Source of the DNA: Symbiodinium sp. CCMP2592
Lineage: Eukaryota > Sar > Dinophyceae > Suessiales > Symbiodiniaceae
NCBI GenBank assembly: GCA_905221615.1
Contig: CAJNDT010005534.1
Span: 62,001 to 126,000 of the forward strand
DNA length: 64,000 bases
Direction of reading: 5' to 3'
Below the pieces are notes generated by a model. That model searched no databases, was not told where the DNA came from, and worked only from the letters and a program-made list of their open reading frames with translations. This document shows positions 1 to 64,000 of the stretch, piece after piece. The stretch's first letter is position 1. Every line of letters begins with the position of its first letter. Both the position numbers and the translations under genes were made by a program.

Positions 1-114
1 AAAGGAGGGACCCTTAATAAGGACCCCTATGAATATACCCTTAATATAGCTATTATATACCCATTATATAGCCCATGAAAGGATAAGGGGGTCCCCATTA
101 AAGGTCCCTCCCTT
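1..114. mobile_element. MITE group O, copy 1 (at window edge)
   Basis: Inverted-repeat element. The left arm reads AAAGGAGGGACCCTTAATAA and its complement closes the element near 114. The core is AT-rich with repeated TATATACCC/ATATAGCCC steps. It may extend left of the window. Other copies lie at 9661 and 47131. Confidence 0.65.
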
Positions 115-172
115 TTCCCTACTCAACCCTAAACCCTAAACGCTTATAGATCCCTTTAAAGGAACCCTAAGA

Positions 173-205
173 GCCCTAAATTAAGGGTCCCTCCTTTTTC
201 CCTTT
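173..205. repeat. Solo arm of group O
   Basis: A single right arm (AAGGGTCCCTCC...) without a partner, 60 bp after copy 1. Probably a remnant. Confidence 0.4.
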
Positions 206-275
206 GATTGGGGCTCTGGCCAAAGTGGGTGGAGAGACCCAACCCAGGCTCTTGATATCTGCCTCGGAGGGACCC

Positions 276-402
276 TACTTGGAGGATCAGGGGACTTAGT
301 AAGTTAGGTTTTGATAAAGGTTCCTTAAAGGGATCTATAGGGTTCCTTAAAGGGATCTATAGAGTTCCTTAAAGGGATCTATAGAGTTTAGGGTTTGTGG
401 TC
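276..402. repeat. Q module attached to an A element
   Basis: Begins with a copy of the A-element arm TACTTGGAGGATCAGGGG. Then come three units of about 22 bp containing TTCCTTAAAGGGATCTATAG, then TTTAGGG-like sequence, then the real A element at 403. The arm is therefore repeated directly on both sides of the module. See the finding on composites. Confidence 0.6.
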
Positions 403-526
403 TACTTGGGAGGATCAGGGGACTTAGTAAGTTAGGTTATAGGTATCCCTAATTGAGTTAATAGTAATTATAAGTATATTGCCTTGATTATAACCCTAGT
501 TACTAAGTCCCATGATCCTTCAAGTA
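403..526 (-). mobile_element. MITE group A
   Basis: Inverted-repeat element of 124 bp. The left arm is GGAGGATCAGGGGACTTAG and the right arm ends ATGATCCTTCAAGTA. The core is made of TATAAGTAATTATAAG-type steps. The two arms differ in a fixed way in all A copies, so orientation can be read; this copy is reversed relative to the 5260 copy. Confidence 0.7.
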
Positions 527-1051
527 AACCCTAAACCGTCACAGCCCAAAGGTTGTTAAGCCAACCGTCCTTCCTGGGGATCCAAAATCCTACACAGTTT
601 CGGGGGTTATACTCGGGAAGTAAGGGGTCACAACCTACTATTTTGTAGGTTTTGGGGATACAGGTAGACCCTAGGCCATAAACGGCGGTTCCTTTCAGGG
701 TCCCTTCTGGTGTCCTTGTGGGGTTTCTTGCATGGTCCATCCATAGATTATGGGACGACGAGCTCACGGCGGAGGGGCCAAGGTTGCAGGGCTTAGAGCT
801 TGTAAGGGTGTGACTCGACTTCCGCGAACGATGGGTCCAGTGCTCTAGATTTGTTGCTTGGAGTTTGCCGTAAGGACGGGACCCTCATATGATTCGTATG
901 TGTTTTTGTTGAGGGCTTGATATTTGCAGGGATCTACTCACGGTCTCCAGTATCCCTGGATGGAAATCTCATTACGACCCCGGATGTGACTTAAGAGGGA
1001 ACAAACATCGATAGGAGTTTCGGGTTTCGGGTGGACTAAAGGTAGGCTAAG
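527..1051. other. Spacer, no gene recognised
   Basis: Low-repeat spacer. A 78-codon minus-strand open frame at 531-767 has no recognisable motif, and part of it reads through telomere-like sequence. I see nothing else supportable. Confidence 0.4.
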
Positions 1052-1169
1052 ACCCCAAAGACTCCAGTATGCCTTAATTGTTTTAAAGGAATATTCTGTA
1101 AATCATATTTGGGATCCCATTATAATTTAAGGAATATTCCTTAATCAAGGGCTATTGGAGTCTCTGGGA
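1052..1169. mobile_element. MITE group F, decayed
   Basis: Arms resemble CCCAGAGACTCCAATATCCC and its complement, with an AAGGAATATTCC palindrome on each side of the core, but with many substitutions compared with the copies at 37653 and 40765. An older insertion. Confidence 0.6.
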
Positions 1170-1438
1170 GTTTGGTCAGGGTCAGAAGGTTTGGGGCTTG
1201 CGCGCAACAAACTCCAGACTCTCAACCCTCGGATCCAAGACCAAACACTATGCGGAACAAGCCATAAACGCACACAGGCGATTCCTGAGGAACCCTAAAC
1301 CTACACCCCAAGCCCCACCAACGATTCCTGAAATTCCTAAGGATTTAGCGGCTTGGCGGGCTTAGCAAGACCCTCGACCCCAAACCCTGAAGGACAACTC
1401 GGTCCGAGGCTGGAACAGCAACAACCCTGAACGCTGCC

Positions 1439-1543
1439 TACTTGTCGGGTATCATGGGAAACTAAAGGTTAACCTTTTTGGTTATTTAGGGATTATATAG
1501 GGACTATACTACCCAAAAAAGGTCAAAGGATACCTACTCGTAT
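1439..1543. mobile_element. MITE-like group P, copy 1
   Basis: Imperfect inverted repeat with ends TACTTGTCGGGTATC and GATACCTACTCGTA. Inside are AGGTTAACCTTTTTGG and a later CCAAAAAAGG. The same layout recurs at 46168 and 56229, which supports a mobile family. Confidence 0.5.
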
Positions 1544-1630
1544 ACTTAAGGCCTAGATGAAGGCCAGTTCCGAGGCAGGGGCGGCAACCTGCTTTCCAGC
1601 AGATGTCTCCAGTAGCTCCTTCAGCGATGC

Positions 1631-1735
1631 CCAACCCTAAACCCTAAACCCCTAAACCCTAAACCCCTAACTAAACCCTAAACCCCTAACCCCTAAACCC
1701 CTAAACTCCTGAACCCGAAACCCTAAACTCCTATC
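1631..1735. repeat. Interstitial telomere-like array (CCCTAAA/CCCCTAAA)
   Basis: About 100 bp of 7- and 8-bp units that degrade rightwards. C-rich strand on plus. Not a chromosome end, because complex sequence follows on both sides. Confidence 0.75.
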
Positions 1736-2007
1736 CCAAACTCTTGCAGCCTAACCACTGAAGCCTCCAGCCTTGCTCACTAAAGCGTAAACCCTAAACG
1801 GGAAACCGCAAATCTGCAGACTAAACCATTAAACCCTAAACCTTAACCTAAATACCGCAGCCTGAACCCCAAAGTCTAAGCCGCACGCGCTTGGGGCCGA
1901 ATTCTCTGGACATAGGGCCCTGGGGCTTGGAGTTTCCGTGGGCCCTGACCGGCCTAGAGTTTGAGAAGGTGTGGTTTGGGGAGTGTGGGATTAAAGGCTC
2001 TGGGATT

Positions 2008-2095
2008 TGGGTGATTGTCAATATTGGGGTCCGTTTTTGGGGGCACCCAATATTTAGGGTACCCAAAAAGGGACCCTAATTTTGATAACCACCCA
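2008..2095. mobile_element. MITE group G, copy 1
   Basis: Ends TGGGTGATTGTCAATATT and AATTTTGATAACCACCCA form an inverted repeat. Inner arms carry GGGTCCGTTTTTGGG and its complement. Overlapping open frames on both strands here simply read through the hairpin. Confidence 0.65.
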
Positions 2096-2764
2096 ATTTC
2101 GGTTTTTGGAACCCACAGCTGTTCATGCAAACAGGCAGGTGTACTGGCTGCAGACGTGCCATCAGCAAGGTCGTCCAGATCCGAAAGGTCCGAAGGGCGG
2201 ATGGGCGCACGGCACACTGGACTAATCAGGTCGAATAATGCTCTTTGCCACCCGCCGCAAATTGCACATAGACTGCATCTCTCCCACGTAGATCCGGTTG
2301 AAGGAGGACGTGCGCTACCGGTCGGGTGGTCGCCTCAAGTTCGCCTGCTGTCCACCAGAGCCAGCAGCCCCCTGTGTGATGACGGCCCAAACAGTTTGTT
2401 CCTAAGTTGCGGAGTTCCAGGGCCGTTCCACATCCCCTCACCAGCCATGTGATGACCTCCTCGATGGCCGTTAAAAATACCAGTTCTACTACAGTTATCA
2501 GTACTGTCATCATTACCATGAGTTTGGCCAGTAGTAGTAATAAGTAGTTGCCGTCGTAGCAGTAGTAGAAGCAGCAGCAGTGGTAGCTAGTAGTAGCTAG
2601 TAGTGTGGAATGGTAAACTTTGAGCCTCTCTTCTTCAACAACCGGGCCCCAAAAAGTTCCATCTTTTTAAGATAGAGCTAGTATATGAGGCCAAAAAGTT
2701 TAAAGTTCCCCTGTTCAGTATCTAAGGGGCAGGCCCTTCTCTGACACTCGTGTTGGCTTGATCC
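2096..2764. other. Spacer with ambiguous open frames
   Basis: Both strands are open over about 2130-2450 (plus frame ending 2452; minus frame 2226-2519). The composition is non-repetitive, so an exon is possible, but I see no domain and cannot choose a strand. 2520-2610 is a degenerate GTAGTA/GCAGCA trinucleotide stretch. Confidence 0.3.
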
Positions 2765-2894
2765 CACTTGCAGGATCATTCGATTTAGTAACTACGGTTA
2801 TAATTAAGGTAACCATACTTATAATTACTCATAACCTCAATCAAGGTACTTATAACTTATAACCCAACTTACTAAGTCCCATGATCCTTCAAGC
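2765..2894 (-). mobile_element. MITE group A, decayed
   Basis: Retains the GGATCA...TTAGTAACTACGG arm, the AAGGTAACCATACTTATAA core and the closing ACTAAGTCCCATGATCCTTC arm. The left outer end is mutated. Confidence 0.6.
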
Positions 2895-2950
2895 AGTGGA
2901 GTCCTGCGCCATGGCCGTCAGGGCATCGCGTCGTGACCTCGGCCATCAAG

Positions 2951-3064
2951 TATCCCTTAGGGTCCAAAGGACCCAATAATTAGGTACTTGGGTTTAGAAT
3001 AGTAGTTATGTAGGTTAGGGTGTTGGAGAGTATATGATAATTGGGTACTTGGGCCCTTGGGGTA
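2951..3064. mobile_element. MITE group L, copy 1
   Basis: Ends TATCCCTTAGGGTCC and GGGCCCTTGGGGTA. Inner arms carry AATTAGGTACTTGGG and ATAATTGGGTACTTGGG, with a central ATAGTAGTTATGTAGGTTAG. Other copies lie at 5488, 33711 and 38379. Confidence 0.6.
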
Positions 3065-3248
3065 TGGCCTAACGGCAACAGCTCAAGCCATTTAATCTTG
3101 CAGCTTGAGTAAGAAAACCTGGTCCTCTAACCCCAGAACATTAGTTAGGATGCATATAAGAACTGTAATGAAGCAGGGCTTCTTCATCGCACAAGGCCAG
3201 GATGTTTAAAGTAACTTCCTTTGAAGAAGTGAGTAACTCCTTGACTTG

Positions 3249-3356
3249 GGTACTGCTCCCCTTGCAGTAGCAGTCTATAATAGGGCTACTATTAAGGTCC
3301 CTAAAACATCTATACTGTGAATATTATCCAACTGTTACTGAGGGGGGGCAGTACCC
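3249..3356. mobile_element. MITE group K, copy 1 (decayed)
   Basis: GTACTGCTCCCC at the left pairs with GGGGGGGCAGTACC at the right. The core CTATAATAGGGCTACTATTA is shared with the copies at 47394 and 54126. Confidence 0.55.
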
Positions 3357-3597
3357 AATCCTTGTCCCCGAAGCCTCGGGCTCAAATTACAACCGCGGAA
3401 GAAAGAACGCTGCTCTGCGATCTTGGCTCCGCACACGTCTCCTTCGACATTCCGCAACCTTGCGAAGTCGTCTGGACTTTCATGAATTTCGGAGCTTTAG
3501 GTTGGAACCCCAGGATTTATATCATCAACCCTACTTATCAATAATTCAGACCTTTGCATTTAAGGCCACCATGTTTTTGAGGTCCAACAGGGTCGGT

Positions 3598-3721
3598 TAC
3601 TTGGAGGGGCAGGGGACTTAGTAAGTAGGCCATAAGTAGAGTTATAAGCACCCTAAATGGAGTTACCCCAATTATAACTTTACTTATAAACGGCTTACTA
3701 AGTTTCCTGCCCCTCCAAGTA
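3598..3721. mobile_element. MITE group B, copy 1
   Basis: Near-symmetric arms TACTTGGAGGGGCAGGGGAC and its complement. The core GTTATAAGCACCCTAAATGG is related to group A. Its right arm is repeated directly about 100 bp further right, enclosing a Q module. Confidence 0.7.
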
Positions 3722-3824
3722 GACCCTAAACCCTAAACCCCATAGATCCCTTTAAGGAACCCTATAGATCCCTTTTAGGAGCCCTTTCAGAACCCTGAAC
3801 CCTAGTCCCCTGCCCCTCCAAGTA
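3722..3824. repeat. Q module attached to a B element
   Basis: CCCTAAA units, then two to three ATAGATCCCTTTAAGGAACC units, then a second copy of the B right arm (CCCCTGCCCCTCCAAGTA). Mirror arrangement of the copies at 22173 and 29808. Confidence 0.6.
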
Positions 3825-3850
3825 GGGGTCGAGGATCCTTGAGGGATACG

Positions 3851-3880
3851 GTTTAGGGTTTAGGGTTTAGGGTTTAGGGT
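3851..3880. repeat. Telomere-like array (TTTAGGG)
   Basis: Four nearly perfect TTTAGGG units, G-rich strand on plus. Confidence 0.7.
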
Positions 3881-3921
3881 GCAAGGCATTCCGGATCGAG
3901 CCGACTGAATTCGGAACGTTC

Positions 3922-4200
3922 GTGGCCTTTGGGAGCTTAGGGTTCAGGCCTCGATTGGCACCCTCAAAACTTGAGTCAGGTTCTTACCTCACCTCGGCCG
4001 TTAGTCGGCACAAGAAACAGGCCATCATCACCCAGCTGCTTAACGTAGTCTCCTACATACGACTCACCAAAGCCTCCCAACTTTCCCCTACGTGCAAACT
4101 TACCCTATACGCTCTTCAGCAGAAATATCCAGTAATCCATTTAAACCATTTGATGGTTCAGGAGCCGATGTTGTCGTTTCGGGCAGACGCGTACAGATAA
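3922..4200 (+). CDS. Possible exon, unknown function
   Basis: A 92-codon open frame in non-repetitive DNA after a telomere-like tract. The start codon is not a clear ATG. The second half has balanced composition with short hydrophobic stretches, but I see no domain, motif or splice site that decides it. The minus strand at 4351-4650 is also open. I would treat both as unproven. Confidence 0.18.
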   Translation: MAFGSLGFRPRLAPSKLESGSYLTSAVSRHKKQAIITQLLNVVSYIRLTKASQLSPTCKLTLYALQQKYPVIHLNHLMVQEPMLSFRADAYR

Positions 4201-4663
4201 CCCTTCATTGCATTTCAAGTCTCGCGGCACTCAAGCCCTTGAGGCTGGTGGCCCTCTGAGTTGGGAGGGCAACATCAGAAGTGAGTAGCATCCTTTGGTG
4301 GCTGAAACAAATCCGACTATGTTTCTTTTATGAAATCTAGAACCACCACGTCACCAGGCAGAGCGAATCCTACCCCATATCGGGAAGCGTGGTACACCCA
4401 TCAAAAGACTACTCATGTGAAACAGGCGAGTTCTGATGCGCGAGTGCGGCTGACCGCTTTCCGAACAGTTTAGCTGGGAAAACGGAGTGGCCAGGAGCAC
4501 TGCCCTGACTGCAGGAATGACTTGCTCGATGTCAGTAAGACAGAGGGAATGGAAAAGAATCTGCGAACTATCCCATCCCCCCATTTCTTCCGTCATCATG
4601 AGGCTTTGAATATTTTGGGGTCCATATTGGGTTCCCCATGAATTTTGCAAACTACCACATAAT

Positions 4664-4781
4664 TAACCAAAGGGTCCTAAGTAGCTATATAGTAGACAGT
4701 AGGCTTTCTGTATTCGGAATTAGTACATGTTATGATTTGGGGAAGTATCCCCCATAACGGTACCTAGGACCCTTTGGGTTA
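4664..4781. mobile_element. Inverted-repeat element, singleton
   Basis: TAACCAAAGGGTCCTAAGTA at the left pairs with TACCTAGGACCCTTTGGGTTA at the right. It abuts the D element that begins at 4783, leaving one or two bases between them. Confidence 0.5.
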
Positions 4782-4782
4782 T

Positions 4783-4893
4783 GCCTATAGCCTCCATCGT
4801 AGTTCCTTTTTTGGTTAACCAATTTTATGGTTAGGATCCTATAATAGAGTTGTTGGTTAACCAGAAAAAGGAACTACAATGGAGACTATAGGT
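4783..4893. mobile_element. MITE group D, copy 1
   Basis: Arms CCTATAGCCTCCATCGTAGT and its complement, inner TTGGTTAACC on both sides, core GGTTAGGATCCTATAATAGA. One of eight D copies. Confidence 0.75.
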
Positions 4894-5259
4894 GGGTGCC
4901 CGGAGCCAACCGCCTCAGTGGCTCAAGCCAGCTTTTGCACGGCGAAGCTTTCCAGCCAATCTGGAACGGGAAGCCGCCCTAGGCTGTCCTACATGATACC
5001 GTTTGGTGTAGGGTTTAGGGTTCAGGGTTGTCCTACATGATGTTGTTTGGTATAGGGTTTAGAGTTTAGGTCTTGAGGTCTAAACTCCTTAGCGGGTGTT
5101 GTTTTATACAAGGAGTCAGCTATTCGCAATGTAGCAGTTATCAGTGGGGGATACTAGGAGATTGGACTATGGGCCATATGAAGGTTCTTACTAGTATAAC
5201 TTAAGCTTTCATTGGTGGGGGGAGATAGATGGGTTTAGGGTCTATAGGAGAGGGATGTA

Positions 5260-5384
5260 TACTTGAAGGATCATGGGACTTAGTAACTAGGGTTATAATT
5301 AAGGTAACCATACCTATAGCTACTTATAACCCCCTACTAGGGTACTTATAACCTAACTTACTAAGTCCCCTGATCCTCCAAGTA
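5260..5384 (+). mobile_element. MITE group A (reference orientation)
   Basis: Left arm TACTTGAAGGATCATGGGAC and right arm GTCCCCTGATCCTCCAAGTA. Core is AATTAAGGTAACCATAC followed by ACTTATAACC steps. Confidence 0.75.
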
Positions 5385-5487
5385 GGGTGTGAGGTTTAGG
5401 GTCCAGAGTTTGGGTTTAGGGCCTGGAGTTCGGAGAGTAAGCTGCACAGCCTAAGATGCTGGGTGTAGGATTTATGGCCAGGAAGAA

Positions 5488-5601
5488 TACCCTAAGGGTC
5501 CAAAGGAGCCAACAATTAGGTACTCGGGTTCGGGATAGTAGTTATGTAGGTTACTATTCTTGAGAGTATATGATAATTGAGTACTCGGACCCTTAGGGAT
5601 A
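5488..5601. mobile_element. MITE group L, copy 2
   Basis: Best-preserved L copy. TACCCTAAGGGTCCAAAGGA pairs with GGACCCTTAGGGATA, with inner TTAGGTACTCGGG and ATTGAGTACTCGG. Confidence 0.65.
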
Positions 5602-5762
5602 CGGTATCCAACAAACGACAACAATGCAAAGAGTTTCAGCATTGTTCCCGTGTCCTGGATTGTGTCGAAAGTGAAGTCCTTCACCTGTGGGCGGAGCATC
5701 TGCCACGCTGTGGTCAGACCTTGAGGGGCCAGACTAGAACATGGGATACCCCTCTTCTTCAC
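5602..5762 (-). CDS. Putative exon, unknown function
   Basis: A minus-strand open frame of about 54 codons with balanced composition, including ...WQMLRPQVKDFTFDTIQD... It is preceded on that strand by AACTCCTTAG, a good 3' splice site, directly before the codon at 5762. The frame runs on into the L element, so the true 3' end is near 5602 or earlier. A plus-strand shadow is also open. Function unknown. Confidence 0.3.
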
Positions 5763-5835
5763 CTAAGGAGTTGGGCTTGCTTCGAGGAACAATCCGTGGC
5801 ATATAATTAGTTGTCCTTTTGGAACTTGGGAATGC

Positions 5836-5948
5836 TACCTATAGTCTCCATTATAGTTCCTCGTTTTGGTTAACCAATACTATGGTTAGGATCCTATAAT
5901 ATAGTTTGTGGTTAACCAAAAACAGCACTACAATGGAGACTATAGGTA
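5836..5948. mobile_element. MITE group D, copy 2
   Basis: TACCTATAGTCTCCATTATA and complement, inner GGTTAACCA arms, core TTAGGATCCTATAATATAG. It lies about 60 bp upstream of the candidate exon at 6006. Confidence 0.75.
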
Positions 5949-6005
5949 GGAAGGTTGCAGACATGAATTCGGCGGATTATATGTCTGAGAAGCCTGTTGC
6001 ACAGA

Positions 6006-6243
6006 GCGTCGCCACCCAGCTATTCCGCAGGTTGGCAGTGATCGTGATGCCGAACAGATGCTGCTGCTGCTCATCAAAAGCCTGGAAGCATTAAAGGCTC
6101 ACAGGGTGCCGGCAATGCTGTCCGATGAGGATACACATGCTGCGCTAGTTGGCATATGGGCACTTCGAACCCGTGACGAGGGCATTGAAAAGGCTTGTAG
6201 CCGTTTTGGTGCACAACCTTTCTGGACATCTTGCCATGACTGA
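6006..6243 (+). CDS. Putative C-terminal exon, unknown function
   Basis: Frame open from 5989 to a TGA at 6241-6243. CCTGTTGCACAG ending at about 6005 could be the 3' splice site. The roughly 79 residues read RRHPAIPQVGSDRDAEQM, then a leucine-rich stretch LLLLIKSLEALKAHR, then a mixed helical part ending QPFWTSCHD. It looks like an alpha-helical (possibly ARM/HEAT-like) segment, but I cannot name a family. The frame does not join the 6677 ORF without an intron, and the D element at 6459 lies between them. Confidence 0.35.
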
Positions 6244-6458
6244 CAAGCCCTGAACCCATGAAATAACGTCCTCCTAGGATTCAAGAAAGCGGGCCCTACA
6301 AGCATTCATGGTCATCATGATCCATAGTATCACGTAGAAGTCAAAGGAGACCTTGTGTGTCCGAGATGCCTCAACTTTTCGTTGCAAGGCTTCGAGCAAA
6401 GAACTCACCTTCGACTGCTCCGCCGACTCGCCTGGTCTTGGGTGACTCTAACGGAACA

Positions 6459-6581
6459 TACCTATAGTCTCCATTGTAATTCCTTTTTTGGTTAACCAAT
6501 TTTCTGGTCAGGATATGTTAGGATCCTGTCATGGAGTTTTTGGTTAACCAAAAAAGGGAACTACAATGGAGACTACAGGTA
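6459..6581. mobile_element. MITE group D, copy 3
   Basis: TACCTATAGTCTCCATTGTA and complement, with a small insertion GGTCAGGATATG before the GGATCCT core. It ends 95 bp before the start of the 6677 ORF. Confidence 0.7.
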
Positions 6582-6676
6582 CCTACCTCCTGTAACTGCA
6601 TGATAGTAAACTTACCATTATGGTACTTTGCAGGGTGATTTTACGATTGAGGGGTGGGGTGGGCGTTCAACTTTAG

Positions 6677-7582
6677 ATGCCACTCTTTGCTGCCAACTGC
6701 AGGCAGGTCATGTTCAAAGGCTTGTGTGAGGAGGACGACAACTTAGCGGCCTCCGTTAACGTAACGGATGCCATCACCGCGTCCTGTAAGGTATGGAACG
6801 AAACACGAAAGCAGATTCCAAAGGTGTCCCTGCTGAGCTGGTTCGAATTACCGTCATGGGATGTAGTGGAAAATGTCTTTGTTGGTGTGGTTGCTGGTGT
6901 ACAGTGGTACAAGTTTATTTCTGGCATACTTCGAACGACGCAGAGCTTTCGACAGAATGCCAGCCGGCTGCTTGTCTTTCTTGCCAAGACTAAGCAAGCA
7001 AACGTGGACTCCTGGAGTGCAAGAGAAAAGAGGCGACTTTCAAGCCTTGCTCGTGCGCTCGACAGTCATGAGCCTGGAGACGCTGATGCAGAGAATGTAG
7101 AGTATGTGCGGCAATTCCTAGATGATGTTGACACGTTAGACCTTACCAAGTTGGAGGACGTCCATACTTGGTGGAGAGTTCGGAGGTTCTTGCAACTCGA
7201 CTTCGTGGATGAATCGGCCGGCATGGATGTTGCTGCAACTACTACAGCGCTTCTGCTCTGCTCCATCATGATCGCAGGACTTCTCGACTGGTTCGTGCAT
7301 GACACACGGTTCACTTACGGACTTGCGGGGACGATCATGCTCACAACTGCGCTGACCATCGCAATGTTCAACATCCTGGATGCCTGTATAGCAATCAACC
7401 AGATGTTGCAGCGCGACGCACGGATCCTGACCGACGCCAGAATCGATGCCTTGCTAAGTACCCTGGCATGCGGCTGTGTTTTCAGGGGTTTTAACAGGAA
7501 ACCTTCGTCTCTAAACCCTGCGCGTGTAGGAATTTCTGGTCTGCTGTCGAGGAGATTCCGTCACCACCCGCAGACATCGTAG
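6677..7582 (+). CDS. Multi-pass membrane protein, unknown family
   Basis: The longest non-repetitive open frame in the window: 301 codons, ATG at 6677, TAG at 7580-7582. A stop lies just before the ATG, and GTTCAACTTTAG before it could instead be a 3' splice site, so 6677 may be either a true start or an exon edge. Hydrophobic segments lie at about residues 67-84, 186-206 and 214-240. Between the first two is a charged soluble part (about 85-180) with a tryptophan-rich HTWWRVRRFLQLDF stretch around 163-176. The C-terminus is basic. This suggests an integral membrane protein with a large loop. I do not recognise the family. It converges on the minus-strand ORF ending at 7716, with only about 130 bp between. 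GGTTTTAACAGG, CTCTAAACCCTG and similar sequence near 7485-7520 suggest the last 20-30 codons may be intronic read-through. Confidence 0.55.
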   Translation: MPLFAANCRQVMFKGLCEEDDNLAASVNVTDAITASCKVWNETRKQIPKVSLLSWFELPSWDVVENVFVGVVAGVQWYKFISGILRTTQSFRQNASRLLVFLAKTKQANVDSWSAREKRRLSSLARALDSHEPGDADAENVEYVRQFLDDVDTLDLTKLEDVHTWWRVRRFLQLDFVDESAGMDVAATTTALLLCSIMIAGLLDWFVHDTRFTYGLAGTIMLTTALTIAMFNILDACIAINQMLQRDARILTDARIDALLSTLACGCVFRGFNRKPSSLNPARVGISGLLSRRFRHHPQTS

Positions 7583-7715
7583 CATGCGTTAAAGCTAGCT
7601 AGGATTACGGAGACATGATGTGCTGTCTGAATTGTATCTCTATCGCAGCCAATATGAACCTAAACCTTGGATGGTTGCAACTGTTTTCTGCTACACCCTA
7701 AAAAGGCTCCTCCAA

Positions 7716-8471
7716 TCAGCTTAAGAATTTGGGGTTTAGGGTTTGACTGTTTTGGAGTGGAGCAGTTGAGGCCGCAATCACCAGATACTGCCACCTCGGG
7801 ATGTGCACTTTTCGCAGCATGGTCTCAAACTCAGCGGGAGTTGCTTCGAACTGAGATTCTACCCCGAGCTGCTCCAAGAAGTATGAGGCACGATGGTTGG
7901 CAATCTTCGGCGTGCGCTTCAATGCGGACGGGGAACTCTCAATGCGGAAGTCTTTTCGAGCTTTCAGCTTATGCTTGGACACATGGGCACCTGTATCAAG
8001 TGCTTCGACAACCAGTATGCGCCAGAAGAGCGAACCGATCCAACATGCTTGTACGACTAGCGTGGTCTGAAACACTTGTGCAGCATAGCGGACCTGATCT
8101 TGGTCTACCAGGAAATATGACAATAGGCAAGTCTTTGTGCTGTCGTACTGCATGACCAAGACCATCAGCCACAACACGACTTCATTCAACACGCCGAAGC
8201 AGTTTTCACAGTGGAAGGCTGGCCGGACCCCGTATTTCCACATCCAAACGGGTGCGAACACACACCCGACGAATGGGAGCGCACAGCAAACCGCGCACAA
8301 TGAAGACAGAGCCACGTCTTGCCATTTGTTGTCAATGTCCACGAGGGATAGTACCTCCTTGCCACCTAGGTATTCATCGACCCTGCTTTCTGTGAGCTTA
8401 TCGTCTTCCACCCGTGCAGCTCGATGGCCCCGGCTTGCTGTACGCTCCTCGCTTGGCTCTAGGGTTTGGAT
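7716..8471 (-). CDS. Membrane protein exon(s), unknown family
   Basis: Open from 8471 down to a TGA at 7716-7718. There is no ATG near the 5' end; the first usual candidate is a GTG at 8411, so this is probably an internal or last exon. On the minus strand CCAAACCCTAG just upstream is a plausible 3' splice site lying in telomere-like DNA. Counting from 8411, hydrophobic segments are at about residues 33-58, 72-90 and 113-137, with two CxxC-like cysteine groups (40-43 and 68-71) near the first two. A basic loop (145-175) follows. The final dozen residues are encoded by CCCTAAA-like repeat and are probably not real coding sequence. Function unknown; tail-to-tail with the 6677 gene. Confidence 0.5.
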   Translation of the reverse strand: MQTLEPSEERTASRGHRAARVEDDKLTESRVDEYLGGKEVLSLVDIDNKWQDVALSSLCAVCCALPFVGCVFAPVWMWKYGVRPAFHCENCFGVLNEVVLWLMVLVMQYDSTKTCLLSYFLVDQDQVRYAAQVFQTTLVVQACWIGSLFWRILVVEALDTGAHVSKHKLKARKDFRIESSPSALKRTPKIANHRASYFLEQLGVESQFEATPAEFETMLRKVHIPRWQYLVIAASTAPLQNSQTLNPKFLS

Positions 8472-8551
8472 TCAGGAATTAGGGTCTAGGGTTTAGGGCT
8501 TTAGGCTCGGGGGGTTATAGGGCTTAGGGGATTGGTCGCGCAAGTGTAATG

Positions 8552-8695
8552 TAGGGGCCTAAATGATTACCTATACTATTTTTGAGGGTGCCTTATTCCA
8601 ATTATAGTATGATAAACCTCAAACCTTATTCCGATTATAGTATAATAAACCCCAAAACCATATTATATTCTAATTCTAATTATTCGGGCTCAGAT
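8552..8695. mobile_element. MITE group M with internal duplication
   Basis: Starts TAGGGGCCTAAATGATTACC. Inside, CCTTATTCC(A/G)ATTATAGTAT is present twice about 35 bp apart, a tandem duplication within the element. The right end is decayed. Confidence 0.5.
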
Positions 8696-9094
8696 ATTAC
8701 TTGAATACTGCGCGTCTTGGAAACTCGCGGGGTCTAAGCACCCGAATATCGACGTTTGAGGTCGCAAATGCTGTCTGCAGATTGGACCCTGGGGGAAGAA
8801 AGTCTTGCATATCTCCATGTCACCCCTATAACAAAAACAGGCTTTCCTGGTTCCGTTGCATGTGGTTGTCGATTGGCCTAGACCCTAAACTCTGAACCCT
8901 AAATTCTGAACCCTAAATTCGATGTCATTCCCCATTTTCTGATGCTGTCGATTCTCAAATTTTTGGGACTTCCACCTGGACCGGTAACCCTAAAGCCTGA
9001 AGCCTGGATCTTCAGACCCCAAATCCTAAACAACCCGCAATACTAAAAACTTTATAAACCCTAAACCCCAAATCCGCAAACATGAATCCAATCC

Positions 9095-9208
9095 TACCTA
9101 GAGTCTCCATTGTAGTTCCTTTTTTCAGTTAACCGGTTTTATGGTTAGGATCCTATAATAGAAATTTTGGATAACCAAATAAAGGAACTACAATGGAGAC
9201 TATAGGTA
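9095..9208. mobile_element. MITE group D, copy 4
   Basis: TACCTAGAGTCTCCATTGTA and complement. Core TTAGGATCCTATAATAGAA. Inner GGTTAACC arms partly mutated. Confidence 0.7.
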
Positions 9209-9289
9209 GGGGTGCTTTTGGGCTCAAAGACCATACTGTATAAGGCTTTAATTTGGGCTATTTTGATCCCTAGGGAACTGCAAACCCTC

Positions 9290-9362
9290 AACCTAAACCC
9301 TAAACCCTAAAACCTAAACCCTAAAACCTTAACCCTAAACCCTAAACCCTTAACCCTAAACT
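9290..9362. repeat. Telomere-like array (CCCTAAA, CCCTAAAA)
   Basis: About ten C-strand units mixing CCCTAAA, CCTAAA and CCCTTAA forms. Confidence 0.7.
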
Positions 9363-9660
9363 CAGCAACCCAAGGATCCGACTTCATGAGACTGCGCGTC
9401 TCCCCTTCCATGGCTTCAGACCCCTCCGGCCGACAAGCACTACCTGAAAACCCTACTTTAGGGTTTAGGATTCAGGATTTAGGGGGTTTAGGATTTCGGA
9501 GTTTAGGTTTAGGGTTTAGGGGTTTAGCGGTTCAGGGGTCGAGGGGTTTAGGGGTTTCGGACCTCCACAAGAAGTAGGTTTAGGGTTGAGGTAGAGGAGA
9601 ATGTCCTCGACACCCCTCTCAAGAGATAGCCTGGCGTTCTACATGTTTCAAAGGGTACAA

Positions 9661-9774
9661 GGAAATAAGGACCCCAGGGTATATACCCATAATATAGCCA
9701 TTATATACCCATTATATAGCCCATTATAGGCTAGGGGTCCCCATTAAGGGTCCGTCCTTTCCCTTTGAATGTCG
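9661..9774. mobile_element. MITE group O, copy 2
   Basis: Shares the ATACCCATAATATAGCC core and the GGGGTCCCCATTAAGGGTCC right arm with the copies at 1 and 47131. The left arm has lost its outer GGAGGG part. Confidence 0.6.
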
Positions 9775-9847
9775 TGGGGGTCGGGTAAGCCCCAGCCTCT
9801 GCCTTGAGCATAGCATCTGAAGGCCTTCCCTTCCACTCCTCTATGCT

Positions 9848-9955
9848 TTAGAAGGGGCCCCCACCCTGTAATAGTGGTATAATAGGAATATAATAGGGCC
9901 CCAATATAATCCTCAAAGTCACTATAATTATATACAGGGTGGGGGCAACTTCTAA
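9848..9955. mobile_element. MITE group I, copy 1
   Basis: TTAGAAGGGGCCCCCACCCT at the left pairs with GGGTGGGGGCAACTTCTAA. The core AGTGGTATAATAGGAATATA is typical. A minus-strand 66-codon open frame across it is a shadow. Confidence 0.75.
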
Positions 9956-10066
9956 TCTATGCTTAGGGCTTAGGGTCCGACTGTACATCCAAACGCTGAC
10001 GATGTAGGCTGGCAGAAGGAACTCGTCCATATCTGCTTTGACAGCCATGTTGTAGTTCTTAGGACT

Positions 10067-10180
10067 TACCTATAGCCTCCATTGTAGTTCCTTTTTTTGG
10101 TTAACCAATTTTATGGTTAGGATCCTATAATAGAGTTTTTGGCTAACGAAAAAAAGGAACTACAATGGATACTATAGGTA
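10067..10180. mobile_element. MITE group D, copy 5
   Basis: TACCTATAGCCTCCATTGTA and complement. Inner GGTTAACC arms, core GGTTAGGATCCTATAATAGA. Confidence 0.75.
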
Positions 10181-10886
10181 GCAAGTAAAAAATAATTCTA
10201 AGTACCCTAAAGGGGATCCTAGTTGCGGTATTGAGACTTATACCTCTCTACTTACTGAGTCCCCGGATCCTCCAAGTAGGCCAGAGGGCCCGACTTGAAC
10301 CCCAAATATACTCCTAAAACCAAAAGGCTGACCCCCCCCCAAAAAAAAAAAAAAAACAGCAGAAACCCGGACTCTCGGCTCCTTCGCTGAAAGCTTAGAG
10401 GTGTTAGGGCTTTGTGGGGATGTAGCCTCTGTCGTTGTTGCTTAAGGTTTAGGGTTGAGGCTTAGGATTTAGGGTTTAAAGTTTTTAGGAGTTTAGGAGT
10501 TTAGGGTTTAGGTAGGGATATAGCATCTGATGTTGTTGGGTAAGGGCTTAGGGGCGGGGTAGTGTGCAGTACCGAAAAAGTGTGGGCTGTGTTTGCAAGT
10601 AAAGATACGCTTCAGGTGCCAAGGGTTTGCGGTTCGGAACTCGTACAATGGAAATACTGCTTGCAGTAGCCCCTTGAATGTAGTTCTACAATAAACAATA
10701 AGAGTACGTTTTGAAATGACAAAATCATGCGGAGAGAGATCATTCAGGAATAGACCTCCAATTCAAGGGTGCATTAGGCTCTCTGGGTTCAGGGGTTCGA
10801 CTGAGGTATCCCTTGGCTGGCCGCTGGCCTCGTGCATTCGGGGTCAGAGGCGATGGCAATGCGTGCCACCTGGAAGTGCTGATGCA
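10181..10886. other. Spacer with telomere-like tracts, no gene recognised
   Basis: Contains half an A arm near 10250-10275, an A homopolymer at about 10341-10357, and TTTAGGG-like degenerate sequence at 10440-10520. An 80-codon plus frame at 10716-10958 runs into the H element and looks like noise. Confidence 0.4.
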
Positions 10887-10983
10887 TGGGAGTTTCCGAA
10901 AACTAGGGGTAGCTTGGTCCTTATATTAAGGGTCCTACTATTTAGAGTACTATATTAGGGTCCCCTATTGTCGGAAAATTCCA
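10887..10983. mobile_element. MITE group H, copy 1
   Basis: TGGGAGTTTCCGAAAACTAG at the left and CTATTGTCGGAAAATTCCA at the right. Core GGGTCCTACTATTTAG. A G-type arm (GGTTGTCAAAATTATGGTCC) lies 30 bp further right without a partner. Confidence 0.65.
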
Positions 10984-12570
10984 AAGGGAGCCTTCCAGGC
11001 TGTCAGTAATCTCGATGGTTGTCAAAATTATGGTCCCTTTTGGCGGTGAAGGTTTGGGGCTTCTGATTCCACATTCCGGCTCCGGGTTTAGGGCTTAACC
11101 CAACACCCTAAACCCCTACCATAAACTCTAAACTCTAAACCTCAACCCTAAACCCCAAACCGTGGGGCCGCGGGTTCAGGATTCAAGGTTCAAGGTGCAA
11201 ACTTTGGGGAGCACTGTATGCCACTCGGATTGAAAGACCTCGTGGGCTTTACGCCAGACACCTTTACTTAAGAGTCCTGGATGTGAGTATATCCTAAACC
11301 CTAAACCCTAGACCCCTAAACCATATAGCTCTAAAATTAGGGTACCTCTAGTACATCAGCTTTTGCAGGACACCTTTTGAAGGGTGCCGTACCATGCTAG
11401 TATTTGGACCTAAAACGGGACCCTAACTTACAGAACCTATGTGTTTGTGAGACATTGGGAGCGCGCAGCAGAATGTCTGCTCTGATTTTCTAGTAAACTC
11501 GAAAGTCCTTGCGGGTGGTCAGCTGTGATGGCGCAGGGCTGGGTGGACATGATACATAGTGTAGGGAGCACGGGCCTCCAGCCAGGCGTAGGGCTTTGGG
11601 ACTTGGGGTTAAGGGATTTGGTGGTCTGTGAACACACTCAAATTAGTCAATTACCGGAAATCGAATCCTGAAAAATCCCGGGATTGAAACTCTGACCCTC
11701 GAACAAAGTATAAAGCCCTGATAGACTCCCTCCACACGTGCTCAAGTGCGGTCATGTTAAACAAAGAGATTCGAGAACCCGAAGCCATAAAGTCCAGACC
11801 CTAGACTAGACCTTCAGCCATATACCGCATTTCTGATGTTCAGGCATGGGGACTTGAGGTGATAATCGCATTGTAAGGTATTCCGGGCCAAAGGCTCATG
11901 ACCTTCCACGTGTATTCGGAGGCTTTTGCTGAGCTCCTTCCTAAAGGGTCCAAGTAACAGTCTAGCCTTTGGCAATTGGACCCTTTGGGTTTTTTCTCAG
12001 GCTTCCCTACCCTTGGAGTTTGCCAGAAGACCTGAAATGTGGGTTTGATGGGGTTTAGAGCTTCGGGTTCAGTGCACAGCTTCAGACATAGCAGGATACG
12101 AGCGCGCCTCTTCTTCAACGGAGAACAACCTCAGTAGCTGCAGCCAGCATACCCCGGTATGTTATACAAGCAATAATCCCACATATCGCTTCATCCCCAC
12201 GCGAATCAGTAGCTAGTTCGTGCATCGGCCTCGATTCCTGAATACAAAAGCCCGTAGGACCCTTGATAAGGGCCTTACTTAACAACAAACCACTGAACCC
12301 CAAAAAGCCTAATACCAAAAACCTCCACGAAGTGCTTCGTTGGAACCCTGAACCATTAGTAGCATTCTGACCGCCATTGTGAGTTTTAGCACTTCGTATT
12401 GCGATTGTTAACTTATTCAGTCGCTGATGAAGTGAAGCCGAAGGTAGAGCAAAGACGAGACTTGCTCAAAGTTCCCTACACCCTAGTTCGACTTCAGGCT
12501 TCTTGCTTTTGCTATTCCTGCTTTAGATGTCCCCGCTTCATCCAGGTAGGGTTGAACAACTCGTAGTCAG
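10984..12570. other. Spacer, telomere-like and decayed MITE pieces
   Basis: Holds a solo G arm near 11012-11036, C-strand telomere-like units at 11100-11150 and 11290-11330, and a decayed right half of a G element at about 11382-11430. Short open frames (11437-11637, 11840-12118, 12115-12318, all minus) have no motif that I can support. Confidence 0.35.
11940..11990. repeat. Small perfect-stem inverted repeat
   Basis: CTAAAGGGTCCAA and TTGGACCCTTTGG are separated by about 22 bp. It could fold as a hairpin. Its stem sequence resembles the 4664 element, so it may be a miniature remnant. Confidence 0.4.
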
Positions 12571-12798
12571 GGGCCTGCTTGAAAGATACTCGGACTTTGC
12601 TATTCGGAAAGTTATCTTTATGGGCCTTTACAAGGTTTCGCTGTGGGGGCTTTGGGGGTCTTGATCCTGCGACTGAGTTCATCCGTTATGTACCGCTATG
12701 TAAATTGCAGTTTGATAGGGCTTTACAGCGGCGTTGTACGGGCTTGATAGGGTCTACAGAATTGTTGTTGGCCTGGGTTGGGGACCTACTTCATATTT

Positions 12799-12953
12799 CG
12801 AGTCCGAAGCACCCCGAGGGAGGTCTCTGGCAACAGGAGAGGAAGCACAAGACGTGCCGATTGATACACGCAACACCTCAACACAGCAAAGAATTACAGC
12901 ATCCCCCTGCGTTCTCTTCAGCATTGACTGTTATTGCTCTGGCGACCTCCTAG
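12799..12953 (+). CDS. Possible exon, unknown function
   Basis: Within two overlapping plus frames, the one through YFESEAPRGRS...TPST-like sequence has balanced composition (EEAQDVPIDTRNT...). It ends at about the M element that begins near 12950. CATATTTCGAG near 12798 could be a 3' splice site. No family recognised; the alternative frame 12579-12953 competes. Confidence 0.22.
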
Positions 12954-13040
12954 ATCCGATTAGAATAGGGCTTTATGTGTTATAACTACAACAAGGAACC
13001 CTAAGGAATCATATTGGTAATTACTTAGGCTTCTATAGTA
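12950..13040. mobile_element. MITE group M, decayed
   Basis: TAGAATAGGGCTTTATGTG, then TATAACTACAACAAGGAACCC, then ATATTGGTAATTACTTAGGC, which is the M core and right arm in order. Confidence 0.45.
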
Positions 13041-13064
13041 ACCGCACTCCTCCCCCAAAATGCA

Positions 13065-13371
13065 GTGATGTTCCTGACTGATGATGGCGATCGCACTACT
13101 GCGGTACTACATTCCGCCCTGTTGCTCCAGTGTCTTACATTCAACTCAGCGCCTGTTTCCCACTCTTTCTCTGATGCAAGAAGTCACAACAACCCCACAT
13201 CAACGCTATCAATATCACCTCAGATGTGCGTGCCTAGTGTTGGCAACTCGAAAACAGGAACGAGATGCCACTACGGCTTTAACTTTTACTCCTCAGAAGC
13301 CTTTTGCCAGAAGCGGAGCCTTGAAGCGCCAACAAGTTGGAAGTATGACCCAATGCCCCAAGCCGTACTTT
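13065..13371 (+). CDS. Possible exon, unknown function
   Basis: Two plus frames (13065 and 13081 starts) are open through non-repetitive DNA and both end in the telomere-like array at 13372. The first has a serine-rich middle and cysteines spaced irregularly. No splice site or motif decides between them. Confidence 0.2.
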
Positions 13372-13450
13372 GGAACCCTAAACCCTAAACCCCTAAACCC
13401 TAAACCCCTAAACCCTTAAACCCCTAAACCCTAAACCCCTAAACCCTAAA
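13372..13450. repeat. Telomere-like array (CCCTAAA/CCCCTAAA)
   Basis: About ten alternating 7- and 8-bp C-strand units. Confidence 0.8.
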
Positions 13451-13536
13451 AATTGGTGAAACCTAGGCCCGATAAGCCCTAAACCAGCCTTTGGAACGGT
13501 TGGTGAGACCCAGGTCCAAAGCCCGACGCATGCCTC

Positions 13537-14155
13537 TACCCATAGGCCCCAAAGTTCCGTTTTGGGAGTACCTTATCGAACTCTCTATAGTTCCTTCTTG
13601 GGATTACCTTATAGAACTCTCTATAGTTCCTTCTTGGGATTACCTTATAGTTCCTTCTTGGGATTACCTTATAGAACTCTCTATAGTTCCTTCTTGGGAT
13701 TACCTTACAGAACTCTCTATAGTTCCTTCTTGGGATTACCTTATAGAACTCTCTATAGTTCCTTCTTGGGATTACCTTATCGAACTCTCTATAGTTCCTT
13801 CTTGGGATTACCTTACAGAACTCTCTATAGTTCCTTCTTGGGATTACCTTATAGAACTCTCTATAGTTCCTTCTTGGGATTACCTTATCGAACTCTCTAT
13901 AGTTCCTTCTTGGGGTTACCTTATAGAACTCTCTATAGTTCCTTCTTGGGATTACCTTATAGAACTCTCTATAGTTCCTTCTTGGGATTACCTTATAGAA
14001 CTCTCTATAGTTCCTTCTTGGGGTTACCTTATAGAACTCTCTATAGTTCCTTCTTGGGATTACCTTATAGAACTCTCTATAGTTCCTTCTTGGGATTACC
14101 TTATAGAACTCTATATATGAACCACAAAAAAGATCTACTTTGGGGCCTATGGGTA
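13537..14155. mobile_element. MITE group E carrying an internal minisatellite
   Basis: The outer ends are typical of group E: TACCCATAGGCCCCAAAG at the left and CTTTGGGGCCTATGGGTA at the right. Instead of the usual core of about 50 bp, the element contains a tandem array (see 13554). Total length is about 619 bp against 95 bp for the E copy at 40198. Confidence 0.75.
13554..14117. repeat. 36-bp minisatellite, 16 units
   Basis: The unit reads TTCCTTCTTGGGATTACC then TTATAGAACTCTCTATAG. Sixteen units, one shortened to 24 bp. The first half matches the inner left arm of E elements (TTCCGTTTTGGGATTACC-type). Because 36 and 24 are multiples of three, frames on both strands stay open for over 200 codons; these repeated peptides are artefacts unless expression is shown. 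Confidence 0.85.
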
Positions 14156-14254
14156 GGAACACCTTTGCAACGTCGAAAGAAGCTCACCAAGCTCCCAGCT
14201 CACCCGCACGCTGATGCAGAAGAAGCTCCTGTTGGCTCTGATCTCTGTGGCTAA

Positions 14255-14349
14255 TGTAGGAACCTGATGAAGGCTTTATTAGGGTTCTCTATATGAATCC
14301 CACTATTCTGGCGGTTATAGGCCCAGGGCATCTTCATCAGGTTCCTACA
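14255..14349. mobile_element. MITE group J, copy 1
   Basis: TGTAGGAACCTGATGAAGGC and GCATCTTCATCAGGTTCCTACA form the arms. The core contains ATGAATCCCACTATTCTGGC and TTATAGGCCCAGG. Confidence 0.75.
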
Positions 14350-16220
14350 ACAGAATTCCCAAACCCTTTTGTACCATCATTTAATGGCTTTGACGATCAG
14401 AGTAAAGGGATTAGATTACTGTAGGCGCCCCCGGGCCACCGTCGCCCAGGACACCGGATTCATTATAAAATCCAACCCTTCCGTACATTCTTATTTCAAG
14501 TCTGCAAACACCAGCCCTCTCATATGATTGGGGTTGTCGGGCGTGGTCGCGACCAACGGACACAGGTGGTCGTGACAAGTTGGGACCACACCTCTCAGCC
14601 TAAAAGGAATGAAATTCCCAAGGAAACCCTAAATCCTAAACCCTAAAGGAATGCAGTCAGGCATCGATCGATCTGAAAAACATGAAACGGCAGCCAGCCA
14701 GCAAGGATGCGAACCCGACGTTGAAACTAAGCTCTGAAACTCTAGGTTCTATGCGGCATGGGGTCACGAATACTCTCAGTATAGAAGCCTGCATACTTGA
14801 CTTCTCCACTACTATTCCGTGCTCCTTGCATCAAATGTACTATATTGTAAGGCGAAATCCAATCACAACCCTGTTCTAATGCTTGGGGCTTCCTTCTTAG
14901 CCCGAACCGACGTCCCCCGAAACTGAGGCCCGCTGCGATAAACTGCAACTCCACGCCGGGCTTGTCGTCTAAGGTCTTGGACCTACGGTTTAGGGTTCAG
15001 GGTTGGGTTTGGGGTTCAGGGCTTTAGGGTTCTAGGCTTTAGGGCTCAGGGCTATACATTCAGGTTTTCAAGCCCTAAAGCTTCAACCCTAGAACCCTCA
15101 TGGACCCCATAGAGCTCAATGACAACCCCTCCCCGCCCTGCAGGAACTAAGTAAATAGAACATGGTAAGCGGCTTAGGGTTAAAGCTCCACGAAGCTCCT
15201 CTAAAGGAAAGTATAGGAGCATCTTCCTTGGCTCTGTTGAAGTCTAATTCCAGGGCCCTGATTCAGGTCCTTCCTGTTCGCCCTAAAACCTTACACCTCT
15301 AAACCTTTAAACCTCTAAACCCCAAAACTCTAAACCCTACTAGGGCACGTCAGCCAACACTGAAAGTGTGGCTGCACAGTACTGTTTAAAAGGATTATGA
15401 CTATAGGACTTTGATGGTTGTGGTTTCGGGCATGAGTAGGCTGTTGTTTGAGCGGTTTGGGGTTTAGTGATTGGGCTTTGGGGTCTAGGGTGTAGGGATG
15501 TCGAACCAATAGCTAATAAAGTTCAGCGGCAGCCGTTTACAGGGAACAGGGACTGGATGTAGGAGGCACTACAAGCCTATCAACCAAAAGCTGTGGTAAG
15601 AATCTAACAATCATGCTGATAATCATACTAGGTAACCATGATGTGAAGAGTAATGCTAGCAATGCTCACTCCCTCACTCAAAAATGAACAGAACCCGACA
15701 CATCACACTGGGAACCTATGACCGGTGCTATGGGCCTGCAACTCACAGGCACCCTTCAGTCCAAGAATCGTCCCTGGACATTGGTAGATCGGGAGGCTCT
15801 CCATCGCCCGCCGTACGGAGCACGGGAAAAATCGTTGGGCCCAGAAACCGAGACTGTGATCACAGTAGAGGCCACTGGCTAGCTGGCCAATCTAACCTCA
15901 ATGCCCGACAGCTACAGCTGAAACTCATAAGCAATATAATCAGCCCACCCTAAACACTAAACACTTAAACCTAAGCATCACATCTGCACGACACACGCCA
16001 AACTCAAACCACTTCAGCTCGGCTCCAGGCGCGCCGATCCTGGGCCGCTGGCTTTTGGGATCTCAGGAAGCCCTGCCTGAACCCTAAACCCCAAAGTCTC
16101 AAAATCCTGAACCTCTAAACCCTAAACCCCCCAAACCCCAAAACCCTAATTAAGCCCAAAACTCTAAGACCCCCAAACGCCTAAACCTCCACAGAGGGTT
16201 TAGGGTCTAGGGCCTAGGGT
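14350..16220. other. Spacer, no gene recognised
   Basis: Telomere-like patches lie at 14625-14650, 14990-15060, 15290-15340 and 16080-16200. Short plus frames (14682-14879, 15684-15953) sit in non-repetitive DNA but show no motif or splice signal that I can support. Confidence 0.35.
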
Positions 16221-16229
16221 TTGAGAAGT

Positions 16230-16470
16230 AGGAACTTCTGTGATGATGACGACGGTCATGATCACGTCGATGGCGACGATGATGGTCATAGTTTAGGGCT
16301 ACAGAAGTAAAGGGGGTTTAGGGTTTAGGGTCCTTCTGCTTTGGGGCATTTAGGGTTGACATAGTGATGGCGATGGCAGCCATTGTGATGAAGGTTGTGA
16401 CGATGAGAATGATGGTGACGATGACGAACACTTGATGATGTTGTTGATGATGATGGTGGTGGTGGTGACT
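16230..16470. repeat. Degenerate GAT/CAT trinucleotide tract
   Basis: GATGATGACGA-type units on plus (ATCATC on minus) at 16238-16290 and 16365-16470, ending in GATGGTGGTGGTGGTGA. Minus-strand frames through it encode histidine- and proline-rich runs, which I regard as repeat translation. Confidence 0.6.
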
Positions 16471-16639
16471 GAAACTCTTGCCCACACTTTGAAAAGGGCT
16501 CTCTATGATTGTCGTTGCAGCAGCTGCAAGTGTTGATCTCACTGGCCCAAAACCCAGGGAAAGAAAAGTTGAAATTTTCAGAATCGACCACCTTGTAAGA
16601 ACCCCAAAAGTTGAAAAGCTGAGTTTACAGCCAATAAGT

Positions 16640-16976
16640 GATTGAGTTCGTGCTTACTCTGTTTTGTTTCATCCTTAATGCTTACTTCGAGTCAGCTTGC
16701 ATGATACCAGCTCACGCATTTACAATTGCTTGCGAACTTGCTGTGGACGATGCTGCTGGTTTTGGTGAAAACTTTACTGCAGGAACGACCGTTGATGATA
16801 CCGGGCTTCTTCCAGAGAGAGCTGTCGTTTATGGCGGACATGCTGAAACCTCATCTACATACCATTGTCATTGCAGGCCATTGAAGATGCCCCCTGCAAG
16901 CAACACCCTGGACCAAGCGGAAGAGCCACAACTGGGGCGAAAGTATCAGACCTTCAGATTCAGAGGCATTTGAGTC
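16640..16976 (+). CDS. Putative multi-exon gene fragment, unknown function
   Basis: Plus-strand non-repetitive island with two strong 3' splice site candidates: AACTTTACTGCAG ending near 16783 and CCATTGTCATTGCAG ending near 16878. Before the first, a frame runs IEFVLTLFCFILNAYFES..., which is hydrophobic and could be a signal or membrane segment. After the first, the frame ERPLMIPGFFQREL...LHTIVIAG looks most protein-like. Exons may therefore be in different frames. I cannot fix the donors. Function unknown. Confidence 0.3.
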
Positions 16977-18140
16977 CCCTCAACCTCGAAACCCCGAACA
17001 TATGGGATTTCATCATTGGAATGGGGCCGATAGCTCGGAGTTTCTCTTCCGGGGACTTCGAGGTCGGGTTTTGGGGTAGGGTATATCAGTCCAGAAAACG
17101 CGAATCAGATCCGAAGGAATAGTGTTGTATATTCAGGCTCCTATGTTGTGGGAAAGGTCCATAAACAAGATGGCATCTACTTTGGCCCCAAAGTACCTAG
17201 GAAGGGACTGCTTTATGGGCAGAAGTATATACTATTTGTTGCACATGGACTCTCAGGGTTATGTGCTTGCGATCCGAGCGGCGAGTCGTGCAGCAAGTTC
17301 GCCCTGGCAACAGCACATTCTTCAGAACTTGAGAAGTTTTGGTGGTTCGGGCTCTAGGGTTTAGGCTTTGGGGTTTGTGGTTTCGGGCTTTAGGGTTTAG
17401 GGGTTGGGGCGGCTCCGGGGGTGTAGGATTTATCGGGCATGTGTAGCATGTCAGGCTCATTCCACGTCCTTTGGGATAAGTCGTCCGAGCTCAGAGTGCT
17501 GGGTTCTGGTCAAGGAGCTTAGTCTAAGGCACCATTATAGGGATCGGTTAGTTCTAGTCAGTAATAAGGTTTTCCGATTATGGCACCCAAAACTAAAGTC
17601 CTTACCAAGAACCCCCGAGTCCAAGTGAGGGCTTCCTCGGAAATCGGCTTCCGCCCTCGCGCGAAGCTCTCTAATATAGGCGCTTAACAACTACAGTACA
17701 ATATCGTATAGTTATAATCCTGAGATGAAACAGTACCATGCTTTCGGGATCAGTCCCACGGCTTTCGAGTCTTTGTCCATCTTGGTGGCTGCGTGGGGTT
17801 GAGGATCTGGTTTGTAGATGGCGGCAAGCCTCTAACCGTCTAACCTGAGTCTCAATGTCAATGCCTCATCAACCCTGCGCCCTAAACACCATGTACCGGG
17901 AAGCTCAGAAAAGCACAGATGCTCCTTTTTGGATCCCTGTCGGCAAGCTTGAAGACCCCACAGCTTCAAGTCGGCACCTGCAGATTAAACCCTCGTCCCA
18001 CACCCTGCATCAAGACCGAGCCCCCAACCCGAAGCTCTTGAACGTACCCCTAACATCTGCGGTAAGGTTTTGGGGTTGGCCCCATGTTTCCCGTCAGAAA
18101 AACCCCAAAGCACATACAAACATACGAAACTAAACATAGA
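16977..18140. other. Spacer, no gene recognised
   Basis: Overlapping plus frames at 17122-17364 and 17404-17628 are separated by TTTAGGG-like sequence at 17350-17405. A 92-codon plus frame at 17855-18133 grades into CCCTAAA-like DNA. None has a supportable motif. Confidence 0.3.
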
Positions 18141-18147
18141 TTGGCTG

Positions 18148-18212
18148 GCAAAACCCCAAACCCCAAACCCTAAACCCCAAAACCATAAACCCTAGCCCTA
18201 AACCCTAAACCC
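18148..18212. repeat. Telomere-like array (CCCTAAA/CCCCAAA)
   Basis: Degenerate C-strand units, one of several alternating CCCCAAAA with CCCTAAA. Confidence 0.65.
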
Positions 18213-18348
18213 ATCCAACCATTTAAGGTCGCTGTGCCCTAAAAATGCACCCCATGTCCACCGCGTATGCCGACCTGTCTCTGCCTTGCATCATCTTCAG
18301 CCGCAGCTTCGGCCTTGCGAACAGTGAAGCTGAGTTTGCTGCAACAGC

Positions 18349-18530
18349 TTAGAAGCTGCCCCCACCCTGTAATCGTAACTATAAGGATTATATTAGGGCC
18401 CTATTATATTCCTATTATAGCACTATTACAGGTTTGTTAACGTTAAAAAATAGTGACTGTAAGGATTATATTAGGGGGGCCCTATTATATTCCTATTATA
18501 GCACTATTACAGGGTGGGGGCCCCTTCTAA
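18349..18530. mobile_element. MITE group I with duplicated half
   Basis: Ends TTAGAAGCTGCCCCCACCCT and GGGTGGGGGCCCCTTCTAA. The segment AAGGATTATATTAGGG...CACTATTACAGG occurs twice in tandem, making the copy about 180 bp rather than about 105 bp. Confidence 0.7.
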
Positions 18531-19328
18531 GCAACAGCGTTCAGGGTGCAGGGAAACCGCGCACCCATAAACCCCTTAAGCCCCAAAACCCTAAACCCCA
18601 TAATCCAAAGGCAGGATTAGAGTTCGGGGTTCCGGTATATTCCCAAGGGCCTGGAGAGCCATTAAGTTATCGTTTGAGGGGTTTGGGAAGCGAGAGCAAT
18701 GTTTAAGGTGTAAGCCAAGGGCAGGTTGGGTTGGATTCAGGTGCTCAGCAATCGCGTGATGCCTATAGCAAAACCAAGTCACAATCATTCTTGATGCTGA
18801 ACCCTGCGAAAGCACAGACCGTGAAACTTAACGGGCATCGGACACTGCAGCCATCAGCGGTTCACACTCAACCCGAAAACCCAAAACCCGAAACCCTAAA
18901 TCCTATTTCCCGAAGCCTAATCACCCTCACCCCTAAACCCTTTACCCGACAATTCCTTAGGCGTCGGCGAGTCGGCCGAGATCAGGGCAGCATGTAGGGC
19001 GTCCTCAAGCAAGTGCGTCGCATGATCAGTGCCTACTACAGAGGCAATGCTAGTTTGTCTTTTTTCAACACGCTGGATCACGACGATCCACTTCTTTGTA
19101 GGGTCTGGTCACTAACCTGCAGACACAAAAGTCGCCAACTGCGCTTCAATCAGATGGTTGATTACGGTCGTCGGGTTTGCGGGCTTGTGCCCTCCCAAAC
19201 CGTCTTTGCCCCCAAGCACTCCGCCTGGAACGCCAAGAATGCATCCCGAAACTCTCCCTCAATCTTAAACCCACCTACTCAGATGAAGGAACTCCATACC
19301 TCGATTGATTAACATCAAACCCAAGCAT
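18531..19328. other. Spacer with open frames of unknown value
   Basis: Plus frames 18731-18997 and 19013-19312 cover mostly non-repetitive DNA with no recognised domain. A telomere-like patch lies at 18865-18945. I cannot say whether this is coding. Confidence 0.25.
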
Positions 19329-19431
19329 TACCCAGGGGCCCCAAAGTAGTTCCTTTTGGGGTAGTATATTAGAGTCCCTAATCAAAAAAGAGGACACACG
19401 CAAAAAGGAACTACTTTGTCGCCCCTGGGTA
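19329..19431. mobile_element. MITE group E, copy with CAGGGG ends
   Basis: TACCCAGGGGCCCCAAAGTA pairs with TACTTTGTCGCCCCTGGGTA. The subfamily difference from 40198 (CATAGG in place of CAGGGG) is present in both arms. Confidence 0.7.
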
Positions 19432-19689
19432 TACTGAAGCTGGTAGCGATATGCGACGAACGATCACGGCCACAACTCCTGGAGCGCGCTGAAGCAATGC
19501 ATAGCAATGCCCAATAGTGACCGAAACCAAACCCGTGGAAGCTGCGACTCATCTTGGTCCCCGGGCAGTGCCCAATCGGGGGAGGGATCGGTAACCATCC
19601 ACCCCTCAGGCAGCGCGGTCTTGGTTTCGAAGATGCGCTGTATATGCCCAAGCACCAGCATTATTTTGACATCCGTCGTACGAACCATT

Positions 19690-19778
19690 GCAATCACCAT
19701 CATCGTCATCATCATCGTCATCATCATCATCATTATCATCACTGTGGGCTCTTGGCATATATATATATACACATACAC

Positions 19779-19806
<28 letters not shown>
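19690..19806. repeat. CAT/CGT trinucleotide tract then ATGT microsatellite
   Basis: About 19690-19742 is (CATCATCATCGT)-type. 19756-19776 is AT/ACATAC. 19777-19806 is (ATGT)n. Frames through it give histidine or aspartate runs. Confidence 0.8.
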
Positions 19807-19809
<3 letters not shown>

Positions 19810-20074
19810 CATCCATATCGGCCTGAACTGAGCAATTACTACTATGATTCCTTGAGGTTCCATAATTTGCCCTATTCTAATCTAATCACAGTGGCCGCTA
19901 TATTATAGTCTCAGGAGAGTGCGACGACTTTGGTTTAGATGGCAAGGGGGTTGCGCAAGCAGACCCCGAAGGTCCTAAACCGTCTAGTTTACAGACCTTG
20001 ATAAGCAACAAGAGGGCGTTGCGGGTGTATGGTCCCTAACCCCTAACCCCTAAGAGTACACCCTAAACCCTAAA

Positions 20075-20206
20075 GTGCCTTCTGGCTCTAAAACTATAGT
20101 AGTGGAGCCCGGGGGAAGGGTTTTCGAATTTATTCAAGCCTTACTTCGAAGTTTATCGCCAGGGGACATCAAGCTGACTCTACTGCCCCCAAAAGGCTTA
20201 GTGTTA
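20075..20206 (+). CDS. Possible exon, unknown function
   Basis: A plus frame that reads KTIVVEPGGRVFEFIQALL then RSLSPGDIKLTLLPPKG before passing into TTTAGGG-like DNA at about 20207. The composition looks coding, with a short amphipathic segment. A CCCTAAACCCTAAAG stretch directly upstream could supply a splice acceptor. No family recognised. Confidence 0.25.
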
Positions 20207-20381
20207 ATTAGGGTTGAGGGTTTAGGGCTTGGGGTTGTCGGCGACCACTCCGTCGTTCAGCCAAAGGCAAAAGCGCCGCAAACACATGCGTGAACATTTC
20301 ATTAAACATCTTATGACATCGCTAGCCGCGTAAATTAAACCCCAAAGGCTGAATGCAAACCCTAAAACCCTAAAGGGAACT

Positions 20382-20466
20382 CCAGAAAGTTGGAATATGG
20401 TTTCATGGTAGGATACCCTATGATTTACCATAGAAGGGTTAGGATAATCATATTCCAACTTTCTGG
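20382..20466. mobile_element. MITE group N, copy 1
   Basis: CCAGAAAGTTGGAATATGG and CATATTCCAACTTTCTGG are the arms. Longer N copies extend outwards to TACAGTA ends (54267). Confidence 0.65.
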
Positions 20467-20588
20467 CTTTTACCTTAAGCCTTACACCTCAACCCCCAAA
20501 GCCCTAAACGCTCTAAACCCTTGCTGGGGCTGTGGCGCCACTCCCAGGTGTCAGGATTCTCGGGCTCCTGCCTTGCTTGGATGATGTC

Positions 20589-20792
20589 CTACTTGAAGGA
20601 TCAGGGGACTTAGTAAGTTAGGTTATAAGTACCTTAAAGTTTATAAGGCTTGGGTTTAGGGCTTAGGGTTTAGGGTTTAGGCTAAGGCTTACTTGGAGGT
20701 TCATGTCCTACTTGAAGGATCATGGGACTTAGCAACTACGGTTATGATTAAGGTAACCATACTTATAAGTACTTATAACCCCAATTAAGGTA
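20589..20792. mobile_element. Fragments of two group A elements
   Basis: 20589-20640 is a left portion (TACTTGAAGGATCAGGGGAC). 20709-20792 is another left portion that stops at TTAAGGTACT. TTTAGGG-like sequence and a solo ACTTGGAGGTTCATG arm lie between. Looks like two truncated insertions. Confidence 0.5.
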
Positions 20793-20910
20793 CTCCAGTC
20801 TTTTTTGTCTTTTGGAATCTCCCAACATTCTACGACTGAAAGCGTTGCATGCTCAGATCTTCGAATCTGGCCTCCGCTTGCTTGCTGGCAGCAAGCACGC
20901 ATCCGGTACC

Positions 20911-20969
20911 GATTTAGGGTTTAAGGTTTAGGGTTTAGGGTACAGGGTTTAGGGTATAGGGTTTAGGGT
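20911..20969. repeat. Telomere-like array (TTTAGGG)
   Basis: Eight G-strand units with TTTAAGG and GTACAGG variants. Confidence 0.7.
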
Positions 20970-21199
20970 GTCCCTTATTGGGTGGGTAAAGGACACAATC
21001 TAGATGAGAGTATGCATGAGACCTTCACACCTGTACTAATACCCCACTGCCGCCCTCCTCACAAACCTAACAGCAACCACGGACCTGTCACTACGGGTAG
21101 TTCTGAATTGTATGGTCCCTTCCGGAGTTCTGCATTCCAATAGTACGCCACTCTTACAAAAAAGGATCCCACGATGCATAGGCGGTATGGCCCCAAACC

Positions 21200-21445
21200 C
21201 TAAAGCCTGCCTGCACCCCACCCCTCAAGCCTAAGACGGTCTGAGCCATCGGTTAGGGACCCGTTCAAATGTCTCTGGCCGAGTAGCAATATGATGTGCC
21301 CATCCGTGATGGACTTGAGCTCCTGCATCGCACTAGACTTGGCATCATCATTTCCGTTCTGATTATTGCCGCTGAAATACAAATCATAACGGTCATTATA
21401 GTAAGTACGAGTATAACTGCTATTGTTACTAGTGCATGTCTTCAT
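21200..21445 (-). CDS. Putative small ORF or exon, unknown function
   Basis: Minus frame with ATG at 21443-21445 and a TAG near 21200. The first third is asparagine/tyrosine-rich (NNSSYTRTYYNDRYDLYFS). The middle, AMQELKSITDGHIILLLGQ, looks like a folded helix-strand segment. The last dozen residues come from telomere-like DNA, so a splice donor before about 21235 is likely. The plus strand is also open, but with a less protein-like composition. Family unknown. Confidence 0.33.
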   Translation of the reverse strand: MKTCTSNNSSYTRTYYNDRYDLYFSGNNQNGNDDAKSSAMQELKSITDGHIILLLGQRHLNGSLTDGSDRLRLEGWGAGRL

Positions 21446-21469
21446 TTTTCCTACACCATCAAGCCTCAA

Positions 21470-22172
21470 CGCGAATCAGGGGCGAGTCGCGTCCTTGGGG
21501 TAGAAACAACGTAGGGTTGCTGATATTTCGGGTCTCTACAAAATATACAAGGAGCCCCCGCCGTTTTCGAAATCTAAGTTGCGCAAAACAAGCACCTGGT
21601 CGATTTTTCTGTGGATCGAAACTTCGCAAGCCCCAATCCTCAAGGCTAACACCAAAGCTCTGAACAGTAAACTCCTAAAGCTCCGGAAGCACCCTGAACC
21701 CTAAACCCTCTCTTTCATATGTACATGTAATTTAAATGTTTGTGCAATTCCGGACGCTTCGGGACCATTGTTCCTGCATTTCCGCTCTGGGCTGGGGTTT
21801 AGGGCTGCAAGGGCTGAGTCTGGGCTGGCCTTTGCAAGAAGATCTCAAGACCCCTTCAAGATGGGCCCAAACCTCAAACTTCTGAATCTTCAGTTCAAAC
21901 CTAAACCACCCAATCTCCCAATGAAAAAAAGGAGTCCTCGACCTCCCATTTAAAGCCTCGAACCTAAACCCTGAACCCGAAATCCTAAACCATAAACCCC
22001 ATGCCACTAAACCCTAAAGTGCTCTCTAACTTTATGACTATGACCCTCAACCCTAAACCCTAAACTCCTAAAGCCCTAAGAGACATGGTCCTCGATCTCC
22101 CAATTCGGAACGCCCGGGATTTCCGGATTCGGTTTCAGGGCCGAGTCGTCTGCCTCTGTCCTCAAAGACTGC
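21470..22172. other. Spacer, no gene recognised
   Basis: CCCTAAA-like sequence at 21690-21715 and 21955-22080. The short frame at 21732-22007 (minus) is largely repeat-derived. Confidence 0.35.
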
Positions 22173-22272
22173 TCTGAGGGGCAGGGGACCAGGGTTTAGG
22201 GTTCTTAAAGGGCTCCTTAAAGGGATCTATAGGGTTCCTTAAAGGGATCTATGGGGTTTAGGGTTTAGGGTC
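22173..22272. repeat. Q module attached to a B element
   Basis: Starts with GAGGGGCAGGGGACCAGGG, a copy of the B arm. Then TTCTTAAAGGGCTCC and two TTCCTTAAAGGGATCTAT units, then TTTAGGGTTTAGGG, then the B element proper at 22273. Confidence 0.6.
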
Positions 22273-22505
22273 TACTTGGAGGGGCAGTGGGCAGGGGGCT
22301 TAGTAAGCTGTTTCTAAGTAAGGTTATAATTGGGGTAACTCCATTTAGGGTACTTATAACGAGTGTGGGGGCAATGGGCGTAGCACCTCACAGTTGCGCC
22401 GGTGCGCCGCATGCAACTCGGATGTGCCGAGAAGCCAGTGCGCCGTTGCGCTTATAGCTCTACTTATAGCCTACTTGCTGTAAGTCCTCTGTCCTCACAG
22501 ACTAG
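22273..22505. mobile_element. MITE group B interrupted by an insertion
   Basis: Left arm TACTTGGAGGGGCAG with an internal GGGCAG duplication. B core up to TTAGGGTACTTATAAC at 22360, then a foreign segment, then the remaining core from 22451 and a decayed right arm. Confidence 0.5.
22361..22450. other. GC-rich insertion inside a B element
   Basis: About 90 bp, clearly richer in GC than the element around it, with CACAGTTGCGCCGGTGCGCC and GCCAGTGCGCCGTTGCGC, which are partly repeated. Origin unknown. Confidence 0.45.
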
Positions 22506-22586
22506 ACCCAAGAGTACGTAACCTAGGAATAAAAAGGGTACTGCAAGGGTTCCTTGAAGGGATTTATAGGGGTTATAGGGATTAGG

Positions 22587-22692
22587 GACCCAAGAGTAAC
22601 CTAGGAAGAAAAAGGGTGGCCTTTTTGGTTTAAAGGGGCTTGTAAGGGAACCTGAACCCTACAAAAGGGAATAAGGGCTTACTCTAGGTCCT
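22587..22692. mobile_element. MITE group R, copy 1
   Basis: GACCCAAGAGTAACCTAGGA at the left and TTACTCTAGGTCCTAG at the right, with inner AAAAAGGGTGGCCTTTTTGG and CTACAAAAGGGAATAAGGG. A partial second left arm precedes it at 22505-22550. Confidence 0.5.
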
Positions 22693-23489
22693 AGAAGATC
22701 GCAACAAACATGAGTTTGGGAGAGTGGGTTTACGGTTGATGTTTTTGGGCTTAGGGTTAAGGGCTTTCAGGCTAGGGTTGGGAAGGAGGCAAAACCTTGC
22801 AACACGAAGAAGCTAAATTCGTAGGGATTTCGCCATTATGACTAAATATGTACAGAAGGTACATGTTGGTGGGTTGAAGTGAAGTGAAACAATGCCAACC
22901 ACATTGGAACCCTTCTGAAATCGGGCTTTCGCTACCTGCCGGTTGCTTTGGAAGCCCAGAGGCTCGTGGCATCAACCATGTGGGGAGTCATGCAACACCA
23001 GCCGAAACCAACAAAACATGCTTGATCTAGGAACGGCTCCCGAAACCCTTCCATCTTTTATAGCTAATCATTAATCTAAAACTTTAAGACAGCCCCGAGA
23101 CACCGAATGCTATGTGAATGCGCATCTTCCGTTTTGCTGTGCACTCTCGGCAGAGCTGGGTCAAGTGCTCGAAGGAGACGCCGTCCGCGGCAGCATCCGC
23201 CTGACGGGTTCAGGGGTACTAGCTTTAGGGTATTCGGTTTAGGGTTAAGGGTTCAGGATTTATGGGATAGTTTAGGAAGGTTTAGAGCGCCGTTGGACTC
23301 CAGGAACATCGCAGACTTCATGCGACAGGCACGAAGGCTTTAGAAGCTTGCTGTTTCGTTCTCCTTTTTCTTGAGCTTCAGAGCCTTGAGAGTTTAACTC
23401 TAGAGCTAGTCTTGAATACTTCCCCTGCGTCATGTAAGGGCGAGGGCTCCGTGACTCCCCCTAGCCTTCACCTTACCGTAAACCCTACT

Positions 23490-23577
23490 ACCCCAATAAT
23501 CCACAGAAATAGAAGGGTTAACCTTTCCGGTTCCTACTAAACTATAAGAGCCCAAAAAGTTAAACAAAGGTCAGGTA
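23490..23577. mobile_element. Decayed inverted-repeat element, P-like
   Basis: TACCCCAATA at the left and GTATTGGGGA at the right. Inside, AGGGTTAACCTTTCCGG recalls group P. Weak. Confidence 0.3.
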
Positions 23578-23743
23578 TTGGGGATCTAAGACACTCTAAA
23601 CCCTGAACCGAATACTGGCATGGCCTTCACCTTGTCGACGAGCTTTTGCCCTGCGAAGGCGGCAATTGAGGCAAAGATAGCGGTTGGGGTTGACAGGCGT
23701 TTCAAGGGTTGAGGAGTTGAGGGTTTATGATGGTAAAGTTACA

Positions 23744-23790
23744 AAGTTTAGGGTTTAGGGTTACAAAGTGGTTTAGGGTTTAGGGTTTAT
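23744..23790. repeat. Telomere-like array (TTTAGGG)
   Basis: Six units with one ACAAAGTGG interruption; GTTACAAAGT is also repeated nearby. Confidence 0.6.
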
Positions 23791-23834
23791 AGTGGTCGGG
23801 GTTGAAAGGCGTTTAAAGGCCTTGGGGTTTACGG

Positions 23835-23932
23835 AATGCCCAGTAACCTAGGAATAAACATCAGCAGGGCGCCCTCTTTTGGTATTGTGTCACTTTAGAA
23901 GGAACCTAGGACTACAAAAAGGTGATGGTAAA
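23835..23932. mobile_element. MITE group R, copy 2
   Basis: ATGCCCAGTAACCTAGGAAT at the left, then GCCCTCTTTTGGTATTGTGT and AAGGAACCTAGGACTACAAA, in the same order as the copy at 48898. The right end is lost. Confidence 0.5.
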
Positions 23933-24417
23933 GTTACAAAGTGGCTACTCTGTACAATTCAAACTCGCAAGCCCGATAAAAAACTTCACCAGTTGCTGCG
24001 TGGGGTTCTGACTACTTTCGGGCACGGGCGCAAGGGCGGACACGTCACCCCGAAAACCCTAAACGCTGAACCCACTGTTGCGAAGCTTGTGTAGGCAGGC
24101 CCAAGGCCTCACCTAACAGCGAACCCTGAAACCTAAAGAGAAACCCCTAAATCCTAAACCTAACCCCCGAAGACTGTAGACAGTAGCTTCCCTAAGGCAT
24201 ACCCATGACACTGGCTCGCAGAGTTGCGGCCCTTGCATGAAATCCAAGGTTCTCTTATCAAGCCTCGGAACCTCGGATCGGAACCTCCGAAGAGAGGGAT
24301 GGCATGTCGATAATCTGGTTCTTTTCAATTCGTGGTACTGAGAACTGGTTACGCGCTTCAGTATCTTTTGGTTACTAGTTGCTAGTTACTCATATAGGCA
24401 TCGGGGTCAGAGGATAA

Positions 24418-24522
24418 TGTAGGAACCTGATTCAGAAACCTTGGGCCTTTATGAGGGCTCCTTAAAATGAATTCTACTATTTTGGTGCAATAGGCCCAGG
24501 CTTTGTGAATCAGGTTCCTACA
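24418..24522. mobile_element. MITE group J, copy 2
   Basis: TGTAGGAACCTGATTCAGAA and GTGAATCAGGTTCCTACA arms. Arm sequence differs from copy 1 (CAGAA against GAAGG), with matching change on the other side. Confidence 0.7.
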
Positions 24523-24662
24523 TTACCAAAAGTCAAACTTGATGGCCCCATTCAAGAGCAACAACATTCAACAAGTCGTTTGATTGTTGCTACTTGTAAT
24601 GAGCCAGCAGCCCTACCACTGTTGGGGGACTGCCGTTCACCCTGAACCTTAAGCCCCAACCT

Positions 24663-24778
24663 CCGCCCCTGACATGACCGTTCGCAAGGTGCAACCCAGA
24701 CACGCACTTCATCCGAAATGCGCTGGATCTTGCCGATCTGTTCCAGCTTCATCTCGTATGCCTGGCATGCAGACCCTC
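24663..24778 (-). CDS. Putative exon, unknown function
   Basis: Minus frame preceded by GGAGTTTTAG, a good 3' splice site, then GGSACQAYEMKLEQIGKIQ, RISDEVRVWVAPCERSCQ. It looks like a charged alpha-helical segment. Past 24663 the frame enters telomere-like DNA, so a donor should lie near there. Family unknown. Confidence 0.32.
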
Positions 24779-24799
24779 CTAAAACTCCAAAGTGCACCA

Positions 24800-26330
24800 A
24801 CTCCTTCTTACGGTGTAGGTTTAGGGTTTCCGGTTTAGGGTCTCAGGGTTTAAGGCTCTTAGGTTTCGGGCTTAAAGTCTGAGGGTTCAAGGGTTCAGAG
24901 TCCGCAGAAGTTGCGGACAAGAACTGAATACCGGAAAGCACAGGATTTCCCCTGAAAGCACAAGAAACACCAGTCTATACAACAGATGCTCGGCCGTACT
25001 GGAAACCTATACCACACAACTACAGGGCACAGTATGGTATTGAGCAAAAGCACGCGCAATGGCGTAACTACCGCAAAGCAACACAGAACACCGTTCAGCC
25101 GATCAGGCAAAGCAATCAAAAACAACACCCAATTCACGAACTCTCCTCTGAGTGGTACAGCCCTCACGACCCTGCGAAGCGGTGGCTGAAGGGCTGCTTT
25201 AAGGCTTTAAGGTTTCGTGGCTAAGGTGTAGAAAGGGATTATGGGGCTTGGGTTTCAACTATTGAGGTGAAGACTTGAAGGTTTAGGCCGGGGGACTGCT
25301 TGTACGTAGTCATCTGGGCATAGGGCTCAAGAGCAGTCCTCGAAGCCTATATCCAAGGCCCTACACCGTAAACTTCCATGAGCCAACTACGGATTTGGGA
25401 GCTGATGTTGGCGAAAACTTCCCTCACTGCTTTGCCTCTGAAAGAAACTGACCTTCTCGGATACCCGAACTCTGCACGACCCCCAGAACACAAAGACTCC
25501 AACATGTACGATTCGGCACTATAGTCTTACCTCGTAGTAGAGATCTTTCACAAGTTCAGAACAGATGCATCAGTCATACCATGAACCGCAGAAACAAGAG
25601 TCGTGCACTTGCAGCGAAGAGTTTCGCCTTTACTACGGAATGCATTGGAAATTCTGACCACTTCTGTTCGGACCGGCTTCAAGCATGCTCTGAGCAAGAA
25701 AGCCGCCAGGAACGGAACCTCCAAAACTCTTCAACATCGCGTCTCTCGGGCCTGCCGCAGACGATAAAGGTAACTTCCGTCCTCTCACATGTCATGTGGA
25801 GGCAAACAAGGATCAAGGCAAGGGACTGCTGTAGACCGTGACCACGGTGGCATCCTACTTATAACTAAGGCAGGTACTCTTCAAAAGCAACCCCTCTGTC
25901 GAGCGAACCACATGCCACGCAGGACGGACTGCTTTTCGCCTTCGCCTAGTTTGGCTCGACTGTCACCGCTCGGAACCACCACGACTAGTACTGGACATGC
26001 AGTGCAGGATTTGGCCCGCTATGGGGGTTTCATGACAGCTGATCCTGGAATGGTTGAGCCCAGTAAGCTCACAACGTCCAAACCCCCAAACGCACGGCTC
26101 AGACCCCCAAAACCTTAGCCCCAAAAACCCTGACCCCCAAAACCCCGTAAAGTAAACCCTAAAACTGTAAACCCGAAACCGACAACTCGGACGTCCTGCT
26201 CCCAAAGCCATCCTAGCAAGGTCACCGACCCCTTGTCCACCTGAGGCGCGGAAGGTCAAGGCCAGTGAAGGCTTTAGAATTCTACAGGTATTGCCTTGTC
26301 GGGTACTCCTTAGTTCGAACAGCATTTTGC
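24800..26330. other. Spacer with several open islands, function unknown
   Basis: Non-repetitive DNA with open frames at 24895-25167 (minus, hydrophobic), 25581-25841 (plus) and 25963-26325 (minus; the part through ILKPSLALTFRASGGQG looks most coding-like). CCCCAAAACCC-type repeat interrupts at 26080-26175. I cannot connect these into a gene. Confidence 0.25.
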
Positions 26331-26334
26331 GGTA

Positions 26335-26400
26335 TGCTATATTATAAAAAGGAACCCTGCGGAATAGTTTTGGTAATAGTCCATATTCAGGCTTCTTGAC
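26335..26400. mobile_element. Right half of a group M element
   Basis: TATATTATAAAAAGGAACCC, then ATAGTTTTGGTAATAGT and CAGGCTTCTTGA, matching the right half of M copies at 12950 and 41048. Confidence 0.4.
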
Positions 26401-26831
26401 TATCTTGGGGTGCCAAAGTGGTCGGGGATTTCACGGGATCTATCGATGTCGTGCTTCGGGGTGGGTTCTGTAAACACTGGACATGTCGCCAGATTCAACC
26501 AACCTAGACACCACATTGAGTCAACAATTTGTGCATTTACGGTCTGTTCATTCTGGTGTTGGAGACAACTTGCTCACTGGGGTCATCCGTGGTGTCTCAA
26601 TGTTGCTTCATTCGCTGAGTCTAGCTCACACCCAACATCCCCAAACATAATGTAGACCCTGATGCATAAACCTCCTTTCATGCAAGGGCCGTAGTAGCAG
26701 GATCCCTACTACTTCAAGGGTTCATTATAAGGGTCCTGTTAAGGGCAATGGGCCAAATGGGTTTAGGGTTCAGGGTCTTGGTGTAGGGTCTACGAATTAG
26801 GGCTTCTGAAATCCCCAGGTCTCAACCCACA

Positions 26832-26941
26832 TGGGAGTTTCCGAAAATAGGGGACCCTAATATAGTACCCTAAATAGTAGGATCCTTATTACAAGGACCC
26901 CCAAATAAGGTACCCCCCCCCAGTTTTCGGGGAAACCCCCA
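26832..26941. mobile_element. MITE group H, copy 2
   Basis: TGGGAGTTTCCGAAAATAGG pairs with CCAGTTTTCGGGGAAACCCCCA. Core TAGTAGGATCCTTATTACAA. Confidence 0.75.
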
Positions 26942-27111
26942 AAGTAAGTTCCTTAAGAAGAACCTTTACAGATCCCTTTAAAGGAGCCCTGATAGGTACC
27001 CCGAAGTTCCCACATCGACATCCACAGCACTCCCTCAAAGCTTTGCACAGTAGGGAGGTCTGCGGAGCAGGCCTCGTTCACGGCCCGGTTCACCTTCGCC
27101 ATGTTTGCCGG

Positions 27112-27282
27112 CTTTAGGGTTTAGGGTTTAAGGTTTAGGGTTTAGGGTTTAAGGTTTAGGGTTTAGGGTTTAAGGTTCAGGGTTTAGGGTTTAAGGTTTA
27201 GGGTTTAGGGTTTAAGGTTTAGGGTTTAAGGCTTAGGGTTTAAGGTTTAGGGTTTAGGGTTTAAGGTTTAGGGTTTAGGCTT
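27112..27282. repeat. Telomere-like array with 21-bp higher-order period
   Basis: G-strand 7-mers in the order TTTAGGG, TTTAGGG, TTTAAGG, repeated about six times before decaying. A higher-order unit of three 7-mers is visible over most of the array. Confidence 0.85.
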
Positions 27283-27324
27283 GGAGTTTCGGGTTTAAGT
27301 TCGGGGTCCCTTCATTGAAGCGCC

Positions 27325-27442
27325 TACTTGAAGGATCATGGGACTTAGTAACTTAGGGTTATAGTTGAGGTAGCTACACTTATAATTACCCCAATTGAGG
27401 TACTTACAACCTAACTTACGAAGTCCCCTGATCCTCCAAGTA
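27325..27442 (+). mobile_element. MITE group A
   Basis: TACTTGAAGGATCATGGGAC and GTCCCCTGATCCTCCAAGTA arms, with a slightly shortened core. Confidence 0.7.
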
Positions 27443-27891
27443 GCCAAGGATGGACCGAACTCTGCAAATGAGTTATCCATTGGCCGGTACGGGGCTCGGG
27501 GGGTTTCATTGTTCGGGGGGACTGCATGGTCATGGAGGTCTTGATGGAAGACTCGATAGGGGGTCTCGGCAACCGCTCAAACCTTCAACTTGCAAGCTCT
27601 GGAATTCAGATGGGTCTAGGACAGCTTAGGTTTCATAAAAGGTTTCAAACTTCAAATGGCATCCAAGTTCCAAATTCCAAATGCACTTTGACAGCATCCA
27701 AGGAGTATAGGTGCCTCTTCGCCTGTCTGCCTGTGTGGTAGGTGCGTTTGCAGCATGCATTCAGATCTCCACAGACAACAGAGACGTAATGCCGGGGCTT
27801 TATGATCTTTGGTGCATTTTTGTATAAATAGACTCAGGAACCCTAACATAAACCATTAGCAATTACTCAGGTTGTAGTCTATAAACACTCA

Positions 27892-28200
27892 ATGATGATC
27901 AGCGACTCCCAGCCCACACTCCGTGCATACCGTGGCGCCATGCGGAACCAAAACTTTCGCCGCTCGCCGATGGACTCTCGAATCACCTTATCGCACCGAT
28001 CGGCTTATTATGTTGTGGGCAAGGATCATGATGTTCTCTTCCGCATGCCAAGATTCTATCCCAATGAAGCCATGTTGCAACGACGTGTGGTCGCTGTCAT
28101 TAGTCTTATTGTCAAGACTGTTTCTGTCATGCTTACAGGCGTTACTACTCCCAGCGAAACCCTGAACCCCAAGTCCCAAACCCCTAGACCGAGTGAGTGT
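27892..28200 (+). CDS. Possible exon, unknown function
   Basis: Open plus frame reading ISDSQPTLRAYRGAMRNQ, later YYVVGKDHDVLFRMPRFYP and a hydrophobic RRVVAVISLIVKTVSVML. After about 28150 it enters CCC(T/C)AAA-like DNA. CACTCAATGATGATCAG just upstream is a weak acceptor. Frames in the other phase and strand are also open. Family unknown. Confidence 0.25.
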
Positions 28201-28792
28201 TACTCTCGCATGCTTATGTTCCAGGATGAGAACCACGACGCCCTAAACTCCTCAAGCCCGGGACCATACACCCTCTCACCCAGACCGACTTAAGGAACCG
28301 TGTGATGTGGTGAGTCTGCGCTAACGCCATGCTACCCATGACAATCACAAACTGCTGCGCATGGCAGTAACCTGCAGTTGCTGATATCATTGGCGAAACC
28401 TCGAAACCCTATGCTGAAGCGCCACGTGGCTTTGCCCCCAAACCCTGAAGCCAATCCTAAACTTTGGATCCTCAACCCTGAACCCCATCAAGCCTTAAAT
28501 CTTGAACCCCAAAATCCTCACGCGCAACTCGGGCCGGTACCGTTCCCTGCATCTGAACCCACTGCTCTTCCTGCACGGGGCCACCCAAAACAGCCAAAAT
28601 GCCACTTTATCATCAATGTGGTTGTTGTTGGTGTTGTTATGAATTATCACTACACCATTGTTGTTGTGATTATTGTTCTTTGATTTTGGTATGTTTCGGG
28701 CCGCGGGTCAGGAGGCTTAGAGCTTGGAGTTTTGGGTGCAGTGCAAAGTGATTCGGGTTTAGATTCCATATCGGGTCGTTTTCGTGGGTTGA

Positions 28793-29047
28793 CTACTCTC
28801 GGGGTTTGATAGAGTTCATAGAGGGGCCTTCATGAAATTGAGCTATGGGGTATACTTGCCCCTGGGTTTCATTTAGGAAGTAATGCAGTGCTATCCTGTA
28901 CCCGGAGATGAGGTGTCGAGGCACTGTACCCCAAACATACCACTGCACGAACACGAACAGCTTGAAGAGAATCAGACAAACCGGACACGGTGCACCATCG
29001 TGTCCGTGGAGGGGTCGTGATCCCACAAGCCTACGAACTTTCTTCAC
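28793..29047 (-). CDS. Possible exon(s), unknown function
   Basis: Minus frame open for 84 codons in non-repetitive DNA, starting at a GTG. It contains CPVCLILFKLFVFVQWYV, a hydrophobic segment after a CxxC, and ends with a TAG. Several GTAC/CAG sites could be introns. No family recognised. Confidence 0.28.
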   Translation of the reverse strand: MKKVRRLVGSRPLHGHDGAPCPVCLILFKLFVFVQWYVWGTVPRHLISGYRIALHYFLNETQGQVYPIAQFHEGPSMNSIKPRE

Positions 29048-29189
29048 GGCACGATTAGGTCCTTTGGACCCTTAGGGTAACATCCTAAACCTGAACTTTA
29101 CAAGACGACCGGCTCCAGGCCTATACTGGGCCTACATCTGGGGCTAGCCAAAGCTCACCTGAAACACTGTAGAGCACTTGATCCCACCC

Positions 29190-29302
29190 TACTTGAACGT
29201 GGGACTTAGTAACTATAGGGTTCTTAAAAGGGCCCCTTAAAGGGATCTGTAGGGGTTCCTTGAAGGAATCTATAGGGTTTAGGGATTAGGGCGATTAGGG
29301 TC
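29190..29302. repeat. Q module attached to an A element
   Basis: Begins TACTTGAACGTGGGACTTAG, a shortened copy of the adjacent A arm. Then TTCTTAAAAGGGCC, TTAAAGGGATCTGTAGG, TTCCTTGAAGGAATCTATAG and TTTAGGGATTAGGG, then the A element at 29303. Confidence 0.6.
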
Positions 29303-29430
29303 TACTTGAAGGATCATGGGACTTGGTAACTACGGTTATAATTAGGGTAACTAACCATACTTATAATTACTTATAACCTCAGTTAAGGTACTTATAACCT
29401 AACTTACTAAGTCTCCTGGTCCTCCAAGTA
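29303..29430 (+). mobile_element. MITE group A
   Basis: TACTTGAAGGATCATGGGAC and GTCTCCTGGTCCTCCAAGTA arms with the full A core. Right-hand partner of the Q module. Confidence 0.7.
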
Positions 29431-29807
29431 GACCCTTTACCACAGGGTTTAGAGTTTAGGGGTTTAAACTTAGGTGGTTTTATTTCCAGGGATTTGTAGG
29501 ACATGACGATAGCGACGTTCTAATGCCCAGTTGGGTATTGTGAACAGTCCATTCCCCAACAAGCCCCTCGAAGAATTGGATACCCCCAAAGCCATGAACT
29601 CTGCACTCCAAACCCCAGTTAACCCAAGCCCCTAAAGATTGAACAATCCGTAACAGCACGCATCCATAGTCTCCACTCTGCAAAGAAGTCAGCTGTTCCA
29701 TGTCTATCAGCCACACGCCCTCCTGACCGAAAGCCCCAGAGAAGGAACCTTCGGGTCCACGAGGAGTCCGCGTGCTGATCGCTCCTGGCCACTGCAAGGC
29801 CAGAAGG

Positions 29808-29903
29808 TACTTGGAGGGGCAGGGGACTAGGGTTTAGGGTTCTTAAAGGGCTCCTTAAAGGGATCCATAGGGTTCCTTAGAGGGATCTATGGGGTTTAGG
29901 GTT
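29808..29903. repeat. Q module attached to a B element
   Basis: TACTTGGAGGGGCAGGGGAC arm copy, TTTAGGGTTC, three AAAGGGATC(C/T)ATAGG-type units, TTTAGGG, then the B element. Nearly the same as the 22173 module. Confidence 0.65.
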
Positions 29904-30027
29904 TACTTGGAGGGGCAGGGGACTTAGTAAGCCGTTTATAAGTACGGTTATAATTGGGGTAACTCCATTTAAGGTACTCATAACTCTACTTACAACCTAC
30001 TTACTAAGTCCCCTGCCCCTCCAAGTA
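29904..30027. mobile_element. MITE group B, copy 3
   Basis: Intact symmetric arms TACTTGGAGGGGCAGGGGAC and complement, core GGTTATAATTGGGGTAACTC. Confidence 0.75.
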
Positions 30028-30209
30028 CCCTGAGGGCTTGGGGGCGGGGCGGGGGTTGGGTTGGGGGATCTTGGGCTTAGGGGTTTAGGGTTTACCATTT
30101 CATTATGGAATTAAGGCTCCATGTAGAAAACAGAAAACAACGAAATACGAACCCAGGCCCATACTTCTCAGCCAGAAAGTCATAGTGAGGCAGCATAAAA
30201 CCCTAAGCC

Positions 30210-30310
30210 TTAGAAGGGGCCCCCACTCTGTAATAGTGATATAATAGGAATGTAGTAGGGCCCTAATATACTCCTTATTGTCACTATTACAGGATGGGGG
30301 CAGCTTCTAA
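30210..30310. mobile_element. MITE group I, copy 3
   Basis: TTAGAAGGGGCCCCCACTCT and GGATGGGGGCAGCTTCTAA arms, core GTGATATAATAGGAATGTAG. Confidence 0.7.
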
Positions 30311-30641
30311 CCTAAACCCTAAATCGTAGTATTATATAGCTGCCTTGGCTCTACTATATTACGACCCGGTATTGGGGCCCTTAAGAGATCCATATTCAGG
30401 ATTCCTACAAGGGCTATGGGTTAGGGTTCCTTTAGCCAGAGGCTCGATGTATACCTCCATTGCGCGGGATTTGGGGACCTACGTTCATCATAGTAGTATA
30501 TGTGGAACCTCTTGGATACTCTCGGTTTGCGGGGGTAGGGTTAAGGGCCTTAGGGGTTACCCCCTAACCCCCTTTTAAGGTCCAACAGCCATAAATCATC
30601 CTGAACCTCAAAGCCCTGCTAAAACCCTGAAAACCTCAACC

Positions 30642-30755
30642 TCGGAACCTGACTAAGAAACCTTGGGTCTTTATTAGTCCATATACGAACCCTACCATTT
30701 GGCGGGTTACATTTGGGGGGTTATAGGCCCAGAGTTTCTTAATCAGGTTCCTACA
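30642..30755. mobile_element. MITE group J, copy 3
   Basis: CGGAACCTGACTAAGAAACC and TTTCTTAATCAGGTTCCTACA arms. GGCGGGTTACATTTGGGGGG marks a small internal expansion. Confidence 0.65.
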
Positions 30756-33150
30756 TGAAATCATTTAATCCTCAGCCGGGTTGTAGTTTTGGGACCCTGA
30801 AACGTACTTTTGAATAGGTACCTCTTTCGGAACCATTAAGGGGAACTCAAAAAACTCCCAAAGCGTCACCTAGTCAATCTGTGTAACCCTCAACGCTTAC
30901 ACTCTCAACCACCGAGACAATTCTCGGTACAGGCGGTCCTGACCAGCAATCTCTGCCAATACATTCCAGACCTCGAGGGAACAAACAGCGAAGAATGCTG
31001 GTGGAGGGCGTTAATTACAGGTGTAGGTTTCGCAGGGTTTTATACGGTTTTCGGATTTAGGAGAATGTCGGCTTTAATGCGAATGTAGAGTAGAAGCAAG
31101 TATACAGACTGTTGGGTTTTATCGAGATCTATAATCAGATATATTGAAAACTAATATGTACCAGCGTGTTTTATGCAGGTCTGCATAACTAGTAACGATG
31201 TCCCCACGGGGCTTACTTGGTATATACCCCCACCAACGTGTATGGCGCCAAGCGAACTTGAATTCCCTTCGCCACTAACCTCGCAGATCCAAAACAACAT
31301 GGGGAAGCAAGAACGGGAATCTCAAAGCATCAAATCAATTGCTTTGTTGTGCGAGGGTTCAATTTCAAGAGCCCGACCTCTCAAATCATCTTTCCCGTGA
31401 CATACCTACAAACAGGAAGCTGTTGAACTCTTAGGGCCTATGAACCTGCAGGCCTTCAAGCAAAGCCACTAGTGAAGCTATATGAACGCTTTGAAAGACT
31501 CTAGAAGCACTTGAGCCCTGAGAACTTTAGGATATCTTAGGAGTCAAGACTCTTGTCGGACGGAATCCGGTCAAGCGTTGCGAGCTGAGAAACGGTGTTT
31601 GCAACACGGAAAAAGTATGTGCTGGAATCCTCAACTGACTCCTGATTGTCTTCTATCCCTGATAGCCCGAAAGCAAGTCCCCCTAAACCCGATCATAGAA
31701 AGTTCAAGCGTTTGTAGTTCCTTAACCCTCAACCAACGAACACTAAACACCCGAAACCCCAAACCCCTAGCCTCAAGCAACTCGGTGACCCTTAACCCTC
31801 ACCCGTACCACCTAAAAGCTTAAACCCTCAACGCTTACCTGAAACCCTGAAGCCCCTAAACCTAGAAATCAACTCTGAAGACTTGTGGCTCGAAACGCCT
31901 ATCCTTTCAGGACCTCTCGAAAAATACGCTGCCATAGGTAACGTTAAAGCCTGAATTTGTTTGGGGGCCCTGGGTAGGCCTTAAAAGCACGACCAGGCTC
32001 CCGACGTCGCTCATGGCTTCGAAGTCGCAGAGGACGAGAGCTTCCGACTCCTCCTATGTGAAGGGAGCTTTGCTCTAAGAGTTTAGTTTTTTTTTCTAAC
32101 CCGCTAACTCTTTTTCCCCTAAGAGTTTAGGGTTTTAGGGTGTAGGGTTCAGGGAGGATGTCTGAGCCCCAAATCCTTGCGACGCTTGTGAGCCCTAAAC
32201 CTTAGGGGCTAGGGTTTGTGAAGGGAGCTTTGCTTTAAGGATGTCTCAACCTCAAAAACCCTTGCAACTTGCAACCCTTTAATCTAAGCCCAAAGTCCTA
32301 TTATATATAAGTAAGCCCTGAACCTTAGGGGTTAGGGTCTGGGGTTGCAGGGCTTCTTTGGATCGCATCATCTCCTGAAGCTCCCATACGCATCATGAAG
32401 AAGTGATTGGTCTTAAAACCTCATCTGGGGTCGGACTGGACACTAAGACATGATAAAAACATCCAGGACTATATGGATAGTTTGGAAGATCGAGGGTCAG
32501 TTTAGGGCTTTGGGTCAGGGTTTGGGGTTCAGGGTTTGGGGTTTAGGGTTTGGGGTTTCCGGTTTACGGTTTAGGGAGGGCTTGAGGCCATATTTCCGAC
32601 CTCTTCTTCTCCGGGCTCGTGGTTTCAGCTGCTAGGTTTCAGGTCTACACGGGTGTTGTGTTTAGGGTGTCGGGCTTTTCCCATGAAGAGATGAGTTAGG
32701 ATGATGTAGTGCCATGAGCACTTCACGGCCCGGAGCCCAAAGCCCGAGGGCAAGCCCCCTGAACCCTAAACCTCAGACCCTAAACTTAAACGTCAAGCAC
32801 AAACCTAAACGCTACCGAGATCGCCTATCACCTTCCCCACTGCTTTTCTTGAGCTCAGGGCTGTTGCCTCAAAGGTCTGTTGAGGGTTTGGGGTTCAGGG
32901 CGGCTGCGCTTCGGGCTCGGGATCTCAGAAGCACAACTCGCCTAAACTTACTCCTGACCACGCCCTACATGATTCTTTCCGAAGTCTGCATGCATCTGAA
33001 TGAAATGCCCTACATGATTCCTGTGCAGGAGTCTTTCCTCAGGGATGAAGACTGTCCCTCGACCCTATCCCAATAACCGTAATTACGCTTATGCTATCTA
33101 AACCCTAATCCGTCAGCCGCATACCCACCGAACCCTCAATCTTTCTAAAC
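30756..33150. other. Long spacer, no gene recognised
   Basis: Mixed DNA. Short frames at 31173-31400 (plus, after TTTTATGCAG) and 31578-31823 show no domain. A locally duplicated block (GAAGGGAGCTTTGCTCTAAG / GAAGGGAGCTTTGCTTTAAG at 32060 and 32220, with nearby CCTTAGGGG(C/T)TAGGG) fills 32040-32345. TTTAGGG/TTTGGGG repeats at 32495-32580; CCCTAAAC sequence at 32755-32800. Confidence 0.35.
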
Positions 33151-33154
33151 CAGC

Positions 33155-33328
33155 ATGGCCTCACAACCGAAGTATTCTGCGAAGGAGATGGCTGCGTTTG
33201 TAGCGATCATCCTCCGCATTGCAAGCTCACGGCTGGGGATTTTGGGCCTAGCGTTTACGTGCTCATCATACCAGGATGTGACCGCCTTTTGTGTAGGGAT
33301 TTGCGGTTGTGGAGTTTCGGGCTTATAA
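33155..33328 (+). CDS. Short ORF, hydrophobic, unknown function
   Basis: 57 codons from ATG (context CCAGCATGG, favourable) to TAA at 33326-33328, starting MASQPKYSAKEMAAFVAII. A hydrophobic stretch spans about residues 13-33, so it may be a small membrane protein or a first exon. Its last dozen residues (GICGCGVSGL) come from degenerate G-rich repeat. CTTTCTAAACCAG upstream could instead be a splice acceptor. Family unknown. Confidence 0.3.
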   Translation: MASQPKYSAKEMAAFVAIILRIASSRLGILGLAFTCSSYQDVTAFCVGICGCGVSGL

Positions 33329-33517
33329 GGTTTTACCTGCGCCCAAGATATCTATCTAAGTGGGTTGAGGTTTCTTTGGGATTATAAGGACCGAGGACTA
33401 AAAATTATGTCAAGTGCCCCTACGAGGAAGGGTCTTGAGTGTCGATTCGTAATGGGGCACTTTGGGTCCTGATTGGGCTGCTGAAGGCTTAGGGGTACTT
33501 CAGGGCAAGCCCAAGTG

Positions 33518-33608
33518 TAGGGGCCTTTATAATTAATTAGGCCCCCATTATACTATAACTATAATAAGGAACCCCCTGAATAGTATTGGTATTTCTTTCG
33601 GCCCCTAT
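33518..33608. mobile_element. MITE group M
   Basis: TAGGGGCCTTTATAATTAAT and ATTTCTTTCGGCCCCTA arms; core ACTATAACTATAATAAGGAA. Confidence 0.6.
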
Positions 33609-33710
33609 GTCCCTAAATCCCTTATAGTACTCTTATAGTATCCCTTAAACTAAGGAACCCTTTCAAGGAACCCTACGGGTAACCCAAACCCACATCTGAA
33701 ACAAATCCTC

Positions 33711-33812
33711 AGCCCCAAGAACTAGGTACTCGGTTTTAGGATAGTAGTTTTGTCGGTTAGGACTAGGAATTTTGGAGAGTGGATAATTGTTCGATACTTG
33801 GACCCTTGGGGC
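33711..33812. mobile_element. MITE group L, copy 3
   Basis: CCCCAAGAACTAGGTACTCGG and TACTTGGACCCTTGGGGC arms, with the conserved ATAGTAGTTTTGTCGGTTAG core. Confidence 0.5.
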
Positions 33813-34002
33813 CTTGCCAAAGCGATGTCAAGCTGATGGATTCGAAGTTCTGGGCCGAGCCTCTCTGTGGGTGACGGTGCTGCTGTGAGGCTGAAGATGC
33901 ACGGCGATGTGAATAAGGCTCATCATCCAGCCACAGTCTTTAAATCTTCATGATCTGGTTCATGATTTGAAGAAGCCTCGAGGGAAATCGTAATATGCCT
34001 AA

Positions 34003-34130
34003 AATCACGATAACCCTCATTTGCATCGTCATGAACATACTGTATTGTTGCCACGACCATCACCATACGACCGTCATCGCCATCGCCGCCACCATCATCA
34101 TCGTCATCATCCTCAGAACATCCTCAACAC
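34003..34130. repeat. Degenerate CAT/CGT tract
   Basis: ACGACCATCACCATACGACC, ATCGCCATCGCC, then ATCATCATCGTCATCATCC. Frames in it give histidine- or isoleucine-rich runs. Confidence 0.55.
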
Positions 34131-34551
34131 CAGCACGCGACCTACGTTCCAAGAATGCGCGTCTCCTCGAGGCTGGATCGTCCGAGATGGGCCTTCAACA
34201 CAGGACTAACGATGGGCTTAGGGTTTAGAGTGTTGGGTTTAAGGCTTAGATTTAGTATGTAGGTTCTAGGGCTCAGGAGTTAGGGTTTAAGCTTTAGGCT
34301 TTAGGCTTTTGGGTTAAGGAGTTTCATGCTGTAGGATTTTGGGTTTAGATTTAGGTCTTAGGGTGTGCTCGGGGGGTCACGATGCTTATTTGGAGGAATG
34401 CTGCGAGGATGCTGTTGCTAACGGTTCCAACCCCTGTACTATGGAGGTTCGTTGGAAAATACGGCTACAGGTAAGTAAGGTTACTTGGCAATTCCCCTAA
34501 ACCTAAACCCCCAAACAACACCAGTGTTGAGGACTTTACACACAGCTACTC

Positions 34552-34651
34552 TAGGGGCCTGAATAACTACCTATACTAATTTTTGGGGTTCCTTTTTGCT
34601 AATTATGCTGTAACGCGCAAGACAACCCTCTTCTAATCATTAAGGTCCCTA
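34552..34651. mobile_element. MITE group M, decayed
   Basis: TAGGGGCCTGAATAACTACC then TTTTTGGGGTTCCTTTTTGC then CTTCTAATCATTAAGGTCCC. Confidence 0.5.
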
Positions 34652-34748
34652 ACATACCCGTACCCTACACCAAAACCCCCAGCAACACTGAGCTTCACAA
34701 CGACGCATAGAACGGGTCTCCTCCTCCGAAAGGCCTTGCGAGCCTTTC

Positions 34749-34943
34749 TACTTGGAGGTTCATGGGTCGTTCTAAGTGGGGCTGTAGGGTTCGTTTAAGG
34801 GTTCCTTTAAACGGCTCTATAGGGTTTAGGGTTTAGGGGTTTTGGGTAGCTATAAGTGGGGTTATAAGTCCCCTAATATGGGTTATAATTATAGCTACCC
34901 TACTTATTATCCCTACTTATAACCAATTACCAATGAACCTCCT
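34749..34943. mobile_element. MITE group C with Q module
   Basis: TACTTGGAGGTTCATGGG arm, then a Q-type core (AGGGTTCGTTTAAGGGTTCC, CTCTATAGGG, TTTAGGG), then the C element from about 34842 (GGGTAGCTATAAGTGGGG) to CAATGAACCTCC. Same architecture as the A and B composites. Confidence 0.55.
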
Positions 34944-35157
34944 TTAGGTTTTAGGGTTTAAGGTTTTGGGGTTAAGGAATGTAAACTTTAAGTTACCATG
35001 ATAGGGATCTGTCATAAATAACATGGTTTCTGTATTGTGGTATATAGAATTAATCCTCACCAAGAACCCTGAAAACCCAACACCACAAACTGAACAAAAA
35101 GATCCGAATAGACCGCCGGCTCGTTCTACATAGTGGCCATACCAACTACAGGGAACC

Positions 35158-35252
35158 CCAGAAAGTTGGAACATGGTTTCAGGATGACTAGTGCCAGGAT
35201 TCTCTATACCTTACCTTAAGGGTACCAGGATAATGACGTTCCAACTTTCTGG
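35158..35252. mobile_element. MITE group N, copy 2
   Basis: CCCCAGAAAGTTGGAACATGG and ACGTTCCAACTTTCTGG arms, core CTAGTGCCAGGAT. Confidence 0.65.
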
Positions 35253-35512
35253 CTTCTGGTTTAAGATGAATATAACCAAGTAGTTCCTGCACAAGTAAGT
35301 ACACACAACTGCACCCCCAAAACCCTGTTTTGTTGCAACCCCTTCCTTAAACTCTTAAACACTAAACCCCTTAAACCCAAACCTTAAACCCTAAACCCCA
35401 AAGCAGTAAACCCCTTAACTCTAAATCCGGACAAAGAAGTCGAACAAAAGCTCTGAATAATTCGAGGTCCCCACACGAAGATCGTGCATCGCTCCCAGCA
35501 TCCAAGGTCCTG

Positions 35513-35640
35513 AGCTTGAAGGATCATGGGACTTAGTAACTAGGGCTATAATTATGTAAGGTAACCATACTTCTAACTTCTTATAACCCCAAGTGAGGTA
35601 CGTATAACCTAACTTACTAAGTCCTCTGATTCTTCAAGTG
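35513..35640 (+). mobile_element. MITE group A, decayed ends
   Basis: GCTTGAAGGATCATGGGACT and GTCCTCTGATTCTTCAAGTG arms; typical core. Confidence 0.65.
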
Positions 35641-36087
35641 GGGCTTTTCCGGCTTTCAAGGACTTTTTTTAAAACGGGTGCAACTACTGATTTAGCGGGC
35701 TCTTAGTGGGATATTTGGGCCCTGAAAGAATAATTGTACTATACTGTTACTTGGACCGTTTGGGATTTGTATTATTATTATTATTATCATAAGAGCATAT
35801 ACAGTTGAGCTTGCGGCATCTGTGGTTTTAGGGGTGCGGCGCGACGGAGGTTAGAGTTTGCGTAGCTCAAGGCGTGGTTTAGGGCACCGTCCCGACTTGT
35901 TTGGGGATTGGGCGTTGACGCCCCTAGATTCTGGGGAGGCGACCTTTTTGCGAATACCTCCCTCCCAAGCTACATGGATCAAGGGTGCAGGCTGCAAGAG
36001 AAGAGGACTATGGAGACCGGATTTAGGGGAACTGTCTGTCTGGCAGTTCAGGTCCAATGGCAGCGGGCAATACACGGGCCTTGATGA

Positions 36088-36360
36088 CTAGCACAGGGTT
36101 GATTTCTGCATAAGTATGTAGGGAATGGGCGCAAAAGGGTCCTGTTCCTCCTTGGAGCAGTAGAGTCGAAGTTTAGCGAGCAAAAAGGGATCATCATCCG
36201 ACCCGTGGTGGGTGAACATGCCAACCTGACAGACTGGGCAAACAGCAATGACGCATTACTGGACATGGTTCAGACCGCAAGCAAAGTGAAGACAAGTAGT
36301 CAACCAACAGCTCCCAGACTCTAAGACGGCACCATGCGGCATCTCGACACATTCCGACCC
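36088..36360 (-). pseudogene. RING-finger-like fragment with in-frame stop
   Basis: On the minus strand the frame ending TAG at 36088-36090 reads, from about 36350 down, ECVEMPHGAVLESGSCW, LTTCLHFACGLNHVQ, a TAA, then CVIAVCPVCQVGMFTHHGSD and a charged tail (LRLYCSKEEQDPFAPIPY). The CxHxxC followed later by CPxC is the spacing of the second half of a RING or B-box type zinc finger. The CPVC lies at 36229-36240 and CLHFAC at 36277-36294. The stop between them, and asparagine where a further zinc cysteine is expected, point to decay or to a missed small intron. The first cysteine pair is not evident in frame. Longer competing minus frames (36048-36266, 36194-36457) look less protein-like. Confidence 0.33.
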
Positions 36361-36787
36361 TTATGCACTGTTGATTTCGAGCCCGGCTCGAGCACCTTCT
36401 CGGTGGACCCCGGTAGAGCACTAAAGCGTCTGATGCAGAATTGTAACTGGATCGCAAACCCTAAAGCCCCAAACCCTGAACCCCAAGCCCTAAACCCCAA
36501 ACACTAAAATTTGGGCCTGCAGTTTGCTTCGCAGCTCTTTTGCTTCGTCGAGGTCTCGGCACACGACGACCTCAGTCTCAGAAAATGATCCATATCCTCG
36601 TGGGTAACCCTGCTGTAATCCTTCTGAAAACCTCCATGCTTTACAGAACTATGCAAGGAAACCTAAAAACATTTGGGTTTCTTGCGGTCCGGGGAGACAC
36701 TAAAATCTAGATGGCCCATCCCGGAAAACATGTGCCTGCCGAGTTGATGGAATTAGCAGTGCCATAGTCTTTTCTCTTCTTAAATCA

Positions 36788-36905
36788 TAGGGACCCTCAG
36801 GAGGGGGAGGGGGGAGGGGGGCCTTAATACCTAGAATAAGGACTTCATAAGGCCTATTTACGGAAGTATAGTCCCCACACCCCTCCCCCCCTAAGGGCCC
36901 CTAGG
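36788..36905. mobile_element. Inverted-repeat element with G-tract arms
   Basis: GGGACCCTCAGGAGGGGGAGG at the left and CACCCCTCCCCCCCTAAGGGC at the right. The arms are almost pure G/A and C/T. The left G tract (about 36800-36821) could form a quadruplex. Single copy in the window. Confidence 0.45.
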
Positions 36906-37113
36906 ATTAAAGGACTCTGGAAAGGAGAGTCGGGTCACTGGGGCCCCTATATCCCCTAATAGCCTTCAAGGCTTGGCCCTCATGAACCCACGACGCCTTT
37001 CCAGAGCCAATTTTGAAGCCGAAACTAACCGAAACAAAAACATCAAAAACACAAAAAGCGCTTTCGAAGTCCAAACCCGAAGCCGCTGAACCCGAAACCT
37101 CAAGCCTGAACAC

Positions 37114-37241
37114 TACTTGAAGGATCCGGGGACTTATATAGTAACTAGGGTTAAAATTCAGGTAACTATACTGATAACTACGTATAACCCCAATTGAGGT
37201 ACTTATAGCCTAACTTACTAAGTCCCCTGATCCTCCAAGTA
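37114..37241 (+). mobile_element. MITE group A
   Basis: TACTTGAAGGATCCGGGGAC and GTCCCCTGATCCTCCAAGTA arms; TATATAGTAACTAGGG shows a 3-4 bp expansion. Confidence 0.7.
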
Positions 37242-37359
37242 CACCTCAACCTCAGGGTGCCGCATTGACAGGAAGGCCTTTCTGCACGCCGACAACCGGC
37301 TCGGATCGGAGCAAGTCAGGCCTGAGCTGAATGAGCCCGAAGACTCCTGAATTAAGGAA

Positions 37360-37495
37360 TGGGCTTAGGGTTTAAGATTTAGGGTTTAAGATTTAGGATT
37401 TAAGGTTTAGGGTTTAAAGTTTAGGGTTTAAAGTTTAGGGTTTAGGGCTTAGGGCTTAGGGCTCAGGGCTTAGGGTTTAGGATTTAGGGTTCAAG
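37360..37495. repeat. Telomere-like array (TTTAGGG with TTTAAGA, TTTAAAG)
   Basis: About eighteen 7- to 8-bp G-strand units, including a run of GCTTAGG units. Confidence 0.75.
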
Positions 37496-37652
37496 GCCGA
37501 GGGCCAGAATCGTGATCTTGATAGGCCTTTTGTACATGAAGGGAATACTCCTTGCTTCGTGGGTGATGGTCCTTCTGAGTTGGGAAGTTTAGGAATCATA
37601 GGGCTGAGGGCGCAGAGGCTTGTAGGGCTTCGGGGTAAGCGGTTCAGCGGCT

Positions 37653-37765
37653 TACCCAGAGACTCCAATATCCCTTAATTAAGGAAGATTCCTTAAATTA
37701 TAGTAGGATCCCTAATATGATTTAAGGAATACTCCTTAATTAAGGGATATCGGAGTCTCTGGGTA
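37653..37765. mobile_element. MITE group F
   Basis: CCCAGAGACTCCAATATCCC to its complement, 109 bp from CCC (37655) to GGG (37763), flanked by TA on both sides. Core TAGTAGGATCCCTAATATGA. Confidence 0.8.
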
Positions 37766-38183
37766 GAGGGATTTGAGGTTTGGAGTTGTCAAGGTTTCTT
37801 GGCTGAATTCTGGACCGCTCCAGAAGTTTTAACGTTTTTCTTACGTATTATAGTCGTATAGAAACCCAAAAACTTAAAGACCTAAGAGCCAACCAGAAGA
37901 ACGTCAAGGTTTAGGGTTTGGCCTTCTAGGGAGTCTCCTATGTTTTTTTTTGCCCTCGGAGCTCTGGTTTAGGAAGCACGGACAGAGCCCTACGACAGGG
38001 GCTTTCATGATTTTATACTGGCAATCGGGGTTTCGGGAAATCGTATACGATTCAGGCCCCTACATCACAGCCTTTAATTGGAGAATTCGCTCAACAAGGT
38101 ACCTTCATCGATCTGCCTGCTCCGTATTGGGAACGTCTCTGAAGGGCGAACTGAAACTTCAATCTAGACACGCGCTCGAGCCC

Positions 38184-38310
38184 TACTTGGAGGATCATGG
38201 GACATAGTAAGTTAGGTTCAAAGTACCTTAATTGAGGTTACAAGTAATTATAATAAGTATGGTTACCCTAACTATAACCGCAGTTACTAAGTCCCATGAT
38301 CCTTCAAGTA
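38184..38310 (-). mobile_element. MITE group A, reversed
   Basis: TACTTGGAGGATCATGGGAC and GTCCCATGATCCTTCAAGTA arms, core reversed (AAGTATGGTTACCC). A plus frame from 37950 ends in its left arm with PYLEDHGT then a stop. Confidence 0.7.
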
Positions 38311-38378
38311 CACAAGCCGTAAGCCCCCCAAGCTCCAGAGCCAAGAAGTTCGTCCAAACGGACCTCTGACTGATGGAA

Positions 38379-38520
38379 ACCCAAGGGTCAAAAGGACCCA
38401 ATAATCAGGTACTCGGTTTTAGGATAGTAGTTATTTATTTTTTTTTAAAAAAAAGTAGTTATTTATGTAGGTTAGGATTTTGGAGAGTATATGATTATCA
38501 GGTTCTTGGACCCTTGAGGG
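38379..38520. mobile_element. MITE group L with poly(T)/poly(A) insertion
   Basis: ACCCAAGGGTCAAAAGGACC and GGTTCTTGGACCCTTGAGGG arms. GTAGTTATTTA is duplicated around a T8-A8 stretch at about 38435-38453. Confidence 0.6.
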
Positions 38521-38710
38521 AAACCGAGTCTGCGACCAAAGCTTCTTCTTGTCCATGACCTGGCGGAAGAGGGTGGTAGCTACACGTAAGTAGGGCTGCG
38601 CAGGCTTCACTAGAGATGAGTCCTTCGACCCAAAAAGATCCAGGTTGCTTTACGGGACATATGACGGATTCAAGGTCAGGCCACAAACATGCGAACGCCC
38701 TATTCTCCAA
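38521..38710 (-). CDS. Possible exon, unknown function
   Basis: Minus frame in non-repetitive DNA that reads FACLWPDLESVICPVKQPG, then SFWVEGLISSEACAALL and continues into the L element, where it stops. There is no ATG. The plus strand (38616-38948) is also open. Family unknown. Confidence 0.22.
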
Positions 38711-38935
38711 GCCGAAACCCTATTCGTCTGACTGCCTGCACGCAAAGCCCAAATGGCTCCCCCAAACCGTGCCGAGTTGCTGGGTCAGTGCCCTGGAACA
38801 GCATTGTTTGGCCTCGGCCTGTCACAGCACTTTAGGTTGCAGGGTTTCGAGCTTTGTGTTTAAGATATACGGGCTTAAGGTCTGGGGCTTTGGGCGCTCG
38901 TGGTTCAGGGCTCAATCAAAACTTAGAGTGTGGGG

Positions 38936-39010
38936 GGTTGCGGTTTAGGGTTGAGGGTTTAGGGTTTAGGGGTTTAGGGTTTGGGGTTTAGGGTTTAGGG
39001 TTTAGGGGTT
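38936..39010. repeat. Telomere-like array (TTTAGGG/TTTAGGGG/TTTGGGG)
   Basis: About ten G-strand units of 7-8 bp. Confidence 0.75.
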
Positions 39011-39223
39011 GTGTTTCAACCCTAGCTTTTGGTCTCGTGAGGGTTGGTTGTTCACCTTGACCATGGCCCTTGAACCGAAACCCCGGGGCCAAAACCGATC
39101 CCAGAGCCCTAAACCCGAAATCTCTCGACCCTCAATCCAACTGCAGCAAGTCTTCGGACCCGAAACAACACATAGACACAAACCTCAAGGGTGGGATATC
39201 CCACAATTCCTCTCTCTTTAACA

Positions 39224-39322
39224 ATCCCTAAGGCTCCATGTAACTTAAGCCCTGAAAGGGTCCCTATTTAGGGACTGTAAGGCCTACGTATATACTATAA
39301 GGGTACATGGGGCCTTAGGGAA
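39224..39322. mobile_element. Inverted-repeat element, singleton
   Basis: TCCCTAAGGCTCCATGTAAC at the left pairs with GTACATGGGGCCTTAGGGAA. The core contains the palindrome GTCCCTATTTAGGGAC. Confidence 0.5.
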
Positions 39323-39485
39323 TTTAAGGGGCATCCTGCATCCCCTCCCAAAGCGTCTATGCTTGGGTACGCAGGACAGAGGTGCGCCAGAACCACACAG
39401 GCCTATGGGCACGTCGAAGTCGATGCCCTGCCTCGGCGCATCCAAAGTAGATTTCTCGTTTTTCAGGACTTTATGTGCGCAAATA

Positions 39486-39595
39486 AGGGGAGTTTCCGAC
39501 AATAGGGCACCCTATATACTATAGTACCGTAAAAAATAGGATCCGTACTGTAAGGGCCACTAAATTAAGGTACCCCTAACTTTCGGAAACTCCCG
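39486..39595. mobile_element. MITE group H, copy 3
   Basis: GGGGAGTTTCCGACAATAGG and ACTTTCGGAAACTCCC arms, core AATAGGATCCGTACTG. Confidence 0.7.
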
Positions 39596-40197
39596 GATAA
39601 GCTTTAATGTCTTCGAATTTTCAGGGACGGGTCGCGGGTTGAGTTGCTTCAGCGCAAACAGCATCTGATAGAAACACCTGTTGAGTTGACTTCTGCGTCC
39701 ACAACTACTGCATGGCACCCTAAACCCTAAACCCGAAACCTTAAACCCTTAAAAAAGCTGCAAGGAGCTCCGTAAAAAAACTAAACACCTCAATCCTACA
39801 CCCTTCAAGCTTTCAACCCGATCGTCAAAAGCTGCAATACGGTTTAGAGTTTAGGGTTCAGGGCGTATATAATAGGGAATACGATTCGAAAGTGCCGGTT
39901 TGAAGTTGCGAGCAGTGTGGCTTTGCCGAGAATCAGAGCTGAAATGGACTCTTGCTGGGGTTGGCCCTGCGGTTTAGGGTTTCGGGCTCAGGCTTCTTCA
40001 AAGGGTTCAGGGTCTAGAGGTTCCCTTTCAAAGAAAAATCTCTAGGCAACGCTGTACAAGCCAAATGCCAAGGCGTGTCCACCAAGCGATGCTCCTTTCT
40101 TTGACTGCAGTGGGTCATTACAATCCTTACAGGTCGAGATTCAGATGAAGTTCAGGACCTAAGTCGCAATAACCGAAAATCTGAACCCTATAAGCTC
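39596..40197. other. Spacer, no gene recognised
   Basis: Short telomere-like patches at 39717-39750, 39840-39862 and 39972-40010. Otherwise unique sequence with no supported gene. Confidence 0.4.
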
Positions 40198-40292
40198 TAC
40201 CCATAGGCCCCATAGTAGTTCCGTTTTGGATTACCTTAGAGACTCAAAAACTTATGAACTCAAAAATGGAACTACTATGGGGCCTATGGGTA
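40198..40292. mobile_element. MITE group E (short form)
   Basis: TACCCATAGGCCCCATAGTA pairs perfectly with TACTATGGGGCCTATGGGTA. Inner CCGTTTTGGATTACC is the source-type sequence for the 13554 minisatellite. Confidence 0.8.
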
Positions 40293-40540
40293 AACCCACT
40301 AAGAGCTCCAAATCTGATGCCTCCAGCCAATGAGTGCAGCCGTGACAGCAACAAAAAACGCCAACGATGAACTTTGCGTTTGGGGTTTAGAGGGTTTAGG
40401 GGTTAGGGGTTGAGGGTGTAGCAGTTTTTTTTTTTTTTTGAGTTTGGCTTTGGGTTAAAGGAGTTCGGCTCAAAACTCTGGGTGGCTCGGGGCTTTAGTT
40501 TAGGACCTGGGGATCAGGATGTCCCGGTCCTTAAACCATG

Positions 40541-40644
40541 TGGGTGGTTGTCAAAATTGTGGTCCACCTTTTTGGGTGCCCTAAATAATCGGTGCCGTAT
40601 TATATTAAGGACCTAAAAAGGACCCTAATTTCGAGAACCACCCA
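40541..40644. mobile_element. MITE group G, copy 2
   Basis: TGGGTGGTTGTCAAAATTGT and AATTTCGAGAACCACCCA arms; core ATCGGTGCCGTATTATATTA. Flanked by TG on each side, a possible 2-bp target duplication. Confidence 0.75.
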
Positions 40645-40764
40645 TGTAGCGTTTCAGGACACCCCCAAACCTTCAAAATCAGTGAATCCTTACTTGCCAT
40701 GCAAGGCACCTACAATTCCGTAATCCTTGAACCCTAAACCCTAAACCTTCAACCCGATGTACTC

Positions 40765-40877
40765 TACCCAGAGACTCCAATATCCCTTAATTAAGGAATA
40801 TTCCTTGAATCATAGTAGGATCCCTAATATGATTTAAGGAATATTCCTTAATTAAGGGATATTGGAGTCTCTGGGTA
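40765..40877. mobile_element. MITE group F (best preserved)
   Basis: 109 bp from CCC (40767) to GGG (40875), TA on both sides. Arms CCCAGAGACTCCAATATCCC, then TTAATTAAGGAATATTCC; core CATAGTAGGATCCCTAATAT. Confidence 0.85.
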
Positions 40878-41047
40878 CTCTCCGGAAGCCCCGAGCCCGA
40901 GTCCCCAAGTAAACCCTAAGGTCTCAAATGTCGCTTCCCCTGGGGACACGGCACTCCGGTAAAGAAAGGGCGATACTGATTCGACCGTGCCTTCGCACAT
41001 TAGGAGTTTAGAAGTTAATATATGACCAAGGATTTGGGCTCGAAAAT

Positions 41048-41160
41048 GTAGGGTCCTTAATTGTTAGAATAGGGTTTTGGGCTCCTTTATCGTATAGCTG
41101 TATAGCTATACTTCAGGAACCCTAAAGGATAAACTTGGTAGTTATTCATTAAGCTTCTAT
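41048..41160. mobile_element. MITE group M, decayed
   Basis: TAGGGTCCTTAATTGTTAGA, then AGGGTTTTGGGCTCC, then CAGGAACCCTAAAGGATAAA and TTGGTAGTTATTCATTAAGC. Confidence 0.45.
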
Positions 41161-41244
41161 ACTAGGCTTTGTTAGGGTTTCGGCTGTAGGCTCCGGATCT
41201 TGGCGCTCTCGGTGTGGAAATGGTGGCTTGTGCGTCGGTGCTTT

Positions 41245-41356
41245 ACTGTAGTGGTCTGCATAACCAATGACCACCCTGTCCTTGTGGTCCCTAGTAGAGA
41301 ATACTATTATAACAGGCTCTCACACCCTGTTCCAGACCATTAGTAGGGCCACTGTA
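41245..41356. mobile_element. Possible inverted-repeat element
   Basis: TACTGTAGTGGTCTG at the left and CAGACCATTAGTAGGGCCACTG at the right. Inner CACCCTGTCC and ACAGGCTC also pair partly. Imperfect; may be chance plus decay. Confidence 0.3.
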
Positions 41357-41481
41357 TCATAGGCCCCTTATCAACCCATCTCAAAATCAAGCTAGAGAAA
41401 CCCTCTCAACCCCCTCTTTGAGACCCTATAACCCTTCTAAAACCCAACACGGTGCACTGGTGAGTTCTGAGGCTCCTTCTT

Positions 41482-41552
41482 GGGTTTAGGGTTTAGGGTT
41501 CAGGGTTTAGAGTTCAGGGTTTAGGGTTCCGGGCTTAGGGTTCAGGGTTTAG
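41482..41552. repeat. Telomere-like array (TTTAGGGTTCAGGG)
   Basis: G-strand units alternating TTTAGGG and TTCAGGG or TTCCGGG over about 70 bp. Confidence 0.7.
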
Positions 41553-41895
41553 GGCAAAATGGCCCACAGAAGCTTCGGATCTCAAGCCGCCTTTCATTCC
41601 GAGCCTCTTCTCGCAGGAAGTCTTCTCAAATACGGGCCCCCAGCAAAGCAGAGCAGGGCTTATAGTAAGCCCCATAAGGGAATTATACCTTACTCTTAAG
41701 GTTTGGGCTTCTACTATAGGGTTCAGGACACCAACCCGGGACTTGCTACGGTATGCAAAAGGCGCTGCAGCAAGCTGCGCAGAACCCAGAGACCTGCGCC
41801 ACCTCTTCCGCGAATCGAACTCGTTCACCAATTACAAGAGACAGAGCCCCCCCTTCGTGTTGATCCGCTGCTTTGGGGCGCAGAATGCCACGTTC

Positions 41896-42013
41896 TACTG
41901 GGAGGGGACTTAGTAAGTAGGTTATAGGTAGAGTTATAAGTACCCTAAATGGAGTTACCCCAATTATAACCCGACTTATAGACGGCTTACTAAGTCCCCT
42001 GCCCCTCCAAGTA
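41896..42013. mobile_element. MITE group B, copy 4
   Basis: TACTGGGAGGGGACTTAGTA (left arm with a small deletion) and TCCCCTGCCCCTCCAAGTA. Core as B1. No Q module. Confidence 0.7.
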
Positions 42014-42117
42014 GTTGCTGCATTCCCCAGACCAAGAAGGCGAAAATTATCAGTATGGTCGGCTGAGATAATCCCCTGCTAGAGGTTCCTGCCAGGTTCT
42101 CAGGGATGAAGAAGTAT

Positions 42118-42322
42118 TACCCAAAGGCCCCAAAGTAGTTCCTTTTTGGGGTTCATACATAGAATCCTATAGGCCCAGAGAGCCCAATACCCCTTAATTA
42201 TGGAATATAGCTAAAATCATAAGATGAAGCCCTATATGATTTAAGCCATATTCCTTAATTAAGGGGTATTGGGCTCTCTGGGTGGTAATCCCAAAAAGGA
42301 ACTACTTTGGGGCCTTTGGGTA
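42118..42322. mobile_element. MITE group E split by an inserted F element
   Basis: TACCCAAAGGCCCCAAAGTA at the left and TACTTTGGGGCCTTTGGGTA at the right are perfect complements. About 96 bp belong to E; the rest is the nested element at 42174. Confidence 0.8.
42174..42282. mobile_element. F-variant nested in the E element
   Basis: 109 bp, CCCAGAGAGCCCAATACCCC to its exact complement at the right. Relative to 40765, the arms change together (ACTCC to AGCCC, ATATCCC to ATACCCC), and the other side carries the matching change. The core has lost the GGATCC motif. Confidence 0.8.
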
Positions 42323-42840
42323 ATGCATCTTACTGTACTAGGAAAACGAAGCACATCTTTTTGCGGCTGCACAGCAACGTCGTTTCTGCGGGAGTCGGCT
42401 ACTGGAAAATGATGTGCCAGGACTCACGGTTTGCCCTGGTCGGCACATAGATCGCTGGATTAGAGCCTGCCAGACTGAATGCGGTGAAATTGCTTGATGT
42501 AGAAGCCAGACGAATTACAGATTTTTCTTTCAACGCTCAATCCTTTATCTATACTGTCGCTCCTAGACCCTATTCTGATTACTAAGGCCTCTATACATGA
42601 GGGTGCACAGCTTGCGACTTGGGATTTGGGTTTTCAGGGTTCTACAACTTCAAGCTCCGAACCTTCAATCCTAGAAGAATCGTAAATCAACATGCCTGGG
42701 GCTATTGCCACGAATCAAAAACGGCTTGGGGGGTATTACCGGGACTTCCATTCGAAGCAGCTGCGCCTTGCCAAAATCCGGATTCGAATGCCTGCAGGAG
42801 CACGGACAGACTGCACGTGACAGGAGCTCTAGAGTCACAT

Positions 42841-42920
42841 ATAGTAGAAGTCAGAAAGTTGGAACATGGCTTTAGGAGGACTAGTGCTAGGATACCTTAG
42901 GGGCATGAGGATCATGATAG
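42841..42920. mobile_element. Left half of a group N element
   Basis: TAGTAGAAGTCAGAAAGTTGG then ACTAGTGCTAGGATACC; the right arm is missing. Confidence 0.45.
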
Positions 42921-43084
42921 CGGGTTCAACAAGCCATTCGCATGCTGATGGTGTTTCATTAATTTTCGCCTTCCCGACATAATGAGTTGGAGAACATCAA
43001 CCCCAAACAGAACCGTATTCCCAAGTCCCATCATGACCTGCGAATTATTCCACGAACTCGAAGTGCATTGAGCTCTCTGGGTTT

Positions 43085-43640
43085 ATTGTCACAAGATAAC
43101 CTTAATCCCAATTACGACAGGAGTACTGGTGGTAACAACTGGCTATCAATGATGACATGAACATCACGGTCAACATCATCACCACAAGTGTCGTGTCTTG
43201 ATACCACCATTCGCATCTTGGCAACCAACCGTACACCACCCATGGGACCACCCTCACCAACCTCGTTGGTCGCAGTACCATCATGTGCAGCCTGGCAGTC
43301 AGATGAACATCATCCAGCATCACAGCTAGTCACGACATCACAAGCACAAGCAAATGGTTTCCGTTATCTCATGTCATGTCGTTGTACACTCATCCACAGC
43401 TTGGCAGCCATTGTGCTGAAAATGCCCGCTGCTATCACCAAGACCAACACTATCATGTGAGCCATCATGTTCATCAGGATCCAGTAAGCCGCCATATCCA
43501 CTAGCAGCTTACATCCCGGACCACCACCAAGAGTACAACCGACACACCACCCTAATCATAGTTACCAACAGCAGCATGATTATTGTAAGTAATCAGGCAT
43601 CGTATCTAAATCCCTGCCCCGATCTCACAATCAACCATCG
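43085..43640. repeat. Diffuse CAT/CAC-rich tract
   Basis: The plus strand is full of ACCATC, ACATCATC and AACATCACC steps without strict periodicity, with several moderately long open frames on both strands (43102-43323 minus, 43188-43460 plus). I read it as a very degenerate trinucleotide repeat, though coding cannot be excluded. Confidence 0.4.
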
Positions 43641-43664
43641 TGGTCTTCACCACGTTCTTCCGGC

Positions 43665-44075
43665 TTGGTGATCTCTACCATCGTCCATCAACGAAAGTGC
43701 GTAATGCAATGTACGAACAATCTACAAAGTTACACATCGACCTTCATGCAGACTGCTACGATGACGATGATGGCGATGGCGATGCTGCTGCTAGTGATGC
43801 TCATGATGATGGTGATAACGATGATGATCATGAAAATGCAGATGAATGAGATAAAACATGACGATAACGATGATGATGATGATGATGATTCTGATGATGA
43901 TGTGGATGTGGATGCTGGGCGCCATCATGACGAGGAGGAGGCAAGACGGAGACCGAGGATGTGCAACATAATGGGAGTTAACATCATACGAAGTGACTCT
44001 GAGAGTGATGACGAAGATTACGACACCGACGGGGACCATGATATTGATGTTGCAGCTGATGTTTCCGATGTGTAG
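43665..44075 (+). CDS. Possible acidic low-complexity protein or repeat ORF
   Basis: 136-codon plus frame ending TAG at about 44073. The N-terminal two thirds is GAT/ATG trinucleotide repeat (methionine-rich, then aspartate runs). The last 60 residues are richer: DDDVDVDAGRHHDEEEARRR, PRMCNIMGVNIIRSDSESDD and an acidic end. The non-repetitive tail argues for some coding value; the repeat origin argues against. An overlapping plus frame at 43640 ends earlier. Confidence 0.25.
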   Translation: MVISTIVHQRKCVMQCTNNLQSYTSTFMQTATMTMMAMAMLLLVMLMMMVITMMIMKMQMNEIKHDDNDDDDDDDSDDDVDVDAGRHHDEEEARRRPRMCNIMGVNIIRSDSESDDEDYDTDGDHDIDVAADVSDV

Positions 44076-44149
44076 TCCAAGTAACGGCCAATGGCAAGGA
44101 ACCGCGTGGGCAGAAGGTTTGGGATCGAGCGGAAGATGATTAACATAGG

Positions 44150-44238
44150 TTAGAAGCTGCCCCCACCCTGTAATAGCGGTATAATAGGAATATAATAGGA
44201 ATATAATAGGGCCCTAGTATAAGGGGGGGAGTTTCTAA
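44150..44238. mobile_element. MITE group I, right half deleted
   Basis: TTAGAAGCTGCCCCCACCCT, core with ATAATAGGAAT twice in tandem, then GGGGGGAGTTTCTAA. The inner right half is missing. Confidence 0.55.
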
Positions 44239-44240
44239 AA

Positions 44241-44402
44241 TATAGGAGCCTAAATAATTACCAATACTATTTTGGGGGCTCCTTATTTTGCTTCTAGTAT
44301 AAGATAGGGGCCTAAAAAATTACCAATACCATTTTCGGGGGTTGCTTATTTTGGTTCTAGTATAATGGGCCCCAAAACCCTATTCTAATTGAAAAGGCCC
44401 TA
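44241..44402. mobile_element. MITE group M, tandemly doubled
   Basis: TAGGAGCCTAAATAATTACC and TAGGGGCCTAAAAAATTACC start two left halves about 62 bp apart, followed by one right half (CCCTATTCTAATTGAAAAGG). Confidence 0.55.
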
Positions 44403-44487
44403 CCTATTACAGGAATGCAGCGGATATCCACTTCCGGATGAGGCAAGAGCAGGAATCCGAATCCGAACCCCTAAACCCTAAACCCTA

Positions 44488-44577
44488 CCAGGACCCCCCA
44501 AGTGCCCCTTAATGGGCTCTTAGATTCCTCATTAAGAGGTAAGCAAGGGCTACAATACAGGGCAGTTGGGGGGTCTG
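44488..44577. mobile_element. Inverted-repeat element, group U
   Basis: ACCAGGACCCCCCAAGTGCC and GGGCAGTTGGGGGGTCTGAC arms; core CTTAATGGGCTCTTAGATTC. A solo left arm (CCAGGACCCGCCAAGTACCC) occurs at 63490. Confidence 0.5.
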
Positions 44578-44701
44578 ACTAAACCCTAAACCCTAAACCC
44601 CAAAACCCTAAACCCTAAACCTCCCGATCCCCCAAACCGAGAAGCCTAGACCTGAGAGCGCTAACCCTCAAATCGAAAACTTAAACCATAGCCCGATCAT
44701 G

Positions 44702-44872
44702 TGGGTGGTTGTGATAATTACGGTCCCTTTTTGGGAGTTTCCGAAAATTAGGGATACCTTAGTTTTGGGCCCTTTGTAATAAGGATCCTACTGTCTACAG
44801 TACCATATTATTTTGGGTCCCTAATATAATACGGCACCTAATATCTAGGGCCCTCTTTTTGACAACTACCCA
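44702..44872. mobile_element. MITE group G containing a truncated H element
   Basis: Outer ends TGGGTGGTTGTGATAATTAC and TTTTTGACAACTACCCA are group G, flanked by TG on both sides. After CCCTTTTT the sequence becomes GGGAGTTTCCGAAAATTAGG and AATAAGGATCCTACTG, which is group H without its right arm, then returns to G. Confidence 0.6.
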
Positions 44873-45623
44873 TGTCTGTCGCCGAGATGCAAAGAGGGAG
44901 GAAGACGACCATCGTATCATCACGTCTAGGCTTACCTGGTGTCACATGAAAGGCTTTATTTTTATGGGCTCTTTTCCGCCTGCAAGTACAGTTAGAACTC
45001 CTATACTAGGAGGAGCCTGTTGTTGAGGCCTCTGTGTACAAGCAGGGCTTTTGGGGTTCAGGGTTTAAGCTCCTTGGTGTCTTCCTTTGGCGCTCTTGGG
45101 GTGCAGGGCTTTGGGCTTCATCCGGGTTGTGCCGCAATGTTCGTGGGGGTAGATCCAAAAGTTCATTTACAAAATCTCGAAAAATCCGGAACTTTGGGGA
45201 ATTCTTGCAGAACCTGTTGAGCCCTCGAGCTGATGCTCAGGATGCTGAAGCCAAAGGACAGGAACCACTCCAATAGACTTTTAAGCCCAGAGATCACCTC
45301 AGCATTAGCCCAAACCCAGAGGCACCAAAACCCTAAGACCTTAACCGCCAACCCGAAACCACAGACCCCAAACCACCTCAACCTTTAAGCCACAACCCCC
45401 CCCCTACTATCCCAATGCTCAAAGTCCTAAACCTCAAAATACCCTAAATCCCAAACCCTAAATCCCTAGATCACAAGCCCTAAATCCCAACCCTAAACTC
45501 TCAACCCTAAGCCCTGAATCCCAAACCCTAAACCCTAAACTGGAAGGATTGAGGCTATTGGGTTTCCAAGCTTTGGGCTTCTATCTACTATATTCTGGTG
45601 CAATAAAGTGTGAGGCAGTATAT

Positions 45624-45775
45624 TATACAGCAACACATAGAGTTTATATGGGATTACATATTAGGGTTTTCATGGTCACCTGACCATCATGATGTCCCAT
45701 ATACAGCAACACATAGAGTTTATATGGGATTACATATTAGGGTTTTCATGGTCACCTGACCATCATGATGTCCCA
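45624..45775. repeat. Perfect 76-bp tandem duplication
   Basis: Copies at 45624-45699 and 45700-45775 appear identical. The unit includes ACACATAGAGTTTATATGGG and a hairpin-prone CATGGTCACCTGACCATCAT. Not obviously related to the MITE groups. Confidence 0.85.
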
Positions 45776-46167
45776 GGCTAGTTTGCGGGCCTCAATAACT
45801 AGAGTAGGGCTTTGATTTATGTTCCAGTGTAGCTGTATTGGGAAAGCCTCAAGGAATAGTCTAAAATATGTTCAGACCACTGTGGAATAGTACTACTCAC
45901 TGTTCAGGCCGCAGCACTCAAACAAAAAACATATAGACACACGGTGAACCCTCAACCCTGAAGCCTCAAACTCTAGACCCTTACACCCTAAACTCAGGTC
46001 AAACTGGGCTGGCTGCTTGTTCAAGTACTCGGAGATAGCTCTCCAACCTTGGTCTTCTAGGGCCCAGTCTTGCTTGGCAGAGATGGGGTTGGGTACTGCC
46101 CCCACCATGTACAGATCTGTACCAGGGGTCATATTGCGGGCTATACATAATCATCGTACAAAAACCC

Positions 46168-46257
46168 ACTTGTCGGGTATCATGAAAAACTAAAGGTTAA
46201 CCTTTTTGGTTATATAGGGACTATACTACCCAGAGAAGGTTGCTGGTTACCTACTTG
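46168..46257. mobile_element. MITE-like group P, copy 2
   Basis: ACTTGTCGGGTATCATGAAA, AGGTTAACCTTTTTGG, GGACTATACTACC, ending GGTTACCTACTTGA. Confidence 0.5.
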
Positions 46258-46501
46258 ACCTCTAGTGCCTGGCAGTACTCATTGTATAGCCCTGCGGGAT
46301 CCAAAATGGCCAAAGTTGGTGCTGTTTAGGGTGTAGGGTTTAGGGGTTTAGGGTTTGTAGGTTTGCGACCTCAAACGTGGCTGGCTTTTTCCATATCTGG
46401 AGGCCCTAGGGTAGAGTCGAAGCTTTAGGGTTCCGGGGCTTTTCGAGCTTTAGAGGGTTCCCAAGAACCTTGACAGTGACCTCTTCAGGGCTTCGGGGTC
46501 C

Positions 46502-46600
46502 CAGAGTTTCCGAAAACGAGGGGTACCTCGTTTTGGGGTCCGAGTACGGAGCCTCCTATTTTGGGCCCCATATTGGGGTCCCACATTTTCGGAAACTCTA
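46502..46600. mobile_element. MITE group H, copy 4
   Basis: CAGAGTTTCCGAAAACGAGG and CACATTTTCGGAAACTCTA arms; the core has diverged and lacks GGATCCT. Confidence 0.6.
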
Positions 46601-46618
46601 AATCCCAAAACCCTACTG

Positions 46619-46713
46619 TAGCACCCTTTAAAGGAACCCCCATAGCACCCTTTAAAGGAACCGCTATAGCACCCTTTAAAGGAACCCCTATAGCACCCTT
46701 TAAAGGAACCCCT
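46619..46713. repeat. 24-bp tandem repeat, four units
   Basis: Unit TAGCACCCTTTAAAGGAACC plus four bases. Resembles the ATAGATCCCTTTAAAGGAAC unit of Q modules. Since 24 is a multiple of three, both strands stay open (APFKGT-type and FKGCYS-type peptides), an artefact. Confidence 0.75.
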
Positions 46714-46963
46714 ATTACTGTCCTGGGGCGCTTTAGGGTTTTGACAGGTTCGCCACGGTAATTTTCGCTTCGAGGCTTGCAGGGCCAGTTGGATGAGCTG
46801 TGGCCAGAACAAAGGTTCTGCGTAGCATGGTGGTTTAGGGTTTAGGGTTTAAAGTTTAGGGTTTAAAGTCTAGGGTTTAGAGTTTAGTAAGTTTAGTGTG
46901 GTCTCCGTGAAAAGTTACAGGCTTGTTTCGCTCTTCTTGTCTGATAGTGGAATGTAAGGTAGC

Positions 46964-47130
46964 ATGAAAATAGAGGAGAACGAAACAAAGAAACGACATA
47001 AGAATTTCCTCCGCAACCGTGAAAGGGCTCACGGGCTTAGGACACGGAAACTAGCTCGTGTCATACTGGCCCCTGGAGGCGTTTACATCAATCCCCAGGT
47101 CCGGCCCTGCACCTTAAACACCTTTATTCA
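46964..47130 (+). CDS. Possible basic ORF or exon
   Basis: ATG at 46964, then a lysine/arginine-rich run (KIEENETKKRHKNFLRNRER) and PGGVYINPQVRPCTL before the O element at 47131, in which the frame ends. It could be a nuclear basic peptide or a first exon. No family recognised. Confidence 0.22.
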
Positions 47131-47250
47131 AAGGGGACAAGGAGGGCCCCTTAATGGGGACCCCTACAATAATGGGCTACATAATGGGTATATATAATAG
47201 CTATATTAAGGGTATATACCTGGGGGTCCTTATTAAGGGTCCCTCCTTTT
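47131..47250. mobile_element. MITE group O, copy 3
   Basis: AAGGGGACAAGGAGGGCCCC and GTCCTTATTAAGGGTCCC arms; core AATGGGTATATATAATAGCT. Confidence 0.7.
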
Positions 47251-47284
47251 ACTTGGAGTTATTATACCCCTACAGTATACCCCT

Positions 47285-47373
47285 AGACCTAAGAGTAGCC
47301 TGGGAGTTTAAAGGGGCTTCTAAGGGAACCTGAACCCCCCAAACAAGGGAATAAGAGCCGACTCTATAGGTCC
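47285..47373. mobile_element. MITE group R, copy 3
   Basis: GACCTAAGAGTAGCCTGGGA and GCCGACTCTATAGGTC arms with AAGGGGCTTCTAAGGGAACC in the core, as at 22587. Confidence 0.5.
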
Positions 47374-47393
47374 CAGCCCGTAACCCTAGACCT

Positions 47394-47501
47394 TAGGTAC
47401 GGCCCTCACTCAGTAATAGTTGAATAATAATCATTATATAGATATATTAGGACCTTAGTAGTAGCCCTATTATAGACTCTTACTGTATGGGGGCCGTACC
47501 C
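47394..47501. mobile_element. MITE group K, copy 2
   Basis: TAGGTACGGCCCTCACTCAG and CTGTATGGGGGCCGTACC arms. Confidence 0.7.
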
Positions 47502-47955
47502 AACCTAGACCCTAAACCCAACTTTTCGAGTTTAGGGTTTTTGGCCCGAAGAAGACCCGAAACCTGTGCCACCCCAAATGTCTTCCTTCCGCGGGTAAGT
47601 TTGGGTTGGAACCACGGTTGATGATACAAATCCTGCATTACCCAGAATGAGGAATATACCATAATTCCAAGAGTCTAGGGTCATTAAGTAATTGCAGGAT
47701 TTATACCATCAGCCGAAACACTGGGAGAAAGCAACATGGACCAAAGGAATGCCGGGAGTGACACGGCCTTTAAATTAGGGCTTACAGGGGTTTGGGCTAG
47801 GGACTCCTCGATTCGGAACCGGATTCTTACATCTGAAAACTGGAACCCGAAATCACCCAGGCGTCCCCCTTATTAACATCCCAAGCCCGAAGTTACATCT
47901 TGGCTTCAAAACCCCGAAGCGGTCAGTGCAACAAAGCGTCGAAAATTTAAGGGTT

Positions 47956-48059
47956 TACCTATAATCTCCATTGTAGTTCCTTTTTGGGGTTACCTTTTAG
48001 GATCCTAATTATATAACTGGTTAAACCAAAAAAAGGAGCTACAATGGAGACTATAGGTA
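47956..48059. mobile_element. MITE group D/E intermediate
   Basis: Outer ends are group D (TACCTATAATCTCCATTGTA and complement). The left inner arm GGGGTTACCTTTTAGG is group E-like rather than the usual GGTTAACC, while the right inner arm is D-like (CTGGTTAAACC). Core AGGATCCTAATTATA. Confidence 0.65.
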
Positions 48060-48085
48060 GGGTTACACGCACGCTACCCCATAAC

Positions 48086-48139
48086 CCAGGAACCCTGAAC
48101 ATCCTGAAAGCCCAGAACCCTGAACATCCTGAAAGCCCT
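48086..48139. repeat. 26-bp tandem duplication
   Basis: Two copies of AACCCTGAACATCCTGAAAG with matching flanks. Minor. Confidence 0.6.
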
Positions 48140-48456
48140 AAATCCTAAACTCCTCAGGGAAGGCCCCCGGCCCAACCCCCCAAACACGAAATCCTCAAAC
48201 CTTCAATCCCCGAAGCCCAAAACCGCAAGGCCCTGTGCCTTAAAGCCTCAAGCAACAGAGATTGCGAAGCTAGGAGGTGCTTTTAAAGCCTTTGAAAAAT
48301 GTTAGTAAATAAGATCCTCTTCAGTCCAATAAGGGAAAATATAAAATGTCCCAAAGCCCTACCTAGGAAGGCTCTCTGGGCAGCCCTGCCGACGGTAAAG
48401 AGGGCGCCCTGGACGCCGTTCGTCAAGATGCGGGTCTTCAATCCACGGCCTGTAGG

Positions 48457-48594
48457 GTTTAGGGTTTTAGGGTTTTAGGGTTTAGGGTTTAGGGTTTAGG
48501 GTTTTAGGGTTTAGGGTTTTAGGGTTTAGGGTTTTAGGGTTTTAGGGTTTAGGGTTTAGGGTTTTAGGGTTTTAGGGTTTAGGGTTTAGGGTCG
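48457..48594. repeat. Telomere-like array mixing TTTAGGG and TTTTAGGG
   Basis: About eighteen uninterrupted units with almost no point mutations, alternating 7- and 8-bp types. One of the cleanest arrays in the window. Confidence 0.9.
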
Positions 48595-48633
48595 TGGGAC
48601 GATGACCGTGGCTCCCCACCATCTTCGCACAAA

Positions 48634-48730
48634 GGAACCCCATTCCTGGACCCCCAAGGTATGTAGAATAATGGCCCCCTCTTTATAGGTATTGGGCCAT
48701 TATTCTACCTACTTTGGAGGTTTGGGTTCC
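48634..48730. mobile_element. Inverted-repeat element, singleton
   Basis: GGAACCCCATTCC...GTATGTAGAATAATGG pairs with CCATTATTCTACCTACTTTG...GGTTCC. Very short loop. Confidence 0.55.
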
Positions 48731-48897
48731 TATTTTTTTTATAAGGCTTTGAGAAGGAGAATGTCCTAACCATGAACAGGGTCAAGGACTACTACTGGAC
48801 CTCGTGGGGCCCGAAGATTGCGGGCTCAAGGGCGAAGATTGCGGGCTCAAGGGCTGACTCTATGCCATTTCTATCAACTTCTCGTCATCTTGTCCTA

Positions 48898-49003
48898 GGA
48901 TGCCCAGCAAGCTAGGAACAAAAAGGGCTCCCTTTTTGGTATTGGGTAACTTTATAAGGAACCTAGGACTCCAAAAAGGGAATAAGGGTACTACTGGGCA
49001 TCC
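48898..49003. mobile_element. MITE group R, copy 4
   Basis: GGATGCCCAGCAAGCTAGGA and TACTACTGGGCATCC arms; inner AAAAAGGGCTCCCTTTTTGG. It forms the 3' boundary of the minus-strand exon at 49004. Confidence 0.65.
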
Positions 49004-49220
49004 TGGTGTCTCTAAGCCGCAAGCGACATCTATTCGAGGGAACAGCCAAGTCTTGCAGTAGGTCATCTATCGCAGACGTGAGCCATACGGGCTGGCTGAC
49101 AGGGTAGTCCCAGACAGGCTGATCACAGAAAGCACACATAAAATGGATCATGCAATGTCCACAAAGGTTGTTTCGTTCTTGCTTCATGAACTCCTGCTTC
49201 TCCCAATTGCTCTTGAGGAA
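49004..49220 (-). CDS. Putative exon with CxxC...CxxC pair, unknown family
   Basis: Minus strand. TTTGCCTGTAG is a good 3' splice site directly before the first codon (about 49220). The frame reads FLKSNWEKQEFMKQERNN, LCGHCMIHFMCAFCDQPVW, then DYPVSQPVWLTSAIDDLL, QDLAVPSNRCRLRLRDTR and enters the R element at 49003. Two CxxC motifs 5 residues apart suggest a small zinc-binding site. The frame ends about 50 codons later inside the MITE, so either a donor lies just before 49003 or the element truncated the gene. Plus-strand frame 49143-49391 is a shadow. Confidence 0.42.
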
Positions 49221-49336
49221 CTACAGGCAAACCTTGGGGATCGCACAAGGTCTATATACCCCAAGAGGCTGTCGGTTACTGCTCTACTACTGAGACTGAT
49301 GCTTGGGCTCCAAACAACTGGACAAACCCTGGCAAC

Positions 49337-49447
49337 TACCTATAGTCTCCATTGTAGTTGCTTGTTTGGTCAACCAAAAACTCTATTATAGGATCCTAAC
49401 CATAAAAATGGCTAACCAAAAAAAATTAACATTGGAGGCTATAGGTA
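49337..49447. mobile_element. MITE group D, core inverted
   Basis: TACCTATAGTCTCCATTGTA and complement-like GGAGGCTATAGGTA. The core ACTCTATTATAGGATCCTAA is in the opposite orientation to copies 1-5. Confidence 0.7.
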
Positions 49448-49659
49448 GACCCTAAGCTTCAAGCCCCCCCCGCAACCGTGATAGAGCAATCAGCACTGCT
49501 GGGCTCACGACCAAAGAGCCCAGCGTAGCCCTCACTGGCGATAATTTGCTTGGCCTGGCAGCGCACCCGCAGGTACACGGTGTCACTCTCCTATACCTTA
49601 CCTCATGCTAGCGATGATAATGTGGTGTGAACGGTTTAGGGTTTCAGCCGCTGGCGGTT

Positions 49660-49780
49660 CATACACACACACACACACATGCATACAAGTATAAGTATGA
49701 ACAACCAAATAAATTCATGTGTATATATACATATTTCTACACATACATGTTCGCTCACACGCACACACACACACACACAA
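49660..49780. repeat. CA microsatellites
   Basis: (CA)n at about 49663-49680 and 49757-49778, with TATA/CATA-rich DNA between. The frame through it is repeat-derived. A shorter (AC)n lies at 51125-51140. Confidence 0.85.
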
Positions 49781-50131
49781 AGGCGATACCATAGGGAACA
49801 AACAAACCGAAACGAACGAAAACCGACCTCAACCCTTAACCCTAAACACCCCCTTCTTTGGATTGAATTATTAGGGCAGGGCTTAATCCTTCTTGGTGGG
49901 CAGCTTTTTGACCTCCAAACTTCTACAACATCTAGACATTACACTTTAGACCTAGAGAACCCATGGGCCCTACAATCGTAAGCGTTTCAGGCTCAAGCCC
50001 AAATACCCAAAACCCTAAATCTCAAACCCCGTTCACCCTACATCCTCATGCCATTCATGAACCCATCCGCACGACTGCGTTTGTTCGCAAGCCAGAGTTG
50101 GCAAGTCGGAGGCGGCGTGAACCCAAAACCC

Positions 50132-50248
50132 TACTTGGAGGATCAAGGGACTTAGTAAGTTAGGTTAGTTAATGGAAGGTATAAGTAATTATAAGTATGG
50201 TTACCCTACTTATAACCGTAGTTACTAAGTCCCATGATCCTTCAAGTA
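50132..50248 (-). mobile_element. MITE group A, reversed
   Basis: TACTTGGAGGATCAAGGGAC and GTCCCATGATCCTTCAAGTA arms. Followed by a Q module. Confidence 0.7.
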
Positions 50249-50333
50249 GACGCCAATCCCTAAACCCTATAGATCCCTTTAAGGAACCCTACAGATCCCT
50301 TTAAAGGAGCCCTTTTAAGGAACCCTTCAAGTA
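50249..50333. repeat. Q module attached to an A element
   Basis: CCCTAAACC, two ATAGATCCCTTTAAGGAACC-type units, AGGAGCCCTTTTAAGG, then a short copy of the adjacent A arm (CCCTTCAAGTA). Confidence 0.55.
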
Positions 50334-50434
50334 AACCCTCAACCCTAAACCCCCTTGATGCAGGCCGAGGGCCGACTCCAAGTAGCCGACCTCGGGCAGC
50401 TCAAGCGATTTCAGCTACTGAGTTTGTTGAAACT

Positions 50435-50586
50435 TGGGTAGTTCTCTAACTTAACCATTGTTTTTTAGCACTCTTTTCCTTAACGGTTTAGGGTTTAGGG
50501 TTAGGATCCCTTTTGGGGTCCTTTCTAAAAGGGTCGTGTACTACTTTTGCGACCCAAAAAGCGACCTTTTTCTAGAGAACTATCCA
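50435..50586. mobile_element. MITE group G, divergent, with telomere-like insert
   Basis: TGGGTAGTTCTCTA and TAGAGAACTATCCA are the arms. About 30 bp of TTTAGGG-like DNA (50483-50503) lies inside the left half. Confidence 0.45.
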
Positions 50587-50698
50587 TGTAGGGTTTGGGG
50601 CTTAGGCTCTGTGCTATTCACGTGATGAGGCGCTGAGGCACCGAAGGGAGGGGAGTCGATGGTTGAGGACTTGGGGCGTAGGGTTTAAGCTCTGAGGG

Positions 50699-50772
50699 TA
50701 CTTGGAGGATCAAGGGACATAGTAAATTAGGTTTTAGGTATCTTAATTGGGGCTATAAGTGGTTATAAGTAT
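50699..50772 (-). mobile_element. Half of a group A element
   Basis: TACTTGGAGGATCAAGGGAC and core up to GTTATAAGTATACCC; the other arm is absent. Confidence 0.55.
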
Positions 50773-50923
50773 ACCCAAAATCAACACCCCTTAACCTTAA
50801 ACCCTAAACCCCTAAACCCCGAAACCCTAAACCCCTAAACCCTACGGTGTCCTCATCAACCCTCGAGTCGTGAAGACTCCTGGTGCCAACACTGGACACA
50901 CAATTCCCAAAAAATTCAACACG

Positions 50924-51003
50924 GCCCTGATATAATGCCCTAAAGAGTAAGATACTCATTATGAGGACCCCAAGATAAAGTACCCCTAATTTTCGGAAAC
51001 GCT
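50924..51003. mobile_element. Right half of a group H element
   Basis: ATAATGCCCTAAAGAGTAAG, then GAGGACCCCAAGATAAAGTA and TTTTCGGAAACGC. The left arm is replaced by other sequence. Confidence 0.5.
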
Positions 51004-51929
51004 TGGACCGCAAACCCTGCGTCCAAAGAAAGCCTCACAGTAATCCCCCAAGCCTGAATATGACAACAACTGCAAAATTCTTATCAAGCCCTGTATCACC
51101 GAATCGCTTACAAAACCTTGATAACACACACACACACACATGAATAGGGGCCTTAATAACTAGGGTAACTAGGGTCTTGGGGCCCATTTGCCTGTAATTA
51201 TAACATCCTATCTAGAAAGCCTGCTTGCAGCCGTGAGGACAGGCTCCATTGATGTCTGCCGAGTCGTCTTGAGGACACGGAGAGAGTTCGAGCCTCAGCG
51301 CACGGGCTTTAAAGGGGGTTTTTAGGGGTTTAGAGGTTAGGGGCTTAGAGGTTAGAGGTTTAGGAGTTTAGGGTTTAGGAGTTTAGGGGTTTAGGGTTCT
51401 GGTTTTTATGAGATTTACCGGAGTTTTGTGTTGGTTTTATAGGACCTCATAGGGTTTTGCAGGGATGTATCAGGCTTCTGCAAGGGTTTTAACTTATGAC
51501 ATTTTACATTGGAGCATTGATTTCACAGGTTAGCAGCAAGAACCAGATTCAAAGCAGCCCCGCTTGGGATATACCTAGGGCTGCAGCATTAGAATGAGCT
51601 TTTGAGGTATCTTATACAATCGCTAGCTGAAAGACAATAAATCAAGGAAATACTCCTGTTGCTAGTTTCTGCGACTCTTTCCTTGTTTTGGGGCTTTCGG
51701 GTTTATGAAACTGGTGTGTTGAGTCCATTCCACCAGAGAGCTCCGATGCTCCCCAAGCACTATGTAAGACTCGGCCCACGCCCTGGGGTTTAGGGTTTAG
51801 GGTTATCAACCTGAAATTCAACAGAGCAAAACCGTAAACGCTGAACCCTAGTGTCAGCTCCAAAAATCTCCAAGCGCAGCTCTAAACCCTGAACCCCAAC
51901 CACCGACCCGAACCCGTAAGCCTGTACCC
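51004..51929. other. Spacer, no gene recognised
   Basis: Includes (AC)n at 51125, a decayed M-like stretch at 51144-51220, TTTAGG(G/A)-type repeat at 51320-51400 and 51785-51805. Minus frame 51642-51863 partly reads this repeat. Confidence 0.4.
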
Positions 51930-52060
51930 TACTCGGAGGATCAGGGGACTTAGTAAGTTAGGTTATAAGTTATACGTACATTAATTGGGGTTGTAAGTAA
52001 TTTTAAGTATGGTTACCTGAAATATGACCGTAGTTACTAAGTTCCATGATCCTTCAAGTA
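51930..52060 (-). mobile_element. MITE group A, reversed
   Basis: TACTCGGAGGATCAGGGGAC and GTTCCATGATCCTTCAAGTA arms. Confidence 0.7.
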
Positions 52061-52169
52061 GATCCCCAAACCCTAAACGCGAACTCTAAGTACCGCCAGC
52101 ACGGCACCGAGGCTTTGGCAGGTGTCGGACACGGCAGCAGAGCAGAACCCGATGAAAGCATTCCTCACC

Positions 52170-52388
52170 TGGGCGGTTGTCAAAATTAGGGTATATACCC
52201 TTTTTGGGTACCCTAAATATTAGGTGCCGTATTATATTAAGGACCCAAACAGGGACCCTAATTTTCCCAGAGACTCCAATATCCCTTAATTAAGGAATAT
52301 TCCTTAAATCATATTAGGGATCCTACTATCATGTAAGGAATATTCCTTAATTAAGGGATATTGGAGTCTCTGGGTTGACAGCCACCCA
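52170..52388. mobile_element. MITE group G split by an inserted F element
   Basis: TGGGCGGTTGTCAAAATTAG at the left and TTGACAGCCACCCA at the right, with core AGGTGCCGTATTATATTAAG as in 40541. The F element occupies 52266-52374. Outer flanks are CC on both sides. Confidence 0.8.
52266..52374. mobile_element. F element nested in the G element
   Basis: 109 bp from CCCAGAGACTCC to GGAGTCTCTGGG. TT lies on both sides. Removing the element and one TT restores AATTTTGACAGCCACCCA, which matches the uninterrupted G arm. Confidence 0.85.
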
Positions 52389-52474
52389 CCTGCACGCTGG
52401 AGTTTACTTGGGACTCGGGTTTTGGGAGCTCCTTGGTTTGGAGGTAACTAGGGCTTAGGGCTTGGGGTTTATTT

Positions 52475-52570
52475 TTTTTTAGGGTTTAGGGCTTAGGGCT
52501 TGGGGTTTAGGGTATTAGGGTTTAGGGTTTGGGGTTTAGGGCTTAGGGTTTTAGGGTATGGGGTTTAAGG
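52475..52570. repeat. Telomere-like array (TTTAGGG, CTTAGGG, TTTGGGG)
   Basis: G-strand units around a T10 run at about 52471-52480; repeated GGGCTTAGGGCTTGGGG segments reappear after the A element at 52707-52745. Confidence 0.7.
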
Positions 52571-52582
52571 TTTGGAGGTAAC

Positions 52583-52706
52583 TACTTGAAGAATCATGGG
52601 ACTTAGTAGCTACGGTTATAATGAAGGTAACCATACTTATATTTACTTATAACCCCAACTAAGGTACTTATAACCTAACTTACTAAGTCCCCTGATCCTG
52701 CAAGTA
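52583..52706 (+). mobile_element. MITE group A inserted in telomere-like DNA
   Basis: TACTTGAAGAATCATGGGAC and GTCCCCTGATCCTGCAAGTA arms. GGCTTAGGG-type repeat on both sides suggests insertion into an existing telomere-like array. Confidence 0.7.
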
Positions 52707-53146
52707 GGGCTTAGGGCTTAGGGCTTGGGGCTTAGGGTTTAGAGGCTTAGAGTTTGGAGGCAATATTAAGGGCAAGAGTAAAGGGCTAGGGCATGCATTG
52801 GCATGTGCTGTAAGAAAGGCCGCCCAAAGAACCCAGATGCCCTGTAGGGTCGGTAGGTTAGGCCCTAAACCCTAAAACCCTAAACCCCCAAACTTCTCAA
52901 TACACTGCTGCAGATAGGGTCCAGGGTTTAGGGTTCCGGGTTTTTGTTGTGCCATGTCTTGAGCATAGGCAGCTTTGGGTGCAATAGAGAGGTCTGAGTA
53001 CTTGTAAAGATGTCCCAATAGATAGTCTGTAGCAAGCCCGAAATGAAGGGCCCGATGTTATGGGTCTTGGGCTTCCACAACACAGACGAATCGAAGTGGG
53101 TGGGCGCTGCTAATTACAACAAGCCTATCTACCCAACCTGTGACTC

Positions 53147-53265
53147 TACCTATAGTCTCCATTGCAGTTCCTTTTTGTTGGTTAATTATCCAAAAACTCT
53201 ATTATAGGATCCTACCCATAAAATTGATTAACCGAAAAAAGGAACTACGATGGAGACTATAGGTA
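53147..53265. mobile_element. MITE group D, core inverted
   Basis: TACCTATAGTCTCCATTGCA and GATGGAGACTATAGGTA arms; core ACTCTATTATAGGATCCTAC. Confidence 0.75.
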
Positions 53266-53418
53266 AACCCCATCAAATCAAAAATGAGGCCTTATCGAGT
53301 CGATCGGCTTTCGGATTCAAGGTAATGCCAGCGCCGCACCCACTTATGAAGGTACTCAATACCACATATATCCCGTGACACAGAGTTGATCAGAGAGACC
53401 CAGCAAAGCTTGGAAAAA

Positions 53419-53522
53419 TGGGAGTTTCCCAAAATAGTGGATCCTTATACAGTAACCTAGATAGTAGGATCCTTATTATAAGGACCCCCAATTAAGGTAC
53501 CCCTATTTTCGGAAACCACCCA
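53419..53522. mobile_element. MITE group H, copy 5
   Basis: TGGGAGTTTCCCAAAATAGT and ATTTTCGGAAACCACCCA arms, core TAGTAGGATCCTTATTATAA, flanked by AA on both sides. Confidence 0.75.
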
Positions 53523-53615
53523 AATAGGCATGCCAAGGCCAGCACGTACTTGCCGTAAGGGAAGTCGAACTGCGGAAGGGATTCGCCTGTCTACTGCAAC
53601 TCGAAGGGGTCGAAA

Positions 53616-53705
53616 CGGGAGTTTCCGAAAATTAGGGGTATCTTTTCATAAGGATCCTACCATTTAGGGTACTGTAGTAGGGTCCCCTCTTTTGGGAAAC
53701 CCCCA
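53616..53705. mobile_element. MITE group H, copy 6
   Basis: CGGGAGTTTCCGAAAATTAG and CTTTTGGGAAACCCCCA arms, core AAGGATCCTACCATTTAG, flanked by AA on both sides. Only 93 bp from copy 5, in opposite core orientation. Confidence 0.7.
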
Positions 53706-53887
53706 AATCAAATCTTCACTGGTTCTTAGAACTGTTTAGAGCGTAGGGTTTAGGGCCTACCTGGACCCATAAACCTAGAGAGGTATGTGTCGTCTTGGGG
53801 CCCACGGAATTTCGGTAAGCCTCGGGTTTTGCGAGCTACTGTCGTTTCGGGTTTACGGGGTCTCGGCAAAGGGGGTCTGCGAGAACT

Positions 53888-54001
53888 TACTTGGAGGTTC
53901 ATGGGTAGTTATAAGTAGGGTCATAAGTAGGGTGACTATAGTCATAACCCATATTTGGGGACTTACAACCCCACCTATAACTACCCATAAATCTCCAAGT
54001 A
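53888..54001. mobile_element. MITE group C, copy 2
   Basis: TACTTGGAGGTTCATGGGTA and TACCCATAAATCTCCAAGTA arms; core GTGACTATAGTCATAACC. Confidence 0.75.
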
Positions 54002-54125
54002 GCATTGCTTAAACCAAGAACTGCTCAGGGCTTTAGGCCTTTCGTACCTTTCGGGCTTAGTTCCTTGTGGTTCGATACCAACTAAACCCGGACCCGAAAC
54101 CCTAAAGGCCCTAAACCCCAAACCT

Positions 54126-54234
54126 TAGGTACGGCCCCCATACAGTAAGAGTCTATAATAGGGCTACTATTAAAGTCCTACTATATCTATATTATGAACA
54201 TTATTCAACTATTACTGAGTGGGGGCCGTACCTA
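54126..54234. mobile_element. MITE group K, copy 3
   Basis: TAGGTACGGCCCCCATACAG and GAGTGGGGGCCGTACCTA arms; core CTATAATAGGGCTACTATTA. Confidence 0.75.
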
Positions 54235-54266
54235 ACCCCAAACCCTACATCCTAAACCCTCAGCCC

Positions 54267-54383
54267 TACAGTAGAAGCCAAAAAGTTGGAAACCCAATAG
54301 CCTCAATCCCTGAGAATAATGTATAGGGAATCCCAACACCATTTGGCCTTACTCCGGTTTCCAACTTTATGGAGTTTACTGTA
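54267..54383. mobile_element. MITE group N, full length
   Basis: TACAGTAGAAGCCAAAAAGT and ACTTTATGGAGTTTACTGTA show that N elements extend to TACAGTA ends. Confidence 0.65.
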
Positions 54384-54950
54384 AACCCTAAATCCTAAAC
54401 CCTACATCCTGAACCCGAAGCCCTACAGCAAACCCTAAATCCTAAACCCTAAGCCCCTAAACGCCACGAGGGCTTCCTTAGGGGCTTTGGGTTTGGTTTG
54501 GCTGTGGGGCCTCCTCGCTCCCGGATTTTAGTCTAGCGATTCTGTTCCAGACTTCTGGGTAGTGTCTGAATCTAAGCTTTAAGAGGTTTAAGTTGAAGAT
54601 TTAAGAATTAGGATTTCGAGCCCTCTGACTGAAACAAAGAAGCCTCAGGAATCAGTTACACTAGCCCGCTATAGCTCCTATATCATGCATCTATACTAAT
54701 ACGATCCTTTCCAGCTACTGAGGGGCTTCTGAAACCCTTTCAACACCTTACCATTACATAACCCCTAAATAAAACGCCCTATAATCTTCTACTAAACAGT
54801 GAATCGTAATTCCTAAACCTTAACCTGGAACCCTTAACCCGGACAGAAACACTCTGTCACAGCATCCGGGTCCCTGGCGGAGCTGATTGTTGGTGTAGAA
54901 CCAGGGGTAGTGGCCGACCTGGTTTTCAGCTTACAAGAGCCCTTGCCTTA
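54384..54950. other. Spacer, no gene recognised
   Basis: CCCTAAATCC/CCCTACATCC repeat at 54385-54460. The rest is AT-rich unique DNA without a supportable ORF. Confidence 0.4.
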
Positions 54951-55050
54951 AAGGAGCCCTGAAACTCACCCTGAAAAGAGCTCTTAAAGGAAGCCTCAAA
55001 GGAGCCCTGACATGAACTCTTAAAAGAGCCCGCGAAAAGGCATCATGATA
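54950..55050. repeat. Degenerate AAAGGAGCCCT tandem repeat
   Basis: Repeats of TTAAAGGAGCCCTGAAA, AAAGAGCTCTTAAAGGAAGC and CAAAGGAGCCCTGACATG. Related in sequence to the CCCTTTAAAGGA unit of Q modules. Confidence 0.5.
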
Positions 55051-55109
55051 GTCGTCCTCCAAGGAAGCCTCGAATGATAACATGGAAAAGAACTCCCGAC
55101 AAAGTTCAG

Positions 55110-55172
55110 GGGTGTAGGTTTAGGGTTTAGGGGTTTAGGGGTTTAGGGTTTAAGGCTTAGGGTTTAGGGTTA
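55110..55172. repeat. Telomere-like array (TTTAGGG/TTTAGGGG)
   Basis: About eight G-strand units. Confidence 0.75.
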
Positions 55173-55476
55173 ACTAAATGGGCCACTCAAATAGGAACCC
55201 TTCGAAGAAGCTTTAAGGGAGCCGAAGAGCTGGGGCTCAGGGTTTGGTTTAGGGCTTATTTGGGGTTTTAGGGGTTTGGGGTTTAGGGGTTCGGTTTGGG
55301 AGGTGTTGCGTCGGAGTTTGGGTGCTGGATGCCCCTAACGAACTGCAAGCAAAGACCCTAAACCCTACACCCCGGAAGCATTCAACCTGAAAGCCTTGCA
55401 AAAAACACTCTCCGAGCACCGAGCCGAAAACACTAAACGCTAACCAAACACTAAACCCTGATGCAGGGAATCAAAG

Positions 55477-55567
55477 GTTAGAATCGGGCTCGGGGGCTTT
55501 TGACACATACAAGTATAGTTAAGGACCCTCAGGAAAAGGTGTTTTCGCAATTACCTAGGCTTCTACA
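55477..55567. mobile_element. MITE group M, decayed
   Basis: GTTAGAATCGGGCTCGGGGGC then GTATAGTTAAGGACCCTCAG then GCAATTACCTAGGCTTCTACA. Confidence 0.4.
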
Positions 55568-55594
55568 TTCAACCCAGCCACGAACCCCTAAACC

Positions 55595-55655
55595 CGAAGC
55601 CCTAAATCCTAAACCCTAAACCCTAAGTCCTAAACCCTAAACCCTAAGCCCTCAA
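55595..55655. repeat. Telomere-like array (CCCTAAA/TCCTAAA)
   Basis: C-strand units with CCCTAAGTCCTAAA and CCCTAAGCC variants. Confidence 0.7.
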
Positions 55656-55783
55656 CCCCCGGAAGCCCTAAACCCCACACCCCATGCCGAGGCTGTCGAC
55701 CCAGGTGGCGGTCATAGCTCCAACGCCGCCTTTCGGGATGCTCCATACTTAGGGTTTAGGGTTTAGGACTTGTAGGGCCTGAA

Positions 55784-56000
55784 ATGCGTTCTGGGGTCTA
55801 TCATTACTATAAGATGTATCAAGCAACCCTAAGGAATATCATTGATAATGATTCCGACCCTATATTACTTGAAGGGTTGTGGAAAGGAGTATCTGAGGTC
55901 ATCCGTACCTTCATTTATCTTACAGGTGCTGATAATTGTAGTTGCCTTGTTTATAACCCCAGCTACCGAATCCCATGATCCTCTCAGTACCCTCCCAAAC
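55784..56000. other. AT-rich island, nature unclear
   Basis: Two overlapping plus frames (64 and 82 codons). It contains CTTACAGGTGCTGATAATTG and ends in an A-type arm fragment (GAATCCCATGATCCTCTCAGTA), so part of it may be a badly decayed A element rather than coding DNA. Confidence 0.3.
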
Positions 56001-56022
56001 ACTAAGCTGAGGGCTCTGGTTC

Positions 56023-56138
56023 TAGCAGAAGCTAGAACGTTGGAACATCACTCTCAAGATGCCCGTAAGGCAAAGCATAGCGAGTCCTAGCACTGCTCAT
56101 CCTAAATCCAAGTGTCCAACTTTCTGGGGTTTATTGTA
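56023..56138. mobile_element. MITE group N, decayed
   Basis: TAGCAGAAGCTAGAACGTTGG and CCAACTTTCTGGGGTTTATTG arms; core GCGAGTCCTAGCACTG. Confidence 0.5.
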
Positions 56139-56228
56139 GAATAGCTTCTGCCTGCTACCGTAGCCGTAGTCAGGGCCTGGGACCTTGGAATATCGATCCT
56201 GCTGTTTCGAGTGTTCCGAGCTTTTGCA

Positions 56229-56341
56229 TACTTGTCGGGCATCATGGGGAACTAAAGATTAACCTTTTGGTTAAAATAAGGATTATATAGGGACTATTTT
56301 ACCCAAGAAAGGCAAAAGGGTAAAAGGCTACCTACTCGACT
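56229..56341. mobile_element. MITE-like group P, copy 3
   Basis: TACTTGTCGGGCATCATGGG, GATTAACCTTTTGGTT, ATATAGGGACTATTTTACCC, ending GGCTACCTACTCGA. Confidence 0.5.
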
Positions 56342-56637
56342 ACTAGGTTTAACATCTCCCGCTTCGGAGGCCCGGGCTTTGATTCAAGGTCCGAGGGCGG
56401 GGGTAGGATTCTTTTGGACATAGGTCCCTTCAAGCATCCCCAATAATGCATCCTGCGAAGAAGTCTGTAGAACACCCACCCCCCCCCCTGCGGAGATTGA
56501 ACATCTTGATGCCAGAAACTTGAAAAATCGGACCTGGCGCATAAGGGTTGCTAAGCCTTTTCGGCAATACGCACGCCTCTCACTTCAGTTTTGCTTTCCG
56601 ATTGAACTCGATATCTGCAAATACAACAAGCAGTATA

Positions 56638-56740
56638 TGGGTGGGAGCCAAACTTAGGGTCCCTTTTTGGGTCCTTGTAATAATACAGCACCTAACATTT
56701 ACGGCAGCCAAAAATGGACCCTCATTTTGACAACTACCCA
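56638..56740. mobile_element. MITE group G, copy 6
   Basis: TGGGTGGGAGCCAAACTTAG and CATTTTGACAACTACCCA arms. Flanked by TA on both sides. Core AATAATACAGCACCTAACAT. Confidence 0.65.
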
Positions 56741-56829
56741 TATGAACATGCAGTGGCTCGAACCCCTAAACTCAAAGTACTTCCGAGGCCCTTCCTAACC
56801 CCAAATCCCGTTAGAAGGTAGCTGGAGAC

Positions 56830-56952
56830 CACTTGAAGGATGATGGGACTTAGTAACTAGGGTTATGATTAAGGTAACCATACTTATAACTACTTATAAC
56901 CCCAACTAAGGTACTTATAACCTAACTTACTAAGTCCCCTGATCCTCCAAGC
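56830..56952 (+). mobile_element. MITE group A
   Basis: CACTTGAAGGATGATGGGAC and GTCCCCTGATCCTCCAAGCA arms. The minus frame from 57313 stops in its right arm (LEDQGT then TAG). Confidence 0.7.
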
Positions 56953-57313
56953 ACTGCAAAAGGATCCAGAACTCCAACAACACAAAAACCCAAAACAAAG
57001 CAACCAAGAGCCGTACGGCAACCGGCCCTAGCACAACCCACACCTTGCCACAGCGCGGTAGGATGCCTCGGAAGCATGACTTCTTGCTCTTCGGGCTATC
57101 AGGGCATCTGCGCTTAATAAGGGATTGAAGCGTCGGAGCCTCGACGGAACACCTGAACCGAGCCCGAAACCGCGGCAAGTGGACCAAAAATAGTAAAAAG
57201 GCAAAGCTGGTGTTAACCAAGTTACAAACAAAGGGCTGAAAGCTCGGGAAGGAAATCAGACATGAACCAAAGCCACAACCGGGTTCCTGTTCGGGAACTG
57301 CATGTAATATCAT
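56953..57313 (-). CDS. Possible membrane-protein exon, unknown family
   Basis: Minus frame with ATG at 57311-57313, although TTACATGCAG just after could instead be a splice acceptor. Hydrophobic segments: NLVNTSFAFLLFLVHL (about residues 32-47) and VLGPVAVRLLVALFWVFVLL (about 93-113), with a basic loop containing FRARFRCSVEAPT between. The frame runs into the A element and stops there. No family recognised. Confidence 0.27.
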
Positions 57314-57400
57314 AATAGCGATCTAGGGATCTATAGTAAGTAGTATAGATTCTTTCTTCTGATAACTTAGATTGCACTCCTTTAACAAGAACCCAGCCAA

Positions 57401-57504
57401 TGTAGGAACCTGATTAAGAAACCCTGGGCCTATAAGCCCAAATTAGTAGGATTCGTATAAAGAACCCAAATAAAGGCCCAAGGTTTCCTAATCAGGTTCC
57501 TACA
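57401..57504. mobile_element. MITE group J, core inverted
   Basis: TGTAGGAACCTGATTAAGAA and TTTCCTAATCAGGTTCCTACA arms. The TATAAGCCCAAATTAGTAGG core is in the opposite orientation to the 14255 copy. Confidence 0.75.
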
Positions 57505-58235
57505 TTAAGCACCGACTCAGCGCCGGCACTTCTTCGTCTTCTCGATGAGCTTGTTCAAGCCGTCCTTGCCTTCCACCTCGAATTTGCTTCGGGCTTTCCC
57601 TCATTCATTTGACCACCCCCAAATTTAACTTCAGACCTCATCGGTGAGCTCCCTGGCTTACAATTTTGCTAACCTATCAGAGCTGGTGTGGTTATGCAGA
57701 TGATGAAAACACTCACGAAACTGTATGTATGCATATACAAACATACGTATGTATTCACTATATGTTTATGTGTTTATATGTATGTTTATACATATGTATA
57801 CATATGTATATGTATAATACATATACACGGAGCAAGTGAATCTCTCGAGAGGATGTTAGCATGGTGTTGACGATGACAATAGCAGTGGCCGCGTAGTCAT
57901 GGGGACATGGATGGCCTGAAGCAGCTTGGCAACGAGATTAAACTCTGCATCCCAACCGAGAGCCTGTGATTTTTTCAATGAAGCCCCAGATCCGGAGCGC
58001 AGAACTGCGAAAGCCCTGGGCCCTAATTGAGGCCCTTAACCCAAAAGCCTCAACACCCTGAGCAATAAACAAGCCCTGCGATCCTGATAAGCGCCCTAAA
58101 CGCCCTGAGCCCTAAAAGCCCGAAACACCATCAAGGGTACCTGCTTCGTGGTCTTCCAGGCATCGATGGGCATGAGGAAGAGGCGGAAGCCTACCAGGTT
58201 AGTTACAAATCTCTAAGCGTAGAGGGGTGTAGGCC
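57505..58235. other. Spacer with TATG microsatellite
   Basis: TATGTATGCATATACAAACA and GTATACATATGTATATG-type sequence over 57720-57830. CCCTAAACGCCC-like sequence at 58080-58120. No gene recognised. Confidence 0.5.
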
Positions 58236-58348
58236 TGCTTGGAGGTTCATGGCTAGTTATAAGTGGGTTATATGTCCCCTCATATGGGTTATAATCATAG
58301 TTACCCTACTTATAACCCTACTCATACCTACCCATGAACCTCCAAGTA
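58236..58348. mobile_element. MITE group C, copy 3
   Basis: TGCTTGGAGGTTCATGGCTA and TACCCATGAACCTCCAAGTA arms; core ATGGGTTATAATCATAGTTA. Confidence 0.75.
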
Positions 58349-59037
58349 CAGGGCCTCGCCGAGACCTCGCCGTCTAAAAAAGTTATATGCAACAAGCAGG
58401 AAAAGCCAGTCGAACATACTCAGCTATAAGACTGAACACAAGAGTGGTAGTGATACCAATGACACCACCATTGTGCCAGACACATTCGACGAATACAGAA
58501 CAAGGAGAGGAGGACGAGACTTCTCCCAGTTTTTCCAAGAGCCATGCCATACCCAAGGTATATTTCAACTGCCCGCAAACTATGCCGAGTCGGGCATTTC
58601 TTCAAAACCGATAAAGCAAAGCTGATGTCATACAGGCTAGGGGCCTTCATCTATAGAATAGGGTTTTGGTGTAGATGAAGCTCTTATGGGAACTGTCATG
58701 TACGGGGATGCCTACCCTAAAGTGTCATCATTGCGGATGAACCAGACCTCATAGCAACCGCGAAGCTTCAACATAAAGCCCTAAACTTTCCTAAACTCCA
58801 AGCCACAAACTGGATACCATACAACCTTATATGACCCATAGAATAATGCACTGAACGAACGCATTCACGAACACAGCAGGCACAGCATGTTGCCCTCCGA
58901 ATACAGCCCTGATCTCACTCCTTTTCTCTTCGCTTCCAGGCGCCATTTGGACCTAATCGCAAGCGCGGCGTAGCCGCTCTGCGATGAGGAGAGCCAGAGC
59001 GGAAATATGAGGGCCTTGCTCTGGTGTATCTTTTTGC
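58349..59037. other. Spacer, ambiguous frames
   Basis: Three overlapping frames (58383-58568 and 58420-58650 minus, 58387-58614 plus) cover a unique-sequence island. None has a clear motif, and strand cannot be decided. A GAATAGGGTTTTGG M-like core fragment lies near 58656. Confidence 0.3.
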
Positions 59038-59095
59038 AGGGTTTAGGGTTTGGGGTTTAGGGGTTTAGGGTTTAGGGTTTTGGGTTTAGGGTATC
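59038..59095. repeat. Telomere-like array (TTTAGGG/TTTGGGG/TTTTGGG)
   Basis: Eight G-strand units. Confidence 0.7.
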
Positions 59096-60008
59096 TTGTT
59101 GCACAAGATTCTGTAGGGGGCTTTAGGGGCGTTACTTCGATCATCCATTCGCAGCACTACATTACAGTAAAGTTTAGACTCAGGGTATAGGCATCTAGAC
59201 AGCCAGAATGCCGGGGCCACGGTGTTCGGGCTTGTAGGGTGTCAGGTTTAGAGGTCTAATTTGTTTAGCTCAGCAAAACAAGATCTCGTTGACGTCAGAA
59301 CTCAGCACTGTAGTCTTAGGATCCTCATATAAAAATGGGATCTTCAAGAGACCTACTTACAAGGGGACCATATCGGAACTCTCATGCCCGTAAACCCTAA
59401 ACCCTGGGGTTTTGCTCTCAAACCCGAAGCCCTTGAAGTGGCTGCGGCGGCAGGTTCGACGAAGTGCTCTTGGAATCCGATCGAGCCTCGATTCGGTGCT
59501 GAAGCCGAGGCGGTCGTTGGGTTTTGCGCTTCTCGGGTGTTGAGGTCTCGGGAAATCTTAGGACTCAGGGTTGGGTTCAGGGTTTAGGTAGGCCTTTGGG
59601 ACATTTTATATCTTCCCTTATTGGGCTTAGTAGGACCCTATCTACGAATATTTTTCAGAGGCTTTAAGGGGCCAACCTAGTTTAGGGTTGGGTTTAGGGT
59701 TTAGGGTTTAGGGGTCAGGCGGTAGGGCTAGGAGGAACCAAGCAAATGACATCAAGGTTCGTTAGAGTCCCCTTTGCAGAGGCCCTTACACTTATGCTCA
59801 CGTATTGACTGTTGGGATCCGGCTTTAAGACTGTAGGCTTTATGGGGTGAAGGAAACGGGCTTATCGTTCAGAATTCGGATCGATGGGCTCAAAGCGCAG
59901 AGCTAAGGCTTGTGGCGTTGATTTCGGGAATTCGGATCCAAAGAACTGGGAGGATTTCTGTGCTGCAGTTTTCAGGATTAGGAGTTACTGTTTGAGGTCC
60001 AAGGTTCA
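59096..60008. other. Spacer, no gene recognised
   Basis: A plus frame at 59384-59587 begins after CCCTAAACCC and contains EALEVAAAAGSTKCSW-like sequence without a motif. TTTAGGG repeats at 59570-59590 and 59680-59715. Confidence 0.35.
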
Positions 60009-60101
60009 TACCTTAACCAGGAAGAACCTACCTTTTTGAGGACGTCTATAAGAAAATCACAATAAGGAGCCCTAAAAGGTAGGTTATTCAGGGTTAAGGT
60101 A
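60009..60101. mobile_element. Inverted-repeat element, singleton
   Basis: TACCTTAACCAGGAAGAACC and GGTTATTCAGGGTTAAGGTA arms, with inner CTACCTTTTTGAGG and CCCTAAAAGGTAG. Confidence 0.55.
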
Positions 60102-61119
60102 AGGTTCCAGGTGTAGGATTTGTGATGCAGTTTCGGCCCAGTGGCTCTGGCTTAGGAAAGAAAAGGGTTTAGGGTTTAGGGTTTAAACTTCAAACGGGCG
60201 CAAAGTGGCCTAAACCCTGAACGCGCCTAACTGCTGGACCCTTAGAAGCTCAAATCCTAAATCCGTAACCCCCCAAACGCATCCAAATGCAGTTTGAAGA
60301 CAGCTTTTTCAGACGTTGGCTGACCCCAACTCGAAGCCCTAAACCCTAATTACCGTAGTTCTGCTTTACTGCTACAATTTCCCTAAATACCCTAATACTC
60401 CCATAAATAACCCCGAATGCCGCAAACCCGAAGCCAAACCGGGCCGAAGAGACAGCACATGGCTTGAAATTCTTCGAAACTTAATTACTCCCTAAACTTA
60501 GAACCCAAATCCCTACCCTACCCTAAACCCTTAAACCCAAACCCTCACCTAAACCCTATACTGTACCCAAACCTACCCTACCCTACACCGTAAACATCCC
60601 GAAACCCTCCAGTGTCGAACCTTGCAGCAAGTGACCTTCAAGCCCTCGCTGATGAGCGTTGCCGGGCGCACCTGCGGCAGCAGGAGCTACTAAAACAGCC
60701 GAAATCTGGAACAAAGCCATCGCATATACGTATATGCGTTGCAATATGCATAGGCATGAAATTGCAGTGAACAAGGATAATGTGAAGCAAGTTTTTACGC
60801 CCAATACCTAGTGAACAAGACTGAGATGATATCGCAAAATATCCAGGAACAAAAAACAACGACGCCGACAGCGACTAGTAATAGCAAAAACTAATCGTGA
60901 TGAGCAAGTCAATTACAATGACAATGGTACTGTCTCCACAGGTGGAGATGTGATCGTGCGGCTTACGACTACAATGTGTTGAGTTTGAGTTTTGGGGGGG
61001 GCTCCGTAGACGCCGTAGCCCTCGAATCCAAAAGTAAAGCTCGTACACCGACACCCGCATCCCAGAGTCCTAAAGACCACTGGCCCAAAATGAACCCAGA
61101 AACTTAAACCCCTGAACTG
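60102..61119. other. Spacer, no gene recognised
   Basis: CCCTAAACCC/CTACCCTACCC-type repeat at 60490-60600. Minus frames at 60583-60859 overlap one another without a recognised domain. Confidence 0.35.
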
Positions 61120-61215
61120 CCTGAACTCTAAACCCTAAACCCCTAAACCCCTGAACCCCCTGAACCTTAAACCCTAAACCCCTGAACCCCCTGAGCCCTA
61201 AACCCAAAATCCCAA
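61120..61215. repeat. Telomere-like array (CCCTAAACCCCTGAACC)
   Basis: Longer internal period visible: CCCTAAACCCCTGAACCCCC is repeated about twice. Confidence 0.7.
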
Positions 61216-61305
61216 ACAGGGGAACAGGGCCTTGTGCCCATGTCGCTGCCGTGGCCGAAAGTATTGCATCGGGCCTCCGGTGAAAGAAGTGACAGATACC
61301 AGTCA

Positions 61306-61445
61306 AGTATTTTTTTTTTTTTTTGGGGGGGGGGGTGTTTATATACATATATATATATATATATATATGTATGTATATTTCCGAGAACATACCTATAGAC
61401 CTATATATATATATATCTATATATATATACACGTATATTATAGAG
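61306..61445. repeat. Poly(T)-poly(G) junction and AT microsatellite
   Basis: A T run of about 17 is followed by a G run of about 10, then (AT)n at 61345-61370 and AT/CTAT repeats to 61430. A further (AT)n lies at 61643-61665. Frames through it are repeat-derived. Confidence 0.85.
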
Positions 61446-61841
61446 AGAGGGTATGCTCAAATAAAGACTTTCTTGGAAGAGTTTCTCTACCTCAGGCTTC
61501 TCTCTGAACTCAGTGCGGTGTAGGGGGCCTTGCCGATTGCGTCAGGGAAACAAAGCTGTTTCAGCCTTCGCAAATTCCTAAACCCCGAACCTGAAAATGG
61601 GCATGAGCCTATAAACCAATATGTGTATACATAACATATGCATATATATATATATATATATACACACATAGGTATAGAGATGCATCCTCATGGTACATAT
61701 CTGGGCCAGAAGCAAAAAAACAAGAAGCAGTTATCGGGGCCTGCTTCCTGCAGTCCGCGGTGCATCGTTCGACGCTTCTTCATGGCGGCTGACGTCGCTG
61801 AAGAAAGCCTCCCGGGAAGGCTTCAGGGCGGAGTTTCCGGC

Positions 61842-61920
61842 TTAGGGTTTAGGGGTTAGGGGTTTAGGGGTTTAGGGTTTAGGGTTTAAGGGTTTAAGGG
61901 TTTAGGGGTTTAGGGTTTGA
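61842..61920. repeat. Telomere-like array (TTTAGGG/TTTAGGGG/TTTAAGGG)
   Basis: About ten G-strand units. Confidence 0.75.
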
Positions 61921-61980
61921 AGGGCTCTGGGCTCCTCTAAAGCCTTCTGCACACGCAAGGAACCCTAAACCCCTCAAGCG

Positions 61981-62052
61981 GTTTGGGGTTCCTTGTTATA
62001 GACATAGTATATTGGGCCCCAAAACCCTATTCTAACTATCAAGGCCCCTATA
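61981..62052. mobile_element. Right part of a group M element
   Basis: GGTTTGGGGTTCCTTGTTAT, GGGCCCCAAAACCCTATTCT, then AACTATCAAGGCCCCTA. Confidence 0.5.
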
Positions 62053-62239
62053 TTAAGCCTCAAACTACTCACGCAGATCCTAAAACTCATGCATAACTAA
62101 AGCCATTGTTGGAGCCGTTGCAAAGCCTCTTAGAGCCCTGATAAGCAACTGATCGGGGCCTACTCCTAGAAGACTCGTACATATAAAGCCCGTATAATGC
62201 CGTAATGCAACCTGCTAATTAGAGCCCTGGTAACTAATA

Positions 62240-62341
62240 TAGGGGCCTTATTAATTTTAAATATGGCTTTGGGGCCATCATACATACTTATAATAAAGAA
62301 CCCCCAAAAATAGTGTTGGTAATTATTTAAGACCCTGATAT
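62240..62341. mobile_element. MITE group M
   Basis: TAGGGGCCTTATTAATTTTA and GGTAATTATTTAAGACCCTGATA arms; core ATACTTATAATAAAGAACCC. Confidence 0.6.
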
Positions 62342-62514
62342 AGAACCCTACTATAGATCCCTTATAGACCCCTTTAAGGAACACCCAACATAGTTGTCGG
62401 GCCTGGATTTTCGGGCCTGGTCTCAGCCAACTCCCTCGGCAAGAACTTCGGCGGCACGGATGCCACTCCACCAAGCCCCATGGACCGTGGAGTAGTACCT
62501 CTTCTGTCTGGCTC

Positions 62515-62605
62515 TTAGTAGGGAATGGGGGAATGGATTATGGAGACTATAAATGGGAATTATATAGGGACTGCATTAGAGACCCATTCCCCCATTCTCT
62601 ACTAA
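62515..62605. mobile_element. MITE group S, copy 1
   Basis: TTAGTAGGGAATGGGGGAAT and CATTCCCCCATTCTCTACTAA arms. Confidence 0.65.
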
Positions 62606-63252
62606 GCACTAGACAGTCTCGTTGATCTTAGGGTTATGTTGAAGGTGTCATGACGGGAACTGAATTTAGGGTTCAAGGCTTCATGATACTTCGCTGCTCT
62701 TCTCTTTGGCTGGCTTTCCTTGTTGCCTTTGTTTTGCAGCTTAGACAAAGTTTCGGGCTCGTTTTCCATCATTTAGCTCTTATTCAGATTAGGGTTCCGG
62801 GCAGAGGGTTTAGGGTTGGTAAAAAACATCTAGATAGATCGATAGTCAGGTTAGGCTTATGGTGTACATAGGTCTCCTGTTTGCTGCACTCTGAAGTTTG
62901 TATGTACCTCGCGTCAAGCTTATGGATCTAGATCAGGTTTAGGGCTTAGGGATTTCCACCAAGCTCTCGGCGGGATTCAGACGTAAGCTACCCAGCTTGG
63001 GACTTCAAATCTTGGCGTTTGCGTACATAGGAATTCCCACAAAACGAAATAGGGGGTGACCAGAAACATATCTAAACCCTAAACCCTAAACAACTCTAAA
63101 CCCTAAATCCAAAGCCCTGAACCCCAAAACCCTGTCCCAGCCTGAATAGCAGTATCCTTCAACTTTTTAACTAGCGATCTCCCCTTCCAAAAATGCCCGA
63201 TGTAGGGTTCGTTCTTACCTATGTAATCCCCCCTGAATCAGGCAACATACCG
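62606..63252. other. Spacer, no gene recognised
   Basis: A 73-codon plus frame at 62650-62871 includes a hydrophobic WLAFLVAFVLQLRQSFGLVF stretch but then passes into TTTAGGG-like DNA. CCCTAAACCCTAAA at 63072-63090. Confidence 0.3.
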
Positions 63253-63366
63253 TAGGGGCCTCAATAATTAACTCAATAGTTAAATGAAAATAAGCTTTGG
63301 GGGTTCATTATGCTATAGTTATAAGAAGGAATCCCCAAAATAATTGGTCATTATTTAAGCCCCTAC
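63253..63366. mobile_element. MITE group M
   Basis: TAGGGGCCTCAATAATTAAC and GGTCATTATTTAAGCCCCTA arms; core TGCTATAGTTATAAGAAGGA. Confidence 0.65.
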
Positions 63367-63523
63367 ATTACCCCTTAAATTGTGAAGGGTCTTGCAAAAT
63401 GTGGCATGGTGGAGGCGTATTCCTTACTCAAGGGGTAAAGTAAAAATTCGGTTCTCCCGGAGAAAATCCGAATCAAACCCTAAACCCTGCCAGGACCCGC
63501 CAAGTACCCTTTGATAGAGCCCT

Positions 63524-63638
63524 TACTTGGAGGTTCGTGGGTAGTTATAAGTGGGGATATAAGTCCCCTAAAATGGGTTATACTATATAGTTACCCTACT
63601 TATAACCCTACTTATAGCTACCCATGTACCTCCAAGTA
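63524..63638. mobile_element. MITE group C, copy 4
   Basis: TACTTGGAGGTTCGTGGGTA and TACCCATGTACCTCCAAGTA arms. It directly follows a solo group U arm (63490). Confidence 0.75.
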
Positions 63639-63855
63639 TGGTCCCTCATAGTGGGTGCTTCGGGTAGAGTAGAGGGTAGTTGGGGGATGTTGGTGAAGCT
63701 TCAATCAACCCTTTCAACTTCAATGTTCACTGCCCTGCCTGCGGTGGGTATGTTCACCGGCGAAGGAGAGCTGCATGCGACTTCCTGCGCGTCTGGGCTT
63801 AGCGCTCAGGGCTTTGGGTTTGAGGTTGTGGGGTTTGAGGGTTAAGGGGTTTACC

Positions 63856-63955
63856 TTACCTTTGGTTAGTAGGGAATGGGAATGGAGGAATGGGGGTAGA
63901 ATTATAACCACTATTACTACCTACCATTCTTCCATTCCCTACTACCCAACGGTAA
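63856..63955. mobile_element. MITE group S, copy 2
   Basis: TTACCTTTGGTTAGTAGGGA and TCCCTACTACCCAACGGTAA arms, longer than copy 1. Inner AATGGAGGAATGGGGG and CCATTCTTCCATT pair partly. Confidence 0.6.
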
Positions 63956-64000
63956 GTAATTAAGGGGATATGATTCAGCGTTGGGGGGCTTCAGGGTGTC

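Follow-up and report, generated by a model that had tools for sequence, protein, structure and literature searches.

Retroposons that insert by target-primed reverse transcription leave target duplications of variable length and carry a simple repeat as their 3' tail, and Tc1-like elements of the IR/DR type have direct repeats inside each inverted repeat, the pair being present at both ends. For PIF/Harbinger elements of Medicago, the accessible text of PMC2213677 describes variable subterminal repeats in one subfamily, MtPH-A6-4, and proposes abortive gap repair as their origin. Vertebrate interstitial telomeric sequences and TERC-ITS combine telomere-type repeats with a non-telomeric block and are inserted in one step at breaks; in the accessible parts of the two reports concerned, target duplications are rare (6/130 rodent and 4/25 primate loci), microhomology is reported, and there is no excess near transposons (PMC2246262, PMC8537989). 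According to the accessible text of PMC11453091, the telomere repeat of dinoflagellates is TTTAGGG.

The DNA considered here is a window of 64,000 nucleotides from Symbiodinium sp. CCMP2592 (C4938:62001-126000). In seven places of this window the preliminary description had recognised a single plan, in which a MITE of type A, B or C is accompanied by a direct copy of its adjoining arm, a repeat block that we call Q, and TTTAGGG units, and it had taken this to fit a repeatable process or a mobile composite. Our analysis confirmed that the composite is real and that it is more general than first noted. Q is a block of units of 22-24 bp (the tandem core unit is 22 bp), followed in most MITE cases by a TTTAGGG tail.

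As far as the accessible text on MtPH-A6-4 goes, the present composite differs in that a single type of repeat, usually bearing a telomere-like tail, occurs in one polarity with the arm on both sides; nor is the repeat tied to one transposon subfamily, as it was found in seven MITE families (F1-F7) and also at sites lacking a recognised MITE. It shares with the vertebrate telomeric insertions, in the form in which the accessible parts of those reports present them, the linkage of telomere-type repeats with a block that is not telomeric; however, it is not purely telomeric, the Q body being of another sequence, its duplications are common and not rare, MITE ends are a main site, and microhomology has not been established. 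The variable length of the duplication is that of target-primed retroposons, but Q, which is known here from DNA sequence alone, has one orientation relative to MITE ends, and its simple-repeat 3' tail is present in 63/80 blocks with a MITE and in 19/52 without one. The second direct end copy, about 100 bp inwards, recalls the IR/DR Tc1-like elements, whereas here it lies mostly at one end, occurs in several MITE families, and is less common than the simple form; in the cases read, a direct repeat pair was not found at both ends, and Q was seen at both ends of one MITE in loci L077 and L037. There is also a likeness, of geometry only, to CRISPR-type repeat-spacer growth, in which a repeat of about 28 bp is doubled around an insert and sometimes reiterated, but here the host is a eukaryote and the inserts are all of one sequence type. 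A literature search of papers outside subscription found no published case with this plan, the accessible portions of PMC2213677, PMC2246262 and PMC8537989 being the nearest.

The genome searched comprises 1.098 Gb in 5383 contigs, and in it an exact Q 24-mer gave 1774 matches (control 0) and the dinoflagellate spliced leader 429 exact matches (control 0). Three samples were used. Sample (a), which was not selected for Q, consists of the window, the adjoining 60 kb and ten random 10-kb pieces drawn from 25 contigs already known by Q matches, 224 kb altogether. Sample (b) consists of the search-ranked Q loci L002-L041, minus L007 and L008, and the validation sample (c) of 23 loci spread along the contig order and taken from exact 24-mer matches. 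The counts omit L001, L007, L008 and L082 as well as L042, which is a Q array. TTTAGGG and CCCTAAA together occur at 5.2 per kb in the 224 kb, compared with a mean of 0.14 for eight permuted heptamers.

The features of the window are collected in Table 1. The common plan is complete at five of the seven places (276-526, 3598-3824, 29190-29430, 29808-30027 and 50132-50333), and the other two, 22173-22505 and 34749-34943, are degenerate. Beyond these seven places the window holds four more Q sites, each at the end of a MITE from an unrelated family, and two of them have an arm copy. The three C composites have one common junction and unlike surroundings. When the composites 276-526 and 50132-50333 are removed whole, the joined sides are, by eye, telomere-like; for 276-526 taken as the whole insert, the flanks read by eye as GGGACCC-TA-AACCC.

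Table 1. Q-associated composites and related sites in the 64,000-nucleotide window
Feature	Position	Strand	Remarks
Outer direct copy of A-type arm, 36 bp	276..311	+	equals inner arm in 36/37 columns
Q core, three 22-bp units GTTCCTTAAAGGGATCTATAGA	320..388	+	TRF, 97% matches
TTTAGGG-like tail and linker, last bases GGTC	389..402	+	sequence read
MITE, A arm left and B arm right, TA at both ends	403..526	+	
C-type MITE, Q beyond right end	3598..3721	+	
Q core of the 3598 composite	3732..3782	-	
Outer C-arm copy, 22 bp	3803..3824	-	
Worn outer C arm, Q, TTTAGGG tail	22173..22272	+	Q at 22211-22258
C-type element, right half altered	22273..22505	+	
Outer B arm (small deletion), Q, tail ending GGGTC	29190..29302	+	
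MITE, B arm left and A arm right	29303..29430	+	
Outer C arm, Q, tail	29808..29903	+	
C-type MITE	29904..30027	+	
D-type composite, one worn Q unit, worn inner arm	34749..34943	+	arm TACTTGGAGGTTCATGGG, not A, B or C
A/B MITE, Q beyond right (B) end	50132..50248	+	
Q core of the 50132 composite	50259..50309	-	
Short outer B copy TACTTGAAGG, 8-10 nt	50324..50333	-	
Same plan in unrelated MITE family: arm copy, Q, TTTAGGG tail, inner arm	120..207	-	Q at about 138-163
Same plan in another MITE family: arm copied around worn Q	22505..22620	+	arm GACCCAAGAG..AACCTAGGAAG
Q at end of unrelated MITE family	26940-27010	-	arm copy worn at best
Q at end of unrelated MITE family	46631-46703	-	no clear arm copy

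The seven families in which arm copies were found are F1 (CTTGGAGG), F2 (CCCAGAGA), F3 (GGGAGTTTCC), F4 (AAAGGGGAAAAGG), F5 (TTGATGATATAAATCC), F6 (GACCCAAGAGTAACC) and F7 (CTTACC/TAGGGAATGG). The F1 elements have the properties of MITEs, being mostly about 120 bp long, with arms of 42-56 nt in four elements of the window. The same two bases, TA, stand on both sides of 44/73 F1 elements (5.3 expected), and a two-base match was present in 15/22 F2 elements, in agreement with the TA target duplication of Tc1/mariner or Stowaway elements. A Pfam scan of 20 ORFs gave a single match, a weak zinc finger. About ten MITE families, distinguished by their terminal sequences, were observed across the fetched DNA, and in the window (1-64000) there are 165 inverted-repeat pairs at most 600 bp apart.

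Q has nearly always the same orientation with respect to the MITE end, in several families that are unrelated to one another. Exact patterns of an F1 outer arm followed by Q occurred genome-wide 118 times in the forward and twice in the reverse orientation, both reverse cases being one string, and for F5, which is unrelated to F1, the corresponding counts were 266 and 0. The genome-wide polarity rests on these two families, and because the copies descend from fewer events, the counts are not independent trials and overstate the number of events. Among 274 arms of sample (a), Q directly inside the MITE end was forward in 13 cases and reverse in 1, and directly outside it forward in 14 and reverse in 1. 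With at most 6 mismatches, a known MITE end was present 3' of Q in 15/32 (a), 41/72 (b) and 20/28 (c) blocks and 5' of Q in 1/32, 4/72 and 2/28 respectively, the background per point being 0.051, 0.097 and 0.161; with at most 9 mismatches, sample (a) gave 20/32 on the 3' side and 6/32 on the 5' side (background 0.13). An inverted partner, sought by a test that uses no family words, was found on the 3' side of 45/92 blocks, on the 5' side of 8/92, and on both sides of 4. The preliminary description had envisaged that Q cores might be equally frequent without any MITE arm, and this is not so: already in the unselected DNA the 3' side has 15/32 against 1/32, where about 5% is background.

The TTTAGGG tail lies mostly on the MITE side of Q. 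Among blocks with a MITE, 63/80 had it no more than 30 nt from the 3' end of Q and 4/80 had it at the 5' end; for the 52 of 132 Q blocks at which no MITE was recognised, the figures were 19/52 and 9/52. TTTAGGG-like words occurred within 45 nt at 10/10 F1 ends with Q outside and at 4/12 ends of other families, while F1 ends without Q had TTTAGGG in 10/76, at the background of 1040/9812. At least in F1, therefore, the tail comes with Q. That MITEs target TTTAGGG and for this reason land beside Q is disfavoured for F1 by the same comparison (10/76 in either direction, background about 10.5%). Telomere-like arrays alone are likewise disfavoured as the cause, since arrays without Q had no flanking duplication above control (2/145 at score at least 10, control 1/145).

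Of the Q blocks, 52/132 are flanked by direct repeats placed as expected, compared with 12/310 displaced controls (score at least 9), which excludes chance as the account of the arm copies. The 52 scored duplications had a median length of 28 bp, with quartiles of 22 and 33 and a range of 11-47 in which a few extremes are telomere-like or chance matches. A looser earlier test at score 12 gave 37/92, with 4/80 displaced and 33/354 between different loci, the last reflecting the likeness of arms of the same family. When the search was made from the arms instead, the 224 kb contained 23 tandem pairs of same-family arms, 14 of them with a gap of 50-105 bp; Q was present in 11 of these 14, and of the remaining three, one was a tandem MITE copy, one had TTTAGGG but lacked Q, and one was a complete MITE followed by a weak second arm. 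One might suppose that two MITEs stood in tandem with Q between them and that the first was reduced to its arm, or that the parts are adjacent by chance. There is one true Q-less tandem MITE pair, at L047; however, neither the polarity of 118 to 2 and 266 to 0 nor the common length of the duplication would be expected on such grounds, and we find this account hardly credible. Generic filler DNA is disfavoured as the main account, with Q in 11/14 of the arm-X-arm cases. Of the 32 clusters obtained in a stricter search with exact 11-mer triples, many were simple repeats rich in AT or MITEs that lie close together, and the Q flag of this search was too loose for counting.

The earlier claim of a match in every case between the duplicated arm and the adjoining one was only mostly right. 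Informative columns agreed with the adjoining arm in 35 cases and with the far arm in 19; by locus, of 19 considered, 11 favoured the adjoining and 4 the far arm, 2 were uninformative and 2 were dropped for want of a far arm. In most F1 cases the inner copy begins right at the end of the MITE; in F2, F3, F4 and some of F5 and F7 it begins several bases further in, so that cutting by a transposase precisely at the end is not the general rule. Duplications were also found at sites without a recognised MITE end (L031, 25/26; L065, 25 bp; L014, 16/17), and at L015 an 11-bp duplication lies just outside a MITE, which argues that a transposase is not always needed; many other MITE-less Q blocks had no such flanking direct repeat. 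With seven families and these few sites, the plan is not tied to A, B and C elements, and the restriction to them in the preliminary description had to be given up.

These observations bear on the idea of Q as a TTTAGGG-tailed retroposon of the ordinary kind, with an endonuclease of its own that prefers MITE ends. The order of body and simple-repeat tail, the variable duplications (11-47 bp, the extremes partly spurious) and the duplications at MITE-less L031, L065 and L014 are all consistent with it. A target chosen by sequence, however, cannot explain one orientation at MITE families with unlike ends, and the MITE-less blocks, with 19/52, carry the tail less often; we judge this explanation unlikely.

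The junctions suggest both repeated formation and later multiplication. Among 100 listed places of the 118 F1 matches there were 62 distinct strings, and the F1 outer arms end at several points, for example after CATGG, CTTAG, AGTA or AGTAAG; such varied end points favour repeated formation, although later deletions could mimic them. Microhomology at the outer junction was not established: in the 62 distinct F1 strings an overlap of at least 1 nt was found in 29, of at least 3 nt in 22, and a gap in 31, and random junctions scored in the same way give 66% and 36% for the two overlaps. Within the 31 gapless strings, 22 reach an overlap of at least 3 nt, which is above this null but in a selected set. 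In F1 a single junction is found again on many contigs, and in F5 one or two junctions account for most of the 100 listed places (of 266). Since the same junctions are shared by different loci, composites have multiplied as units. Together with the polarity and the varied end points of F1, this upholds the earlier proposal of a repeatable process and of a mobile composite as well. At three F5 loci chosen by the outer pattern (L084-L086), the inner arm and the inverted partner were present in 3/3. No paralogous pairs of full and empty sites were seen among the matches listed for the fetched loci (about 50 and about 70, full of Q self-matches).

Large groups of composites with common junctions would also be expected if arm and Q were an inherited subterminal module, as in transposons with subterminal direct repeats, which had spread between families by gene conversion, and loci L077 and L037, where Q stands at either end, point the same way. 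Yet the families have no evident arm sequence in common through which conversion could pass, the arm end points vary within one family, and the MITE-less cases are left aside. Such a module appears improbable.

The reading that we prefer, tentatively and with a probability of about 0.37, is that a Q-tailed template may be inserted by end priming at exposed MITE ends, as judged from the arrangement of the sequences. The strand on which the tail would lie is the one that DDE transposases leave with a 3'-OH. A transposase would nick or cut the MITE end and bare the 3'-OH of the strand ending there, and this 3'-OH could then prime synthesis on a template with a TTTAGGG-rich end, which would place the tail at the MITE end and fix the orientation. 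The far end of the new strand would join the other strand about 20-35 nt inside the arm, and this route would leave the two arm copies that are observed. As the outer arm retains a MITE end, some composites still multiply, giving many-copy families and occasional tandem arrays; this step is shown by the shared junctions. A tail at the MITE, one polarity and a duplication of about 28 bp fit end-primed or target-primed insertion, and for end priming we also count the seven families, the varied arm end points, the behaviour of the composite as a unit and its reiteration. Against it count the microhomology, which would be expected and was not established, the inner copies that start inside the end, the MITE-less sites, the sparse tail at those sites (19/52) and in families other than F1 (4/12), and the chance that the varied end points stem from later deletions.

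The main rival to end priming is template-switch repair, or abortive gap repair, after excision of the MITE or a fork stall at its hairpin, during which synthesis would run over part of the arm, switch to Q DNA at another place, copy it and return to the MITE end. At L027, L021 and L004 the start of the outer copy falls within the arm or the interior of the MITE, and a plain target duplication is insufficient there; such irregular cases, in which the copy comes from the MITE interior or without the arm start, suit template switching, and abortive gap repair is the authors' own account of the variable repeats of MtPH in the accessible text of PMC2213677. However, free choice of template predicts varied inserts, and what was found is mostly Q (11/14) with a one-sided tail; the lack of established microhomology, and the regular return to the MITE end, for which it offers no account, also weigh against it. 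We regard template switching as a serious possibility, though short of likely.

Carried further, end priming suggests that Q could be a parasite of transposition, a tailed RNA or DNA that primes from the 3'-OH bared by the transposase of any MITE, deposits a further copy of the end on its outer side, rides on unrelated MITEs and sometimes passes into satellite arrays of arm and Q; we consider this rather doubtful. A single insert type, in one polarity, at unrelated MITE ends may record the outcome of incomplete cutting of transposon ends, and it would provide a high-copy system in which one could follow together what becomes of exposed transposon ends, where some telomere-like repeats of a dinoflagellate genome come from and how MITEs give rise to satellites. 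Scaled up roughly from 13 outer copies in 224 kb, 1.1 Gb would hold tens of thousands of composites, an order of magnitude only because 124 of the 224 kb are the window and its neighbourhood.

Reiteration was seen at several loci. L003, L010, L028, L075 and L081 each contain at least two arm-Q units, and at L083 (C1112:2160150-2161350) nine F5 arm-Q units follow one another head to tail, mostly 91 bp apart. The L083 units have no TTTAGGG tail, one of them is followed by an extra armless Q stretch, and a tenth arm continues into F5 sequence up to the end of the piece. This array is a small satellite born from a MITE end, most simply by unequal exchange. The Q units themselves may be tandem copies of the arm, to judge from the likeness noticed between CTTAAAGGGATC and CTTGAAGGATC. 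The Q tandem array of L042 (C3668:992802-997410) extends over about 2.6 kb and contains an internal switch of orientation.

Other repeats and open frames were met in the course of this work. Two F3 MITE pairs of the window, one at 53419-53705 (+), or about 53420-53705, and one on the minus strand at 10296-10500, flank a single non-MITE sequence of about 80 bp in opposite orientations. On the minus strand of L056:3580-10000 there are open frames of 996, 616 and 465 aa, with no Pfam match at 0.01. The window also contains a tandem repeat at 13553-14117, with a 36-bp unit in 16 copies and 92% matches, and a perfect direct duplication of 76 bp at 45624-45775.
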